Shown: positions 1-40,683, counted from the first letter of the stretch. The stretch: 40,683 nt of DNA from a virus (IMGVR_UViG_3300032893_000136:1-40683); one strand, 5' to 3'. Numbers and translations: made by a program. Notes: generated by a model not told the origin, from the sequence alone.

Positions 1-200
1 ATGATATGTGTCTGTACATACCGGACTGGATTGTAAAGTGCTTTCTTCATCCACGTTGGCAATGATTGAAAGCACCTGTAACAGAAACTCTTTTTCTCTC
101 CCTTGACTCGGCCACAGCAACACACCTTCCCTGCCAGTTCTGAATAGGCGATCTTCTTGAAATCCCTCCGTTGCTCCGGTGTTAACCCTTCCCATTCCAT
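1..200 (-). CDS. Small Cys-rich zinc-ribbon-like protein, 3' end cut by window edge
   Basis: The ATG at 198-200 has an excellent Shine-Dalgarno (AAGGAGG) about 9 bases upstream. The frame stays open for 66 codons to the window edge. The protein has a C-C-C cluster near residue 29 and a C-Y-R-C pair about 15 residues later, as expected of a small zinc-binding domain. It overlaps the end of the upstream gene by 19 bases, so it is probably the last gene of the leftward replication operon. No function can be assigned. If position 1 were joined to position 40683 the frame would end after five more codons at a TAG, giving 71 residues. Confidence 0.7.
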   Translation of the reverse strand, partial: MEWEGLTPEQRRDFKKIAYSELAGKVCCCGRVKGEKKSFCYRCFQSLPTWMKKALYNPVRYVQTHI

Positions 201-409
201 CTTTGCTTTGCCTCCTTATATCGGATTCTTTTTTCCTCGGCCGTTATGGGTAATCTCTCACTCATCGGCCGCTTCTTTTGTGGCGCGGTTTTGGTCTTGG
301 CGAGGCTTACTGCTTTATCAACAGACAACCCCGAATACTCGCTTTGCATCTCCCGAATGGGCTCTCTTTCTCCTTCGCGTATCAAGTGAACAATCACTCT
401 TACCTTCAT
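182..409 (-). CDS. Hypothetical small basic protein, 75 aa
   Basis: I do not recognise this protein. It starts with a beta-like stretch (residues 2-10) and ends in a strongly basic, helix-prone tail rich in Lys and Arg, so nucleic-acid contact is possible but unproven. The ATG at 407-409 has an AGAGG Shine-Dalgarno about 10 bases upstream. The gene sits just downstream of an apparent leftward terminator (453-490), so its transcription needs either readthrough or a local promoter that I could not identify. It overlaps the next gene by 19 bases. Confidence 0.6.
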   Translation of the reverse strand: MKVRVIVHLIREGEREPIREMQSEYSGLSVDKAVSLAKTKTAPQKKRPMSERLPITAEEKRIRYKEAKQRWNGKG

Positions 410-452
410 CTTTTAATCGCCTCTTTGTAATCATTTGCGCGGTGCGCGCACG

Positions 453-490
453 AATAAGAAAGGGTCCGCACATTCGAGAGTGCGAACCCT
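453..490 (-). terminator. Rho-independent terminator on the minus strand
   Basis: Arms at 461-471 and 480-490 pair over 11 bp with one G-U wobble, around an 8-base loop. Read leftwards, the stem is followed by a U-rich run (complement of 453-460). It lies directly downstream of the stop codon of the 506-1300 gene and would end or attenuate the leftward replication operon. Confidence 0.7.
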
Positions 491-505
491 GTTTTGGGGA
501 TGGCC

Positions 506-1300
506 CTATGCCCTCGGGGTCGTATTCGCGGGAACGTCCTTGGCTTCCTCCAAATGAGCCGAAAGAGACTTCTTTGCCTCTTCGACAAATTTCTCAAGCT
601 CTCCCTTTGCCGCTGTCACTCGGTCAAGGGCTCCGGTCATTACCGCCGAATGGCTGTCGAGTTGGGTTTCGATCACCGACACGGTTTCTTTCAGTTTCGG
701 CGTCACAACGCCTTCGAGGAAGTTTTGCAATTTCTGATCGAATTCCTCCAGCGAAGGAACGAACGTTGCCGGTGTTAGTGGTGTCGCATCTCCGACCCTT
801 TCGGGCATCGTCCAGCAGCCGGCCGTAGTACCGCAGGGAGCTTCATCAACGATTCCGCAACAAAGTTGCTTTACGCCCTGTGATTCATGGATCTGATCGC
901 CAGGGAAATTCGCATTCGCCTGGTCGCTCGGATGGAAGAACAGAACTCCGGTGGCTGCATCGGTTTCTTTGTCATGCCACAAAACCAGCAGTGGGCGCCG
1001 TGTTCCGTCCTTCATCACGTAATGAACCAATCGGTTCGTTGTTAGATTGTGAATGATTTGTGCAAGTTTTTCGCCGGCGTTTTCCATCGCGGCGACTTCG
1101 TTTTGCAGTTCGCTCATGTGTATTCTCTCTTTCGTTTGGACCCACGTCACGTTAGCATCGAAAATGATAACGGGAGCGTTAGGTGTTACAAGTTTGAACG
1201 GTTCATCCCCTCTATTCCCGATTCTTCGCCGCCACTCAATTCTTCCATCCGGCATTTTGGTATAGCGATCGGTGACGACAATCCACTCAGGCTTTCCCAT
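506..1300 (-). CDS. Hypothetical protein, 264 aa, coiled-coil C-terminus, possible internal start
   Basis: The protein family is not recognised. Residues 1-60 look like a small beta domain with the repeated pattern R-I-E-W-R-R-R. Residues 90-185 form a mixed domain with several Cys (C-C-G and C-G-x-x-A-G-C), and residues 190-264 are a predicted coiled coil rich in Glu, Lys and Ala. The ATG at 1298-1300 has an AAGGAG ribosome site 10 bases upstream and overlaps the preceding gene by 14 bases. An in-frame ATG at 1115-1117 (residue 62) is preceded by ACGAAAGAGAG, the same string found before two start-element genes at 33386 and 34378. A shorter 203-residue product may therefore also, or instead, be made. 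Confidence 0.7.
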   Translation of the reverse strand: MGKPEWIVVTDRYTKMPDGRIEWRRRIGNRGDEPFKLVTPNAPVIIFDANVTWVQTKERIHMSELQNEVAAMENAGEKLAQIIHNLTTNRLVHYVMKDGTRRPLLVLWHDKETDAATGVLFFHPSDQANANFPGDQIHESQGVKQLCCGIVDEAPCGTTAGCWTMPERVGDATPLTPATFVPSLEEFDQKLQNFLEGVVTPKLKETVSVIETQLDSHSAVMTGALDRVTAAKGELEKFVEEAKKSLSAHLEEAKDVPANTTPRA

Positions 1301-1517
1301 CGGGCCATAGCTCCTTAACCTTCGATTCGGCGATCACGAAGCGGGTCCCGATGGTTGGCAGGAATCGCTTCTCATCGATGTAATCGAAGAACCTTAGCGT
1401 TACACGTTCTTTTTTGCAGATCGGACAATCGACCATCACCGCAGCTTCGTCGTTGCCCTTGTAGCGGCCGAACACAATTTTGCGGTCGCAGCATTCGAGC
1501 GAGAACACTGCGACCAT
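1287..1517 (-). CDS. Small Cys-pair protein, 76 aa
   Basis: The protein has a C-C pair near residue 9 and a C-P-I-C pair near residue 32, an arrangement that could bind one zinc ion. The remainder is short beta strands and a helical end. The start was placed at 1515-1517 because the preceding gene ends with TGA four bases earlier (ATG-TGA-GC-ATG), a typical coupled junction; the longer frame upstream of it is inside that gene. Function unknown; it belongs to the leftward replication operon. Confidence 0.65.
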   Translation of the reverse strand: MVAVFSLECCDRKIVFGRYKGNDEAAVMVDCPICKKERVTLRFFDYIDEKRFLPTIGTRFVIAESKVKELWPDGKA

Positions 1518-1519
1518 GC

Positions 1520-1783
1520 TCACATCAGCACCTTCGAGGGTTCTTCTTTTGGTTGCTGGTAAGCGGTTTTCACGATGCTCGGTGTCACCTTCGATCGAGG
1601 ATCGAACGGCATGATGACCTCGCACATCACATGAACAGCGCCGGCTGTAACGGCCCGATCGCCGGTGATAATTCCTCCTTCGTTGATTTTTTCAATGTGG
1701 CCGGTTAGCCATTCGCCGGTATCAAGCTTGACTAGGACAATATCGCCCTTCTCAAGCGGGACCATGAATCTATCTTTTGCCAA
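1520..1783 (-). CDS. Hypothetical protein, 87 aa, small beta-barrel-like
   Basis: I chose the TTG start at 1781-1783 because AGGAG lies five bases upstream of it. An ATG six codons later (1763-1765) has no ribosome site at a usable distance. The first 50 residues alternate hydrophobic and polar residues with turns at G-D, T-G-E and G-G, which looks like a small SH3/Sm-like barrel. This is inference; there is no recognised family. The gene overlaps its upstream neighbour by 14 bases and ends two bases before the next ATG, so it is translationally coupled on both sides. Confidence 0.6.
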   Translation of the reverse strand: MAKDRFMVPLEKGDIVLVKLDTGEWLTGHIEKINEGGIITGDRAVTAGAVHVMCEVIMPFDPRSKVTPSIVKTAYQQPKEEPSKVLM

Positions 1784-2129
1784 AGTAGCTCCTTGAGTCT
1801 TTTTTGTACTTCGCTTTGAAAGCTTCGAGTGCATCTCCCGCTTCTTTCGCGGTGCCGAAGTGGGAAACGTGCTGAACGTGTGCGATGTCGTCTTTTAGAT
1901 CGCGCCGGAATTTTGACTCCGCGCGTTCTTGTTGTCTTTGGAAGTCGGTCAGTGCTTTCGATTTGCGTTTTACTTCTCGCTCTAAGGCTTTTAACCTTGG
2001 CGGTAGGGGTTGTTTTCGGTAAGACCATCGAAGCCCTTGATTCAGCCGATCAAGTTCTCTCTGGATGAAACGACGTTGTTCTTGGTTCGTCCGCATCACT
2101 GCTGACGGCAGGGTGTTGAGTTTCGTCAT
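1770..2129 (-). CDS. Hypothetical basic helical protein, 119 aa
   Basis: The ATG at 2127-2129 follows AAGGAGG at five bases, a near-ideal ribosome site, and lies 11 bases after the helicase stop. Residues 15-85 are a long Arg/Lys/Glu/Gln-rich helix, probably coiled coil, and the tail is basic. It sits directly after the DnaB-type helicase, where phages often keep helicase loaders or primosome accessory factors, but no loader motif is visible and there is no Walker motif. Function unknown. Confidence 0.7.
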   Translation of the reverse strand: MTKLNTLPSAVMRTNQEQRRFIQRELDRLNQGLRWSYRKQPLPPRLKALEREVKRKSKALTDFQRQQERAESKFRRDLKDDIAHVQHVSHFGTAKEAGDALEAFKAKYKKDSRSYFGKR

Positions 2130-2140
2130 GCTTGCCTCCT

Positions 2141-3454
2141 TCACAAGTACCTCGGCTCAAATAATCCAAGTGGCCCATTGAATTTAACTTTGACGTGAAT
2201 CGATGACGGTCCCGATCGCTGTTTTGGCATCAAGAGTTTGTCGTTGCCGGTGAACTTCAACCCCGCCTCGGTCATTTCTCGTTCGCGGTAAATCAGCCCT
2301 ATGACGTGCGCGGACTGCTCGATTTCTCCTGAACTGCGAAGGTCATCCATCGTCGGCTCGCTATCCGGGTCGTCTTTGCGTTTCAACTGGCTCAGTCCGA
2401 CAACCGGAACCTTCACCGATCGCGCGAGGAGCCAGAGGCCGTCAACCGTTTGCGTTACACGGTCGTACTCACTCATAAATCCGGCCGGCCGAACTTTCTG
2501 GATGAAGTCGAGCCAGATGCAAGTGCAGCCCTTTGCTACCCACAGGCGCGCGATCGCCTGGATGTCTTTGATCGTGAGGCGCGGATTGTCGTCAATGAAA
2601 ATCGGCCATCCGGCGCCGATGCCGGCGATTGTGTTTTTGAGTTTCACGAAGTCATCGCGCCGCATCGTGCGCGGGTCGCGCGTCTCGAATACGGGGATGC
2701 CGGCCTCCTGACAGGCGAGGCGCATCACGATTTGCTGGCGATCGACTTCAAGCGAGAAGATCCCAGGCCGCTCGCCGCGTGCCACTTGCGCGCGAACTCC
2801 TTGGCACATCAAAGCGGTTTTTCCCATCCCAGGGCGCGCGCCAAACACGGTGAATTCGCCATCACGAAACCCTGTCGTTACTTCGTCCCACTCAGGAATT
2901 CCGACTGTTCGCCCGATGCACTCGCCTGTGGCGTGGCGTTGCGCATCGAGGTTGTTCATGGTGTCATTCGCGGCTTTGTAGATCGTGATTCCCTCGCCAA
3001 ACTTGCCGCGATAGATCACTTCGATCAAATCGTCCTGCACCTGTTGGAGAATTTCGTCGGCCGGCTCCGAGATGACGGCGCGCGAAAGCCCTCTGTTGAA
3101 GCTGTTGATGAGGAAACGAAGCTTCGACTTTTCGCGGAGTATCCCGGCGTAGTGCTCACAATTTGCGCGCGGTGGGATTCCGTCAGTCAGAGACGCCAGG
3201 TAGGAAACCCCGCCGACCGATTCAAGCTGCTGCTGATCGCGGAATTTCTCGCTCAGGGTGATGATGTCAACTGCCGTCCCTGCCTCGATCATTTCCGACA
3301 TTCGCGAATAAATCCGGCGATGGCTATCAAGGGAAAAATCCTCGGAACGCACCATCGCGGCGATGTCATCAAATGCGCGATTGTCGAGCAAAATCGCGCC
3401 AAGGATCGACCTCTCAGCGTCAACGGATGACGGTGAAACGAAGTCAAGATTCAA
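2141..3454 (-). CDS. dnaB: Replicative DNA helicase, DnaB family
   Basis: A hexameric 5'-3' helicase that unwinds the template at the phage replication fork. Both DnaB domains are visible. The N-terminal domain (about residues 8-120) has the S-x-x-D-A-E-R-S-I-L-G-A-I-L-L-D signature. The RecA-like C-terminal domain has Walker A G-A-R-P-G-M-G-K-T at 205-213, Walker B T-C-I-W-L-D at 311-316 and the later V-V-G-L-S-Q-L-K-R motif. At 437 residues the length is normal for the family. Translation starts at TTG (3452-3454), overlapping the stop of the initiator gene as TTGA, with GGGAG upstream. No DnaG-type primase is seen in the window, so priming may depend on the host. Confidence 0.96.
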   Translation of the reverse strand: MNLDFVSPSSVDAERSILGAILLDNRAFDDIAAMVRSEDFSLDSHRRIYSRMSEMIEAGTAVDIITLSEKFRDQQQLESVGGVSYLASLTDGIPPRANCEHYAGILREKSKLRFLINSFNRGLSRAVISEPADEILQQVQDDLIEVIYRGKFGEGITIYKAANDTMNNLDAQRHATGECIGRTVGIPEWDEVTTGFRDGEFTVFGARPGMGKTALMCQGVRAQVARGERPGIFSLEVDRQQIVMRLACQEAGIPVFETRDPRTMRRDDFVKLKNTIAGIGAGWPIFIDDNPRLTIKDIQAIARLWVAKGCTCIWLDFIQKVRPAGFMSEYDRVTQTVDGLWLLARSVKVPVVGLSQLKRKDDPDSEPTMDDLRSSGEIEQSAHVIGLIYREREMTEAGLKFTGNDKLLMPKQRSGPSSIHVKVKFNGPLGLFEPRYL

Positions 3455-4329
3455 CGGTTTTGCTCCCTGGCCCGGCGCCGCTGCTCTGCGATCACAGCTG
3501 CGTCTTGCGTAGTGTTTTTCACTTCCGGCTGTCCATTCGCCGGCGGCTGCGGTTTCTTCAAATCGGGCTCGTAAACGTCGGTCCAGTTTTTGAGGGTGGA
3601 TTTGTCGAGAATTTCTGCGATGTCATGGCCGGCGCGACGGAATTTTTCAAGCTTGTTGAAAATCAGAACCTTCGCCCGATCGGTCATCGGCTTTTTCGAC
3701 TTCCGTCGCATCTCCTCGAAAGCTTTCCACTGCTCCAACGGAAGCCACTCGGGTAGTTCGATCGAAGATCGGGAGCGCGCGCCTGTTTTTATATCCTGTT
3801 CCTGATCCTGTTCCTGAGTCTGGTCCTGAGTCTGGTCCTGTTCCTGTTCCTGTTCCTGATTACGAAACGGTTCTGAAACGGTTTCGGTAGGGTTTTCAGG
3901 TTTCGCTTCTTGTTCGCTAATCAAAGGTAGTTGTTCTTCCCTGCCACAGTATTCATTTATAAGGGCTTTAACACGGTCCTTGAGTGTGCAAGCATCTGGC
4001 ACTTGCATGGCCAATCTGCGAAGTGACTTCGCTTGATTGGGATTCATGGGTGGATTCCACTTCAAATAGTTGCAAATTAGCACCCATTTTGTTGTTTCGC
4101 AACGGTCTGCCCAACCCTTCCGCGACAGTTCCTCAAACCCTTTCTTAACCCTTCCGGGTGGCCATGCGAGATCCTCCATCGCATACCCATCGGGGAGGCG
4201 AAAACAACCTAGGGCCGTGGTGTGGGGTCCTGTCAGCAGATAGAGCCCGAGCATCTTGCCGTCGTCCGACAAATCGTGCGTCGTCGGAGAAGTCCAAAAA
4301 GTCGAGAAAACTAACCCGTAATCGCGCAT
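3451..4329 (-). CDS. Phage replication initiator / replisome organizer-like protein
   Basis: This 292-residue protein has the three-part build of phage initiators that bind the origin and recruit DnaB. Residues 1-95 are a winged-helix-like region with several Trp and a hydrophobic core. A low-complexity linker of alternating Gln, Glu, Asp and Thr follows at about residues 157-180. The C-terminal helical region (about 190-255) has Trp and Lys/Arg patterns like those of helicase-recruiting domains. The linker is encoded by a degenerate hexamer repeat. The gene abuts the ribbon-helix-helix gene (TAA directly followed by ATG) and its stop overlaps the helicase start. The assignment rests on layout and on the neighbouring helicase, not on a diagnostic catalytic motif. 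Confidence 0.75.
   Translation of the reverse strand: MRDYGLVFSTFWTSPTTHDLSDDGKMLGLYLLTGPHTTALGCFRLPDGYAMEDLAWPPGRVKKGFEELSRKGWADRCETTKWVLICNYLKWNPPMNPNQAKSLRRLAMQVPDACTLKDRVKALINEYCGREEQLPLISEQEAKPENPTETVSEPFRNQEQEQEQDQTQDQTQEQDQEQDIKTGARSRSSIELPEWLPLEQWKAFEEMRRKSKKPMTDRAKVLIFNKLEKFRRAGHDIAEILDKSTLKNWTDVYEPDLKKPQPPANGQPEVKNTTQDAAVIAEQRRRAREQNR
3794..3859. repeat. Degenerate hexanucleotide repeat inside the initiator gene
   Basis: About eleven tandem units close to CCTGTT/CCTGAT/CCTGAG/CTGGTC on the plus strand encode the E-Q, D-Q and T-Q dipeptide linker. The unit length keeps the reading frame, so gain or loss of units would alter only linker length. Confidence 0.8.
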
Positions 4330-4524
4330 TTATTTTTGAGTCTCAACGGCCGGTGTCAGCGGTATGGACATCTGCAAACTCTTTTGAGTTGCGGCGACAA
4401 TCGCGCGAACAAAGAAGGAATTAAGGCTGATATTTTCACCCTGGGCGGCCTTCTTCGCGAGTCGATATTGTTCATCTGTAAGCCGAAGTGGTCGCTTCGA
4501 TTTTTTTCTTGACTTGGGTGGCAT
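4330..4524 (-). CDS. Ribbon-helix-helix DNA-binding protein, probable repressor
   Basis: A 64-residue protein with a basic N-terminal arm (residues 3-12), a short beta stretch R-P-L-R-L at about 11-15 and two helices ending in S-L-N-S-F-F-V-R-A-I. This matches the Arc/CopG/HicB ribbon-helix-helix class, which binds DNA as a dimer through the beta strand. It is the first gene of the leftward replication operon and lies beside an inverted repeat in the divergent control region, so it is a natural candidate for autoregulating that operon. The start at 4522-4524 has no Shine-Dalgarno. A longer frame upstream overlaps the divergent gene and was rejected. Confidence 0.75.
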   Translation of the reverse strand: MPPKSRKKSKRPLRLTDEQYRLAKKAAQGENISLNSFFVRAIVAATQKSLQMSIPLTPAVETQK

Positions 4525-4536
4525 AGTGGGGCCATA

Positions 4537-4563
4537 TTGACACCACAACAAAAAAGGCGTCAA
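4537..4563. promoter_or_regulatory. Inverted repeat and possible leftward promoter in the divergent control region
   Basis: TTGACACC (4537-4544) and GGCGTCAA (4556-4563) form an inverted repeat with one mismatch and an 11-base spacer, between the divergent genes starting at 4524 and 4571. Read leftwards the right arm gives TTGACG, a good -35 box, followed after 17 bases by CAATAT, a weak -10. That would place the transcript start within a few bases of the repressor ATG, giving a nearly leaderless mRNA. Operator function for the adjacent ribbon-helix-helix protein is inference. Confidence 0.45.
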
Positions 4564-4570
4564 GGGAAAA

Positions 4571-4981
4571 ATGAGTAAAGCGAGCGAAGCGGGAAATGCG
4601 GCGGTCAATTCAGTCCTCCAAATCTGTGCTCTGTATGGGGTTCCGGCGTTCCGAATGCAATCGAGGGCCTTCGAGGTCATCGGCAAAGGCGGCGCCGCGC
4701 GGCCGATGTTTGTAGGTGAATGGCACGATGCGCTAGGCGTTAAGCATCGCAGTGGGATGGCTGATGTCCTGGCTACACCTACAATTCGACTTCTAACGCT
4801 GGACCCTGGCTTAGTTCAAGTCCCTCTATGGATCGAGTGTAAAGCCGGCAGTGGTCAACTCACGCCTGAGCAACAGGCTTTCAAAAGTTTCATTTTGGGA
4901 ACAGGGGGTTACTACCTTGAGGCTCGCGATTCCTTTGACGTAGTACTCGAATGGTTTCGAACACACGGAGTAAGGCGATGA
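4571..4981 (+). CDS. VRR-NUC-like PD-(D/E)XK nuclease
   Basis: This 136-residue protein carries the compact VRR-NUC arrangement. G-M-A-D at 62-65 supplies the first acidic residue, W-I-E-C-K-A-G at 88-93 supplies the E-x-K pair (E89, K91), and a downstream helix has Q-x-x-x-x-Q-Q-A-F. The family comprises structure-specific nucleases, including Holliday-junction and flap enzymes used in phage recombination and repair. AAGGG lies five bases before the ATG. It is the first gene of the rightward block opposite the replication operon. The catalytic residues look intact. Confidence 0.75.
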   Translation: MSKASEAGNAAVNSVLQICALYGVPAFRMQSRAFEVIGKGGAARPMFVGEWHDALGVKHRSGMADVLATPTIRLLTLDPGLVQVPLWIECKAGSGQLTPEQQAFKSFILGTGGYYLEARDSFDVVLEWFRTHGVRR

Positions 4982-5538
4982 TTGAAATAACCTACGAAGG
5001 CCGCTGCGGGATGGCTTACAAGCTCCCTCTCGACTATTCTCTAATTCACCGACCGGAACAGACGGCCACGCTTGGGCACTATCTCATGGATATGCCGCCA
5101 GTTCATCCTTTCTGGGCACAATACCAATTAAGCATCGTGCATCTGCGGAATATCGAAGGGCAGACTGAGCCTGTAAAACTGCACTTTCCTGGCGCCACAC
5201 ATGAGATTCAGTTGATGGCGCTGAATGTTCCCGACTTCGGCCGCTTCACTCCTGAGAAGTTTATGGCGGTCATTAGCGAACCAAGTGGCAAAGGTCCGTG
5301 GCTGTGGCCTCCGAACATCATCGAGCAGGTTGGCGGCATCACCGACGATCAAGCAAAGGAACTTATTGATGCAATCGCGCGCGCCCTCGTCGTTGGCTTC
5401 TTGCCGGCAGAGCCCAGCGATTACGCAGGTGGCCATAAGCGCTGGCGAGATGTGCTCCATAACACGGCTGCGCATTACGCTTCGGGTGGGAAGTCTTGCC
5501 TGGTCGCTCTGCCGCCTGTGAACAGGAGAGTGCATTGA
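4978..5538 (+). CDS. Hypothetical protein, 186 aa
   Basis: The ATG at 4978 overlaps the nuclease stop as ATGA and has GGAG upstream, so the two are translationally coupled. The N-terminal 100 residues are beta-rich and the middle is a mixed region with W-L-W-P-P. A helical C-terminus contains H-x-x-W-R-D-V-L-H-N-T-A-A-H. I do not recognise the family. A longer frame starting at 4951 lies inside the nuclease gene and lacks a ribosome site. Confidence 0.8.
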   Translation: MIEITYEGRCGMAYKLPLDYSLIHRPEQTATLGHYLMDMPPVHPFWAQYQLSIVHLRNIEGQTEPVKLHFPGATHEIQLMALNVPDFGRFTPEKFMAVISEPSGKGPWLWPPNIIEQVGGITDDQAKELIDAIARALVVGFLPAEPSDYAGGHKRWRDVLHNTAAHYASGGKSCLVALPPVNRRVH

Positions 5539-5846
5539 TGGATTCAGGAATCTCTTGCTGTATCTGTACCAAACCTGTTCTTTTGGATCGCGCGCGCCGC
5601 AAGGGTGTGACTTGTTCCAAGGAATGTTTTAAGGAACTGCGAGCGAAGCGCCGCAAGATGGTCGATCGCCGAGCGTGCCGTCATTGCGGTTACCCATCAA
5701 CCCCACAAGAGCGAGCCGATTTTCAGAAGTGGCGCCGCGCACAACCGGACTACTACAAGAAACCCGGCCGCAAGAAAAAACCGGAGGCTAACGATGTCGT
5801 TACCGACAACGAGAGAGGGACTGAAGGAAGCGGGTTACAAGTTTGA
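5538..5846 (+). CDS. Small zinc-finger-like basic protein, 102 aa
   Basis: The ATG at 5538 overlaps the previous stop (TGATG) and follows AGGAGAG. Residues 7-35 hold C-C-I-C and C-S-K-E-C, a likely treble-clef-type zinc site, and residues 52-55 hold C-R-H-C. The rest is Arg/Lys-rich. The pattern of paired Cys with a basic body fits a nucleic-acid-binding protein, possibly HNH-like, but no H-N-H catalytic set is visible. Function unknown. Confidence 0.7.
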   Translation: MDSGISCCICTKPVLLDRARRKGVTCSKECFKELRAKRRKMVDRRACRHCGYPSTPQERADFQKWRRAQPDYYKKPGRKKKPEANDVVTDNERGTEGSGLQV

Positions 5847-6036
5847 TGGCTGCCGGCCGTGCCGTGGCCCAAAATGTAAGAAGCTTATTGCGTGGTTTTG
5901 GACGCCATGCTCGCCGAGTAAGCCATCGCGCCGGCTGCCGCTAGATGCTGATACCCTAGAGCCGCATTGGGCGACTTGCCCCGATGCGGACCTGTTCAAA
6001 TCGAATCGCGGGACACCGCCGAGGAACGCTGCTTGA
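5794..6036 (+). CDS. Small Cys-rich protein, 80 aa
   Basis: It starts inside the end of the previous gene at an ATG preceded by GGAGG. Paired cysteines C-R-P-C and K-C near residues 20-28, followed by an aromatic W-F-W-T-P segment and H-W-A-T-C-P, suggest one zinc site. The family is not recognised. Its last four bases form TTGA with the next start. Confidence 0.65.
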   Translation: MSLPTTREGLKEAGYKFDGCRPCRGPKCKKLIAWFWTPCSPSKPSRRLPLDADTLEPHWATCPDADLFKSNRGTPPRNAA

Positions 6037-6233
6037 AGAACCCGACCAAGTTTTACGAGGTTCCAGTGAACTCAGAAGTTACATTTTTTGTGAAGAGTGA
6101 CCAAGGGCCACATTACCGCGATGGGTTTTATACGTTCCGGTTGCTTCCTGGTTCTCCACTGCGACAGCTATTCGAGAGCCAGGAAGCTTTCGAGGAAGCC
6201 TTTGACAAGGCCGAAAGTCTGAGGAAAGGATGA
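6033..6233 (+). CDS. Hypothetical protein, 66 aa
   Basis: I place the start at the TTG at 6033-6035. It overlaps the upstream stop as TTGA and has AGGAACG about seven bases upstream; the longer frame from 5967 would run inside the previous gene. The product is a small mixed beta/helix protein with an aromatic core (F-Y-E-V-P, F-F-V-K, F-Y-T-F-R) and an acidic C-terminal helix. No function can be assigned. Confidence 0.6.
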   Translation: MKNPTKFYEVPVNSEVTFFVKSDQGPHYRDGFYTFRLLPGSPLRQLFESQEAFEEAFDKAESLRKG

Positions 6234-6460
6234 TTGCGATCTTTAAAATCGATCCCTGGGTTCGCCGGCCGCAGTGTCGAGCCTCCCTTGCGGTGGCGGA
6301 TTTGCCTCTTGCCGTGAGGCTCGTTCTTGGACGCGATTCAGGTGTGATCCAATGCGAAAACACTGCGCATTTCCAGTGCATCGATGACTCGAAGCGCGGC
6401 ACATCGGAATATTGCAGCTACGTGTGTGAGGATCATGGAAAACAACACTGGATCAATTGA
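6230..6460 (+). CDS. Small Cys-containing protein, 76 aa
   Basis: It overlaps the preceding gene as ATGA, with AGGAAAGG just upstream. Cys and His residues near the middle and end (C-E-N-T-A-H-F-Q-C, then C-S-Y-V-C-E-D-H) could form a zinc site. It is the last gene before a strong terminator. Function unknown. Confidence 0.65.
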   Translation: MIAIFKIDPWVRRPQCRASLAVADLPLAVRLVLGRDSGVIQCENTAHFQCIDDSKRGTSEYCSYVCEDHGKQHWIN

Positions 6461-6502
6461 GGATTCGCAACTAGAGCCGTTTGTATAGTGGCAATCCTGG
6501 AA

Positions 6503-6537
6503 CCTCCACAACAAATTGTGGGGGTTTTGCATTTTTT
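6503..6537 (+). terminator. Rho-independent terminator
   Basis: CCTCCACAA (6503-6511) pairs with TTGTGGGGG (6516-6524) across a four-base loop with one G-U pair, followed by a T-rich run to 6537. It ends the 4571-6460 operon. The following stretch to 6613 has no gene. Confidence 0.85.
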
Positions 6538-6583
6538 GCTTGCATCGCAATCTGAGTTGCCGGATTATTCGAAATCGGCGCAC

Positions 6584-6600
6584 GTCTGAGCGATTCAGAC
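6584..6600. promoter_or_regulatory. Inverted repeat just upstream of the first late gene
   Basis: GTCTGA (6584-6589) and TCAGAC (6595-6600) form a perfect 6-bp inverted repeat with a five-base centre, ending 13 bases before the ATG at 6614. A weak promoter could lie just upstream, with GATTAT (6562-6567) as a possible -10 17 bases after TTGCAT, but the -35 match is poor. The repeat may be an operator or a 5' UTR hairpin. Confidence 0.35.
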
Positions 6601-6613
6601 TCCCCTTCACCTA

Positions 6614-6991
6614 ATGTCGTATTCCGTCTATCAGGCTCACGAAAATCCTTATACGTTCCGCTCCAAGCGGTTCGTGAACTCTGCGACAGCAGAGGATTGG
6701 ATCAATCGCGGCCTCTATGTCGATCGCGGGAATCATAAGATTCAGGCCATTCCGACCGAACAACGGTTGGCGCGCGCGGCCTCGAAGCCGCTCCCTCCTG
6801 CCAAGATGCCTCCCGCAGAACTTCCACGGTTGAGATTCGATGGGCCTCGGCCGATGGGCCTCGTTCCGTCTCCCTGGGATTGGTCCGCAGAGCCCGAAAG
6901 CCTACCCGCCGAACTCACGGCCGAAGCGGTGATGATCGCGCAAAAGTTTTGCCGGCGTGCCGGCGAAAGCCTGAGCAGTACCAGGCCATAA
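6614..6991 (+). CDS. Hypothetical protein, 125 aa
   Basis: The family is not recognised. Residues 1-50 look globular, with a W-I-N-R-G-L-Y core. A Pro-rich middle (P-P-A-K-M-P-P-A-E-L-P) and a short helical end follow. There is no Shine-Dalgarno: the ATG is preceded by a pyrimidine-rich stretch, so the start is uncertain or uses an unusual initiation. It is the first gene after the 6503-6537 terminator. Confidence 0.6.
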   Translation: MSYSVYQAHENPYTFRSKRFVNSATAEDWINRGLYVDRGNHKIQAIPTEQRLARAASKPLPPAKMPPAELPRLRFDGPRPMGLVPSPWDWSAEPESLPAELTAEAVMIAQKFCRRAGESLSSTRP

Positions 6992-7012
6992 CTCGAAACT
7001 TGAGGAGACGCT

Positions 7013-7561
7013 ATGTCAACAGCAGCAATCCAGAGAGCGCAGGCCGCTGCACAGGTCAACGCCAACGCAACCACTGCGCAGATTTTCGGCCTTCTGACCA
7101 ACCCCACCGTCAACGTCTGCACCCTGCCGCTTGTCGGAAATACGAGCCAAAAACGGCTTCGTGTAACAGCAGTGGGTTATGTCACAACCGGCACAACCAC
7201 AAACGTAACCGCGACTTTGATCGGTATCGCCGGCCAGAGCCAGCCGGGAACTCCGTTCACGATCGGCAACTGGACGACCATCGCCGCTTCCACTGCGCGC
7301 GCGGTGAACTCGGCCTCGGCGCCGTGGATCATCGAAGCTGATTTGATCTACGACAACGTTTCCGGCAAATTGCATGGCAAATTCAGCGCCGAAGTAAACA
7401 ACCTGGTGGATAACTGGGCGGCCATCACTGGCGTTCTTACCGGCCTGAGCGATGCTCCTGCAAATACTATGCCGGTGGCGCTGTTTGGGGTGGCGATTAC
7501 CTTCTCGGCCGCCAACGGCGGTAACATTGGCAACCTCGGCGACTTCTCGCTGGACGCCTAA
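7013..7561 (+). CDS. Putative virion structural protein, beta-rich, 182 aa
   Basis: GAGGAG lies upstream of the ATG. After an Ala/Gln-rich start the sequence is Thr-, Gly-, Val- and Asn-rich with many short beta strands and no catalytic-looking motif, typical of phage decoration or fibre-like proteins. It resembles in composition, but not obviously in sequence, the products at 7810 and 8390. Two hairpins follow its stop. Position upstream of the packaging genes suggests a head decoration or appendage protein; this is inference. Confidence 0.65.
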   Translation: MSTAAIQRAQAAAQVNANATTAQIFGLLTNPTVNVCTLPLVGNTSQKRLRVTAVGYVTTGTTTNVTATLIGIAGQSQPGTPFTIGNWTTIAASTARAVNSASAPWIIEADLIYDNVSGKLHGKFSAEVNNLVDNWAAITGVLTGLSDAPANTMPVALFGVAITFSAANGGNIGNLGDFSLDA

Positions 7562-7592
7562 AAAGTTATTTCAACGAGATTTTCAACGAGAG

Positions 7593-7620
7593 GGCCGCGC
7601 ATTCTTGCGGGTACGCGGCC
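7593..7620 (+). terminator. GC-rich hairpin, first of a tandem pair
   Basis: GGCCGCG (7593-7599) and CGCGGCC (7614-7620) form a perfect 7-bp stem directly after the 7561 stop. There is no T-run of its own, so alone it would be a pause or mRNA-stability hairpin. It sits one base from a true terminator. Confidence 0.5.
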
Positions 7621-7659
7621 AAAAAGAGAGGGGCGGCGTTGAAAACCGTCCCTCTTTTT
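7621..7659 (+). terminator. Rho-independent terminator
   Basis: GAGGGGCGG (7628-7636) pairs with CCGTCCCTC (7646-7654) with one G-U, nine-base loop, followed by TTTTT (7655-7659). Flanking A and T runs extend the stem. It separates the 6614-7561 unit from the main structural genes. Confidence 0.8.
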
Positions 7660-7672
7660 ACGGAAAAATCAC

Positions 7673-7813
7673 ATGATTGTGCGCGCGCGCGGTGGTTATC
7701 AAGTGAAATCGGAGAAGGGTAAAAACCTCTCGAAACCTGGAATTTCACTCAAAAAAGCGCGCAAAAGACTCGCCCAGGTCGAATATTTCAAGCATGAGAA
7801 GGGGCAGAAATGA
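7673..7813 (+). CDS. Small conserved-looking phage protein, 46 aa
   Basis: The short frame runs from the ATG at 7673 to the TGA at 7811-7813 and overlaps the next gene as ATGA. The product has G-Y-Q-V-K-S-E-K-G-K-N-L-S-K-P-G followed by K-K-A-x-K-R-L-A-Q-V-E-Y-F-K-H. This layout (a strand ending in S-E-K-G-K, then a helix ending in R-L-x-Q-V-E-Y-F-K) recurs in small phage proteins of unknown role. The charge pattern, tight overlap and motif make it a genuine gene despite its size. No Shine-Dalgarno is evident before the ATG. Confidence 0.65.
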   Translation: MIVRARGGYQVKSEKGKNLSKPGISLKKARKRLAQVEYFKHEKGQK

Positions 7814-8364
7814 CAGTTCCCATTCGCGCCGCCAATATCTGTGAAATCGATGGTCCCGATAACAGCTATATCGCCAGCATTACCGGCCTCAACGTCGGGA
7901 CTTTAGCCACTACGGACATTTTTGTCCTCTATGGCTCCGCGACTCGTATCCTCCGCATTGTTCAAGTCGGGATCACAGCTACAGCAAACACCGCTGGCGC
8001 TCATTTTGATGTGCAAATTCAGGGCAGATCGACTGCAGTTTCAGGCGGGACTCCGGCCGTTGTTACTCCTTCGGTGCAAGATCCTCTTGATCCTGCCTCT
8101 ACTGCAAACGTTTGCCAAGGCTACACGGCGGCTCCCGTAGCGGGTACAAGTACAGGCATCTTTGCCGCAGCAAAACTCTTTGCGCCCACTCCTGGTTCAA
8201 GCTTGAACGTAGGCGCGCAATTCAATTTTGGTTACGGTGCCGGCTGCAAAGCAATGATTTTGCGCGGCGTCAATTCCGGCATGGCCATCAATCTTGCCGG
8301 CGCGACTCCAGCCAACCCCACTTCGTTCGATATTTTTGTGGTTTGGACTGAGCGCGACAGCTAA
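7810..8364 (+). CDS. Putative virion structural protein, beta-rich, 184 aa
   Basis: It starts in an ATGA overlap with the 46-residue gene, and the upstream GAAGGGG can serve as ribosome site. Thr-, Ala-, Gly- and Val-rich short strands throughout, with no enzyme motif, suggest a decoration or appendage protein. The C-terminus F-D-I-F-V-V-W-T-E-R is a strand typical of beta-sandwich proteins. It is the second of three beta-rich products ahead of the terminase. Confidence 0.65.
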   Translation: MTVPIRAANICEIDGPDNSYIASITGLNVGTLATTDIFVLYGSATRILRIVQVGITATANTAGAHFDVQIQGRSTAVSGGTPAVVTPSVQDPLDPASTANVCQGYTAAPVAGTSTGIFAAAKLFAPTPGSSLNVGAQFNFGYGAGCKAMILRGVNSGMAINLAGATPANPTSFDIFVVWTERDS

Positions 8365-8389
8365 AGCTTTTCCTTTGGAGGGAAAAAAA

Positions 8390-9094
8390 ATGAAAGCAAC
8401 GCTCTCGACGGTGTTCTCTCTCCTGCTCCTGGTGGCTCTCCTCGCATTAGCGACGGCGCCGGCGAGCGCGCAATTCATCATCACCCAGGCCGGCCCTATT
8501 ACCGCCAATTCCACTCAAGCGGCATTGGCCATAGACACAGCAAGCGATGTACTTTACGTGTGTCCTGGTGGACCGTGCCAATCGATCGCGCAAACGCTCT
8601 CGGTGCAAACTGCGCAAACCGCTCTTACCAACGTGACTAGCGCGCAGACAATGTTTTCTGTCTCCCTAAAACAGGGAGTAATGAACGTCGTCGGGAGGAC
8701 ACTTCGGGTTTGCGGGGAAGCGATGTTTTCCAATGGTGCCACTACCCCCGCCATTACCATTGGCGTTAAGATCGGCTCCTCTGTTACCCCGGTGTCTGCT
8801 ACCAGCGCAAGCAACGCCAATAGCAACACCAATGCTCCTCTTAACTTCTGCTTCAACATCACCACAAACGCGACGGGCGCTTCTGGAACCGATGAAGCGC
8901 ATGGATGGCTCACCGACGCGACGGCCGCTGCCTGGTCCGCTGGTACTGCCGTTGCAACCTACGTTGACGGCAACACCGCCGTATCTTCCACCTACGATCA
9001 CACGGCCGCGAATACTCTTGCGGTTAACATTTCATCGACGGCGACCCTAACTTCCGTCACCCCGCGTCATCTCTTCGTCGAATTGATCGAATAA
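8390..9094 (+). CDS. Exported beta-rich protein with Sec signal peptide, 234 aa
   Basis: The ATG at 8390 follows GGAGGG. Residues 1-27 form a textbook Sec signal peptide: M-K start, Leu/Val/Ala-rich core, A-P-A-S-A before the predicted cut at 27/28. The mature part is Thr-, Ala- and Asn-rich beta sequence with four cysteines (two in C-P-G-G-P-C), an even number compatible with disulfides formed outside the cytoplasm. A secreted protein among structural genes is unusual. It might be a host-derived surface protein, a superinfection factor, or a virion protein matured in the periplasm. Function unknown. Confidence 0.7.
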   Translation: MKATLSTVFSLLLLVALLALATAPASAQFIITQAGPITANSTQAALAIDTASDVLYVCPGGPCQSIAQTLSVQTAQTALTNVTSAQTMFSVSLKQGVMNVVGRTLRVCGEAMFSNGATTPAITIGVKIGSSVTPVSATSASNANSNTNAPLNFCFNITTNATGASGTDEAHGWLTDATAAAWSAGTAVATYVDGNTAVSSTYDHTAANTLAVNISSTATLTSVTPRHLFVELIE

Positions 9095-9157
9095 AAGACT
9101 TTTGCTTTGTTTCGGCCCTTACGTCTGAGATGCTCAAAACGAAAAGAGAAAAGCAAA

Positions 9158-9496
9158 ATGGATCACAAAGCAGCAGCAAAGAAAGTTCTTGACGGCGCGG
9201 AAGAAACTCACGCTCATTCCGTGAGCGGAAAAGAAAAAGGCGCGAGGCATGAACCGATTCGCGAAATCGTGCTCAAACGCGGCCACGGGGCGCATCACGA
9301 AGGCAAGAAGGCGAAGCATCACGGCTATATCGCTACCCATCGGATGCACGATGGTAGCGAGCATCATTATCCGCTCAAAGACCTCAAGGAATTGAAAGAT
9401 CACCTTGAGGAACATGAGCACATGGGCGAAGAACCTGGCGAGCCGGATGGAGATGAAGGCGCTGGCGCTGCTCCGAACCCCGCCGAAATGGGCTAA
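9158..9496 (+). CDS. His-rich charged protein, 112 aa
   Basis: I placed the start at the ATG at 9158; the longer upstream frame lacks a better ribosome site. The protein is rich in His, Lys and Glu, with G-Y-I-A-T-H-R and a helix K-D-L-K-E-L-K-D-H-L-E-E-H, then an acidic Gly/Pro tail. It occupies the place before the terminase where a small terminase subunit is often found, but I see no helix-turn-helix. Metal binding is possible from composition alone. Function unknown. Confidence 0.65.
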   Translation: MDHKAAAKKVLDGAEETHAHSVSGKEKGARHEPIREIVLKRGHGAHHEGKKAKHHGYIATHRMHDGSEHHYPLKDLKELKDHLEEHEHMGEEPGEPDGDEGAGAAPNPAEMG

Positions 9497-9793
9497 ATGA
9501 AGCTCCTCGGATACCTTGCCGTATTTATTGCCGGCCTTCTCATCGAAGCGTTTTTCGCGTCGAGAGCCAAGGGGCGATTGCGGGTAGAAATCGCCTCTTG
9601 GAAATTTACGGCCGATAAGCTGCTAGAGCAAAAAGCGGCTCTGTTCCAGAGCTACACGAATGAACTCCTGATTGCGAAAAAGCGCGCGGCCGTCCTGAAA
9701 ATGCTCCTCGATATGTTGATGCGGTTGCGCGAAGAGTTAACCGAACACGAAGAAAAAGAACGGCAAAGACTCGAAGCAATTTCACGCGGCTAG
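9497..9793 (+). CDS. Membrane-anchored coiled-coil protein, spanin-like
   Basis: It starts directly after the previous TAA. Residues 4-20 are an N-terminal transmembrane helix, followed by a Lys/Glu/Leu-rich helix to the end (98 aa) that looks coiled-coil. This is the topology of Rz-type inner-membrane spanins, and in T7 an Rz gene likewise lies just before the large terminase gene. I found no embedded lipoprotein frame for an outer-membrane partner. Spanin identity is therefore tentative; an ordinary membrane structural protein is the alternative. Confidence 0.5.
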   Translation: MKLLGYLAVFIAGLLIEAFFASRAKGRLRVEIASWKFTADKLLEQKAALFQSYTNELLIAKKRAAVLKMLLDMLMRLREELTEHEEKERQRLEAISRG

Positions 9794-9802
9794 GGGTTCG
9801 CA

Positions 9803-11464
9803 TTGTCCTCAATCGACGTAGCACGGCTCAAAGATGGAGACGAAGTCTATCGCAAGGATCTGCGATTTAGGTCGCAAATTGATCTCTTTTTCCTTGCCAA
9901 AGAAGTTCTAGGTTACGATCTCATCACCGAGCGCACACACCGGCGCGTAGCAGAATTCTTCGTTCAAAAGGACCCTCGCCGGCCGCTCCCCGAGTGGGAC
10001 TCCATCAAGAAAAGACTTTGGTTGTTTCCTCGCGGCACCTTCAAGAGCACTTTCAATATCGCGGACTCGGTTCAATACATCCTCTGTGATCCAAACGTCC
10101 GCATTCTCGATCTGACAGCCTCGGGCGGCCTGGCCGACGCAATCGTAGATGAAACGGGCGGCCACTTTGTCTTGAAGAACCCCGATGAACCTACGGTTCT
10201 GCAACGGCTGTTCCCTGAATACTGCATCACTCCCAAAGCCAAGCGCACCGGCATCTTCACGGCGCCGAATCGCCTCCGCGATTGGAGAGAGGGGACGATT
10301 ATGTCGAACTCGATCGATTCCTCCCTATCGGGCTGGCACTTCGACGTTGAGAAGGATGACGATACGGTCGATAACCGCAACAGCGCGACTCCGACGCAAA
10401 TCAAGAAGGTAAAGAAGAACCTTTATTTGAACGGGAAGATGCTCATGCCGTGGGGCTATCGCGATCGCGTCGGTACGCGCTATGACCCTTTCGATGCTTA
10501 CGGCGAGGAAATCGAGAAAGCGAAGCCAGGGAAAGTAAAGGTCCTTATTGAAGGCGCCTTGAAAATGAAAGACGGCTCGCGGTTGGAAGAGGGACAGGAA
10601 TTCCCAGGGCCGGATGAGATGGTGCTTTTGTTCCCCGAACTTCTGAGCTACGAATTTTTGCGCGGCGAATACGAGAACGATTACTCCTCGTTTATGACTC
10701 AGTACATGAACGATGCCTACGGCGATCGCGAAGTAGTGTTTGCGCGCGAAATGATGTTGCAAGCCTCGATCGAGCCCGAGAAGATCCCGGTTGCCGGCGA
10801 GGTCCATATCTGCTGGCGCATCGGCTATTCCTCGAAAGAGAAGATGAGATTTTCAGGCGGCGCGGCCGGCATCATCGCTAACGGCCGCCTCTTCGTCGTT
10901 GACCTGGCACGCGGCGCTTTCAAGCCAAGCGTGCTCGCCCATCGCATCGTTGTGATGGCGAAGAAGTACGGAAGCCATCAAGTATCGATCGAGGACACAC
11001 CGGGCGCGCGGCAGTATGAGTCTGCCATCCAAAACTATGCGCTAACGATGACCTGGCGGCTCACGATCAACTGGATCGAGTACCAGGAAGATGACGGCAC
11101 GCGCGAATTGCGCATCAAGGCGACCGAACCTCTTCTCGCGACAAAGAGACTTCTTTTGTCGCTCTCGCTGCCGCAGATCAATGATTGTTATCGGCAGTTC
11201 GTAAATTTCGGGATGGTCGATGAGACCGAAGTTCCCGATGTGGTGTCGCGGTTAGCTGAACGGCTGCCAAAGTCGATCGAGGTTAAGGATTTGCCGGCAG
11301 AGCAAGAAGAGGTATGGGAAGAAATTAGACGCCAGGACCTTTTCGATCGCATTCATGGCGCCGGCCGTTATGCGCCGGTGGCTCCGATTGAAGAGGAAAA
11401 ACCCCACGTTGTAACTAATTCATATCCTGGTGAGGACATCTTCGGCGGTGGGTTAAACGGATGA
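9803..11464 (+). CDS. terL: Terminase large subunit
   Basis: The ATP-driven motor and nuclease that packages DNA into the prohead. Walker A is P-R-G-T-F-K-S-T at residues 76-83. Walker B-type residues follow in G-W-H-F-D-V-E-K-D-D-D at about 177-187. The C-terminal RNase H-like nuclease region includes a glycine-rich strand turn near 350 and I-E-D-T-P-G near 400. At 553 residues it is within the usual range. I chose the TTG start at 9803 with AGGGG just upstream. It overlaps the portal gene as ATGA. Confidence 0.92.
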   Translation: MSSIDVARLKDGDEVYRKDLRFRSQIDLFFLAKEVLGYDLITERTHRRVAEFFVQKDPRRPLPEWDSIKKRLWLFPRGTFKSTFNIADSVQYILCDPNVRILDLTASGGLADAIVDETGGHFVLKNPDEPTVLQRLFPEYCITPKAKRTGIFTAPNRLRDWREGTIMSNSIDSSLSGWHFDVEKDDDTVDNRNSATPTQIKKVKKNLYLNGKMLMPWGYRDRVGTRYDPFDAYGEEIEKAKPGKVKVLIEGALKMKDGSRLEEGQEFPGPDEMVLLFPELLSYEFLRGEYENDYSSFMTQYMNDAYGDREVVFAREMMLQASIEPEKIPVAGEVHICWRIGYSSKEKMRFSGGAAGIIANGRLFVVDLARGAFKPSVLAHRIVVMAKKYGSHQVSIEDTPGARQYESAIQNYALTMTWRLTINWIEYQEDDGTRELRIKATEPLLATKRLLLSLSLPQINDCYRQFVNFGMVDETEVPDVVSRLAERLPKSIEVKDLPAEQEEVWEEIRRQDLFDRIHGAGRYAPVAPIEEEKPHVVTNSYPGEDIFGGGLNG

Positions 11465-13545
11465 GCGCAATTCCACAAGACGGAACTGTTTTTCGCACAA
11501 TCAAGGCCACGGATATGCAAACGCAAGGTCCTGGCCGGGCGGTTAAAACAACCGACGAAATCGCCGTTGCTTTAGTGGTCCAAGACGCTCGCCTGGCCGA
11601 AGCCTGGATGGATCAAAAGCAATGGACGCTGAACTGGCGCGAGACAGACATCCTTTACCAATCGCCGCGCACGCTGGCGACCTGGGAAAACTCTACCGTT
11701 ACAAAAGCGAACGTCTCTCGCTTTACGGTGGCAAAGCACGTCAATACTTTGGTGCCGAGCATGATTCGCGGGATCTTCTACGAAGCTCCCCCTTTTCAGC
11801 TACGGCCGCGCGGCCATTCGAAAGCCAGTAGTATTCGCGCCAAACAAAGTGCCTTTGCAACCCTCCTCGATGAGATGGAGTTTCAAAACGAAGCCGAGGC
11901 CGGTTGCGAGAGTCAGTGTCTCAATGGAACTGGAATCTGGAAGTGGGGATGGCAAACCACTTTCGATGTCCAGAAAACCTACGTTCGCAAAAAAGCTCCG
12001 ATCCGCGTCAAGCTGCCCTTCACTAGCAAGGAGATGACGGTCCACACCGCCGCCAGTGATGAGTTTGAGATTCAGGATCAAGAGGTCGAAAAGAACCGTC
12101 CGTTCTTCGAATCAAAAGAGCTTGGCACGGTCATGCCGGCGCCGGGATGGAGAGCGCGTAACCAAATCTGGAAAGCAAAGTACGTTATTGAGCGCAGCTA
12201 CATGGATTTTTACGCTCTGAACGAACTTCGTTGGACGCGCGGCTACAATCTTCCCCCCGAAGCCGAGTTGAAAAAGTGGTGGGAGCCTCCGGTCGAAACC
12301 GCGCCGCCTCCAAGTGCGATCGTCCAACAGCAGCAATCAAACGCCATCATTCATCACGCGCAACGGCCGGATGAAGAGGAGAGCAAAGATCCTTTGGCGG
12401 CGCCGCTTGAGGTCCTTGAAAGGTGGGACAAAAAGACGGTTAAGGTGGTTGTGAATGGCAAACACTGTATCAGGAACGAAGAACACGGTCTTGGTCGTAT
12501 TCCATACCTGTCTGCTAACTGGTGGAACATCCAGAACGCAGGTTACGGCCTCGGAGTGGGTCGCCTTGTCGGAACAGACCAGCGTGTGGAGCAAGGAAGT
12601 ACCAATGCCGCTCTCGACATCCTCAGCATGGCCGTCAATCAGCAGTATGCGAGAAGCCGTGGCGCGAATGTTCCCACGCAGCAGATTCGATCGCGACTTG
12701 GCGGCATCATCGATGTTGACGGCGATGTTGATAAGGCGTTCAAGATCATCGATCCGCCGAAGGTTCCAGCGGAAGTCTGGACCACGATTCAAGTCTCCAA
12801 GCAAGCCTCGGAATCTGTCTCAGGCGCGGACGAAGCCTTTGTGCAAGGCGGCATCCCAAACAAAGGCGGTAGCTCGGTAGTTCGCACGGCAACCGGCGCC
12901 GGTGGAGTGGCGGCTGCGAGTGCCGGCCGCATCGAGGGGCCGGTCGGTCGTTTCGTGAATAACGTCCTTATACCCTTCCTCTACATCATGGATGACATGG
13001 TAAATGAGAGGATGCCACTCGCGGAGTTGCGCGCACTGATCGCAGATGATCTAGGGGATGATTTCGAGTTCGATACAGACGACTATTTGAATTCGAAACT
13101 GAAATTCGAAGTTCTCGCCGGCGCGCGCCTGGCGGCGAAGAAGGCAATGGCTCAGTCCTTGCCGCTGATGGTGCAAATCCTCGAAAATCCCGAGCTAACA
13201 CGTCAGTTAAATCAAACGGGTTGGGTAATCGATGTTCGCGAAATCTTCGAAATGTTTATGGAGATGAGCGAATGGAAGAACAACCGCTCGCTGATTCGCA
13301 AGATGAACGCCCAGGAACAACAGATGTACCAGCAGTTCAACTCTGCGATGCAGAAAAACCAGCAGGAACTTCAAAAGATCAACGCCAAGCACGCGGCGAA
13401 AAAAGACGAAATCGATCAAAGCGCAGAAGCGCGCCTCGCGCACGATCTTATTCTCAATGCCGGCGAACGGGCCGGCGCGCACGTCGAGCGCGAGGTATTC
13501 GAAAAAGAATCCGCGCCCTTCTATGAGGAAGGGGTCGGCCAATGA
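11461..13545 (+). CDS. Portal protein
   Basis: The dodecameric ring at the head vertex through which DNA enters and leaves. At 694 residues it is in the range of podovirus portals. Support comes from position directly after the terminase (ATGA overlap), a clip/wing-like W-W-N-I-Q-N-x-G-Y-G-L-G-V-G region near residue 360, and the helical stem region near 470-520. A long Gln/Glu/Lys coiled-coil tail runs from about 615 to the end, similar to barrel extensions in P22-like portals. It overlaps the next gene as ATGA. Confidence 0.88.
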   Translation: MSAIPQDGTVFRTIKATDMQTQGPGRAVKTTDEIAVALVVQDARLAEAWMDQKQWTLNWRETDILYQSPRTLATWENSTVTKANVSRFTVAKHVNTLVPSMIRGIFYEAPPFQLRPRGHSKASSIRAKQSAFATLLDEMEFQNEAEAGCESQCLNGTGIWKWGWQTTFDVQKTYVRKKAPIRVKLPFTSKEMTVHTAASDEFEIQDQEVEKNRPFFESKELGTVMPAPGWRARNQIWKAKYVIERSYMDFYALNELRWTRGYNLPPEAELKKWWEPPVETAPPPSAIVQQQQSNAIIHHAQRPDEEESKDPLAAPLEVLERWDKKTVKVVVNGKHCIRNEEHGLGRIPYLSANWWNIQNAGYGLGVGRLVGTDQRVEQGSTNAALDILSMAVNQQYARSRGANVPTQQIRSRLGGIIDVDGDVDKAFKIIDPPKVPAEVWTTIQVSKQASESVSGADEAFVQGGIPNKGGSSVVRTATGAGGVAAASAGRIEGPVGRFVNNVLIPFLYIMDDMVNERMPLAELRALIADDLGDDFEFDTDDYLNSKLKFEVLAGARLAAKKAMAQSLPLMVQILENPELTRQLNQTGWVIDVREIFEMFMEMSEWKNNRSLIRKMNAQEQQMYQQFNSAMQKNQQELQKINAKHAAKKDEIDQSAEARLAHDLILNAGERAGAHVEREVFEKESAPFYEEGVGQ

Positions 13546-13895
13546 TTCGCGAGGGCCGCACAGATCGCCAGGAGCTAACCGGCTCGCGGCGGCGCGCACT
13601 CTTCGCTGTGACCACGATGGAGGGTTTCGATGTCATCCTCGATCTTCTCGAAGAAGAGTGCATACAGCAGGAGAGCAACCTGATTAATGTTGACGTTTCC
13701 GATCACCGCAAGATTCTTGGTGAGCACGCGATGTCGAAAGCGTTTTGGTTGCTGTTTATTCGTTTTCAGAAGCGGGTCGAGAAAGAAAGAGCAATCTGTC
13801 TCGCGCCTGAACCTACAACCCTGGGTCCGAGTATCGAGGAGCAAGAGGTCCTTCACATCCTCGATGCCACGGTTCCACCACCAACGTCGGATTGA
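13542..13895 (+). CDS. Hypothetical protein between portal and scaffold, 117 aa
   Basis: The start overlaps the portal stop (ATGA). It is a largely helical small protein with acidic patches (L-L-E-E-E-C, I-E-E-Q-E-V-L-H). In podoviruses this position often carries a small head-morphogenesis factor, but nothing in the sequence identifies it. The gene ends 10 bases before the scaffold ATG. Confidence 0.75.
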   Translation: MIREGRTDRQELTGSRRRALFAVTTMEGFDVILDLLEEECIQQESNLINVDVSDHRKILGEHAMSKAFWLLFIRFQKRVEKERAICLAPEPTTLGPSIEEQEVLHILDATVPPPTSD

Positions 13896-13905
13896 CGGAG
13901 GAACA

Positions 13906-14736
13906 ATGAAGATTTTTTGGGAAAACGACGGCGAGCCGAATGCAGAAGGCCAGTACGTCGCAACAATCGATATGGAGAATGGAAGCGGAGTTCAACGCTT
14001 CATCGGCAAAACTCACAAGGATGTGGCCGATAGCCTTCTCCAAGCGCAAGCTTCTGCGACTCAGAAGATCACGCAACTCAGCCGCGATCGTAAAGTAGAT
14101 TCTTTGCCGGCCAAGCCGAAGCTGACCCCGCGCGCGCTTACTGCCGATGAGAAAAAGCGTGTTGCCGAAGATATTACCGATCCCGATAAAGTGGAATCGG
14201 CCGTGTCAACCGTAGTCGAGGCGCACATTGGGGCGCCGTTGCCTGTGGTTCGTGAGCGCATCAACGAATTGAGCGAGGACGAACAGGCGGCAACAGCGGC
14301 GGAAGAAACAAAAGCCTTCCTTCGCGAGAACCCCGATTTTTTCCCGACTCCTCACAACAATCAAACCCTCCTGCGGTTCATGGAACTGAATCGCATGGAC
14401 CCGACACGGAACAATTTTGCCAAAGCGTTCATCGACTTGAGGGAAGCAAACCTGCTTACGCCTCGGCCGAAACCATCAACGGAGCCGCCTCCACAACCCT
14501 CGCCCCAGGATGGGATTCGTCCTGGTACGAGGCCGCGCGGAACATCATCGACGGGGTTACGGAACGGGGATTCCGGTGCCACGCCTGCCGCTCGATCGAA
14601 TGAACCCGCGCCGAAGTACACGAAAATAGAAATTCTCAGCATGGGAGATGCGACCTACAAAGACAAATTCGACAACGAACCGGGATTCAGGGAGTTGGTC
14701 GATAAGCTTTTTAGCAAACCGCAAGCTTCTGCTTAG
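13906..14736 (+). CDS. Putative scaffolding protein
   Basis: The ATG at 13906 follows GGAGGAACA. The 276-residue product is charged and helix-rich with a Pro-rich disordered stretch (about residues 190-240) and a short helical C-terminus rich in Lys and Phe. That composition, and the position immediately before the major capsid gene, is typical of scaffolding proteins, which template prohead assembly and then leave. No catalytic motif is seen, so capsid maturation by this protein is unlikely. A longer frame starting at 13687 lies inside the previous gene and was rejected. Confidence 0.75.
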   Translation: MKIFWENDGEPNAEGQYVATIDMENGSGVQRFIGKTHKDVADSLLQAQASATQKITQLSRDRKVDSLPAKPKLTPRALTADEKKRVAEDITDPDKVESAVSTVVEAHIGAPLPVVRERINELSEDEQAATAAEETKAFLRENPDFFPTPHNNQTLLRFMELNRMDPTRNNFAKAFIDLREANLLTPRPKPSTEPPPQPSPQDGIRPGTRPRGTSSTGLRNGDSGATPAARSNEPAPKYTKIEILSMGDATYKDKFDNEPGFRELVDKLFSKPQASA

Positions 14737-14772
14737 AGCTTCTGTTTCGCAAACCATCGAAACGAGGATCTT

Positions 14773-15981
14773 ATGAACCACAAACAACGCAAATTCGCAC
14801 AGCATGGCGGTCAGGCGCGCGTGCTGGCGATCGTCGCGGCGCGCCTGGCTCTCAGTGCTCGTAGAACAATGCTCTACACCTACGCGATTCTTGTCGCGCT
14901 GGCGTCCTTCGTTTTCTTCGGGCCATTTCAAACCCTGGCGGCAGGGCAGACGGTTGCGAATCAGTTCGGCATCGGCGTTTCGCCGGCCGGCATGAACACA
15001 AGCAATCTGCCTCAGTCCCAGGTAATCCACTATGACAAGAACTTCATCAAGAACCTGAAAGCTAACACGCCCTTTGTTCGCTGCTGCGAACGGCGCGAGT
15101 TACCCGAGATGAGCGGCAACCAGCACCGGCTTTATATGTATCAAGCCCTGGGCGCCAACATTTCGCAGGTGGGTGAAGGCGTCGTGGGTTCGCCTATCAC
15201 CGTCTCGGTGCTGAATACCACGGCAACCATCGGCCAATATGCCGATTACGTGAATATCAGCGACCTAGCACGGATGACGGCCATCGATCCGGCCTTGGAG
15301 AACATTCAAAAGGAACTGGCTTATCGCTTGGGCCTGTCTCTCTCTACCCTGGCGCGCAACGTCGCCGATGGTGCGAGCGTGATCGATTCGAGCGTGAACG
15401 CAAACTCCAAGGCGTTCAACGTTCCTTTTGGCAAAAACGATGTGACCACCAACGTTCAATCGCTGGCCGGCCGCAACGTCATGCCGTTTGACAAAGGTAA
15501 GTTCTGCGGCATCATCCACCCCTTCATCGTGGGCGATACCCTGAACGACAACACCAATAACTCTTTGAGCGACATCCTCAAGCACACGATTGAGGGGCAG
15601 ATGAAACTCGAAGAGTTGCCTTCTCCTGATGCCGATGAAGTACAGGTGATGGATTGGGCGGGTGCGACCTTCTATCAGTCCACCATTGTCACTCAGACTT
15701 CTAACTATCAGTCGAGCGGCAAAACTGCGCTGAGAACCTACTTGTTCGGCGAGGATGGTTTGATCGCCATCTCTCTCGGCAAGAAGGAACAGGCGCAGAT
15801 CGGTGATGGCGACTGGCGGAATCTCAAGCTCTGGATGTACAAATCCGATGAGCCGAGCCCTTCCGACCCGAGCCGCGTCATCGGTGGCTGGACCTCCTAC
15901 AACGTTAAGTTTGTTGTGACTCTGCCTCCCGATGTAACCATGCGTCTGCGTTACATCGATGCAGTTTCCAACGTATCTTAA
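14773..15981 (+). CDS. Major capsid protein, N4-gp56-like, with hydrophobic N-terminal extension
   Basis: The shell-forming HK97-fold subunit. From about residue 82 onward the sequence matches the N4-gp56 family pattern: H-Y-D-K-N-F-I-K-N-L-K near 86-96, then I-G-Q-Y-A-D-Y-V-N and a long acidic/amide helix. Length from there (about 320 aa) is normal. The first 75 residues are an unusual addition. A basic, helical stretch (1-32) precedes a strongly hydrophobic segment (33-51) and A-A-G, which together look like a signal anchor or cleavable propeptide. GAGG precedes the ATG. An internal ATG at residue 74 lacks a ribosome site. Confidence 0.88.
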   Translation: MNHKQRKFAQHGGQARVLAIVAARLALSARRTMLYTYAILVALASFVFFGPFQTLAAGQTVANQFGIGVSPAGMNTSNLPQSQVIHYDKNFIKNLKANTPFVRCCERRELPEMSGNQHRLYMYQALGANISQVGEGVVGSPITVSVLNTTATIGQYADYVNISDLARMTAIDPALENIQKELAYRLGLSLSTLARNVADGASVIDSSVNANSKAFNVPFGKNDVTTNVQSLAGRNVMPFDKGKFCGIIHPFIVGDTLNDNTNNSLSDILKHTIEGQMKLEELPSPDADEVQVMDWAGATFYQSTIVTQTSNYQSSGKTALRTYLFGEDGLIAISLGKKEQAQIGDGDWRNLKLWMYKSDEPSPSDPSRVIGGWTSYNVKFVVTLPPDVTMRLRYIDAVSNVS

Positions 15982-16037
15982 CCAGCCCTCAACGCAACTC
16001 TAGCCGGCGGGGCGGATTGTCCCGCCTTGGAGAAACA

Positions 16038-16649
16038 ATGGCAGATAAAGAAACGAAAGCCGTCAAACAGTCCAAGGTTCAAGAACAGATCGATTTGATG
16101 CAGCTTGAAAAGGCGAAGATCGAACTGGAAATGGCGCAACTGTCCTTAGAGGACCTGAAATATCGCGTCGAGAAGGAACGCGCGCGCCGGCATCAACTCG
16201 CTCTCGCGCACAAAGCGCAGCAGGATTCGCTTGACGACTTTAACGAAAAGGTTAAGCAGCAACAGGCGTACTGCAAACATCGCAAAGGTGGGAAAAATCT
16301 CGAAGGAATCCTCAAAGGGCACGACTCGAATTACTCGGTAATTCAGAACACCTACCCTTGGGGCGAAACCGTTGTGATGTGCACGCGCTGTTGTAAAGAG
16401 TGGCGCGAGGGGGTTCCCTTTGCGAATCCTCCGATTCCGCGCACCCCAGGGTTCGAAACTGCGATCGAATGGCCAACGGATAACGAGCCAAGCGGTACGC
16501 AACTCTTCCTCATCCAGAAAAACCCGAATTACAAACCTCCGAAGGCGCCACCAAAGACGGCACTTGAAAGAACGATCGATGCTGTCAATGAAACGCTCTC
16601 GGCCGGCGAGCACTCGGGTACGGGCGAGGAAGAAGAAGCTTCCGCCTAA
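16038..16649 (+). CDS. Coiled-coil protein with Cys/His motif, 203 aa
   Basis: GGAG precedes the ATG at 16038. Residues 10-75 are a long charged coiled coil. Residues 78-82 (Y-C-K-H-R) and C-T-R-C-C-K-E-W near 115 could ligate zinc, and an extended Pro-rich region and acidic tail follow. It is transcribed directly after the capsid gene and may be a minor head or core protein. The family is not recognised. Confidence 0.75.
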   Translation: MADKETKAVKQSKVQEQIDLMQLEKAKIELEMAQLSLEDLKYRVEKERARRHQLALAHKAQQDSLDDFNEKVKQQQAYCKHRKGGKNLEGILKGHDSNYSVIQNTYPWGETVVMCTRCCKEWREGVPFANPPIPRTPGFETAIEWPTDNEPSGTQLFLIQKNPNYKPPKAPPKTALERTIDAVNETLSAGEHSGTGEEEEASA

Positions 16650-16747
16650 CGGCGGCAAGGCCGGCTATAAATCGCGCGAGTATCGGCGGGCACCGGCAAA
16701 TTCGGTGAGGAAAGGAGGTCGCGGAGAATCGCCAGAGCCATTGTTCG

Positions 16748-16800
16748 GGCTGGATGGAACTTACGCTCTAGCGCAAAAAGCTAACGTAGGGCATCCAGCC
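16748..16800 (+). ncRNA. Highly structured intergenic RNA hairpin
   Basis: A three-tier hairpin. The outer stem GGCTGGATG (16748-16756) pairs perfectly with CATCCAGCC (16792-16800). The middle stem CTTACG (16760-16765) pairs with CGTAGG (16785-16790) with one G-U. The apical stem TAGC (16769-16772) pairs with GCTA (16780-16783) around a seven-base A-rich loop. Internal bulges are asymmetric. No T-run follows, so it is not a standard terminator. It lies between the capsid-side gene and the adaptor genes. Processing site, mRNA stabiliser and translational regulator are all possible. Confidence 0.6.
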
Positions 16801-16823
16801 TGGCAATGATCCGCTGAGGGACT

Positions 16824-17813
16824 ATGGGAAACAGCACTCGCACCCTGCAAAAGACGGTCGATTATGCGGCAACCATCGGTGAACTGAATCCGATCATCTC
16901 GGCGGCTGGCTTCACGACAACGATTGCGATCGAGGTCGCAAACGATGTTATGAGCAAAATGATTGCGCAGCGATTCAATTGGAAGTGGAACCGGATTAAG
17001 GTGAGCCCCTTCTATACGATTTCATGGCAGCAAGACTATCCGCAATATCCGCTCGCAAACCTCGGGTGGCTAGAACACGCCTACGGTATTGACATCAACA
17101 ATACCGCTCTGCCGAAGCCGATCTTCCCGATCGAATGCGTTCGCGATCTGGAAGCGACGTCGAGCGTTTATAGTGCGCCGACGAAAATTTGCTTCCTTCC
17201 CAACAATCAACTGAATCTCGCGACGCAATGGGCTGGTCCGCTGGTGAAATACACGAATCCTCTTGGCGCGACCGTAAACCCGAATAATCCTCCCACTGCT
17301 TTCATCGATGTTAACGGCAACTATTTGATTCTGACTGCCTATGGAACTACGGGACTCGTAACGCCCTTTGCAACAACCAATGCGGCGCCAGGAACGCAGG
17401 TTTCAGATGGAACGTGTCAGTGGACGGTTGTCGACCCTTTCGGTTCTGGCTTTCGCATCGATCCCCTGCCATCGCAAACCGGCACGGTCTATCAGATCAA
17501 CGTCATCGCCCAAGCGAAAGCGCCTAGCTTCGCCAACCTGCAACAGAAGCTAGATCCGATCCCTGATGACTTTGCGAGCTACTTTAACGATGGCTTTATA
17601 GCTCTCCTTCACCGGCACAGTAGTAATCCGGCCGTCCGCGCGAAAGAGCCGCAGAAGCAAATGGATTGGCTCAAAGCGATGGCGGAGGCTCGCGGTCAGG
17701 CCGATCGCGAAAAAGATAATGCCGGCTTCATTCCCGATCGAAGCATCATGTCTGAACCGAGCGCGATTCCGGTCGGTCCAGCATGGCCGTTTGGTCCTTA
17801 CGGAGTGGGATAG
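16824..17813 (+). CDS. Head-tail adaptor-like protein, first paralog, 329 aa
   Basis: Probably the ring below the portal (tail adaptor). It has hydrophobic helices near residues 33-50 ending in F-N-W-K-W-N-R, and a C-terminal helical region with I-P-D-D-F-A-S-Y-F-N-D-G-F-I-A-L-L. Both features recur in the next gene. Residues about 165-215 carry an extra Thr/Gly-rich segment ending S-D-G-T-C-Q-W-T-V-V-D-P, a small beta insert of the D-G-T-x-x-W type. GAGGG precedes the ATG. The adaptor role is inferred from position, size and the paralog pair. Confidence 0.65.
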   Translation: MGNSTRTLQKTVDYAATIGELNPIISAAGFTTTIAIEVANDVMSKMIAQRFNWKWNRIKVSPFYTISWQQDYPQYPLANLGWLEHAYGIDINNTALPKPIFPIECVRDLEATSSVYSAPTKICFLPNNQLNLATQWAGPLVKYTNPLGATVNPNNPPTAFIDVNGNYLILTAYGTTGLVTPFATTNAAPGTQVSDGTCQWTVVDPFGSGFRIDPLPSQTGTVYQINVIAQAKAPSFANLQQKLDPIPDDFASYFNDGFIALLHRHSSNPAVRAKEPQKQMDWLKAMAEARGQADREKDNAGFIPDRSIMSEPSAIPVGPAWPFGPYGVG

Positions 17814-18551
17814 ATGGCGACCACAAATAATTTACAAAGCACGATTACATGGTGTCAGCCCTTCCTCAAGAATCAGCCGCTATCAATCAGCCAGGGCGAG
17901 CCGGCGATCACGATCGCGAACATCATTTTGCAAACCATCCTAGGCCCGCCGCTGGTGTGGCGTTGGAATCGTGGGTCCGCTACATTTACGTGCGCAACTG
18001 TGGCGACTCCTCCACCTGCGCCAACAGTCGATTACTCGGTGAGCGTGAACGATTTCGGATTCATCGAAAATGCCTGGTTACAGGACGCAACCGGCGCGTC
18101 TCTTTCGCAGAGCTACGAACTCGAAGTAAAGAAAAGTCTTGCCTTGGATACCACGAAGGCAAGGCCGAAATATGTCTGCGACTTTGGCGACGACAACGCG
18201 GGAAACATCACTTTTCGGGTGGCGCCGGCGCCTGATGCGAACTATCCGGCATTTGTTACCTATCAAAAAAAACCAGTCCTAATGACCTCGCTTGCGAGTT
18301 TATGGGCGCCGATCCCTGATGAGTACGCCTACCTCTACAATTGGGGATTTTTGGCGCTGGCCTGCATGGTTATTAGCGATCCGCGATTTCCTATCTTCAA
18401 TCAAAAGTTTATGTCTCATCTTCTCGGAGCACAGGAAGGGCTCGACGAGATGCAGAAGAATATCTTCCTGGGCAACTGGCTCGATGTAGTTAAGGCTCTT
18501 GAAAGAGCGCAGCAGAAAACACAGCAAGGAATCGGAGCGCGCGGACAATGA
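17814..18551 (+). CDS. Head-tail adaptor-like protein, second paralog, 245 aa
   Basis: It starts immediately after the stop of its paralog, with GGAG 9 bases upstream. It shares the helix pair ending V-W-R-W-N-R and the I-P-D-E-Y-A-Y-L-Y-N-W-G-F-L-A-L-A motif with the preceding protein, but lacks the beta insert. Two adjacent related genes between capsid and nozzle suggest either two stacked rings or an adaptor plus a related tail component. It overlaps the next gene as ATGA. Confidence 0.65.
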   Translation: MATTNNLQSTITWCQPFLKNQPLSISQGEPAITIANIILQTILGPPLVWRWNRGSATFTCATVATPPPAPTVDYSVSVNDFGFIENAWLQDATGASLSQSYELEVKKSLALDTTKARPKYVCDFGDDNAGNITFRVAPAPDANYPAFVTYQKKPVLMTSLASLWAPIPDEYAYLYNWGFLALACMVISDPRFPIFNQKFMSHLLGAQEGLDEMQKNIFLGNWLDVVKALERAQQKTQQGIGARGQ

Positions 18552-20806
18552 GTAATCCGATCGTTCAGGCGGGTGGGCTTCCCGATCAAAGCAAGTTCGC
18601 CCCCATCCATACTAACCGTTTCTTTACCGGACTGTGGACACAGCGCAATCCTTTGCGCGATGCCGCGACCCCTTTCCTCTACGAGAAGTTCTATTCGGGC
18701 TCGCGATTCGATTCTCTGATCGGTGGCTCTAATGTCGAACTGAGCGCGAAGATGACACTCGGCCGGCGCGCGGGGCATTCCGTCTATAACAATCAGACTT
18801 TTCCGGCGATCACGCGCTTTTATCCGTGGCGTTACATCAGCGGCAGTAGCGAAACCATCAAAATGATGATCGACACTGCGAACACGGTTTATGACGGCAC
18901 GGGGCCAAGCACGAAAACAGCGATCTTCACGAAAACGGGTGGCGCCGGCACCACTTCATTTTTGGGTGTTGGCACAATTCTCTTCATGGGGAACGGTATC
19001 GATACCGTTAAGTATTCCATCGCAAACGGTCAAACACAGTGGGGGTCGAGTGCGCCGGTCACTGCACCCACGCTTGATTCGTCAACGATGTTGGCTTTCT
19101 TAGGTGGGCATAGTTATGGTGGGGATGCCTATTTTGTAGATAACAATGGAAATTTTCAGGACACAACCGGCGCCGTCACTGCTCCGTTCTTACAGCCCAA
19201 TTGGAATACTGTTCTAGCCGGTCTTACTTTCGGCACCTACAAAAATATGGGACCGGCGATTGGTTGGCAGCCGAACACAATTTATCAACAATACCAATGG
19301 ATCATAGATCCAAACGGCCATCGGCAATCGGCGACTACGGCTGGCACAAGCGGAGCCACGCGGCCGACTTTCAACACTGGCGGCGGAACCACTACGGACG
19401 GCACAGTAACTTGGACTGATGGTGGAGTGCTGGGTACTCCAATCGTAAAAACTGGCTATCTATATGGTTATGCCTACCATTTCAAAGATGGCGGTGTTTC
19501 TAATATGTCGCCGCTTTCTCAGGTGGGTCGCGCCTATGGAAGTTCAACTTTTCAAGTTAAAGTCACTGGCCTTGGGAGCGCGCGCGCGGATTGCGATTTC
19601 ATCTTTATTTTTAGGACGACTGACGGGGGGGCGACTCTTCTCTACGTGGATAAAATAGCCAATCCTGGCGCCTCTAACTTCACTTATACCGACACAACGG
19701 CAGATTCGGGACTGAATCAACTCCTGCAGGGTGCCATCAACTTAGAAAATAGCCCTCCACCAGCGGGGCTCACCAATCTCTGTTACCACCTGAATATCAT
19801 TTTCGGAAGCGTCGGCGCTACGGTTTATTGGACGCGCGTTGCTAGTGCGCTGGCTGGATTGAATCTCGAATGCTTCCCTCCCGCAAATTCGACGACATTT
19901 CCGAGCTTCGTCACGCGGCTCGTTCCTACTGCGATCGGGTTACTTGTGTTCACTACGAGCGATCTGTACATCATTTATGGATCGAACACCGCAAGCAATC
20001 CACTTTACCCAAAGAGATTCCTTGAAGGTCTTGGATTGCTGGACTATGACGCTCTCTCGGTGGCCGGCACAACCATCTATATGATGACCTCAGATAATCA
20101 GGTCATCTCGCTTGATCCTGGCGCCGGGAATGTCGAAATCGGATTTCCGATCGGCGATCAATTTGCCTCACTCTACAATCCCGCCAATTGCTACGTCACC
20201 TGGCACGTTGGAGGATCGGCAGAAAAGGCTCTCTTCGTCGGTGATGGCGCTATCGGTTATTTCCGCATGATGCAAGCGCCGGCCCCGGAATCGGGCGCCC
20301 CGGTATGGAGTCCGCGCGCCTCAATCGTCGGTGGATGTTCAGCGATTCTTTCTGTCGAAACGATCCCAGGCACGCACAAGCTTTTAGTTGGGCCGGCATC
20401 GAGCGGGCCAATTTTGCAACGTGATACCACGGTAAATAAAGACAATGGATCTGCATTTGCAGCCTTCGCTCAGATCGGTAGCATTACACTTGCGCATCAC
20501 TCGCAAATTGCGGAAATCGCATCGATCGGGGTCGATGCTGTTCGCGTAGGAGCACGAACTAAGGTCGGCGTTTTATTCGGCGAGATTTCTGGAACCTTCC
20601 GAAATATTCGCTGGACCACGAACGATCCGCCATTGTTGCCGGCAAGTCTTACCACCTGGAACGATCGTTACGATCTGCTGCAATCAAATAACCCGGTTTA
20701 CTGTCGCCATTTGCAATTGCAATTCACTTGGGCCGCCGAGGATGCCCACAATGAATTGTTGGCATACACGATTATTGGTGCGGTGCACCAAGAGCAAACA
20801 AGCTGA
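18548..20806 (+). CDS. Tail nozzle / tail tubular-like protein, 752 aa
   Basis: A large beta-rich protein following the adaptors, where T7-like and P22-like phages encode their nozzle (gp12/gp10 type). An inserted D-G-T-V-T-W-T-D-G-G repeat-like segment lies at about residues 235-295, then an Ig/FN-like stretch, then repeated strand patterns up to residue 720 that look like propeller blades (for example L-L-V-F-T-T-S-D-L-Y-I-I-Y-G). The length fits that family. The start overlaps the upstream stop (ATGA). No enzymatic motif is visible. Confidence 0.7.
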   Translation: MSNPIVQAGGLPDQSKFAPIHTNRFFTGLWTQRNPLRDAATPFLYEKFYSGSRFDSLIGGSNVELSAKMTLGRRAGHSVYNNQTFPAITRFYPWRYISGSSETIKMMIDTANTVYDGTGPSTKTAIFTKTGGAGTTSFLGVGTILFMGNGIDTVKYSIANGQTQWGSSAPVTAPTLDSSTMLAFLGGHSYGGDAYFVDNNGNFQDTTGAVTAPFLQPNWNTVLAGLTFGTYKNMGPAIGWQPNTIYQQYQWIIDPNGHRQSATTAGTSGATRPTFNTGGGTTTDGTVTWTDGGVLGTPIVKTGYLYGYAYHFKDGGVSNMSPLSQVGRAYGSSTFQVKVTGLGSARADCDFIFIFRTTDGGATLLYVDKIANPGASNFTYTDTTADSGLNQLLQGAINLENSPPPAGLTNLCYHLNIIFGSVGATVYWTRVASALAGLNLECFPPANSTTFPSFVTRLVPTAIGLLVFTTSDLYIIYGSNTASNPLYPKRFLEGLGLLDYDALSVAGTTIYMMTSDNQVISLDPGAGNVEIGFPIGDQFASLYNPANCYVTWHVGGSAEKALFVGDGAIGYFRMMQAPAPESGAPVWSPRASIVGGCSAILSVETIPGTHKLLVGPASSGPILQRDTTVNKDNGSAFAAFAQIGSITLAHHSQIAEIASIGVDAVRVGARTKVGVLFGEISGTFRNIRWTTNDPPLLPASLTTWNDRYDLLQSNNPVYCRHLQLQFTWAAEDAHNELLAYTIIGAVHQEQTS

Positions 20807-20820
20807 ACGGAGGCAATCCC

Positions 20821-21018
20821 ATGAGCGAGACAGTCCGCGTTACGGTCCAGATTCGCGATATGGATAATCGCAAAAGGTTCCAGCTTCGCGAGGACATCAC
20901 CCTGACGAATCTGAACGCAACAGTCAATGAAATGGGCCGAGAGCTAGGCAGCGCGTTTCGCGCAGCCAAGCGATCGCTTAAACGCACACAATCGGATTTG
21001 AATGACCATGAGGAGTAA
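20821..21018 (+). CDS. Hypothetical protein, 65 aa
   Basis: GGAGG lies upstream of the ATG. It has beta strands in the first 30 residues and a basic helix (residues 35-60) with L-G-S-A-F-R-A-A-K-R-S-L-K-R. It lies between the nozzle and the acyltransferase-like gene. No family is recognised. Confidence 0.65.
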   Translation: MSETVRVTVQIRDMDNRKRFQLREDITLTNLNATVNEMGRELGSAFRAAKRSLKRTQSDLNDHEE

Positions 21019-21241
21019 CACAACGCAAAAGAATGCAAAATTCGATCTCTCCCGCTATGAACCCCTGCAGCAGGTTCCGGCGCCGAACGTCAATCTTTTC
21101 TCGGGCCAATATGGAGTCTCAGGGCTGATGACGCATTCGCTACCGGCCGTCGCTTCTGGCTATGATTTATATGTGCGAATGTTTTATCGCAACGATGGAC
21201 TGCCTCGGAATCGCCACTTTCCACCGGATCAACTTTCATGA
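21002..21241 (+). CDS. Hypothetical protein, 79 aa
   Basis: It overlaps the preceding gene by 17 bases and the next one as ATGA, so it is probably translated by coupling; no Shine-Dalgarno precedes the ATG at 21002 or the alternative ATG at 21008. The product is extended and Pro/Asn-rich with aromatic residues, and could be a small structural linker. No family is recognised. Confidence 0.5.
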   Translation: MTMRSNTTQKNAKFDLSRYEPLQQVPAPNVNLFSGQYGVSGLMTHSLPAVASGYDLYVRMFYRNDGLPRNRHFPPDQLS

Positions 21242-21720
21242 ACCTCACAAATTATTTTTTTTCGGGCCAGTTTTCTTCCTACGAACTGCGACCGGCCACC
21301 GAGAAAGATCGCGAAGAAATTGCCACCTGGATTGCAGCCGATCCCGACCATCGCGATTTAGTTAAGCCAGAATTCTTCTATCAATCTGAGCCGGGCGCGG
21401 AGTGTTACCGACTGGATGACTCGAAGGGACACGTTTTCTATTTCAAGATGACCAGGGCTTTGCGAGTCGATATTCAATTTGGGCCGGCATCATCGACAGA
21501 AGAACGGGAACGCAATCGCCAAGCTTTGACGGATGGCTTCGCATGGCTTTTGGCACTTGCTAACAAATCGACGATTCGCGAAGTCATTTTTGATAGTACC
21601 GTGGGATTTTTACGGGGATTCTGCCATAAGCATTTTGGCTTTCGGCAGAGTCCAAACGAAATGAAGTGCATCATTCCTTCATCGGAAGCTTCTAATTCCG
21701 CAAAAAAACTGCGCGCATAG
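21238..21720 (+). CDS. GNAT-like acyltransferase-fold protein, 160 aa
   Basis: L-R-P-A-T-E-K-D-R-E-E-I at residues 17-28 matches the first strand and helix of GNAT acetyltransferases, and the later strand-helix arrangement (I-R-E-V-I-F-D-S near 115, then a helix and F-G-F-R-Q) is compatible. The acetyl-CoA loop (Q/R-x-x-G-x-G/A) is not clear. GNAT-like genes are known beside the internal-virion genes of some podoviruses. Substrate unknown; it may be a structural use of the fold. Confidence 0.6.
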   Translation: MNLTNYFFSGQFSSYELRPATEKDREEIATWIAADPDHRDLVKPEFFYQSEPGAECYRLDDSKGHVFYFKMTRALRVDIQFGPASSTEERERNRQALTDGFAWLLALANKSTIREVIFDSTVGFLRGFCHKHFGFRQSPNEMKCIIPSSEASNSAKKLRA

Positions 21721-21741
21721 CGCACCAAGGGGATTAAAAAG

Positions 21742-22587
21742 ATGTGCGGAGCGAGCAGCGAGCAAAAACAAACCTACGCAGAGCAAAATGCTTTTTATGG
21801 GCAATTGACCTCTGAATACGCAACCGTATTCGGGGAAGATCAATCCATCCTTAATGAGATGACGGCTATTTATAAGCCGATTCTCGAAGCTGGGCCTAAT
21901 CAAAAAGGGTTTTCAAGTGAGGAAGAAACCGCGCTACGCACCCAAGCGACGGAAGGAACGGCACAGAACTATCAAAAGGCGGCAGTTGCTCTCAGTGAAA
22001 GCCTTAATGCCAGGGGCGGCGGCGATACCTACATTCCTTCGGCGGCCGATGAGGAAATCAAGGCAGAACTGGCATCGTCGGCGGCCGGCCAGGAATCGCG
22101 GGAGCAACTTGGCATCACCGAAGAGAACTATGCGCAAGGCCGTGCACAGTTCAATGCTGCCTCCTCGGTGCTGGCAACGGAGGCCGGTTTACTTAATCCG
22201 ACAGGTTTTGCGGGAGCGACAACCGGCGCCGGCAGTGCGGCGGCGCAGACCGCCAATGAAATCACGCAAGCGAACAATTCATGGATTGCGCCGGTGCTGG
22301 GCGCGGTGGGTGGCGTCTTGGGTCAGGCGGCCGGCAACGAATCCGGCTTCTTCGGTTGCTGGATTGCGGAAGCAATTTATGGGGTCGATGACTCCCGAAC
22401 TCATCAACTGCGCTATTGGCTGAACTTCGTTTGGGCGAAAGAGTCGATCATCGGCCGCTACACGATGAAGCTTTATCGCCTGGTAGGGCGCCAAGTGGCC
22501 GCCGTTGTCAAAAGAAACAGCTTTGTCCGTGGCTGCTTCAAACCAATCTTCGATTTCGCGTTGTCTTGCGCGAGTAAGGTGCGATAG
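21742..22587 (+). CDS. Internal virion-like protein, 281 aa
   Basis: It starts M-C-G-A-S and has Ala/Gln/Glu-rich helices. A Gly-rich hydrophobic segment (about residues 185-200) is followed by C-W-I-A-E-A-I-Y-G and a conserved-looking aromatic/basic C-terminal region. It opens a run of three ejection-type proteins (this one, 22588 and 24065), a layout typical of podovirus core proteins that leave the head and form a conduit across the host envelope. AAGGGG is upstream. Exact role unproven. Confidence 0.65.
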   Translation: MCGASSEQKQTYAEQNAFYGQLTSEYATVFGEDQSILNEMTAIYKPILEAGPNQKGFSSEEETALRTQATEGTAQNYQKAAVALSESLNARGGGDTYIPSAADEEIKAELASSAAGQESREQLGITEENYAQGRAQFNAASSVLATEAGLLNPTGFAGATTGAGSAAAQTANEITQANNSWIAPVLGAVGGVLGQAAGNESGFFGCWIAEAIYGVDDSRTHQLRYWLNFVWAKESIIGRYTMKLYRLVGRQVAAVVKRNSFVRGCFKPIFDFALSCASKVR

Positions 22588-24063
22588 ATGGACCCGAACG
22601 AAAACAGCAGGGGTATCGATTTCGACGCAAACAATACAAGTTCCGGTTCTGCCTCGCCTCCGAGCGGAACCGGTTCGCCGGCGCCTAATACCTCGGCTGG
22701 AAACGGCGCCGGCGCTACTGCTACCGGGAACGTTACACCGGACCATGAACATCACTTTGGTCAAAGTATGTTGCATGGAATTTTAAGCGCCTTGGGCGGC
22801 TCCGAAGATACGCACTATTCGCGCGATGATAACGGCAATTTGGTTGTTTCAAAAACTCCGCGCACTCCTGGTCAGCAGTGGAAGCGCATGATTGCCGGCG
22901 CGATCGCCGGCATGGGTGCAGGGGCGGGAGTCTCCGAAGGTCCTGGCGGTAAGTTGCGCGCGCTAAGTGCAGGTGTCGGCGCCACCATCAAAGAACCGCA
23001 ACAGCGCAAAGAGAGAGAAATCAAACAAGCCGATGAAGATTTTAATGCGCGGCGCGAAGCGATGAAGGACAAAGCGCAAATGGCTTATCTAAATCAACAG
23101 ATGGCCGAAAGCGCATTTCGCCTGGGCCGGATGGGTGTGGACGCTGCATTTCAAGATGTGGAACGTGAAACAGCATTCGTCAAATCAATCGCACAGGGCG
23201 GCGAGCATTCTCAGGATCTTGGCGTCGTGGCAAGGCCGGCCGATGGCGATTACTTCCATGAACTTCAACGGCTGCACAAAGATATGCCTTGGCTGATGAA
23301 GGAACAGGCCAATGGCAATATCATCGGCGTTCCTCATGTCAACAAGGACGGCAAGATCGATGGGATGCACTTCGCCCTTGTAACGCCAGAGTGGAAAGAA
23401 GCAAAGATGGATCATGACGACACGATCTATCACCTTGTACCACCTAAAAAGGGCGAGAAGATGCCGCGCGTTGAAGGGGAAACGGTCAAGGCCGGCACGA
23501 TGAGCAACGGGGATTTTCAGAAGGCGCGGCAAGCTTCGGAATTGGAAATCGCCGGCTGGTACAAAGAGCAGTACACGCAAGAGCAAGAAAATTACCGGGC
23601 GAACCTGGCGCAGAGCGGACAGACAACTCGCCAGCAAATCAGGGATGCAGCAAAGTCGATCGAGGACGACAAGAAACTCGCGAAGCAGAGCGGCAACAAA
23701 GATGCGTTGACCGCCTTCCAGCGTTATGAGCAAGCGCAGAAAGATCTGGAAGCGGCTTATCAGAAATCCGGCTTACTAGATCGCGTGGCTTCTACTCTCG
23801 AAGGCAAAAAGCCTCCTGCAGTGATCGCGGCCGAGCGCGAAGTCGCCGAAGCGCAAAGCGTCTGGAACAATTTCAAGGGCAATCTGAATGCTCCTCGAAG
23901 TGATGCGGCTCCGTTGGCCGGCGATTTTGGCGCGGCTCTGCAAAGTAATGGAACCCCATATCCCGATGGTCACACCGGAATATGGGATGACGGCAAGGGA
24001 CAGAAATTCCCTGTCGTTGTGCAAAATGGACGTTGGGTTAAGAAAGTGACGAGCGGAAAATAA
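22588..24063 (+). CDS. Internal virion-like protein, 491 aa
   Basis: The ATG follows the previous stop directly. The first 60 residues are Ser/Gly/Asn/Pro-rich and likely disordered. A glycine-zipper-like hydrophobic stretch at about residues 99-118 (I-A-G-A-I-A-G-M-G-A-G-A-G) could insert into membranes. The middle and C-terminal parts are long charged helices. Together with its neighbours this fits an ejection/core protein. No transglycosylase motif is visible. Confidence 0.65.
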   Translation: MDPNENSRGIDFDANNTSSGSASPPSGTGSPAPNTSAGNGAGATATGNVTPDHEHHFGQSMLHGILSALGGSEDTHYSRDDNGNLVVSKTPRTPGQQWKRMIAGAIAGMGAGAGVSEGPGGKLRALSAGVGATIKEPQQRKEREIKQADEDFNARREAMKDKAQMAYLNQQMAESAFRLGRMGVDAAFQDVERETAFVKSIAQGGEHSQDLGVVARPADGDYFHELQRLHKDMPWLMKEQANGNIIGVPHVNKDGKIDGMHFALVTPEWKEAKMDHDDTIYHLVPPKKGEKMPRVEGETVKAGTMSNGDFQKARQASELEIAGWYKEQYTQEQENYRANLAQSGQTTRQQIRDAAKSIEDDKKLAKQSGNKDALTAFQRYEQAQKDLEAAYQKSGLLDRVASTLEGKKPPAVIAAEREVAEAQSVWNNFKGNLNAPRSDAAPLAGDFGAALQSNGTPYPDGHTGIWDDGKGQKFPVVVQNGRWVKKVTSGK

Positions 24064-24064
24064 A

Positions 24065-26431
24065 ATGCCGGTAACTCCCGATCCTTTGCCAAATACTCCT
24101 CCGACAGCACAAGGCGGCACAGTCACCGCCGATCCGTTGCCTACTCCTGAACCCCCAGGGCTCCAAGCTCCTGCCGGCAAGGTGATCGCCGATAGCGCGC
24201 GCAGCGATGCGAGCGGCTACTGGGATTGGGTCAATAACAAGCTGAACTATAAGGTTCTCGGTTTTGCACAGAATCGTGTGAATGAGGACAAGCAGGTACA
24301 GGACAAAATCATTCAGGACGAAGTTGCGCACGCTCATCCCTGGAGGGCTGGCCTCGCCAAGTTCTATTACGGGAGCATTCAGGACGGCGCCAATCTGGCC
24401 GTCGAGATGTCCTCGGTCAAAAACATCGGCCTGAACCTACTGATGAAATATAAAGCGATCGCAAATGCCGCGAATTTGTATTTCATGTATCGCGGTTCGC
24501 AAGCGGTCCTCGCCGATCGCGCGGCCAAAGAGGAATCCGGTTTGCAAAAAGTTTGGGAGGCAACCGGCGTTCCTACGCTCGCCCATGGCGTCGTGAATGA
24601 TCCCGAGTTCTACAAAAAGCACCCTCTTCTCGGCGATCTGTTTGATACCGGCGCTAACCCGGATGAAGCGCAGAGCGCGATGATGGGACTTTCCGGCGTG
24701 ATGATGGCCGGCGCCGGCGTGGGTGCGAATGCGACAAGCACACTTCATGGACGTTTACAGAAAAGTTTTGGCATCTCTGGCAACCTGGCGGCGAAGGTGG
24801 CGGCCAAAATCAGTCGCGCGGCCGAAATTCAAGCGAAGAGTGTGCAGGAAGCGGAAGGCGTCACCGAAGCGATGAAACCGCATCGCGCGGCTCTCACTGA
24901 TGCGGCGCGTATGAATGAGCAGCAAACCAACCTTAAAGCTTCCGACGAAGCGCGCGCCGCCAAACAGAAAGCGATCGCGCGCCGGCAAGAGGAACAGGGC
25001 ATTACGACCTATTCCAAAAACAAAGTCTCTTCCATCAACAAAGAAATTCCTCGCCGCATGGAACAGATTCTCGCCGATGCCGTCCAAGCGGTGCATCAAG
25101 AAAAAGCTTTGGTCGAGAAGCCCTTTGATGACATCGGCGCCGAGTTGAAGGGTAAGCCGGTCCTGGGCGTCGAGGACGCGCGGGCGACCGTGGTCGATGC
25201 TCTCAAGGCGCATGGTATCAAGGATGCGGAAATCCCAAGAAAAGTATTTGCTTCCCTAGAAAAGCCGGTCCTCGAAGGGAACTCAAAAATCATCGATGAC
25301 ACGGCGCGCGGCCTCGGCTACAAGAGCTATGCGGAAGCGATCGAGAAAGTCGGGCAGGAAACCTTTAACAAGTATCTGCCGGAAGATTTGCGCAACCTGG
25401 AACCAGAATCGGGGCACGTCGATTTCCACGGCATGACACGGCTTCGGAACGATCTTTATGATGCAGCGCATTCGGCCAAAGATGGAGTACTGCGCACTGC
25501 GTTTTATGACGCACTCAGCCAGGTCACGAAGCTGCAACAGGAATTCGCCGAACAAAATGGCGTGGGCGATAGGTTCACCGAAGCCAAGCAAAACTACGCC
25601 AGGTTCAAGAGGGAACTTGGCTCAGGTCTGATGGATGATTTTATCTCCGCGCGTGATTACTCCGAACAGGCGATTGCGCCGCGTCTCCAAAAGATCATGA
25701 CCTCGCAAGATGCAGAGGCATTGCGCGGTCTGTTGTCCAAAGCCGGCGTTGATGTCTCGCCTCTCGATGAACTGATCCAGCAGAAGAAAGCTTTCGAGCA
25801 GGTTCAGAAGTCGGCACCGCGACGGCAAGCACAGGTCGAAAAGGACCTGGGCAACCAATTGAAGGACATCTTGCAGCGGCGAGATGCCGCACTCAAAGAG
25901 ATTGCCAAGCAGCATGGCGGCTCTATCAAGGATCTGGACGAACTTGAACAGGGCAAGGTGAAAGAGATTCGCGATCGCGCGCAAAAGGAAATCGAGGATC
26001 TCGGGAAAGACAACCCGGTTGTCCCTGGGCGCAACGATCTGGACCTCGCCGGCATGACCAACGAAGAACTACGAGCGGAGGTTCTTCATCGGCTAGCTAA
26101 CAATGCGCGATCGGCAGGAATTTCCAGCCCCTATGCCTTAGCGATGGTAGGAATCGGTTTGATGCGGGTGATGGGCGGTAATATGTGGGGCGTTCTAACG
26201 GGTTCCTTAGGCGCCGCGAAACTTGCTAACCCCGAACTGTTGCGTAATCCACAGTTCCAAAACTGGCTCATCCGCGAAGCCGGCGCGGAATTTGAAGGTC
26301 CTCAAGCGGAGGGATTGCGCGAGGGCATGAAATCACACCTTTACCCGATTTTGCAGAAGATCGCGAAGTCAGCGCGGAGCGGTGCCGCCGCGCGCACTCT
26401 CACAGCGGAGGCAGACAAAAACCGTGAGTAA
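24065..26431 (+). CDS. Large internal virion-like protein, 788 aa
   Basis: The largest of the three ejection-type proteins. It is mostly helical and charged, with hydrophobic segments near residues 205-225 (M-M-G-L-S-G-V-M-M-A-G-A-G-V-G) and 685-720 (A-L-A-M-V-G-I-G-L-M-R-V-M-G-G). It shows neither the lytic transglycosylase E-S nor a peptidase motif, unlike T7 gp16. The role, DNA ejection across the envelope, is inferred from position and composition. Confidence 0.65.
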   Translation: MPVTPDPLPNTPPTAQGGTVTADPLPTPEPPGLQAPAGKVIADSARSDASGYWDWVNNKLNYKVLGFAQNRVNEDKQVQDKIIQDEVAHAHPWRAGLAKFYYGSIQDGANLAVEMSSVKNIGLNLLMKYKAIANAANLYFMYRGSQAVLADRAAKEESGLQKVWEATGVPTLAHGVVNDPEFYKKHPLLGDLFDTGANPDEAQSAMMGLSGVMMAGAGVGANATSTLHGRLQKSFGISGNLAAKVAAKISRAAEIQAKSVQEAEGVTEAMKPHRAALTDAARMNEQQTNLKASDEARAAKQKAIARRQEEQGITTYSKNKVSSINKEIPRRMEQILADAVQAVHQEKALVEKPFDDIGAELKGKPVLGVEDARATVVDALKAHGIKDAEIPRKVFASLEKPVLEGNSKIIDDTARGLGYKSYAEAIEKVGQETFNKYLPEDLRNLEPESGHVDFHGMTRLRNDLYDAAHSAKDGVLRTAFYDALSQVTKLQQEFAEQNGVGDRFTEAKQNYARFKRELGSGLMDDFISARDYSEQAIAPRLQKIMTSQDAEALRGLLSKAGVDVSPLDELIQQKKAFEQVQKSAPRRQAQVEKDLGNQLKDILQRRDAALKEIAKQHGGSIKDLDELEQGKVKEIRDRAQKEIEDLGKDNPVVPGRNDLDLAGMTNEELRAEVLHRLANNARSAGISSPYALAMVGIGLMRVMGGNMWGVLTGSLGAAKLANPELLRNPQFQNWLIREAGAEFEGPQAEGLREGMKSHLYPILQKIAKSARSGAAARTLTAEADKNRE

Positions 26432-27224
26432 CATCCACATTCCAGGGCGCAATCCGGCGCCTAATCCTCGTCCTTGGCACAAAGGCCATCGTGTTCATTC
26501 CGGTGGCTATGATGCTGAGATGGACTTGCCGGCGCCGAATGATCCGCGCGTCCGTGCCAACCTGGAACGCATCGAACGCGAACAGCAGTTCCTTTCGAAG
26601 TCATCGAGCGAGCGCGTCGAGATGGCGCTGATGGCTTACGAAAAGAATTATTCGGACGAACGGACCAAAGCGCAACGCTGGCACGGTCAAGAACGCTGGC
26701 AGGGGCGCGAGAATGAAGAGATGCGGCTGGTCCGCATCATGCACCCCTATACCTTCATGGAGAAGCTGGCGCGATCGGGAGTTACCGCGACTCCCTACGA
26801 TCCATTCTTTTGGTATCGCCAAAACAAAATTCCGGTCGAATCTTGGCCGAAGCCTCACTATCGCATCTGGCTCAATGCCTTCACACGCGCCGGCCGGATT
26901 GGTGTGAACGCTGTGGTTAAAGGCGAAGCGCGCACAGTAACCACGATTCAGTACCCTTACGGGCCTGAATGGTCGATCATGCGTTTCAACGAATATGACG
27001 TACCAACCAACGAGAAGTATCGCGGCTGGCGCACTACGTTGCTTTGTCTGATCGTCGCCGGCGTCATCACCGAAGCGGAAGCGCACAAAGCTTTTGGCTC
27101 GCCAGTAGGAGAAGCGAGCCTCTTTTATCGTGAGCAACTTTTCAACCATCGGGCGATCAATCTCGGCCTGGCGGCCATGGAGGACAATGAAAAAAACTTT
27201 GCTTCTGTTCGTACTGCTGGCTAG
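26424..27224 (+). CDS. Hypothetical protein, 266 aa, probably virion-associated
   Basis: I chose the GTG at 26424, which overlaps the end of the upstream gene and has GGAGG 12 bases upstream; the longer frame from 26382 has no ribosome site. The N-terminus is Pro/Asn/His-rich. The middle has many Trp, Tyr and Arg (P-F-F-W-Y-R-Q-N-K, W-P-K-P-H-Y-R-I-W-L). Family unknown. Its last 38 bases overlap the secreted FN3 gene. Confidence 0.65.
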   Translation: MSNIHIPGRNPAPNPRPWHKGHRVHSGGYDAEMDLPAPNDPRVRANLERIEREQQFLSKSSSERVEMALMAYEKNYSDERTKAQRWHGQERWQGRENEEMRLVRIMHPYTFMEKLARSGVTATPYDPFFWYRQNKIPVESWPKPHYRIWLNAFTRAGRIGVNAVVKGEARTVTTIQYPYGPEWSIMRFNEYDVPTNEKYRGWRTTLLCLIVAGVITEAEAHKAFGSPVGEASLFYREQLFNHRAINLGLAAMEDNEKNFASVRTAG

Positions 27225-27564
27225 TTCGATCGCCTTCGCTCAAACCCCTTGGATTCCGGTCAGCACTCCGACCGTACCTCACTTTGTTGACATCACCTGG
27301 TCTGCGTCGGCTTCGACAGGAATTGACCATTACATCGTCTATCGCGGCGCGAATGCCCTGGTGATGAGCCCGGTAGGGGTCACAGCCGGCACTCAGTATG
27401 TCGATGTCGGTGTAACTGGAAGTTCGACCTACATCTATGCAGTGAGCGCGGTTAGTTCGAATGGACTGGAATCGGCCCTGAGCGCAACTATAAGCGTGAC
27501 TATTCCCGCTGACTTGGCGAAGCCGGCCACAGCGACGGCGCCGGCCGCTGTTAGCACGAAATGA
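27187..27564 (+). CDS. Secreted fibronectin type III-like protein, 125 aa
   Basis: AGGAC precedes the ATG at 27187, which lies inside the end of the previous gene. Residues 1-18 are a clear Sec signal peptide (M-K-K, Leu-rich core, cut after S-I-A-F-A). Residues about 27-112 follow the FN3 pattern: D-I-T-W-S-A-S, then Y-I-V-Y-R-G and a final Y-I-Y-A-V-S-A-V. FN3 domains are common on phage surfaces as adhesion or carbohydrate-contact modules, but a secreted stand-alone copy is less usual. An Ala/Thr/Pro tail ends the protein. No lipobox was found. Confidence 0.7.
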   Translation: MKKTLLLFVLLASSIAFAQTPWIPVSTPTVPHFVDITWSASASTGIDHYIVYRGANALVMSPVGVTAGTQYVDVGVTGSSTYIYAVSAVSSNGLESALSATISVTIPADLAKPATATAPAAVSTK

Positions 27565-27971
27565 CCATCGACAACTTCATCAAAGGGCAACTGGCGGCAT
27601 TTGCTTGGCGCGAGGCTCATCATCATGGCGGCCTTGACAATATGCGTGCGGTTGCCTTTGTCATTCGCAATCGAGTACAAGCGGGCTGGAATGGCGGCGA
27701 TTGGATGGCGGTTCTTAACCATCATGGAACGATCGCGGCGCACATCAATGAGGCTCCCTATCCCGATCTCCGCAATCCTTACTTTCGGCTCTTATTGCAA
27801 GCGATTGATGACATCTACCACAACAATGCGAACGATGAATTGACCCTAGGCGCGTTCTTTTATGCCGAACTTGGGAAGATCGATTCGCAATGGTTCATCC
27901 AGAATATCGTCCGCGATTCCGAGCATCATGGACGTATCGCAGTTGTGGGGCCTGTCACCTTCTTTAGCTGA
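27561..27971 (+). CDS. Possible SleB/Hydrolase_2-like cell-wall hydrolase, 136 aa
   Basis: It starts in an ATGA overlap with the FN3 gene. A-W-R-E-A-H-H-H-G, then A-V-A-F-V-I-R-N-R-V, and a late G-A-F-F-Y ending with G-x-V-T-F-F follow the order of motifs in cortex-lytic SleB-type hydrolases, where the Glu of the first motif is catalytic. If correct it degrades peptidoglycan and may be virion-borne or part of lysis. The match is by pattern and not all family positions are present. Confidence 0.5.
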   Translation: MTIDNFIKGQLAAFAWREAHHHGGLDNMRAVAFVIRNRVQAGWNGGDWMAVLNHHGTIAAHINEAPYPDLRNPYFRLLLQAIDDIYHNNANDELTLGAFFYAELGKIDSQWFIQNIVRDSEHHGRIAVVGPVTFFS

Positions 27972-27973
27972 AA

Positions 27974-28141
27974 ATGTTCCTTCATCACATTCCGGTTTGT
28001 AAGTTGTGCGGGGCGCCAGGTCATCGAGAATCGACGTGTGCACTTCGCCGGCTGAATGAAAAACAAGAAGTTTCTTCTGCCGCATTTAGCAAAGCCGATC
28101 TGGATAAAGTCAGAAGTCGAGGAGCTAAACCATGCCGGTAA
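27974..28141 (+). CDS. CCHC zinc-knuckle microprotein, 55 aa
   Basis: The frame runs from the ATG at 27974 to the TAA at 28139-28141, overlapping the next gene by 10 bases. Residues 9-22 are C-x2-C-x4-H-x4-C (C9, C12, H17, C22), the exact spacing of retroviral-type CCHC zinc knuckles, including G13, G16 and H17. The remainder is a charged helix. No Shine-Dalgarno is visible, so expression may depend on coupling to the previous stop three bases upstream. Binding to single-stranded RNA or DNA is the usual property of the motif; here it is inference. Confidence 0.55.
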   Translation: MFLHHIPVCKLCGAPGHRESTCALRRLNEKQEVSSAAFSKADLDKVRSRGAKPCR

Positions 28142-28920
28142 CGCCTCAAATCACAGTAACCGGAAACCTAGACGACATTTTCGGAGCGCCCGATCTTAAC
28201 GCTAGCGTGGTCATTCAGCTATGTGGTTTCGGGGCCAATATTCCGCGCATTGTCGGAACTGCACTTATCGCTAAGACACTGCCGATCGCGGTCGCGGCGC
28301 CGGCTGGCAGCTTTAGTGTCCTTTTGTGGGGAAATGATGTTATAACCCCAGGCCCACTCATCACGTATTACACCTTCACGATTGTTGACGACCAAGGGAA
28401 TGTGATCGCGACGGCCGGTTATCAATTGAGCGGTAGTGGCACACAGGACCTAAGCACTCTTACTCCTTACATACCGGCTGTGCTCTCGCCGGCGCCTCCA
28501 AACGCAGTAATTACCAATCCCCCAGGCGCCGGAACGCAGACGATCAACGGGAGCATTCACATAACGGGGAATCTGATTGTGGATGGCTCAATTAGCCCCC
28601 CTCCGATCGCCTCCTATGTGAGCACCACATTTTCCGCGACTCCGGTTTTTACGAACCCACTTGCCGGCAGTGTGGTGTTTGACATCACGCTTACCGGAAA
28701 CGTGACATCCTCTAGCTTCGGTGGAATTACTATTCCGCAAGGCGCAATCGTGACCTTCTTTATTGTGCAAGATGGGACAGGAAGTAGAACCTTTGTGTGG
28801 CCCACGAATGTTAAGGGGGGCGCCATCATCGATGGCACTCCGAATGCGATTAATACTCAGACGTTCCAGATGCGGAGCGACGGCAATCTCTATCCCATCG
28901 GCCCGTTAACGGTTTCCTAA
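28132..28920 (+). CDS. Putative tail fibre protein, 262 aa
   Basis: GGAG lies 7 bases before the ATG. The first 100 residues form a small beta domain. A Pro/Gly spacer follows, then repeated strand patterns with I-N-G-S-I-H-I-T-G-N-L-I-V-D-G-S-I, typical of phage fibre shafts, and a C-terminal beta domain. It lies directly before the tail spike and may anchor it. Function inferred from repeat style and position. Confidence 0.65.
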   Translation: MPVTPQITVTGNLDDIFGAPDLNASVVIQLCGFGANIPRIVGTALIAKTLPIAVAAPAGSFSVLLWGNDVITPGPLITYYTFTIVDDQGNVIATAGYQLSGSGTQDLSTLTPYIPAVLSPAPPNAVITNPPGAGTQTINGSIHITGNLIVDGSISPPPIASYVSTTFSATPVFTNPLAGSVVFDITLTGNVTSSSFGGITIPQGAIVTFFIVQDGTGSRTFVWPTNVKGGAIIDGTPNAINTQTFQMRSDGNLYPIGPLTVS

Positions 28921-28934
28921 AAGGAGGGAACAAA

Positions 28935-31820
28935 ATGAAGAAAATTGCGGTCTTGCTACTGTGGTCTGCCTTGTGTCTCGCCCAAGCTCCGAGAGTCAAA
29001 GTCAGCGAATTAAACGGCATGAAATATGCTGACCAATTTTCGAGTATCCAAGCAGCGATTACGGCGGCAGGGGCGACCGGCGCCGTGACCATTCCTGCTT
29101 ATTATGCCGGCACGGACAGTTTCACGAATCCGAATAACATCACGGTTATTGATCATCGGCAAGGCGCGATTTCTCTCATCAATCCCCGGTTTTGGGGCGC
29201 GAAGATGGCGAGCGGAATAGATGACACGGCGGCCTTAAATTCTGCGATTAGCTTCGCTGAGACTTTGACTCAGCCAGTTACAGGCGGAGCCTCGGCAAAA
29301 ATTTATATTCCACCTGGCCGGATGATTGTCGGATGTTCAGCGCCAGTACGAATTCAAAAGCAAGGGATCGCGTTGACTGGCGACGGACGCACGACATCCT
29401 TTTTGGGACCTGATGGCTCAGTGAGTAGCTGTGCTGGCCTGAATGGATTGTGGTTTGGTGAAACGGGGCCAGATTCCTCTTATGCTGGCAATCCTATGAC
29501 CTATAACGGTACGGCGTTGCTCACTGGCGGCTCCAATGCCTTACAAAATACGAGCAACAGCAACACCGTTTCTTATCTCGAAGTACGTGATTGCCCTGTT
29601 TGCGGTGCGATGAATGGGCTCGGTGCGTTTACGGTTGAGATGACCTATAAGCCAACGGCCGTTTCAGCCAATCTCATGCTGTGGACTTCTTCGGGAGTGC
29701 GCGATACAGCATCAACGGTCCAGCAAGCCGGCTATTTATACGTATCAAGTTCAGGCCAGATTAATGGGGCACTCAATATTGCTGGCACTCTAAAGACCGT
29801 TAACTCTGGCGCTACAACAATCAGTGCTGGCAGTGCTTATCACATAGCGATGAGCTACGATGGCAGTAACATTCGTGTCTTTGTAAACGGAGTAGTTTCA
29901 GGTACGACGGCCGCAACCGGCAACATTCAACAGCAACTTTACGAAGCGGTTCACATCGGCTGTGACGGCGGGGCATCAAATATCAGTGGATGTTCCAACA
30001 TCACCGGCAATGGCTTGGCGCTCGGTACAAGCGGCGGCTTCTATGGGGTGCTCGATGGGCTGCGGATTTCCAGCAATGCTCGCTATACAAGCGGTTTTGG
30101 TCCGCCTAGTGCCAAATTCACGACGGCTGATGCCGCGACACTTTTAGCTTGTCCTTTCATCACGCAATACGGTCCCTTTACAACCTGCGTCACTTATACC
30201 GGCGGCACGCAGAAAAACGTTTTTTTGGTTATTCACCGCACTGATTTCTGCCCTGGCGGGGCGCAGCAGGCGAATGTTCAAGGAATTGCTTTTACCTACG
30301 GCGGCGAATATTTCAACCCCGGAATCGGTGTCACACTGAGTCAGATTGGAATGTTTGGATCAAACGGGAACGGTATTCAAGTCGAGTGGGGTTGTCCTTT
30401 CAATTCGAATTATTCTGATCTGTGGTTTACCGGAGTAGGAGCTGCGCAGAGGTATGCCTTTTTTGTTGGGACAGGTATCTCTTCCTTCGAAAAGATTTCG
30501 CTCAACGGTGGCGCCTATGGTTTTATCGGACCTTCGAATTCGGTTGTGCGCGATTCCTATTTCCTGGTGGATTCGACAAGTGTTATCCCTTGGCTGATTC
30601 ATGGAGTTGCCGGCAACACGAATACACTCTCGATCATAGGAGTGCAGAGTGATTCCGAAGTATCTGATTCCAACCTGGTCGCTCCTCTGTTCCTAGACAA
30701 TGTTGACAGTGGCACGGTTCAGGGAATGTACCTCAATAATTCTCTCGGGCCATCCACAAGCTTTCCTGCGATCGTCGTCAATAAAACCGCGAAAAACCTC
30801 TACGTCACTTTTTTGAACAACATTTTTTCGACTAACAGTTCGAGCACGGCGAAGGTCCATTTCGCTACACCAACGGGCAATCAATTTCCCTTCATCCAAA
30901 ATCCGATTCAATTTATTGGTAACAAGGAAACAGTCAATCCTTCGACTGTTCCTTGGACTGACGCCTCGGCAGCCATCGGAATTGACAATAAGATCTGGAT
31001 GCTCGGGCCGACTCCTTACACCAAGACTTATCCGAACGATACGACTACGGGCACGTATCCTTCGCTGGGCGTCAAGCTCACTTCTGCGGGTAAAGCGATC
31101 ATTACGGCTACAACTGACACGGCCGGCGCGATCGGCGTTGCGATGGTACGCGATCAACAGGTTAACTTGAGTGGAACAAACAACGTTGGGAACGTGGATG
31201 TCGCTTTTGCCGGACAGTCACAATTGACTTTCGATGGTGCAACGACGGCGGGACATTACGCGCAGTTAAGTAGCACGGAGGGAGGTGCCTTCCATGATGC
31301 CGGCGCCAGTCGGCCAGGTGCAAATGAAATTGTTGGCATCATTTCGCAAACGACTTCTACTCTGACTCCTGCTTCCTTGACGTGCTCTCCAATTTTAAGC
31401 GGTGGAAGCCTCGCCGATGGCAGTTATAAAGTCGCTTATGTGCTAGTAAACATCGCAGGGGGCACTAGCACTTTGGGGAGCAGCGAAACGACTGTCACCA
31501 TCAGCGGTGGCGGCGGGGCTGGCCAGATTAATTGCGGGGCAATCGTAAACGCATTACCCGGCGCGAGATTTCCTGATGGCATGGCGGGATTCATTCCTTA
31601 CATTTCGGCCGCTGGTGGTGGCTCCGGTAGCGAAACTTCGCAAACTATTAACGGAACCGTGTGTACAGGTGGCATTGTAGCTTTTTTGGCAAACGGCGCT
31701 TCGGCGTGCGGGTTGGCTGGTGGTTTCAAATATGGTTCTTTGATCGTCGGTTCGGCAGTGCCAGGCGCCAATACTGCAGGAGCATGGGCGACAGTTGATT
31801 TGAACCTGCAAAATGAATAG
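28935..31820 (+). CDS. Tail spike with pectate-lyase-type helix, LamG-like insert and signal peptide
   Basis: AAAAGGAGGG precedes the ATG. Residues 1-18 look like a Sec signal peptide (M-K-K, hydrophobic core, L-A-Q-A). At about 85-105 the phrase G-I-D-D-T-A-A-L-N-S-A-I is the usual start of a pectate-lyase-3 beta-helix. Residues about 230-405 resemble a concanavalin/LamG insert (F-T-V-E-M-T-Y-K, I-A-M-S-Y-D-G-S, V-F-V-N-G). Beta-helical sequence resumes to about 650, then Thr/Gly-rich C-terminal domains. The mature part has 14 cysteines, many for a cytoplasmically assembled spike. Role: receptor binding and possible glycan degradation. Confidence 0.75.
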   Translation: MKKIAVLLLWSALCLAQAPRVKVSELNGMKYADQFSSIQAAITAAGATGAVTIPAYYAGTDSFTNPNNITVIDHRQGAISLINPRFWGAKMASGIDDTAALNSAISFAETLTQPVTGGASAKIYIPPGRMIVGCSAPVRIQKQGIALTGDGRTTSFLGPDGSVSSCAGLNGLWFGETGPDSSYAGNPMTYNGTALLTGGSNALQNTSNSNTVSYLEVRDCPVCGAMNGLGAFTVEMTYKPTAVSANLMLWTSSGVRDTASTVQQAGYLYVSSSGQINGALNIAGTLKTVNSGATTISAGSAYHIAMSYDGSNIRVFVNGVVSGTTAATGNIQQQLYEAVHIGCDGGASNISGCSNITGNGLALGTSGGFYGVLDGLRISSNARYTSGFGPPSAKFTTADAATLLACPFITQYGPFTTCVTYTGGTQKNVFLVIHRTDFCPGGAQQANVQGIAFTYGGEYFNPGIGVTLSQIGMFGSNGNGIQVEWGCPFNSNYSDLWFTGVGAAQRYAFFVGTGISSFEKISLNGGAYGFIGPSNSVVRDSYFLVDSTSVIPWLIHGVAGNTNTLSIIGVQSDSEVSDSNLVAPLFLDNVDSGTVQGMYLNNSLGPSTSFPAIVVNKTAKNLYVTFLNNIFSTNSSSTAKVHFATPTGNQFPFIQNPIQFIGNKETVNPSTVPWTDASAAIGIDNKIWMLGPTPYTKTYPNDTTTGTYPSLGVKLTSAGKAIITATTDTAGAIGVAMVRDQQVNLSGTNNVGNVDVAFAGQSQLTFDGATTAGHYAQLSSTEGGAFHDAGASRPGANEIVGIISQTTSTLTPASLTCSPILSGGSLADGSYKVAYVLVNIAGGTSTLGSSETTVTISGGGGAGQINCGAIVNALPGARFPDGMAGFIPYISAAGGGSGSETSQTINGTVCTGGIVAFLANGASACGLAGGFKYGSLIVGSAVPGANTAGAWATVDLNLQNE

Positions 31821-32133
31821 CGAATTTCCAGGAGAAGCGGCAAACTCTGTAGTTATGACCCCAGGGACAAAACCTGCACAGGACACGCACGCGATTCTGG
31901 AAGAGATTCGCGATAACACTCGGACTATGTGTATCAAACTTTTTGGAACGGCTGATCCCGAAGTAGAGAATGAAACTGGACGGTTGGCCAAGGTCGAGCG
32001 CAGTGCAAAAAGCGCCCACCAACGGCTAGACAAGATCGATCGAATCGTCTGGAAAGTAAGTGGTATTGCCACGGCGGCAACGGCCGTGGGTACGGTCGCG
32101 ATGGAACATCTGTTAAGCAAAATTTTCAAATAA
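31813..32133 (+). CDS. XhlA/holin-like membrane protein, 106 aa
   Basis: It overlaps the spike gene end by eight bases. The soluble N-terminal part has a helix with N-E-T-G-R-L-A-K-V-E, like the coiled-coil region of hemolysin XhlA-type proteins, followed by one C-terminal transmembrane helix (about residues 80-103). XhlA-type proteins cooperate with holins and endolysin in lysis; the adjacent glucosaminidase and two-TM protein fit that role. Confidence 0.6.
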   Translation: MNSEFPGEAANSVVMTPGTKPAQDTHAILEEIRDNTRTMCIKLFGTADPEVENETGRLAKVERSAKSAHQRLDKIDRIVWKVSGIATAATAVGTVAMEHLLSKIFK

Positions 32134-32143
32134 GAAGGCACGA

Positions 32144-32626
32144 ATGCAAGAGTTTCAGATAGCGTTTATTCAACGGGCGGCGGTAGCGGCTGAACAATCG
32201 GGACACATTTTCCCCGAGATGGCGGCTTGCGAAGCTGCCCTTGAATCTCGCTATGGAACTTCTGACTTGGCCGTTGCCGATCGCAATCTCTTTGGAATGA
32301 AACAACACACCCACCCTGTCTATGGCACTCATGTTTTACCAACCAAGGAATTCGAGGGAGGGGAGTGGGTCGTCGTCAATGCTGCATGGGTTCACTATCC
32401 CGATTGGGCGGCCTGTTTCAAAGATCGCATGGATACGCTTCGCCGACTGGCTCCGCATCTTCCGCATTATGCGCGAGCCTTGGCGTCCGAAGATCCGACA
32501 ACCTACGTTCTTGAAGTCTCATCCTCCTGGGCGACTGATCCAAAGCGAGGCTCAAAGGTCCTCGAAATCTTCCACGAATACTTCGATCAAGCGCCAGGGA
32601 TAACTATTACTGCGAGCGCGCAATGA
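32144..32626 (+). CDS. Endolysin, glucosaminidase family
   Basis: A peptidoglycan hydrolase of the FlgJ/mannosyl-glycoprotein endo-beta-N-acetylglucosaminidase family. A-A-C-E-A-A-L-E-S-R-Y-G-T-S (residues 28-40) contains the catalytic Glu (E34) and D-R-N-L-F-G-M-K-Q (46-54) is the second family motif. A later F-x-D-R-M-D-T-L helix matches too. At 160 aa it is a stand-alone catalytic domain without a wall-binding module or signal peptide, so it needs the neighbouring holin to reach its substrate. Confidence 0.88.
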   Translation: MQEFQIAFIQRAAVAAEQSGHIFPEMAACEAALESRYGTSDLAVADRNLFGMKQHTHPVYGTHVLPTKEFEGGEWVVVNAAWVHYPDWAACFKDRMDTLRRLAPHLPHYARALASEDPTTYVLEVSSSWATDPKRGSKVLEIFHEYFDQAPGITITASAQ

Positions 32627-32898
32627 CGATTCAAACAAAGCGGTGGTTGCATGGGTTAATGGCTGCCTTTGTGGGCGGCTTTGCCAGTTTTATCGAAACA
32701 AGTCTTATTCTGCCGGCCGTAGCTCCCGAAAGCTTCAACTTTGGCCCGAATCTTTTTAGGACGGTTTTCACAATTGTCTTGTTTGGTGCACTCGCCGGCG
32801 CTAAACTCGCCTTCGCTTACCTCGCAAAGAGCCCTACGCCACCCGATGAAGATGCGGCGGCGCCGGCCAAAGCAAACGAGGCCAAAGCAGGAGGCTAG
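32623..32898 (+). CDS. Putative holin, two transmembrane segments, 91 aa
   Basis: It overlaps the endolysin gene as ATGA. Hydrophobic helices span about residues 10-30 and 45-68, separated by a short loop and followed by a Pro/Ala/Glu-rich tail. Size, topology and position directly after the endolysin fit a class II-like holin that releases the endolysin. No sequence-specific family recognised. Confidence 0.7.
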   Translation: MTIQTKRWLHGLMAAFVGGFASFIETSLILPAVAPESFNFGPNLFRTVFTIVLFGALAGAKLAFAYLAKSPTPPDEDAAAPAKANEAKAGG

Positions 32899-32900
32899 TT

Positions 32901-33227
32901 TTGAATTTCGGAACGTTCCTAAAAGCTTTCACCTTGGCAGATGAGGCAATTCAGGCAACCGCGCCTCACGTCAAAGAATTTAACAGCGGCGATCACCAGG
33001 ATGCAGTACAGGGCATGATTCAAGTTGCCGGCGCGACGGCTGCTGCCGCAACCGACGACCCAACCATCCAGGCGGAAGCTGCAGCGGCGACTCAGATCGC
33101 AACCTCGATCTTTCCCGTTATCATGCGTTTCGCGGCCTTGTTCCATCCCAAAGCGGCAAAACCGACACCGCCGACACCGGTCCCGCCGACTACGGTTGTG
33201 GCACAGGGCGCAACGGCCGGCCAGTAA
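32901..33227 (+). CDS. Hypothetical protein, 108 aa, Ala-rich with Pro tail
   Basis: The start is TTG at 32901, with AGGAGG six bases upstream, stronger than any alternative. Ala-rich helices occupy residues 30-85 and a Pro/Thr-rich tail ends the protein. It is the last late gene before the strong terminator. It could contribute to lysis timing or be a small virion protein; nothing decides between these. Confidence 0.65.
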   Translation: MNFGTFLKAFTLADEAIQATAPHVKEFNSGDHQDAVQGMIQVAGATAAAATDDPTIQAEAAAATQIATSIFPVIMRFAALFHPKAAKPTPPTPVPPTTVVAQGATAGQ

Positions 33228-33259
33228 AAATTTTTCGAAGGGTGCACTACTTTTTCACA

Positions 33260-33289
33260 CCCCTGCCGGGCCTTCCGGCAGGGGTTTTT
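33260..33289 (+). terminator. Strong Rho-independent terminator at the end of the late region
   Basis: CCCCTGCCGG (33260-33269) pairs perfectly with CCGGCAGGGG (33275-33284) over a five-base loop, followed by TTTTT. It separates the late operon from the start-element genes. Confidence 0.92.
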
Positions 33290-33329
33290 ATTTCCACAAT
33301 TCGGACTCGATTTCAACAAAAGAATTTTA

Positions 33330-33361
33330 TTGACTCGGAACAGCCAAAGTAGTAGCTTTGG
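33330..33361 (+). promoter_or_regulatory. Putative promoter with overlapping inverted-repeat operator
   Basis: TTGACT (33330-33335) is a good -35, followed after 17 bases by TAGCTT, a weak -10. The inverted repeat CCAAAG-tagtag-CTTTGG (33344-33361) covers the -10, as an operator would. It precedes the first start element and the 33386 gene. Confidence 0.45.
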
Positions 33362-33374
33362 TTGAAACGAAAGA

Positions 33375-33385
33375 GAGCTATTGAG
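33375..33385 (+). promoter_or_regulatory. Start element, exact copy 1
   Basis: GAGCTATTGAG directly abuts the ATG at 33386 and is preceded by ACGAAA. The GAGAG part can act as Shine-Dalgarno, but conservation of the remaining bases up to the ATG goes beyond ribosome binding. Confidence 0.7.
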
Positions 33386-33616
33386 ATGAGCAACAGTTTC
33401 CTGCTAGAAACCTCCCTTTATGTATCCATCGAGCACTTACAAGACGTGCTAGATGAAATGTCGCGCGACCTGGCTTATCTCGGCGATGACATTTTCCGCA
33501 AGGGGCATTCCGATGAGGTTTTGCGGAGACTCGGCAATCTCACTGGCAAGGTAGATTTTCTTCGGTACTTAATCCATGAAACCAAAAGAAAGCAAGATAC
33601 CTCCCCATCACGTTAA
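33386..33616 (+). CDS. Hypothetical protein, 76 aa
   Basis: The start is fixed by the GAGCTATTGAG element directly before the ATG. The product is helical, with charged and Leu-rich heptad-like stretches ([16 protein letters not shown]). Family unknown. The end overlaps the acyl carrier protein gene by 41 bases. Confidence 0.7.
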
Positions 33617-33848
33617 AGTTAGAAACGTGTTGGCAGAAATCCTCGGCGTCGATGAAGCCGAATGCACGGCCGACGCTAACCTGTTTGATGACCTGGGCGC
33701 GGATTCGCTCGACATCATAGAACTGATGATGGGAGTAGAAGAGGCGCTCGATATTGAAATCGTGGATGAGACGGCTGAGAAGTGGAAAACGGTCGGCGAC
33801 ATCTGCGCCACGGTAGAAAAACTTGCCAAAGGACCAAACGAAGTTTGA
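33576..33848 (+). CDS. Acyl carrier protein
   Basis: A 90-residue acyl carrier protein. [11 protein letters not shown] at residues 40-50 is the phosphopantetheine attachment motif, with Ser44 the modified residue. The flanking helices match the family, including F-D-D-L before it and E-E-A-L-D-I-E-I after it. A host phosphopantetheinyl transferase would be needed. There is no ketosynthase or other fatty-acid enzyme in the window, so it either enters host lipid synthesis or serves as a binding partner. The start is not supported by a Shine-Dalgarno and lies inside the preceding gene. A later GTG would shorten the N-terminus. Confidence 0.88.
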
Positions 33849-34080
33849 GGCAATCGAGGCGGCGATTGCAACCTGTTGCGATCGCAAATTGATTGCTCTA
33901 CTTAACCGCGCCTGGTGGCGCGAATATTTCAGAAGGGAGAAAGATCATGAGTCGTCTGCATATTGCCAGTATGTTGTCTCACATCGCGGCTCTAATCGCG
34001 ATGCTGCATCACCTGATGAAGTAGAAACGGCAGTTGGGCCAAAGCAGTTAACAAATCCAGCCAATCGGAGGCAAGAATGA
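33823..34080 (+). CDS. Hypothetical protein, 85 aa, uncertain
   Basis: The frame starts at a TTG inside the acyl carrier gene and overlaps the next gene as ATGA. Residues 1-42 look protein-like (helix with [20 protein letters not shown]). The second half is less convincing and is shared with another small frame at 33947. No ribosome site is clear. It may be a real gene, or only its first half may be meaningful. Confidence 0.4.
33947..34024 (+). CDS. Possible 25-residue hydrophobic peptide
   Basis: The ATG at 33947 follows AAGGGAGAAAGATC, a strong Shine-Dalgarno at normal spacing. The 25-residue product is a hydrophobic or amphipathic helix with repeated His, Leu, Met and Ala, long enough to enter or cross a membrane. 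It lies inside the 33823 frame in another register; both cannot easily be under full selection. Confidence 0.4.
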   Translation: MSRLHIASMLSHIAALIAMLHHLMK

Positions 34081-34292
34081 ATCGAGAGGAAATAGTAACC
34101 GCGCTGAAAGATGAGCGCGATCGAATTGATGAGGCACTGATCGCCCTTGGCGGCAAGAAGGGCGTCGTCAATGCAAGCGGCCGGCGATCGTATGGCATCA
34201 CGGCGGCCGGCCGAAAGCGTCTGTCGGATCTGATGAAGAAACGGTGGGCCGATCGGCGCAAAGGTCCCAGGCTGCTGAGAAAGGGCGCCTAA
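34077..34292 (+). CDS. Small basic protein, possible DNA-binding, 71 aa
   Basis: GGAGG lies upstream of the ATG. An acidic N-terminal helix is followed by G-R-R-S-Y-G-I-T-A-A-G-R-K-R-L-S-D-L and K-K-R-W-A-D-R-R-K. This type of Arg/Lys-rich segment ending in K-x-R-W-A recurs in small proteins that I associate with Acidobacteriota genomes and phages. DNA binding is likely from charge; nothing more specific can be said. Confidence 0.65.
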   Translation: MNREEIVTALKDERDRIDEALIALGGKKGVVNASGRRSYGITAAGRKRLSDLMKKRWADRRKGPRLLRKGA

Positions 34293-34308
34293 AACTTCTC
34301 CCCCAAAG

Positions 34309-34348
34309 GGGCTGTGAGCCTTCCCCGTCCCTTGACTCACAGCCCTTT
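34309..34348 (+). promoter_or_regulatory. Long-armed inverted repeat, terminator-like or 5' UTR hairpin
   Basis: GGGCTGTGAG (34309-34318) and CTCACAGCCC (34336-34345) pair perfectly over 10 bp with a 17-base loop, followed by only TTT. It is either a weak terminator after the 34292 gene or a control element ahead of the next start-element gene. Confidence 0.55.
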
Positions 34349-34366
34349 ACCCTTCAGGACGAAAGA

Positions 34367-34377
34367 GAGCTATTGAA
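34367..34377 (+). promoter_or_regulatory. Start element, copy 2 (one mismatch)
   Basis: GAGCTATTGAA directly before the ATG at 34378, preceded by ACGAAA as at 33375. Confidence 0.65.
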
Positions 34378-35727
34378 ATGAAAATCAAGCAATTCACGGC
34401 TGAGAACATCAAGAAATTGAAGGTGGTCGAAATCACACCCAAAGGCTCTATGGTGCAAATCACCGGCGCCAACGGCCAGGGTAAATCTTCGGTGCTAGAT
34501 GCGATCGAGTATGCGATCTGTGGCACGGTCAGCATTCCCTCGGCGCCGGTCCGCAAGGGCGCCGGCAAAGCTAAGATTCGCCTCGACCTGGGCGACGTGG
34601 TAGTAACGCGCCGGTTCATCGAGGGCGGGGGTACAAGTCTCGCCGTCGAGAATGCACAAGGGGCAAGCTACAAGTCTCCTCAAAAGATGCTGGATGATCT
34701 GATGGGGCGGATTTCCTTTGACCCGCTCGGCTTTACTCGCCTTCATCCCAAAGAACAACTCGAAGAACTGCGGCGCCTGGTCAAGCTGGAAATCAATCTC
34801 GATGAAATCGATCAATTGAACGAAGAGGATTACAAAAAGAGGACGGAAGTCGGCCGGCTGCTTCGTGGCTTGCAATCTGAGCAGGATGCGATCGCCGTCC
34901 CTGAAAACCTACCGGCCGAATCGATCGACCTTACTAAGCTGACTCAGGAATTGGCTGAGGCTGGCGAAAAGAATGCGGCAATATCGGCCGAAAAGAATCG
35001 GCGCGATTATGCGAAACGGCGCATTGAGGAACTGCGATCGGCCGCTCGCAAACAGCGCGATGAAGCTGAACGTCTGCGGAGATTGGCGGAAACGATTGAC
35101 GCGGAGGCGAACAGGATCGAAACCGAAGCGGACGCTCTCGGCGAAGGTGAACTTAAGATGCCGGCTTTAGAGGCATTCGTAGATTTAGCGGTCCTCACCG
35201 GCGCGATCGAGGAAGGGCGCCGGCACAATAAGCTTATTGAGGATCGCGATCGCCGGCGCCAAGTCGAGGCCAAGATCGCGGAAACCGAAAATGAGCAAAC
35301 TCGCCTGACCAACGCGATCGAGGCGCGCAACAAACAAAAGACCGAAGCGATCGCTAAAGCTGAGATGCCGGTCCCCGGGCTTGGCTTCGGGGATGGCGAG
35401 GTCCTTTACAACGATCTGCCGCTGAACGTGGCGAGCGATGCGGAACAGTTGCGAGTGTCGGTGGCGATCGCGATGGCGGCGAATCCGAAGCTGCGGGTTA
35501 TCCGCATTCGTGACGGGAGTCTCCTCGATGACAAGAATCTGGCGCTAATCGCGGAGATGGCAGAGAAAGGCGATTACCAGGTTTGGATCGAGCGCGTCGA
35601 TACAAGCGGCAAGGTCGGAATCGTAATGGAGGACGGCCAGGTCGTGAGCGTCCACGATGAACCCGAGAAGGAATCCGCGCCGGCGCCAAAGAAAGGCAAA
35701 GGTAAGAAGCATGAAAAAACCGATTGA
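34378..35727 (+). CDS. SMC/RecF-like AAA ATPase, 449 aa
   Basis: An ATP-dependent DNA-metabolism protein of the SbcC/RecF/SMC type. Walker A is G-A-N-G-Q-G-K-S-S (30-38). Residues about 150-330 are coiled coil, and an ABC-signature-like stretch S-D-A-E-Q-L-R-V-S-V-A-I-A occurs near 370-382. The segment where Walker B is expected reads R-V-I-R-I-R-D-G-S-L-L-D, without the usual D-E pair, so hydrolysis may be weak or rely on another residue. The Lys-rich tail overlaps the next gene. No adjacent SbcD-type nuclease is seen. The start is marked by the start element. Confidence 0.8.
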   Translation: MKIKQFTAENIKKLKVVEITPKGSMVQITGANGQGKSSVLDAIEYAICGTVSIPSAPVRKGAGKAKIRLDLGDVVVTRRFIEGGGTSLAVENAQGASYKSPQKMLDDLMGRISFDPLGFTRLHPKEQLEELRRLVKLEINLDEIDQLNEEDYKKRTEVGRLLRGLQSEQDAIAVPENLPAESIDLTKLTQELAEAGEKNAAISAEKNRRDYAKRRIEELRSAARKQRDEAERLRRLAETIDAEANRIETEADALGEGELKMPALEAFVDLAVLTGAIEEGRRHNKLIEDRDRRRQVEAKIAETENEQTRLTNAIEARNKQKTEAIAKAEMPVPGLGFGDGEVLYNDLPLNVASDAEQLRVSVAIAMAANPKLRVIRIRDGSLLDDKNLALIAEMAEKGDYQVWIERVDTSGKVGIVMEDGQVVSVHDEPEKESAPAPKKGKGKKHEKTD

Positions 35728-35947
35728 ACAGCGGCATATTATCGGCGAGCGCCATCTTCGGGAGTTAATCAAGCGCAAGCTGAACAATGGCCACAACTAT
35801 ACTTCCCTGGCGACTGAGTTCGGGGTATCGGCTCAGTTCTTGAGTAAGGTTGTGCGCGGTGACTATGCTCCTGGTCCGAAGATCGCCGAAAAGATGGGCT
35901 ACCGGCAAGTGACGGCATTCGTCAAAGAAGAGGCGGCCAAAGGATGA
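35711..35947 (+). CDS. HTH DNA-binding protein, XRE-like, 78 aa
   Basis: The ATG at 35711 lies inside the ATPase gene end, with AAGGT upstream. Residues about 30-62 form a helix-turn-helix: Y-T-S-L-A-T-E-F-G-V-S-A-Q-F-L-S-K-V-V-R-G. A Lys/Arg-rich start precedes it. It may control the surrounding start-element genes. It overlaps the following gene as ATGA. Confidence 0.7.
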   Translation: MKKPIEQRHIIGERHLRELIKRKLNNGHNYTSLATEFGVSAQFLSKVVRGDYAPGPKIAEKMGYRQVTAFVKEEAAKG

Positions 35948-36258
35948 GCGATCAAGTAGGGCTCAGGATCACCGAAGAATCGCCGGCGCACAGCGCGCAA
36001 GAAAATAACTATGATCCCTTGGGGCCGGCGAAGCGGGTCGAAAAGCGGATCGAATGCGCGATGTGTCCAGCCACAAAAGGGGCTGTCAATCATTGGTGGT
36101 GTGTCTGGATCGATGGGGTTGGCAGGATGGTAATAACGTCCTTCAAAGAGGATCTGATGACAGGCAATGCCGTCCATGCGATCTGCGGCACTGCCTGTCT
36201 CTTGAAAGCGGTCCAGAAGTTTACGAATCGATCGGCTGAGACGATTCAGGCGCCTTAA
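35944..36258 (+). CDS. Hypothetical protein with Cys pairs, 104 aa
   Basis: It starts in ATGA overlap with the HTH gene. C-A-M-C (about residues 38-41) and C-G-T-A-C (about 81-85) could bind zinc, with Trp-rich strands between. Last gene of the rightward block; its end overlaps a convergent gene by 38 bases. Function unknown. Confidence 0.65.
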   Translation: MSDQVGLRITEESPAHSAQENNYDPLGPAKRVEKRIECAMCPATKGAVNHWWCVWIDGVGRMVITSFKEDLMTGNAVHAICGTACLLKAVQKFTNRSAETIQAP

Positions 36259-36565
36259 TTCGCCGGCGTCCTTTGGGATAGCCGCGCGGTTGTTTTCCCT
36301 CCCCTGGCGGCCGGCTGCGAAGCTCGCGAATTACTGCGGGGTCCTTTGCAGCGGTCGCCTTTCCTCCCTTCGATGCCATGCACTTTGGACAGTTGACGGC
36401 GCCATGCGTCGGGCAGTGAAGCGGCATCGCGCGCAATCGGCGCAGTAGATTGGTGCAGACGGCCGCGAGGATCGAAACATTCTCGGCATAGCCATCCATC
36501 AAAAGTTGCTCCACAGCGTCGAGTTCGCCGTAGAGAGCGACATTGTAAGGATGAGGATCGTTCAT
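36221..36565 (-). CDS. Hypothetical protein with C-x-x-C motif, 114 aa
   Basis: The ATG at 36563-36565 overlaps the upstream stop as ATGA and follows GGAGG. It has an acidic helical N-terminus (A-V-E-Q-L-L-M-D-G-Y), then C-P-T-H-G-A-V-N-C-P-K-C, a compact four-ligand zinc motif, and a basic Pro/Arg/Lys-rich tail. It is convergent with, and overlaps, the plus-strand gene ending at 36258. DNA or RNA binding is plausible; no family recognised. Confidence 0.65.
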   Translation of the reverse strand: MNDPHPYNVALYGELDAVEQLLMDGYAENVSILAAVCTNLLRRLRAMPLHCPTHGAVNCPKCMASKGGKATAAKDPAVIRELRSRPPGEGKQPRGYPKGRRRIKAPESSQPIDS

Positions 36566-36885
36566 GGTGTGTACCTCCAAGTGGTATGGACAAAGCGGTA
36601 ATCGGGGTGCTCGCGTTCGATCTGGACGGATTGAAGCCAAGCAAGTTCTTTGTCTGTGAACGGGCCGGCGACATTCTCTTTCTTGTGGCTGCCTGGTGGA
36701 TCGCAAGGGACATCGGCGGTCACAAAGTACTGCTTCGATAACCTGGTAACTCTCTTGATGGTGACAGGGCGGCCGATAATCAAGCGATCGGGAACGGCGC
36801 GAACAACATTCGCGATCGCAGTATGAGCGGAGGCGGCGCGCGTCTTGTGCTCGCGGCCTTGGAATTCAACGGTATATTCCTTCAT
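36562..36885 (-). CDS. Hypothetical protein, 107 aa
   Basis: I start at the ATG at 36883-36885 because the start-element variant GAGTTATTGAG abuts it. A longer frame from 36912 would read through the element. The product is beta-rich at first (Y-T-V-E-F-Q-G, I-K-R-V-T-R-L) with a helical C-terminus containing K-E-L-A-W-L-Q-S-V-Q. Translation is probably coupled to a leader ORF upstream. Family unknown. Confidence 0.65.
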   Translation of the reverse strand: MKEYTVEFQGREHKTRAASAHTAIANVVRAVPDRLIIGRPVTIKRVTRLSKQYFVTADVPCDPPGSHKKENVAGPFTDKELAWLQSVQIEREHPDYRFVHTTWRYTP

Positions 36886-36917
36886 CTCAATAACTCCTTT
36901 TCTGTGGTACACTGCAT
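36882..36917 (-). CDS. 11-codon leader ORF between two start elements
   Basis: ATG at 36915-36917 lies three bases after an exact start element (36921-36931). The ORF ends with TGA overlapping the start of the 36885 gene as ATGA. The peptide is M-Q-C-T-T-E-K-E-L-L-R. It could be a leader peptide for translational control or a relic of a gene once started at this element. Confidence 0.35.
   Translation of the reverse strand: MQCTTEKELLR
36886..36896 (-). promoter_or_regulatory. Start element, copy 3 (one mismatch)
   Basis: On the minus strand GAGTTATTGAG, directly before the ATG of the 36562-36885 gene, preceded by AAAAG. Confidence 0.65.
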
Positions 36918-36920
36918 TTA

Positions 36921-36931
36921 CTCAATAGCTC
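36921..36931 (-). promoter_or_regulatory. Start element, exact copy 4
   Basis: Minus-strand GAGCTATTGAG, followed by TAA and then the ATG of the 11-codon leader ORF. It is the only copy not directly abutting an ATG. Confidence 0.6.
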
Positions 36932-36934
36932 CTA

Positions 36935-36957
36935 GTCCCTGGCGCGAGGTCAGGGAC
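36935..36957. promoter_or_regulatory. Perfect inverted repeat beside start element 4
   Basis: GTCCCTG (36935-36941) and CAGGGAC (36951-36957) with a nine-base centre, three bases from the start element. Could be an operator or an mRNA hairpin. Confidence 0.5.
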
Positions 36958-36960
36958 AAA

Positions 36961-37000
36961 CGGCGATCGGCATCTCAACCGATCGCCGCTTTTCTTTTAG
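36961..37000. terminator. Bidirectional terminator-like hairpin
   Basis: CGGCGATCGG (36961-36970) pairs perfectly with CCGATCGCCG (36979-36988) over an eight-base loop. On the plus strand CTTTTCTTTT follows; on the minus strand TTTG follows. It lies 8 bases after the stop of the 36997-37452 gene and could end transcription from both sides. Confidence 0.65.
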
Positions 37001-37452
37001 GGACGTGGGAAAAAGTCGGCCACATCAAACGGCGCCGGCTCGGGATTCAGTCGCCAAACTCTAAAGTTAGCGAGCGTATCAAAGCCATTGTGGGCCATTC
37101 GGATATTTTCAGAGAAGAACCAAACGGAGCCAAATCTGCGTTCCTCGGTCGCTTCAAATCTTGCGATCGGGATTCCTGGTTCAAGTCCTCCACTGTAATC
37201 GACGTATGTGTCCCCAAGATAGAAGCTGCCGCTGCTGCCGCTGGTGAGTTGAATCGAATCTCCCCAATGGTGGGCGACTCGATGGAGGTTCTCGCCGACG
37301 ATTACAAAGTCGCCGACTCCAATCTCCTTGCGTTCGTCAAGAAATCGCTGGCGCCGGGCGAGAATGTCCTTGTTGTGGGCATCGATCGGCCGTTTCATCT
37401 TTTCGGCCCAGGTATGGTAGTGGGCTAGTCCTGCCAGTTCTCGATAGTTCAT
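36997..37452 (-). CDS. Hypothetical protein, 151 aa
   Basis: The start at 37450-37452 is fixed by an exact start element directly upstream. The sequence is acidic/aromatic at first (Y-H-T-W-A-E-K-M-K-R-P-I-D-A-H-N-K-D), then beta-rich from about residue 45 to 120 with G-D-F-V-I-V-G-E and G-S-F-Y-L-G-D-T-Y-V-D-Y. Family unknown. It is the last gene before a terminator-like hairpin. Confidence 0.65.
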   Translation of the reverse strand: MNYRELAGLAHYHTWAEKMKRPIDAHNKDILARRQRFLDERKEIGVGDFVIVGENLHRVAHHWGDSIQLTSGSSGSFYLGDTYVDYSGGLEPGIPIARFEATEERRFGSVWFFSENIRMAHNGFDTLANFRVWRLNPEPAPFDVADFFPRP

Positions 37453-37463
37453 CTCAATAGCTC
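37453..37463 (-). promoter_or_regulatory. Start element, exact copy 5
   Basis: Minus-strand GAGCTATTGAG directly before the 36997-37452 ATG, preceded by GAAAAGA. Confidence 0.7.
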
Positions 37464-37469
37464 TCTTTT

Positions 37470-38102
37470 CTATTGCAGAACTTCTGCAATTGCGTTGCGG
37501 ATTGACTTGTTTCGCGCGTGGTGAGCGCGCATTCCTTTGGCGTGGCGGAAGTTTGCGAGGATCTGAATTCCTCGATTCCACTTCCGAAACTCATCGGGGT
37601 TGAGCCATTCGCCGGCCTTGCGGCGATCGCCCAGGGGCTGAAAAGCTTTTGACCATTCGGCTTTGAACTGCTCGCACAGTTGCCGGTACTCGATCGCGCG
37701 CGCGGCGCCGGCCTTCGGAGTTCCTACGCGCGGGATGGGGCCGTGGGTGTAAACCGGGACTACGATTCCGCTGCCGTGGTTCTTCCCTCCACAGTGGCAA
37801 TCACAGCTAGGGCCGCGCGCGCCGGTACATCTGGCGTCACAAATCGGCCGCCATCCGGTTTGCTTTTGAAGGAATGAGTCGGCGACGGTTTCCCCGAGGT
37901 ACTCGATTCCTCCCTCGCAAGCGTCACAGATTGCTTTCGGCACTCTGCCGCGCCGGTCGTCGTATATCTCCTCTAAGCGATCGGCGACAGCTACAACGGT
38001 CAGGCAATCGGCACAACGGTAGAAATGGCGCGGCTTCATCTTCTCAGCGATCGCCGGCGCCGGCGTCGGGTTGGGTTCAAATAGGTTCATGGTTTCGATC
38101 AT
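37470..38102 (-). CDS. Hypothetical multi-Cys zinc-binding-like protein, 210 aa
   Basis: I start at the ATG at 38100-38102, which overlaps the upstream stop as ATGA. C-A-D-C and C-D-A-C (near residues 30-60) form a likely four-Cys zinc ribbon. A second cluster (I-C-D-A-R-C, C-D-C-H-C-G-G-K-N-H-G) forms another Cys/His-rich site near residue 95. The C-terminal half is helical and basic. Such two-cluster proteins occur in phage genomes without known role. The last codons overlap the inverted repeat at 37473-37489. Confidence 0.7.
   Translation of the reverse strand: MIETMNLFEPNPTPAPAIAEKMKPRHFYRCADCLTVVAVADRLEEIYDDRRGRVPKAICDACEGGIEYLGETVADSFLQKQTGWRPICDARCTGARGPSCDCHCGGKNHGSGIVVPVYTHGPIPRVGTPKAGAARAIEYRQLCEQFKAEWSKAFQPLGDRRKAGEWLNPDEFRKWNRGIQILANFRHAKGMRAHHARNKSIRNAIAEVLQ
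37473..37489. promoter_or_regulatory. Perfect 17-bp inverted repeat beside start element 5
   Basis: TTGCAGAA-C-TTCTGCAA is perfectly symmetric and lies nine bases from the start element, within the last codons of the upstream gene. Possible operator. Confidence 0.55.
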
Positions 38103-38311
38103 GCGCTTTCCCCTGCTTCGATCTGGTAATGCTTGATGTTGATTAAGGGGAAGTAGTGCCAAATGAATTGGCCTACGCTTTGGAAGCTACCTCGAATATT
38201 CAAAATCCCATCACTCGCAAAAACTTGAGGGAAAGCTTCGGGGTCGAGTCTTAAAACATCTCGCTTCCCATCTGTGTAATGAATCACGATAACTCTGTTT
38301 GGTGCTGGCAT
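38099..38311 (-). CDS. Hypothetical protein, 70 aa
   Basis: The start follows an exact start element. It is a small beta-rich protein with V-I-V-I-H-Y-T-D-G-K-R and a later F-I-W-H-Y-F-P-L-I-N-I-K. Family unknown. Its upstream region is one copy of the duplicated 90-bp cassette. Confidence 0.65.
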   Translation of the reverse strand: MPAPNRVIVIHYTDGKRDVLRLDPEAFPQVFASDGILNIRGSFQSVGQFIWHYFPLINIKHYQIEAGESA

Positions 38312-38322
38312 CTCAATAGCTC
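38312..38322 (-). promoter_or_regulatory. Start element, exact copy 6
   Basis: Minus-strand GAGCTATTGAG directly before the 38099-38311 ATG, preceded by AAAAAG. Confidence 0.7.
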
Positions 38323-38327
38323 CTTTT

Positions 38328-38417
38328 TCTAACTCTGTTGCGCGATCGTTCGGACATTCGCGCGCGGGAGTTACGGCCGCGCGTGGTTGCGCGCGGCTCG
38401 CCGTCCTCCGTCTAATT
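38328..38417. repeat. 90-bp direct repeat, copy A (intergenic cassette)
   Basis: Identical over 90 bases to 38616-38705. It runs from the A-rich leader before start element 6 to the last codons (A-A-T-T-A-G) of the upstream gene, and contains the hairpin GCCGCGCG-n6-CGCGCGGC (38376-38397). Confidence 0.93.
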
Positions 38418-38600
38418 TCCGTCATCCTCCATCAATTTATTTCCCTCATCCTCCATCAATTTTGCATTTTGTTTTGCCAGATATTCCTGGGCATGCGCCA
38501 ACAATTTGTGAGCGAAAGGATCGTTTCTGACTTTGATGCGCGAGGGCCACATTAACTCGATCGCATCTTGATTCGCTATGTAGATTGCTAAGGTGTCCAT
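38412..38600 (-). CDS. Hypothetical protein, 62 aa, with duplicated 8-residue tail
   Basis: The start follows start element 7. The first 45 residues are helical. The tail is K-L-M-E-D-E-G-N followed by K-L-M-E-D-D-G-N, from a recent 24-bp tandem duplication. Family unknown. It lies between the two copies of the 90-bp cassette. Confidence 0.6.
   Translation of the reverse strand: MDTLAIYIANQDAIELMWPSRIKVRNDPFAHKLLAHAQEYLAKQNAKLMEDEGNKLMEDDGN
38415..38462. repeat. 24-bp tandem duplication in the 38412-38600 gene
   Basis: Units 38415-38438 and 38439-38462 differ at one base. In frame, they encode the repeated 8-residue acidic tail. Confidence 0.85.
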
Positions 38601-38611
38601 CTCAAAAGCTC
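38601..38611 (-). promoter_or_regulatory. Start element, copy 7 (one mismatch)
   Basis: Minus-strand GAGCTTTTGAG directly before the 38412-38600 ATG. Confidence 0.6.
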
Positions 38612-38615
38612 CTTC

Positions 38616-38705
38616 TCTAACTCTGTTGCGCGATCGTTCGGACATTCGCGCGCGGGAGTTACGGCCGCGCGTGGTTGCGCGCGGCTCGCCGTCCTCCGTC
38701 TAATT
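38616..38705. repeat. 90-bp direct repeat, copy B (intergenic cassette)
   Basis: Perfect copy of 38328-38417, with its hairpin at 38664-38685. It includes the last codon and stop of the ArdC-like gene. Confidence 0.93.
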
Positions 38706-39554
38706 CCACTGCTCGCCGGAGCATTCGACATTCTCGCCGGTAGCATCGTGCTCCTCGACCAATCCAATAATCTCCTGTGCCGTCTTTTGGACGGTTTCGA
38801 GGGAGTTCATCAAATCGGCCGCCGTAACTCCATAACTTGCTAGATAGAATTCGGACCTAGGCTTTAAGCCGAAGTGAGAAGCGATCACATAGGAAGCGGC
38901 TTCGGCTTCTAACTCTCTTTGTTTCTGTGAGGGCTTATAGTCGCCGAAGTGCGAAAGGCAATGTGTCAATTCGTGGATGAGGACGGCCGCGCGATCGGCG
39001 GCCGGGAGTTCTGAATCGATCACTATCTCGCTACCCTTGCGGTGTGCGTATCCTTTGGCGGCCGTTTCGATCGGTTCATACTTGACGCAAATAGACTTCT
39101 TGCGCGCGATCGCTTCCAGCGATTCAACCAACCAATCCGAATGCTCGCCGGCACACTCATCCGGTAATTCCGGTAATGGTTGGCCGTCGGTTTGCGAGAT
39201 GTCGAAAACATACACAATGCGAAAACCAAGTCGTTTCGCTTCGTTCTCGCCGGCGCCGGCCGCAATCGCGGCTTTGTCTTTGAAGAACATAGGCGCGAAA
39301 ATTGGAATTCCTGTCTCGCCCTTCATTACAAAACGGTTCATCTTTTGCCAGGTCCGAAACCCTGCAACGCGCGTTGCATTCGGCTTCTTACTCCAAATGA
39401 GTGCGCAATTGTGCCATGAGTAATCGTGGAACATAGCGCACGTATCTAAGAAGTTTTTGAATTGGTCGGATTGTCTCGCCGCATCGGTTTCAGCGGCGAG
39501 TGTTTCGACTAGGGTTTTCACTTCGGCTTTGATAGTTGCTGCTTTTTCGTTCAT
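38700..39554 (-). CDS. ArdC-like antirestriction / zinc metallopeptidase-domain protein
   Basis: Both halves of ArdC-type proteins are visible in 284 residues. The N-terminal ssDNA-binding region has Y-S-W-H-N-C-A-L-I-W (45-54) and G-F-R-T-W-Q-K-M-N-R-F-V (65-76). The C-terminal half has a zinc-peptidase motif H-E-L-T-H at 194-198 and a Glu-rich third-ligand helix E-L-E-A-E-A near 214-219. ArdC proteins protect incoming DNA against host restriction, and phage members are usually expressed early. The start is marked by start element 8. Confidence 0.82.
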   Translation of the reverse strand: MNEKAATIKAEVKTLVETLAAETDAARQSDQFKNFLDTCAMFHDYSWHNCALIWSKKPNATRVAGFRTWQKMNRFVMKGETGIPIFAPMFFKDKAAIAAGAGENEAKRLGFRIVYVFDISQTDGQPLPELPDECAGEHSDWLVESLEAIARKKSICVKYEPIETAAKGYAHRKGSEIVIDSELPAADRAAVLIHELTHCLSHFGDYKPSQKQRELEAEAASYVIASHFGLKPRSEFYLASYGVTAADLMNSLETVQKTAQEIIGLVEEHDATGENVECSGEQWN

Positions 39555-39565
39555 CTCAATAGCTC
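39555..39565 (-). promoter_or_regulatory. Start element, exact copy 8
   Basis: Minus-strand GAGCTATTGAG directly before the ArdC-like ATG, preceded by CGAAAGT. A GCCGGC-n10-GCCGGC inverted repeat lies upstream at 39582-39603. Confidence 0.7.
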
Positions 39566-39610
39566 ACTTTCGTTTTGATCTGCCGGCGATCGGCTCGGCC
39601 GGCGAAATTG

Positions 39611-40288
39611 TTAGACGGCCGCCATTACCTCGGTTTCAAGTCGCATCAAAGCCTCTCTAACGTTATTGGCAGAGTCTTTGACTATGCGCGCGAAATTTGG
39701 GCGATCGGCCGCGCAATTGGTTTCTTTGTCCCAGATCGCCTCAAGTAGTTTCGCCGCATCCTGTGACAGTCCATAGCTAGAGAATTCGAGGACGTGTGCG
39801 CGGCTTAGGAAGCGATCTTCTAAGCGATCGGTAGAATTACAGGTGAAAATGAAAATAGTGTTAGGCGGAAAGTTTGTCGAATCCAGTTTAGAGAGTAAGT
39901 ACAATTGCGCGGCCGGCGACATCTGATCGGCTTCATCTACTAGAACAAGGTGATACTTAAAGCCGGTCATCGGAAGATAGTTGCAGGTCCGCATGACACG
40001 CTCCAAGGTGGCCAAATTGCACTCTTGCGAGGGGATATGATGCAATTCGGCCGGTATAGCTTTGGCAACGGCCATTGCAAGAGTAGTTTTGCCAGTACCA
40101 GATGAACCCTTGAAAATCCATGCACTCTGGAATGGTTTCGCAACCAATTTGCGCATAATCGCGCGCGGCTTTTCTAAGCCGATAAAGGATTCGATCGATT
40201 GCGGCCGGTACTTCTCGGTTAGAGGAACGGGAAAATCGAAACCGGGCTGGGCGCCGGCGATCTGAATTGTCTGATTTTCGAATAGCAT
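39611..40288 (-). CDS. AAA+ ATPase, RFC/DnaX clamp-loader-like
   Basis: L-T-E-K-Y-R-P-Q-S-I at residues 23-32 is the clamp-loader N-terminal signature. Walker A is G-S-S-G-T-G-K-T-T (61-69) and Walker B is L-V-L-V-D-E-A-D (114-121). Sensor 1 is T-C-N-S-T (149-153), followed by D-R-F-L-S-R (158-163), the position of the S-R-C arginine. The C-terminal lid is short (225 aa in total). Clamp loaders place the sliding clamp on primed DNA. No clamp or polymerase is seen here, so it may act with host proteins or do another ATPase job. First gene of the leftward block; the start is marked by start element 9. Confidence 0.85.
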   Translation of the reverse strand: MLFENQTIQIAGAQPGFDFPVPLTEKYRPQSIESFIGLEKPRAIMRKLVAKPFQSAWIFKGSSGTGKTTLAMAVAKAIPAELHHIPSQECNLATLERVMRTCNYLPMTGFKYHLVLVDEADQMSPAAQLYLLSKLDSTNFPPNTIFIFTCNSTDRLEDRFLSRAHVLEFSSYGLSQDAAKLLEAIWDKETNCAADRPNFARIVKDSANNVREALMRLETEVMAAV

Positions 40289-40299
40289 CTCAATAGCTC
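40289..40299 (-). promoter_or_regulatory. Start element, exact copy 9
   Basis: Minus-strand GAGCTATTGAG directly before the clamp-loader-like ATG. Confidence 0.7.
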
Positions 40300-40305
40300 C
40301 GATTA

Positions 40306-40315
40306 CTAACGTTAG
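40306..40315. promoter_or_regulatory. Palindrome at the likely transcript start
   Basis: CTAACGTTAG is a perfect 10-bp palindrome covering the predicted start site of the leftward promoter at 40320-40349 and lying six bases from start element 9. Operator-like. Confidence 0.5.
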
Positions 40316-40319
40316 AGAG

Positions 40320-40349
40320 TGTATAAACTAAGTGGTCAGTTATTGTCAA
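40320..40349 (-). promoter_or_regulatory. Sigma70-like leftward promoter
   Basis: On the minus strand a perfect TTGACA (40344-40349) is followed after 18 bases by TATACA (40320-40325). It would start transcription near 40313 for the clamp-loader, ArdC-like and downstream genes. The best promoter match in the window. Confidence 0.65.
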
Positions 40350-40400
40350 GAGAATTCTTTTGTGTACGCTCACAAAGCCGAATTTAAGCGATTCGAATAG

Positions 40401-40561
40401 CAAGCGATCTGCCGGCGATCTGCAACCAATTAGAATGATGCGCGCATAGTGCGCACAATAATAAGATAGGCGCCGGCGAGCTAATCGGGACCAATCCGCA
40501 AGCGATCTGCAGGCGAATTAGCAACCGATCGGCGAGGGAATAGCAAGCGATCTGCCGGCGA
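40401..40561. other. Iteron-like repeat region, candidate replication origin
   Basis: CAAGCGATCTGCCGGCGA occurs at 40401-40418 and 40544-40561, with a one-base variant at 40499-40516. Partial copies lie between (for example GCAACCGATCGGCGAG at 40521-40536). The 395 bases from 40289 to the window end contain no plausible gene. Direct repeats in an intergenic region near a replication ATPase gene suggest initiator binding sites or an origin. TGCGC-GCATAGT-GCGCA near 40440-40456 adds a small inverted repeat. Confidence 0.5.
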
Positions 40562-40644
40562 GAATAAGTGTAAAAAAGAATAGAGAAGAACAGGAAAGTA
40601 GGGACTGGATAAACAAGAATGGTGGTAGGCGGGAGGGATTCCCC

Positions 40645-40674
40645 TTGACAACGACAGGCGGCGCGTGCTAAAAA
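40645..40674 (+). promoter_or_regulatory. Possible rightward promoter at the window end
   Basis: TTGACA (40645-40650), 18 bases, then TGCTAAAAA, an extended -10-like box. It points out of the window. If the window is circular it would run antisense to the leftward operon, which weakens the call. Confidence 0.3.
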
Positions 40675-40683
40675 ATTAAAGCT

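Follow-up and report, generated by a model that had tools for sequence, protein, structure and literature searches.

Why do unrelated early genes of one phage start behind the same 11 bases? In the soil phage IMGVR_UViG_3300032893_000136, a scan of the whole record (40,683 bases, referred to below as the window) identified nine copies of GAGCTATTGAG, six exact and three with one mismatch, all between 33,375 and 40,299, on both strands and each oriented with transcription (Table 1). No further copies with zero or one mismatch were present in the record. In eight copies an ATG comes immediately after the tag, whereas the ninth is separated by TAA from the ATG of an 11-codon leader ORF, which runs through the neighboring tag at 36886 and whose own TGA shares bases with the start codon of gene 36562-36885. 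These numbers and spacings had been claimed in the original prediction and were borne out, and we regard the observation of the tag as confirmed, with gene starts taken from a simple gene caller and ORF lists.

The tag is confined to non-structural genes at 33.4-40.3 kb, with the terminase, portal and head genes located elsewhere. The tagged region consists of two convergent early operons, a rightward one (an acyl carrier protein and an SbcC/AAA_23-like ATPase, plus a small ORF and an HTH protein with a weak match) and a leftward one (the clamp loader and an ArdC-like protein, along with small unknown proteins). Genes without a tag in both operons mostly overlap or closely trail the preceding gene. 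The regions upstream of both operons have ACAAAAGAATTnTnTTGAC in common, which looks like a shared promoter or operator, although a promoter scan called neither of the two sites.

Table 1. Start tags, leader features and promoter-like sites of the two convergent early operons.
Feature	Position	Strand	Remark
Promoter-like ACAAAAGAATTTTATTGAC	33316..33334	+	inverted pair I7; upstream of rightward early operon
Leader hairpin CCAAAG-TAGTAG-CTTTGG	33344..33361	+	predicted fold; upstream of 33375 tag
Start tag, exact	33375..33385	+	abuts ATG 33386, 76-aa ORF, unknown
Leader hairpin AAAGGGGCTGTGAG...CTCACAGCCCTTT	34305..34348	+	predicted fold; upstream of 34367 tag
Start tag, one mismatch, GAGCTATTGAA	34367..34377	+	abuts ATG 34378, SbcC/AAA_23-like ATPase, phrog_1499
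11-codon leader ORF	36882..36917	-	reads through 36886 tag
Start tag, one mismatch, GAGTTATTGAG	36886..36896	-	abuts ATG 36885, 107-aa ORF (gene 36562-36885)
Start tag, exact	36921..36931	-	followed by TAA-ATG of 11-codon leader ORF
Leader hairpin GTCCCTG...CAGGGAC	36935..36957	-	upstream of 36921 tag
Second, terminator-like hairpin	36961..36988	-	upstream of 36921 tag
Start tag, exact	37453..37463	-	abuts ATG 37452, 151-aa ORF (gene 36997-37452)
Leader hairpin ATTGCAGAAGTTCTGCAAT	37472..37490	-	predicted fold, weak (z -0.5); upstream of 37453 tag
Start tag, exact	38312..38322	-	abuts ATG 38311, 70-aa ORF
93-nt intergenic segment, repeat D2 copy 1	38325..38417	-	99% identical to 38613-38705
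Leader hairpin CCGCGCGCAACCACGCGCGG	38377..38396	-	predicted fold; upstream of 38312 tag
Start tag, one mismatch, GAGCTTTTGAG	38601..38611	-	abuts ATG 38600, 62-aa ORF
93-nt intergenic segment, repeat D2 copy 2	38613..38705	-	99% identical to 38325-38417
Leader hairpin, as at 38377..38396	38665..38684	-	predicted fold; upstream of 38601 tag
Start tag, exact	39555..39565	-	abuts ATG 39554, ArdC-like protein
Leader hairpin GCCGGC...GCCGGC	39582..39603	-	predicted fold, weak (z -0.5); upstream of 39555 tag
Start tag, exact	40289..40299	-	abuts ATG 40288, clamp loader
Promoter-like ACAAAAGAATTCTCTTGAC(A)	40345..40363	-	inverted pair I7; upstream of leftward early operon

A chance origin of the tag can be ruled out. 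The binomial chance of at least eight of nine copies preceding ATG at the base rate is about 2e-14, and grouping the 11-mers before all ATGs at up to one mismatch gives a largest family of 8, versus 2-3 in 60 simulations. In the genome search with 0-2 mismatches that had been proposed, the 15 copies found with up to two mismatches are not above chance (mean 9.6). The signal is the copies with at most one mismatch, together with their position.

Conservation at the tagged starts ends sharply at the ATG. The information content is 1.2-1.7 bits per position from -11 to -1 and 0.3 bits at -12 and -13, and positions -14 to -16 are conserved again and rich in A and G. Downstream of the ATG there is no conservation, and the encoded proteins are unrelated. 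Late genes of the same phage reach at most 0.31 bits at any position upstream of the start. Only half of the tagged sites have the G at -12 that makes a full GGAG, whereas the spacer CTATTGAG is nearly invariant and thus better conserved than this Shine-Dalgarno base. Conservation also reaches past the part of the tag that can pair with the 3' end of 16S rRNA, as judged against the general anti-Shine-Dalgarno sequence.

The front half of the tag is less exclusive. GGAGCTA occurs 8 times in the window (2.4 expected), including three copies outside the tagged region (1308-1314 and 1786-1792 on the minus strand, 28121-28127 on the plus strand) that lie at or near the ribosome-binding positions of two genes in the left operon and one late gene. 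Since it is used at such positions elsewhere, the phage may employ this front half quite generally. The original prediction was right that the region holds all close copies, but incomplete in naming a half match before 1117 (ACGAAAGAGAG, at 1125-1135 on the minus strand) as the only trace outside it.

Most tagged leaders are predicted to fold. A hairpin is predicted 5' of the tag in seven of eight leaders, with the tag itself mostly unpaired, although for two of the seven (leaders of the 37453 and 39555 tags) the stability does not exceed that of shuffled sequence (z about -0.5). No hairpin is predicted upstream of the tag in the clamp-loader leader. The hairpins have no sequence in common except within the 93-nt duplicate, which precedes two neighboring tagged genes, contains the leader hairpin and stops just upstream of the tag. 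There, 90 nt are identical in both copies, but the adjacent 19 nt, which bear the tag, show three differences (two substitutions and one indel). Because of these differences, the tag was probably not carried along in the copying event.

As a repeated family at gene starts, the tag was found in no other phage and is so far known from a single genome. IMG/VR scans with RGAGCTATTGAGATG and GAAARRGAGCTATTGAR matched 116 and 75 contigs, with one match in each contig and many matches inside reading frames; a scan allowing one mismatch found two ATG-adjacent copies in one contig only (L084). GenBank phages contained no near DNA relatives. Searching with the portal yielded two viral relatives (44-52%), and the ATPase, the ArdC-like protein and gene 37470-38102 led to no closer ones. 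With the clamp loader as query, 23 viral records (37-71% identity) were retrieved, and clear bacterial matches came from three Acidobacteria MAG contigs, which makes an Acidobacteriota host likely. The tag does not appear to be a host habit, as no match to GAGCTATTGAGATG (up to one mismatch) was found in the Acidobacteriales MAG with the 68% clamp-loader relative; a 16S gene was not found in this MAG.

The start-associated GAGCTATTGAG family is absent from all relatives found via the clamp loader. Their orthologous clamp-loader, ATPase and ArdC starts have the Shine-Dalgarno sequence only, behind a different leader. That relatives keep only the GGAG part had been named as an outcome that would speak against the tag, and at these three starts it is literally what was found. 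However, many of the relatives have a different, genome-specific tag, repeated before the clamp loader and its neighbors, which supports the broader idea of start tagging. This tag consists of a 4-5 bp hairpin with (T)ACC or a similar tail behind it and ends 16-31 nt ahead of the clamp-loader start; the order short hairpin, ACC, Shine-Dalgarno is repeated 2-4 times per genome. The same hairpin stands before further genes of the clamp-loader operon, with 4 copies in L011 and the L017 record, 3 in L013, L029, L030 and L156, 2-3 in L023, and 2 in L014, L015, L018, L020 and L024; as many viral records are fragments, these copy numbers are lower bounds. A sevenfold GGACTCGGATG in L013 was disregarded, as it probably consists of coding repeats. 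The tagged genes of the window are not preceded by hairpin leaders of this type.

The hairpin sequence differs by lineage (CGGG-TTCG-CCCG, GAGGG-TTCG-CCCTC, GTGGC-GGAT-GCCAC, ATGGT-TTCG-ACCAT). Among 13 distinct hairpins, all four Watson-Crick pairs occur at two stem positions, and the covariation score is 0.59 versus 0.13 in shuffles (none of 500 as high), both the score and the percentage paired being biased upward because the set was preselected as hairpins and cut to one length. The strongest evidence for covariation is exact partner change at otherwise matching positions, also inside one genome (GGGGC-AAT-GCCCC and GGGGA-TTCT-TCCCC in L024). Hairpins were found before 38 of 92 genes of clamp-loader operons versus 73 of 436 other genes and 7-9% in shuffled sequence. 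These patterns argue that at least the relatives' hairpin version acts as RNA. Rfam 15 gave no match above the gathering score in the window or in the loci of six relatives.

A third design was found in a 55-kb viral record (L161, G027) that encodes a 40% homolog of the tagged gene 36997-37452. Here, TAGGGCA precedes about 15 starts on both strands, one of them that of the homolog, at 0-2 or 6-7 nt from the ATG and nearly all within 15-21 kb. Five leaders also contain CTGACGATGCCAGC, one with a single change, immediately preceded by a strong hairpin of varying sequence. Together with the hairpin leaders of the relatives, this suggests that leader elements at the starts of early genes are a recurrent design at the RNA level.

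Comparable layouts have been published. The start-associated sequences (SAS) and extended SAS (ESAS) of cluster K mycobacteriophages (Pope et al., 2011, PMC3203893; Adephagia, PMC11373665), known since 2011 and with a role still unproven, are found only at non-structural genes, at the ribosome-binding position, with a preference for ATG, oriented with transcription, at genes with a leader gap, and with inverted repeats upstream of many sites (PMC3203893). Nearly all of these features agree with the tag, which likewise is short, asymmetric, conserved past the Shine-Dalgarno sequence and preceded by inverted repeats at many copies. As in this class, the repeats lie within a few nucleotides of the starts of different, non-structural genes and are conserved beyond 16S pairing. 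The sequences are unrelated, as GAGCTATTGAG does not fit the SAS consensus GGGATAGGAGCCC with up to two deviations, so that the original prediction of an SAS-like layout with unrelated sequence was upheld on both counts. Further differences concern spacing (SAS lie 3-9 nt from the start codon, but the tag abuts it), distribution (cluster K relatives share SAS at the same gene families, but relatives here are without the tag) and ESAS, which have promoter hexamers and imperfect 17-bp inverted repeats that share a sequence and precede about half the SAS, whereas the hairpins here have no common sequence outside the 93-nt duplicate.

An SAS-like element outside mycobacteria is not new in itself. 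Microbacterium cluster EF phages carry the repeat GGGAAAGGACCCC (PMC7302621), and Citrobacter phage Mordin a 26-bp repeat before 8 genes (PMC4611695). Both resemble the tag in being specific for a genome or cluster and placed at the ribosome-binding sites of about 8-10 non-structural genes of non-mycobacterial phages, but are unrelated to it in sequence, and the EF repeat lengthens 16S rRNA complementarity, whereas the conserved CTATTGAG adds none to Shine-Dalgarno pairing. What appears to be new is the use of unrelated, genome-specific tags by related phages at one and the same operon; a small literature search found no published report of tag replacement between related phages.

Taking these observations together, we slightly favor the interpretation that the tag is a cis-acting mRNA element at translation starts, which co-controls early non-structural genes of the two convergent operons. 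Its zero spacing to the ATG, its limits within the initiation region and the compensatory hairpin leaders of relatives point to action on mRNA at translation initiation. From the tag sequence, its positions and sharp edges, the predicted hairpins and the different tags at matching genes of relatives, all of which are observed, we infer mRNA action, co-regulation, and the existence and nature of a reading factor. The tag would occupy the ribosome-binding region, with GAG as the Shine-Dalgarno edge and CTATTGAG extending to the AUG, and at most sites the upstream hairpin would set it apart from the preceding cistron and leave it mostly unpaired. A factor reading the whole 11-mer, which could be an RNA-binding protein of the phage, an sRNA or the initiation machinery as such, would raise or lower initiation at all tagged genes together. 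An RNA-binding protein had been proposed as something to look for, and none was recognized among the early proteins. A separate antisense RNA was discarded as a candidate, because on both strands the nine sites alone match with at most one mismatch. Phage T4 RegA is a translational repressor whose sites, degenerate in sequence and all read by this one phage protein, lie in the mRNA initiation regions of early genes, including clamp-loader genes. The tag is similar in occupying initiation regions of several early genes with the clamp loader among them, but unlike in T4, no RegA-like protein was seen. By analogy, the tag may work like the cluster K SAS, although no sequence is shared.

The original prediction left a translation signal, a regulator binding site and gene shuffling side by side, and these can now be weighed. 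Shuffling of gene cassettes could have left a short common start junction, gained or duplicated along with the early genes, that offers microhomology to recombination but regulates nothing. The mosaic character of the region, the 93-nt segment duplicated at 99% before two neighboring tagged genes, the duplicated leaders of relatives, and the indels at short repeats in cluster O mycobacteriophages (PMC4351075) fit such an origin. Simple copying with the genes, however, predicts homology of varying extent, whereas the shared part ends at the ATG everywhere; moreover, the tag probably did not travel with the 93-nt duplication, and two operons on both strands would require many independent junctions at the same base. 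We consider shuffling unlikely. Even less probable is a uniform but ordinary ribosome-binding site, to which early genes converged with one Shine-Dalgarno sequence and spacer and no dedicated factor. The exact placement of the tag, its initial GAG, the other GGAGCTA sites and the Shine-Dalgarno sequence kept alone at orthologous starts are compatible with it, but the spacer is kept more strongly than the G at -12, so that an ordinary ribosome site is an insufficient explanation, and neither the family of eight nor the lack of such a spacer in late genes would be expected.

A DNA site for a phage repressor that blocks early-operon transcription would resemble the stoperators of cluster A phages, which are also asymmetric repeats oriented with transcription (PMC3203893, PMC4351075). 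The tag is short and has many copies in the early operons, and a small HTH protein (weak match) is encoded at 35711-35947. Stoperators act in transcription and are not fixed to start codons, however, and the zero distance in eight of nine copies is not needed by a DNA site; furthermore, the shared promoter-like sequences at 33316 and 40363 are both free of tag sequence, and the corresponding element of relatives is a covarying hairpin of RNA type. We consider a repressor site very improbable.

The first interpretation of the tag is thus partly supported, with a translation-start element in mRNA as the reading we retain. The case adds an SAS-like instance outside the published hosts, and with different tags before the same clamp-loader operon, the idea of cognate phage factors that read them becomes testable. 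More tentatively, and in our view rather doubtfully, each phage of the group may have a factor for its own tag, linear here and hairpin-based in relatives, with both replaced together. If so, the matching early genes would make up a translational regulon with a code that differs from one phage to the next.

In 12 viral records related to the window phage through the clamp loader (L011, L013, L014, L015, L017, L018, L020, L023, L024, L029, L030 and L156), a repeated short hairpin precedes the clamp loader and neighbouring genes. The leaders consist of this hairpin plus ACC and a Shine-Dalgarno. Compensatory changes are present in the hairpins, and their sequence differs by phage lineage, being specific to each. 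No Rfam family was found for the hairpin (Rfam 15; loci of six relatives). The repeated promoter TTGACTCCATCATGGAGTCATGTATAAT of L029 and L030 adjoins the hairpin leader, directly on the leader's 5' side, and a perfect 9-bp inverted repeat (TGACTCCAT-ATGGAGTCA) covers the promoter's -35 region; this promoter is likely to be repressor-controlled.

Features of the window phage and other viral records
Feature	Location	Context
Acyl carrier protein encoded by the phage (PF00550 match, E 5e-15)	window 33576-33848	early rightward operon
11-codon leader ORF with start tag	window 36882-36931	TGA overlapping next ATG
Four degenerate copies of AATAGCAAGCGATCTGCCGGCGA	window 40395-40561	upstream of clamp-loader promoter-like sequence
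39-nt repeat AACCGCAACCATCAACCCCGACTTCGGGAAGGGAGACGG	L013 6383-6975	precedes two genes, other arm of L013
Repeated promoter TTGACTCCATCATGGAGTCATGTATAAT	L029 904 and 2738; L030 1067 and 2902	upstream regions
TAGGGCA	L161 (IMGVR_UViG_3300010366_000015), 15.1-21.1 kb	both strands, upstream of ~15 gene starts

In the window itself, the tagged leader ORF may either serve translational coupling or be what is left of a tagged gene since deleted, and the AATAGCAAGCGATCTGCCGGCGA copies are possible iterons or an origin.

In L161, a viral record with a homologue of one tagged window gene, TAGGGCA lies 0-2 or 6-7 nt from the ATG, and some sites carry CTGACGATGCCAGC and hairpins upstream. Judged by this arrangement, it is another system resembling the start-associated sequences of cluster K mycobacteriophages and their upstream inverted repeats (SAS/ESAS).
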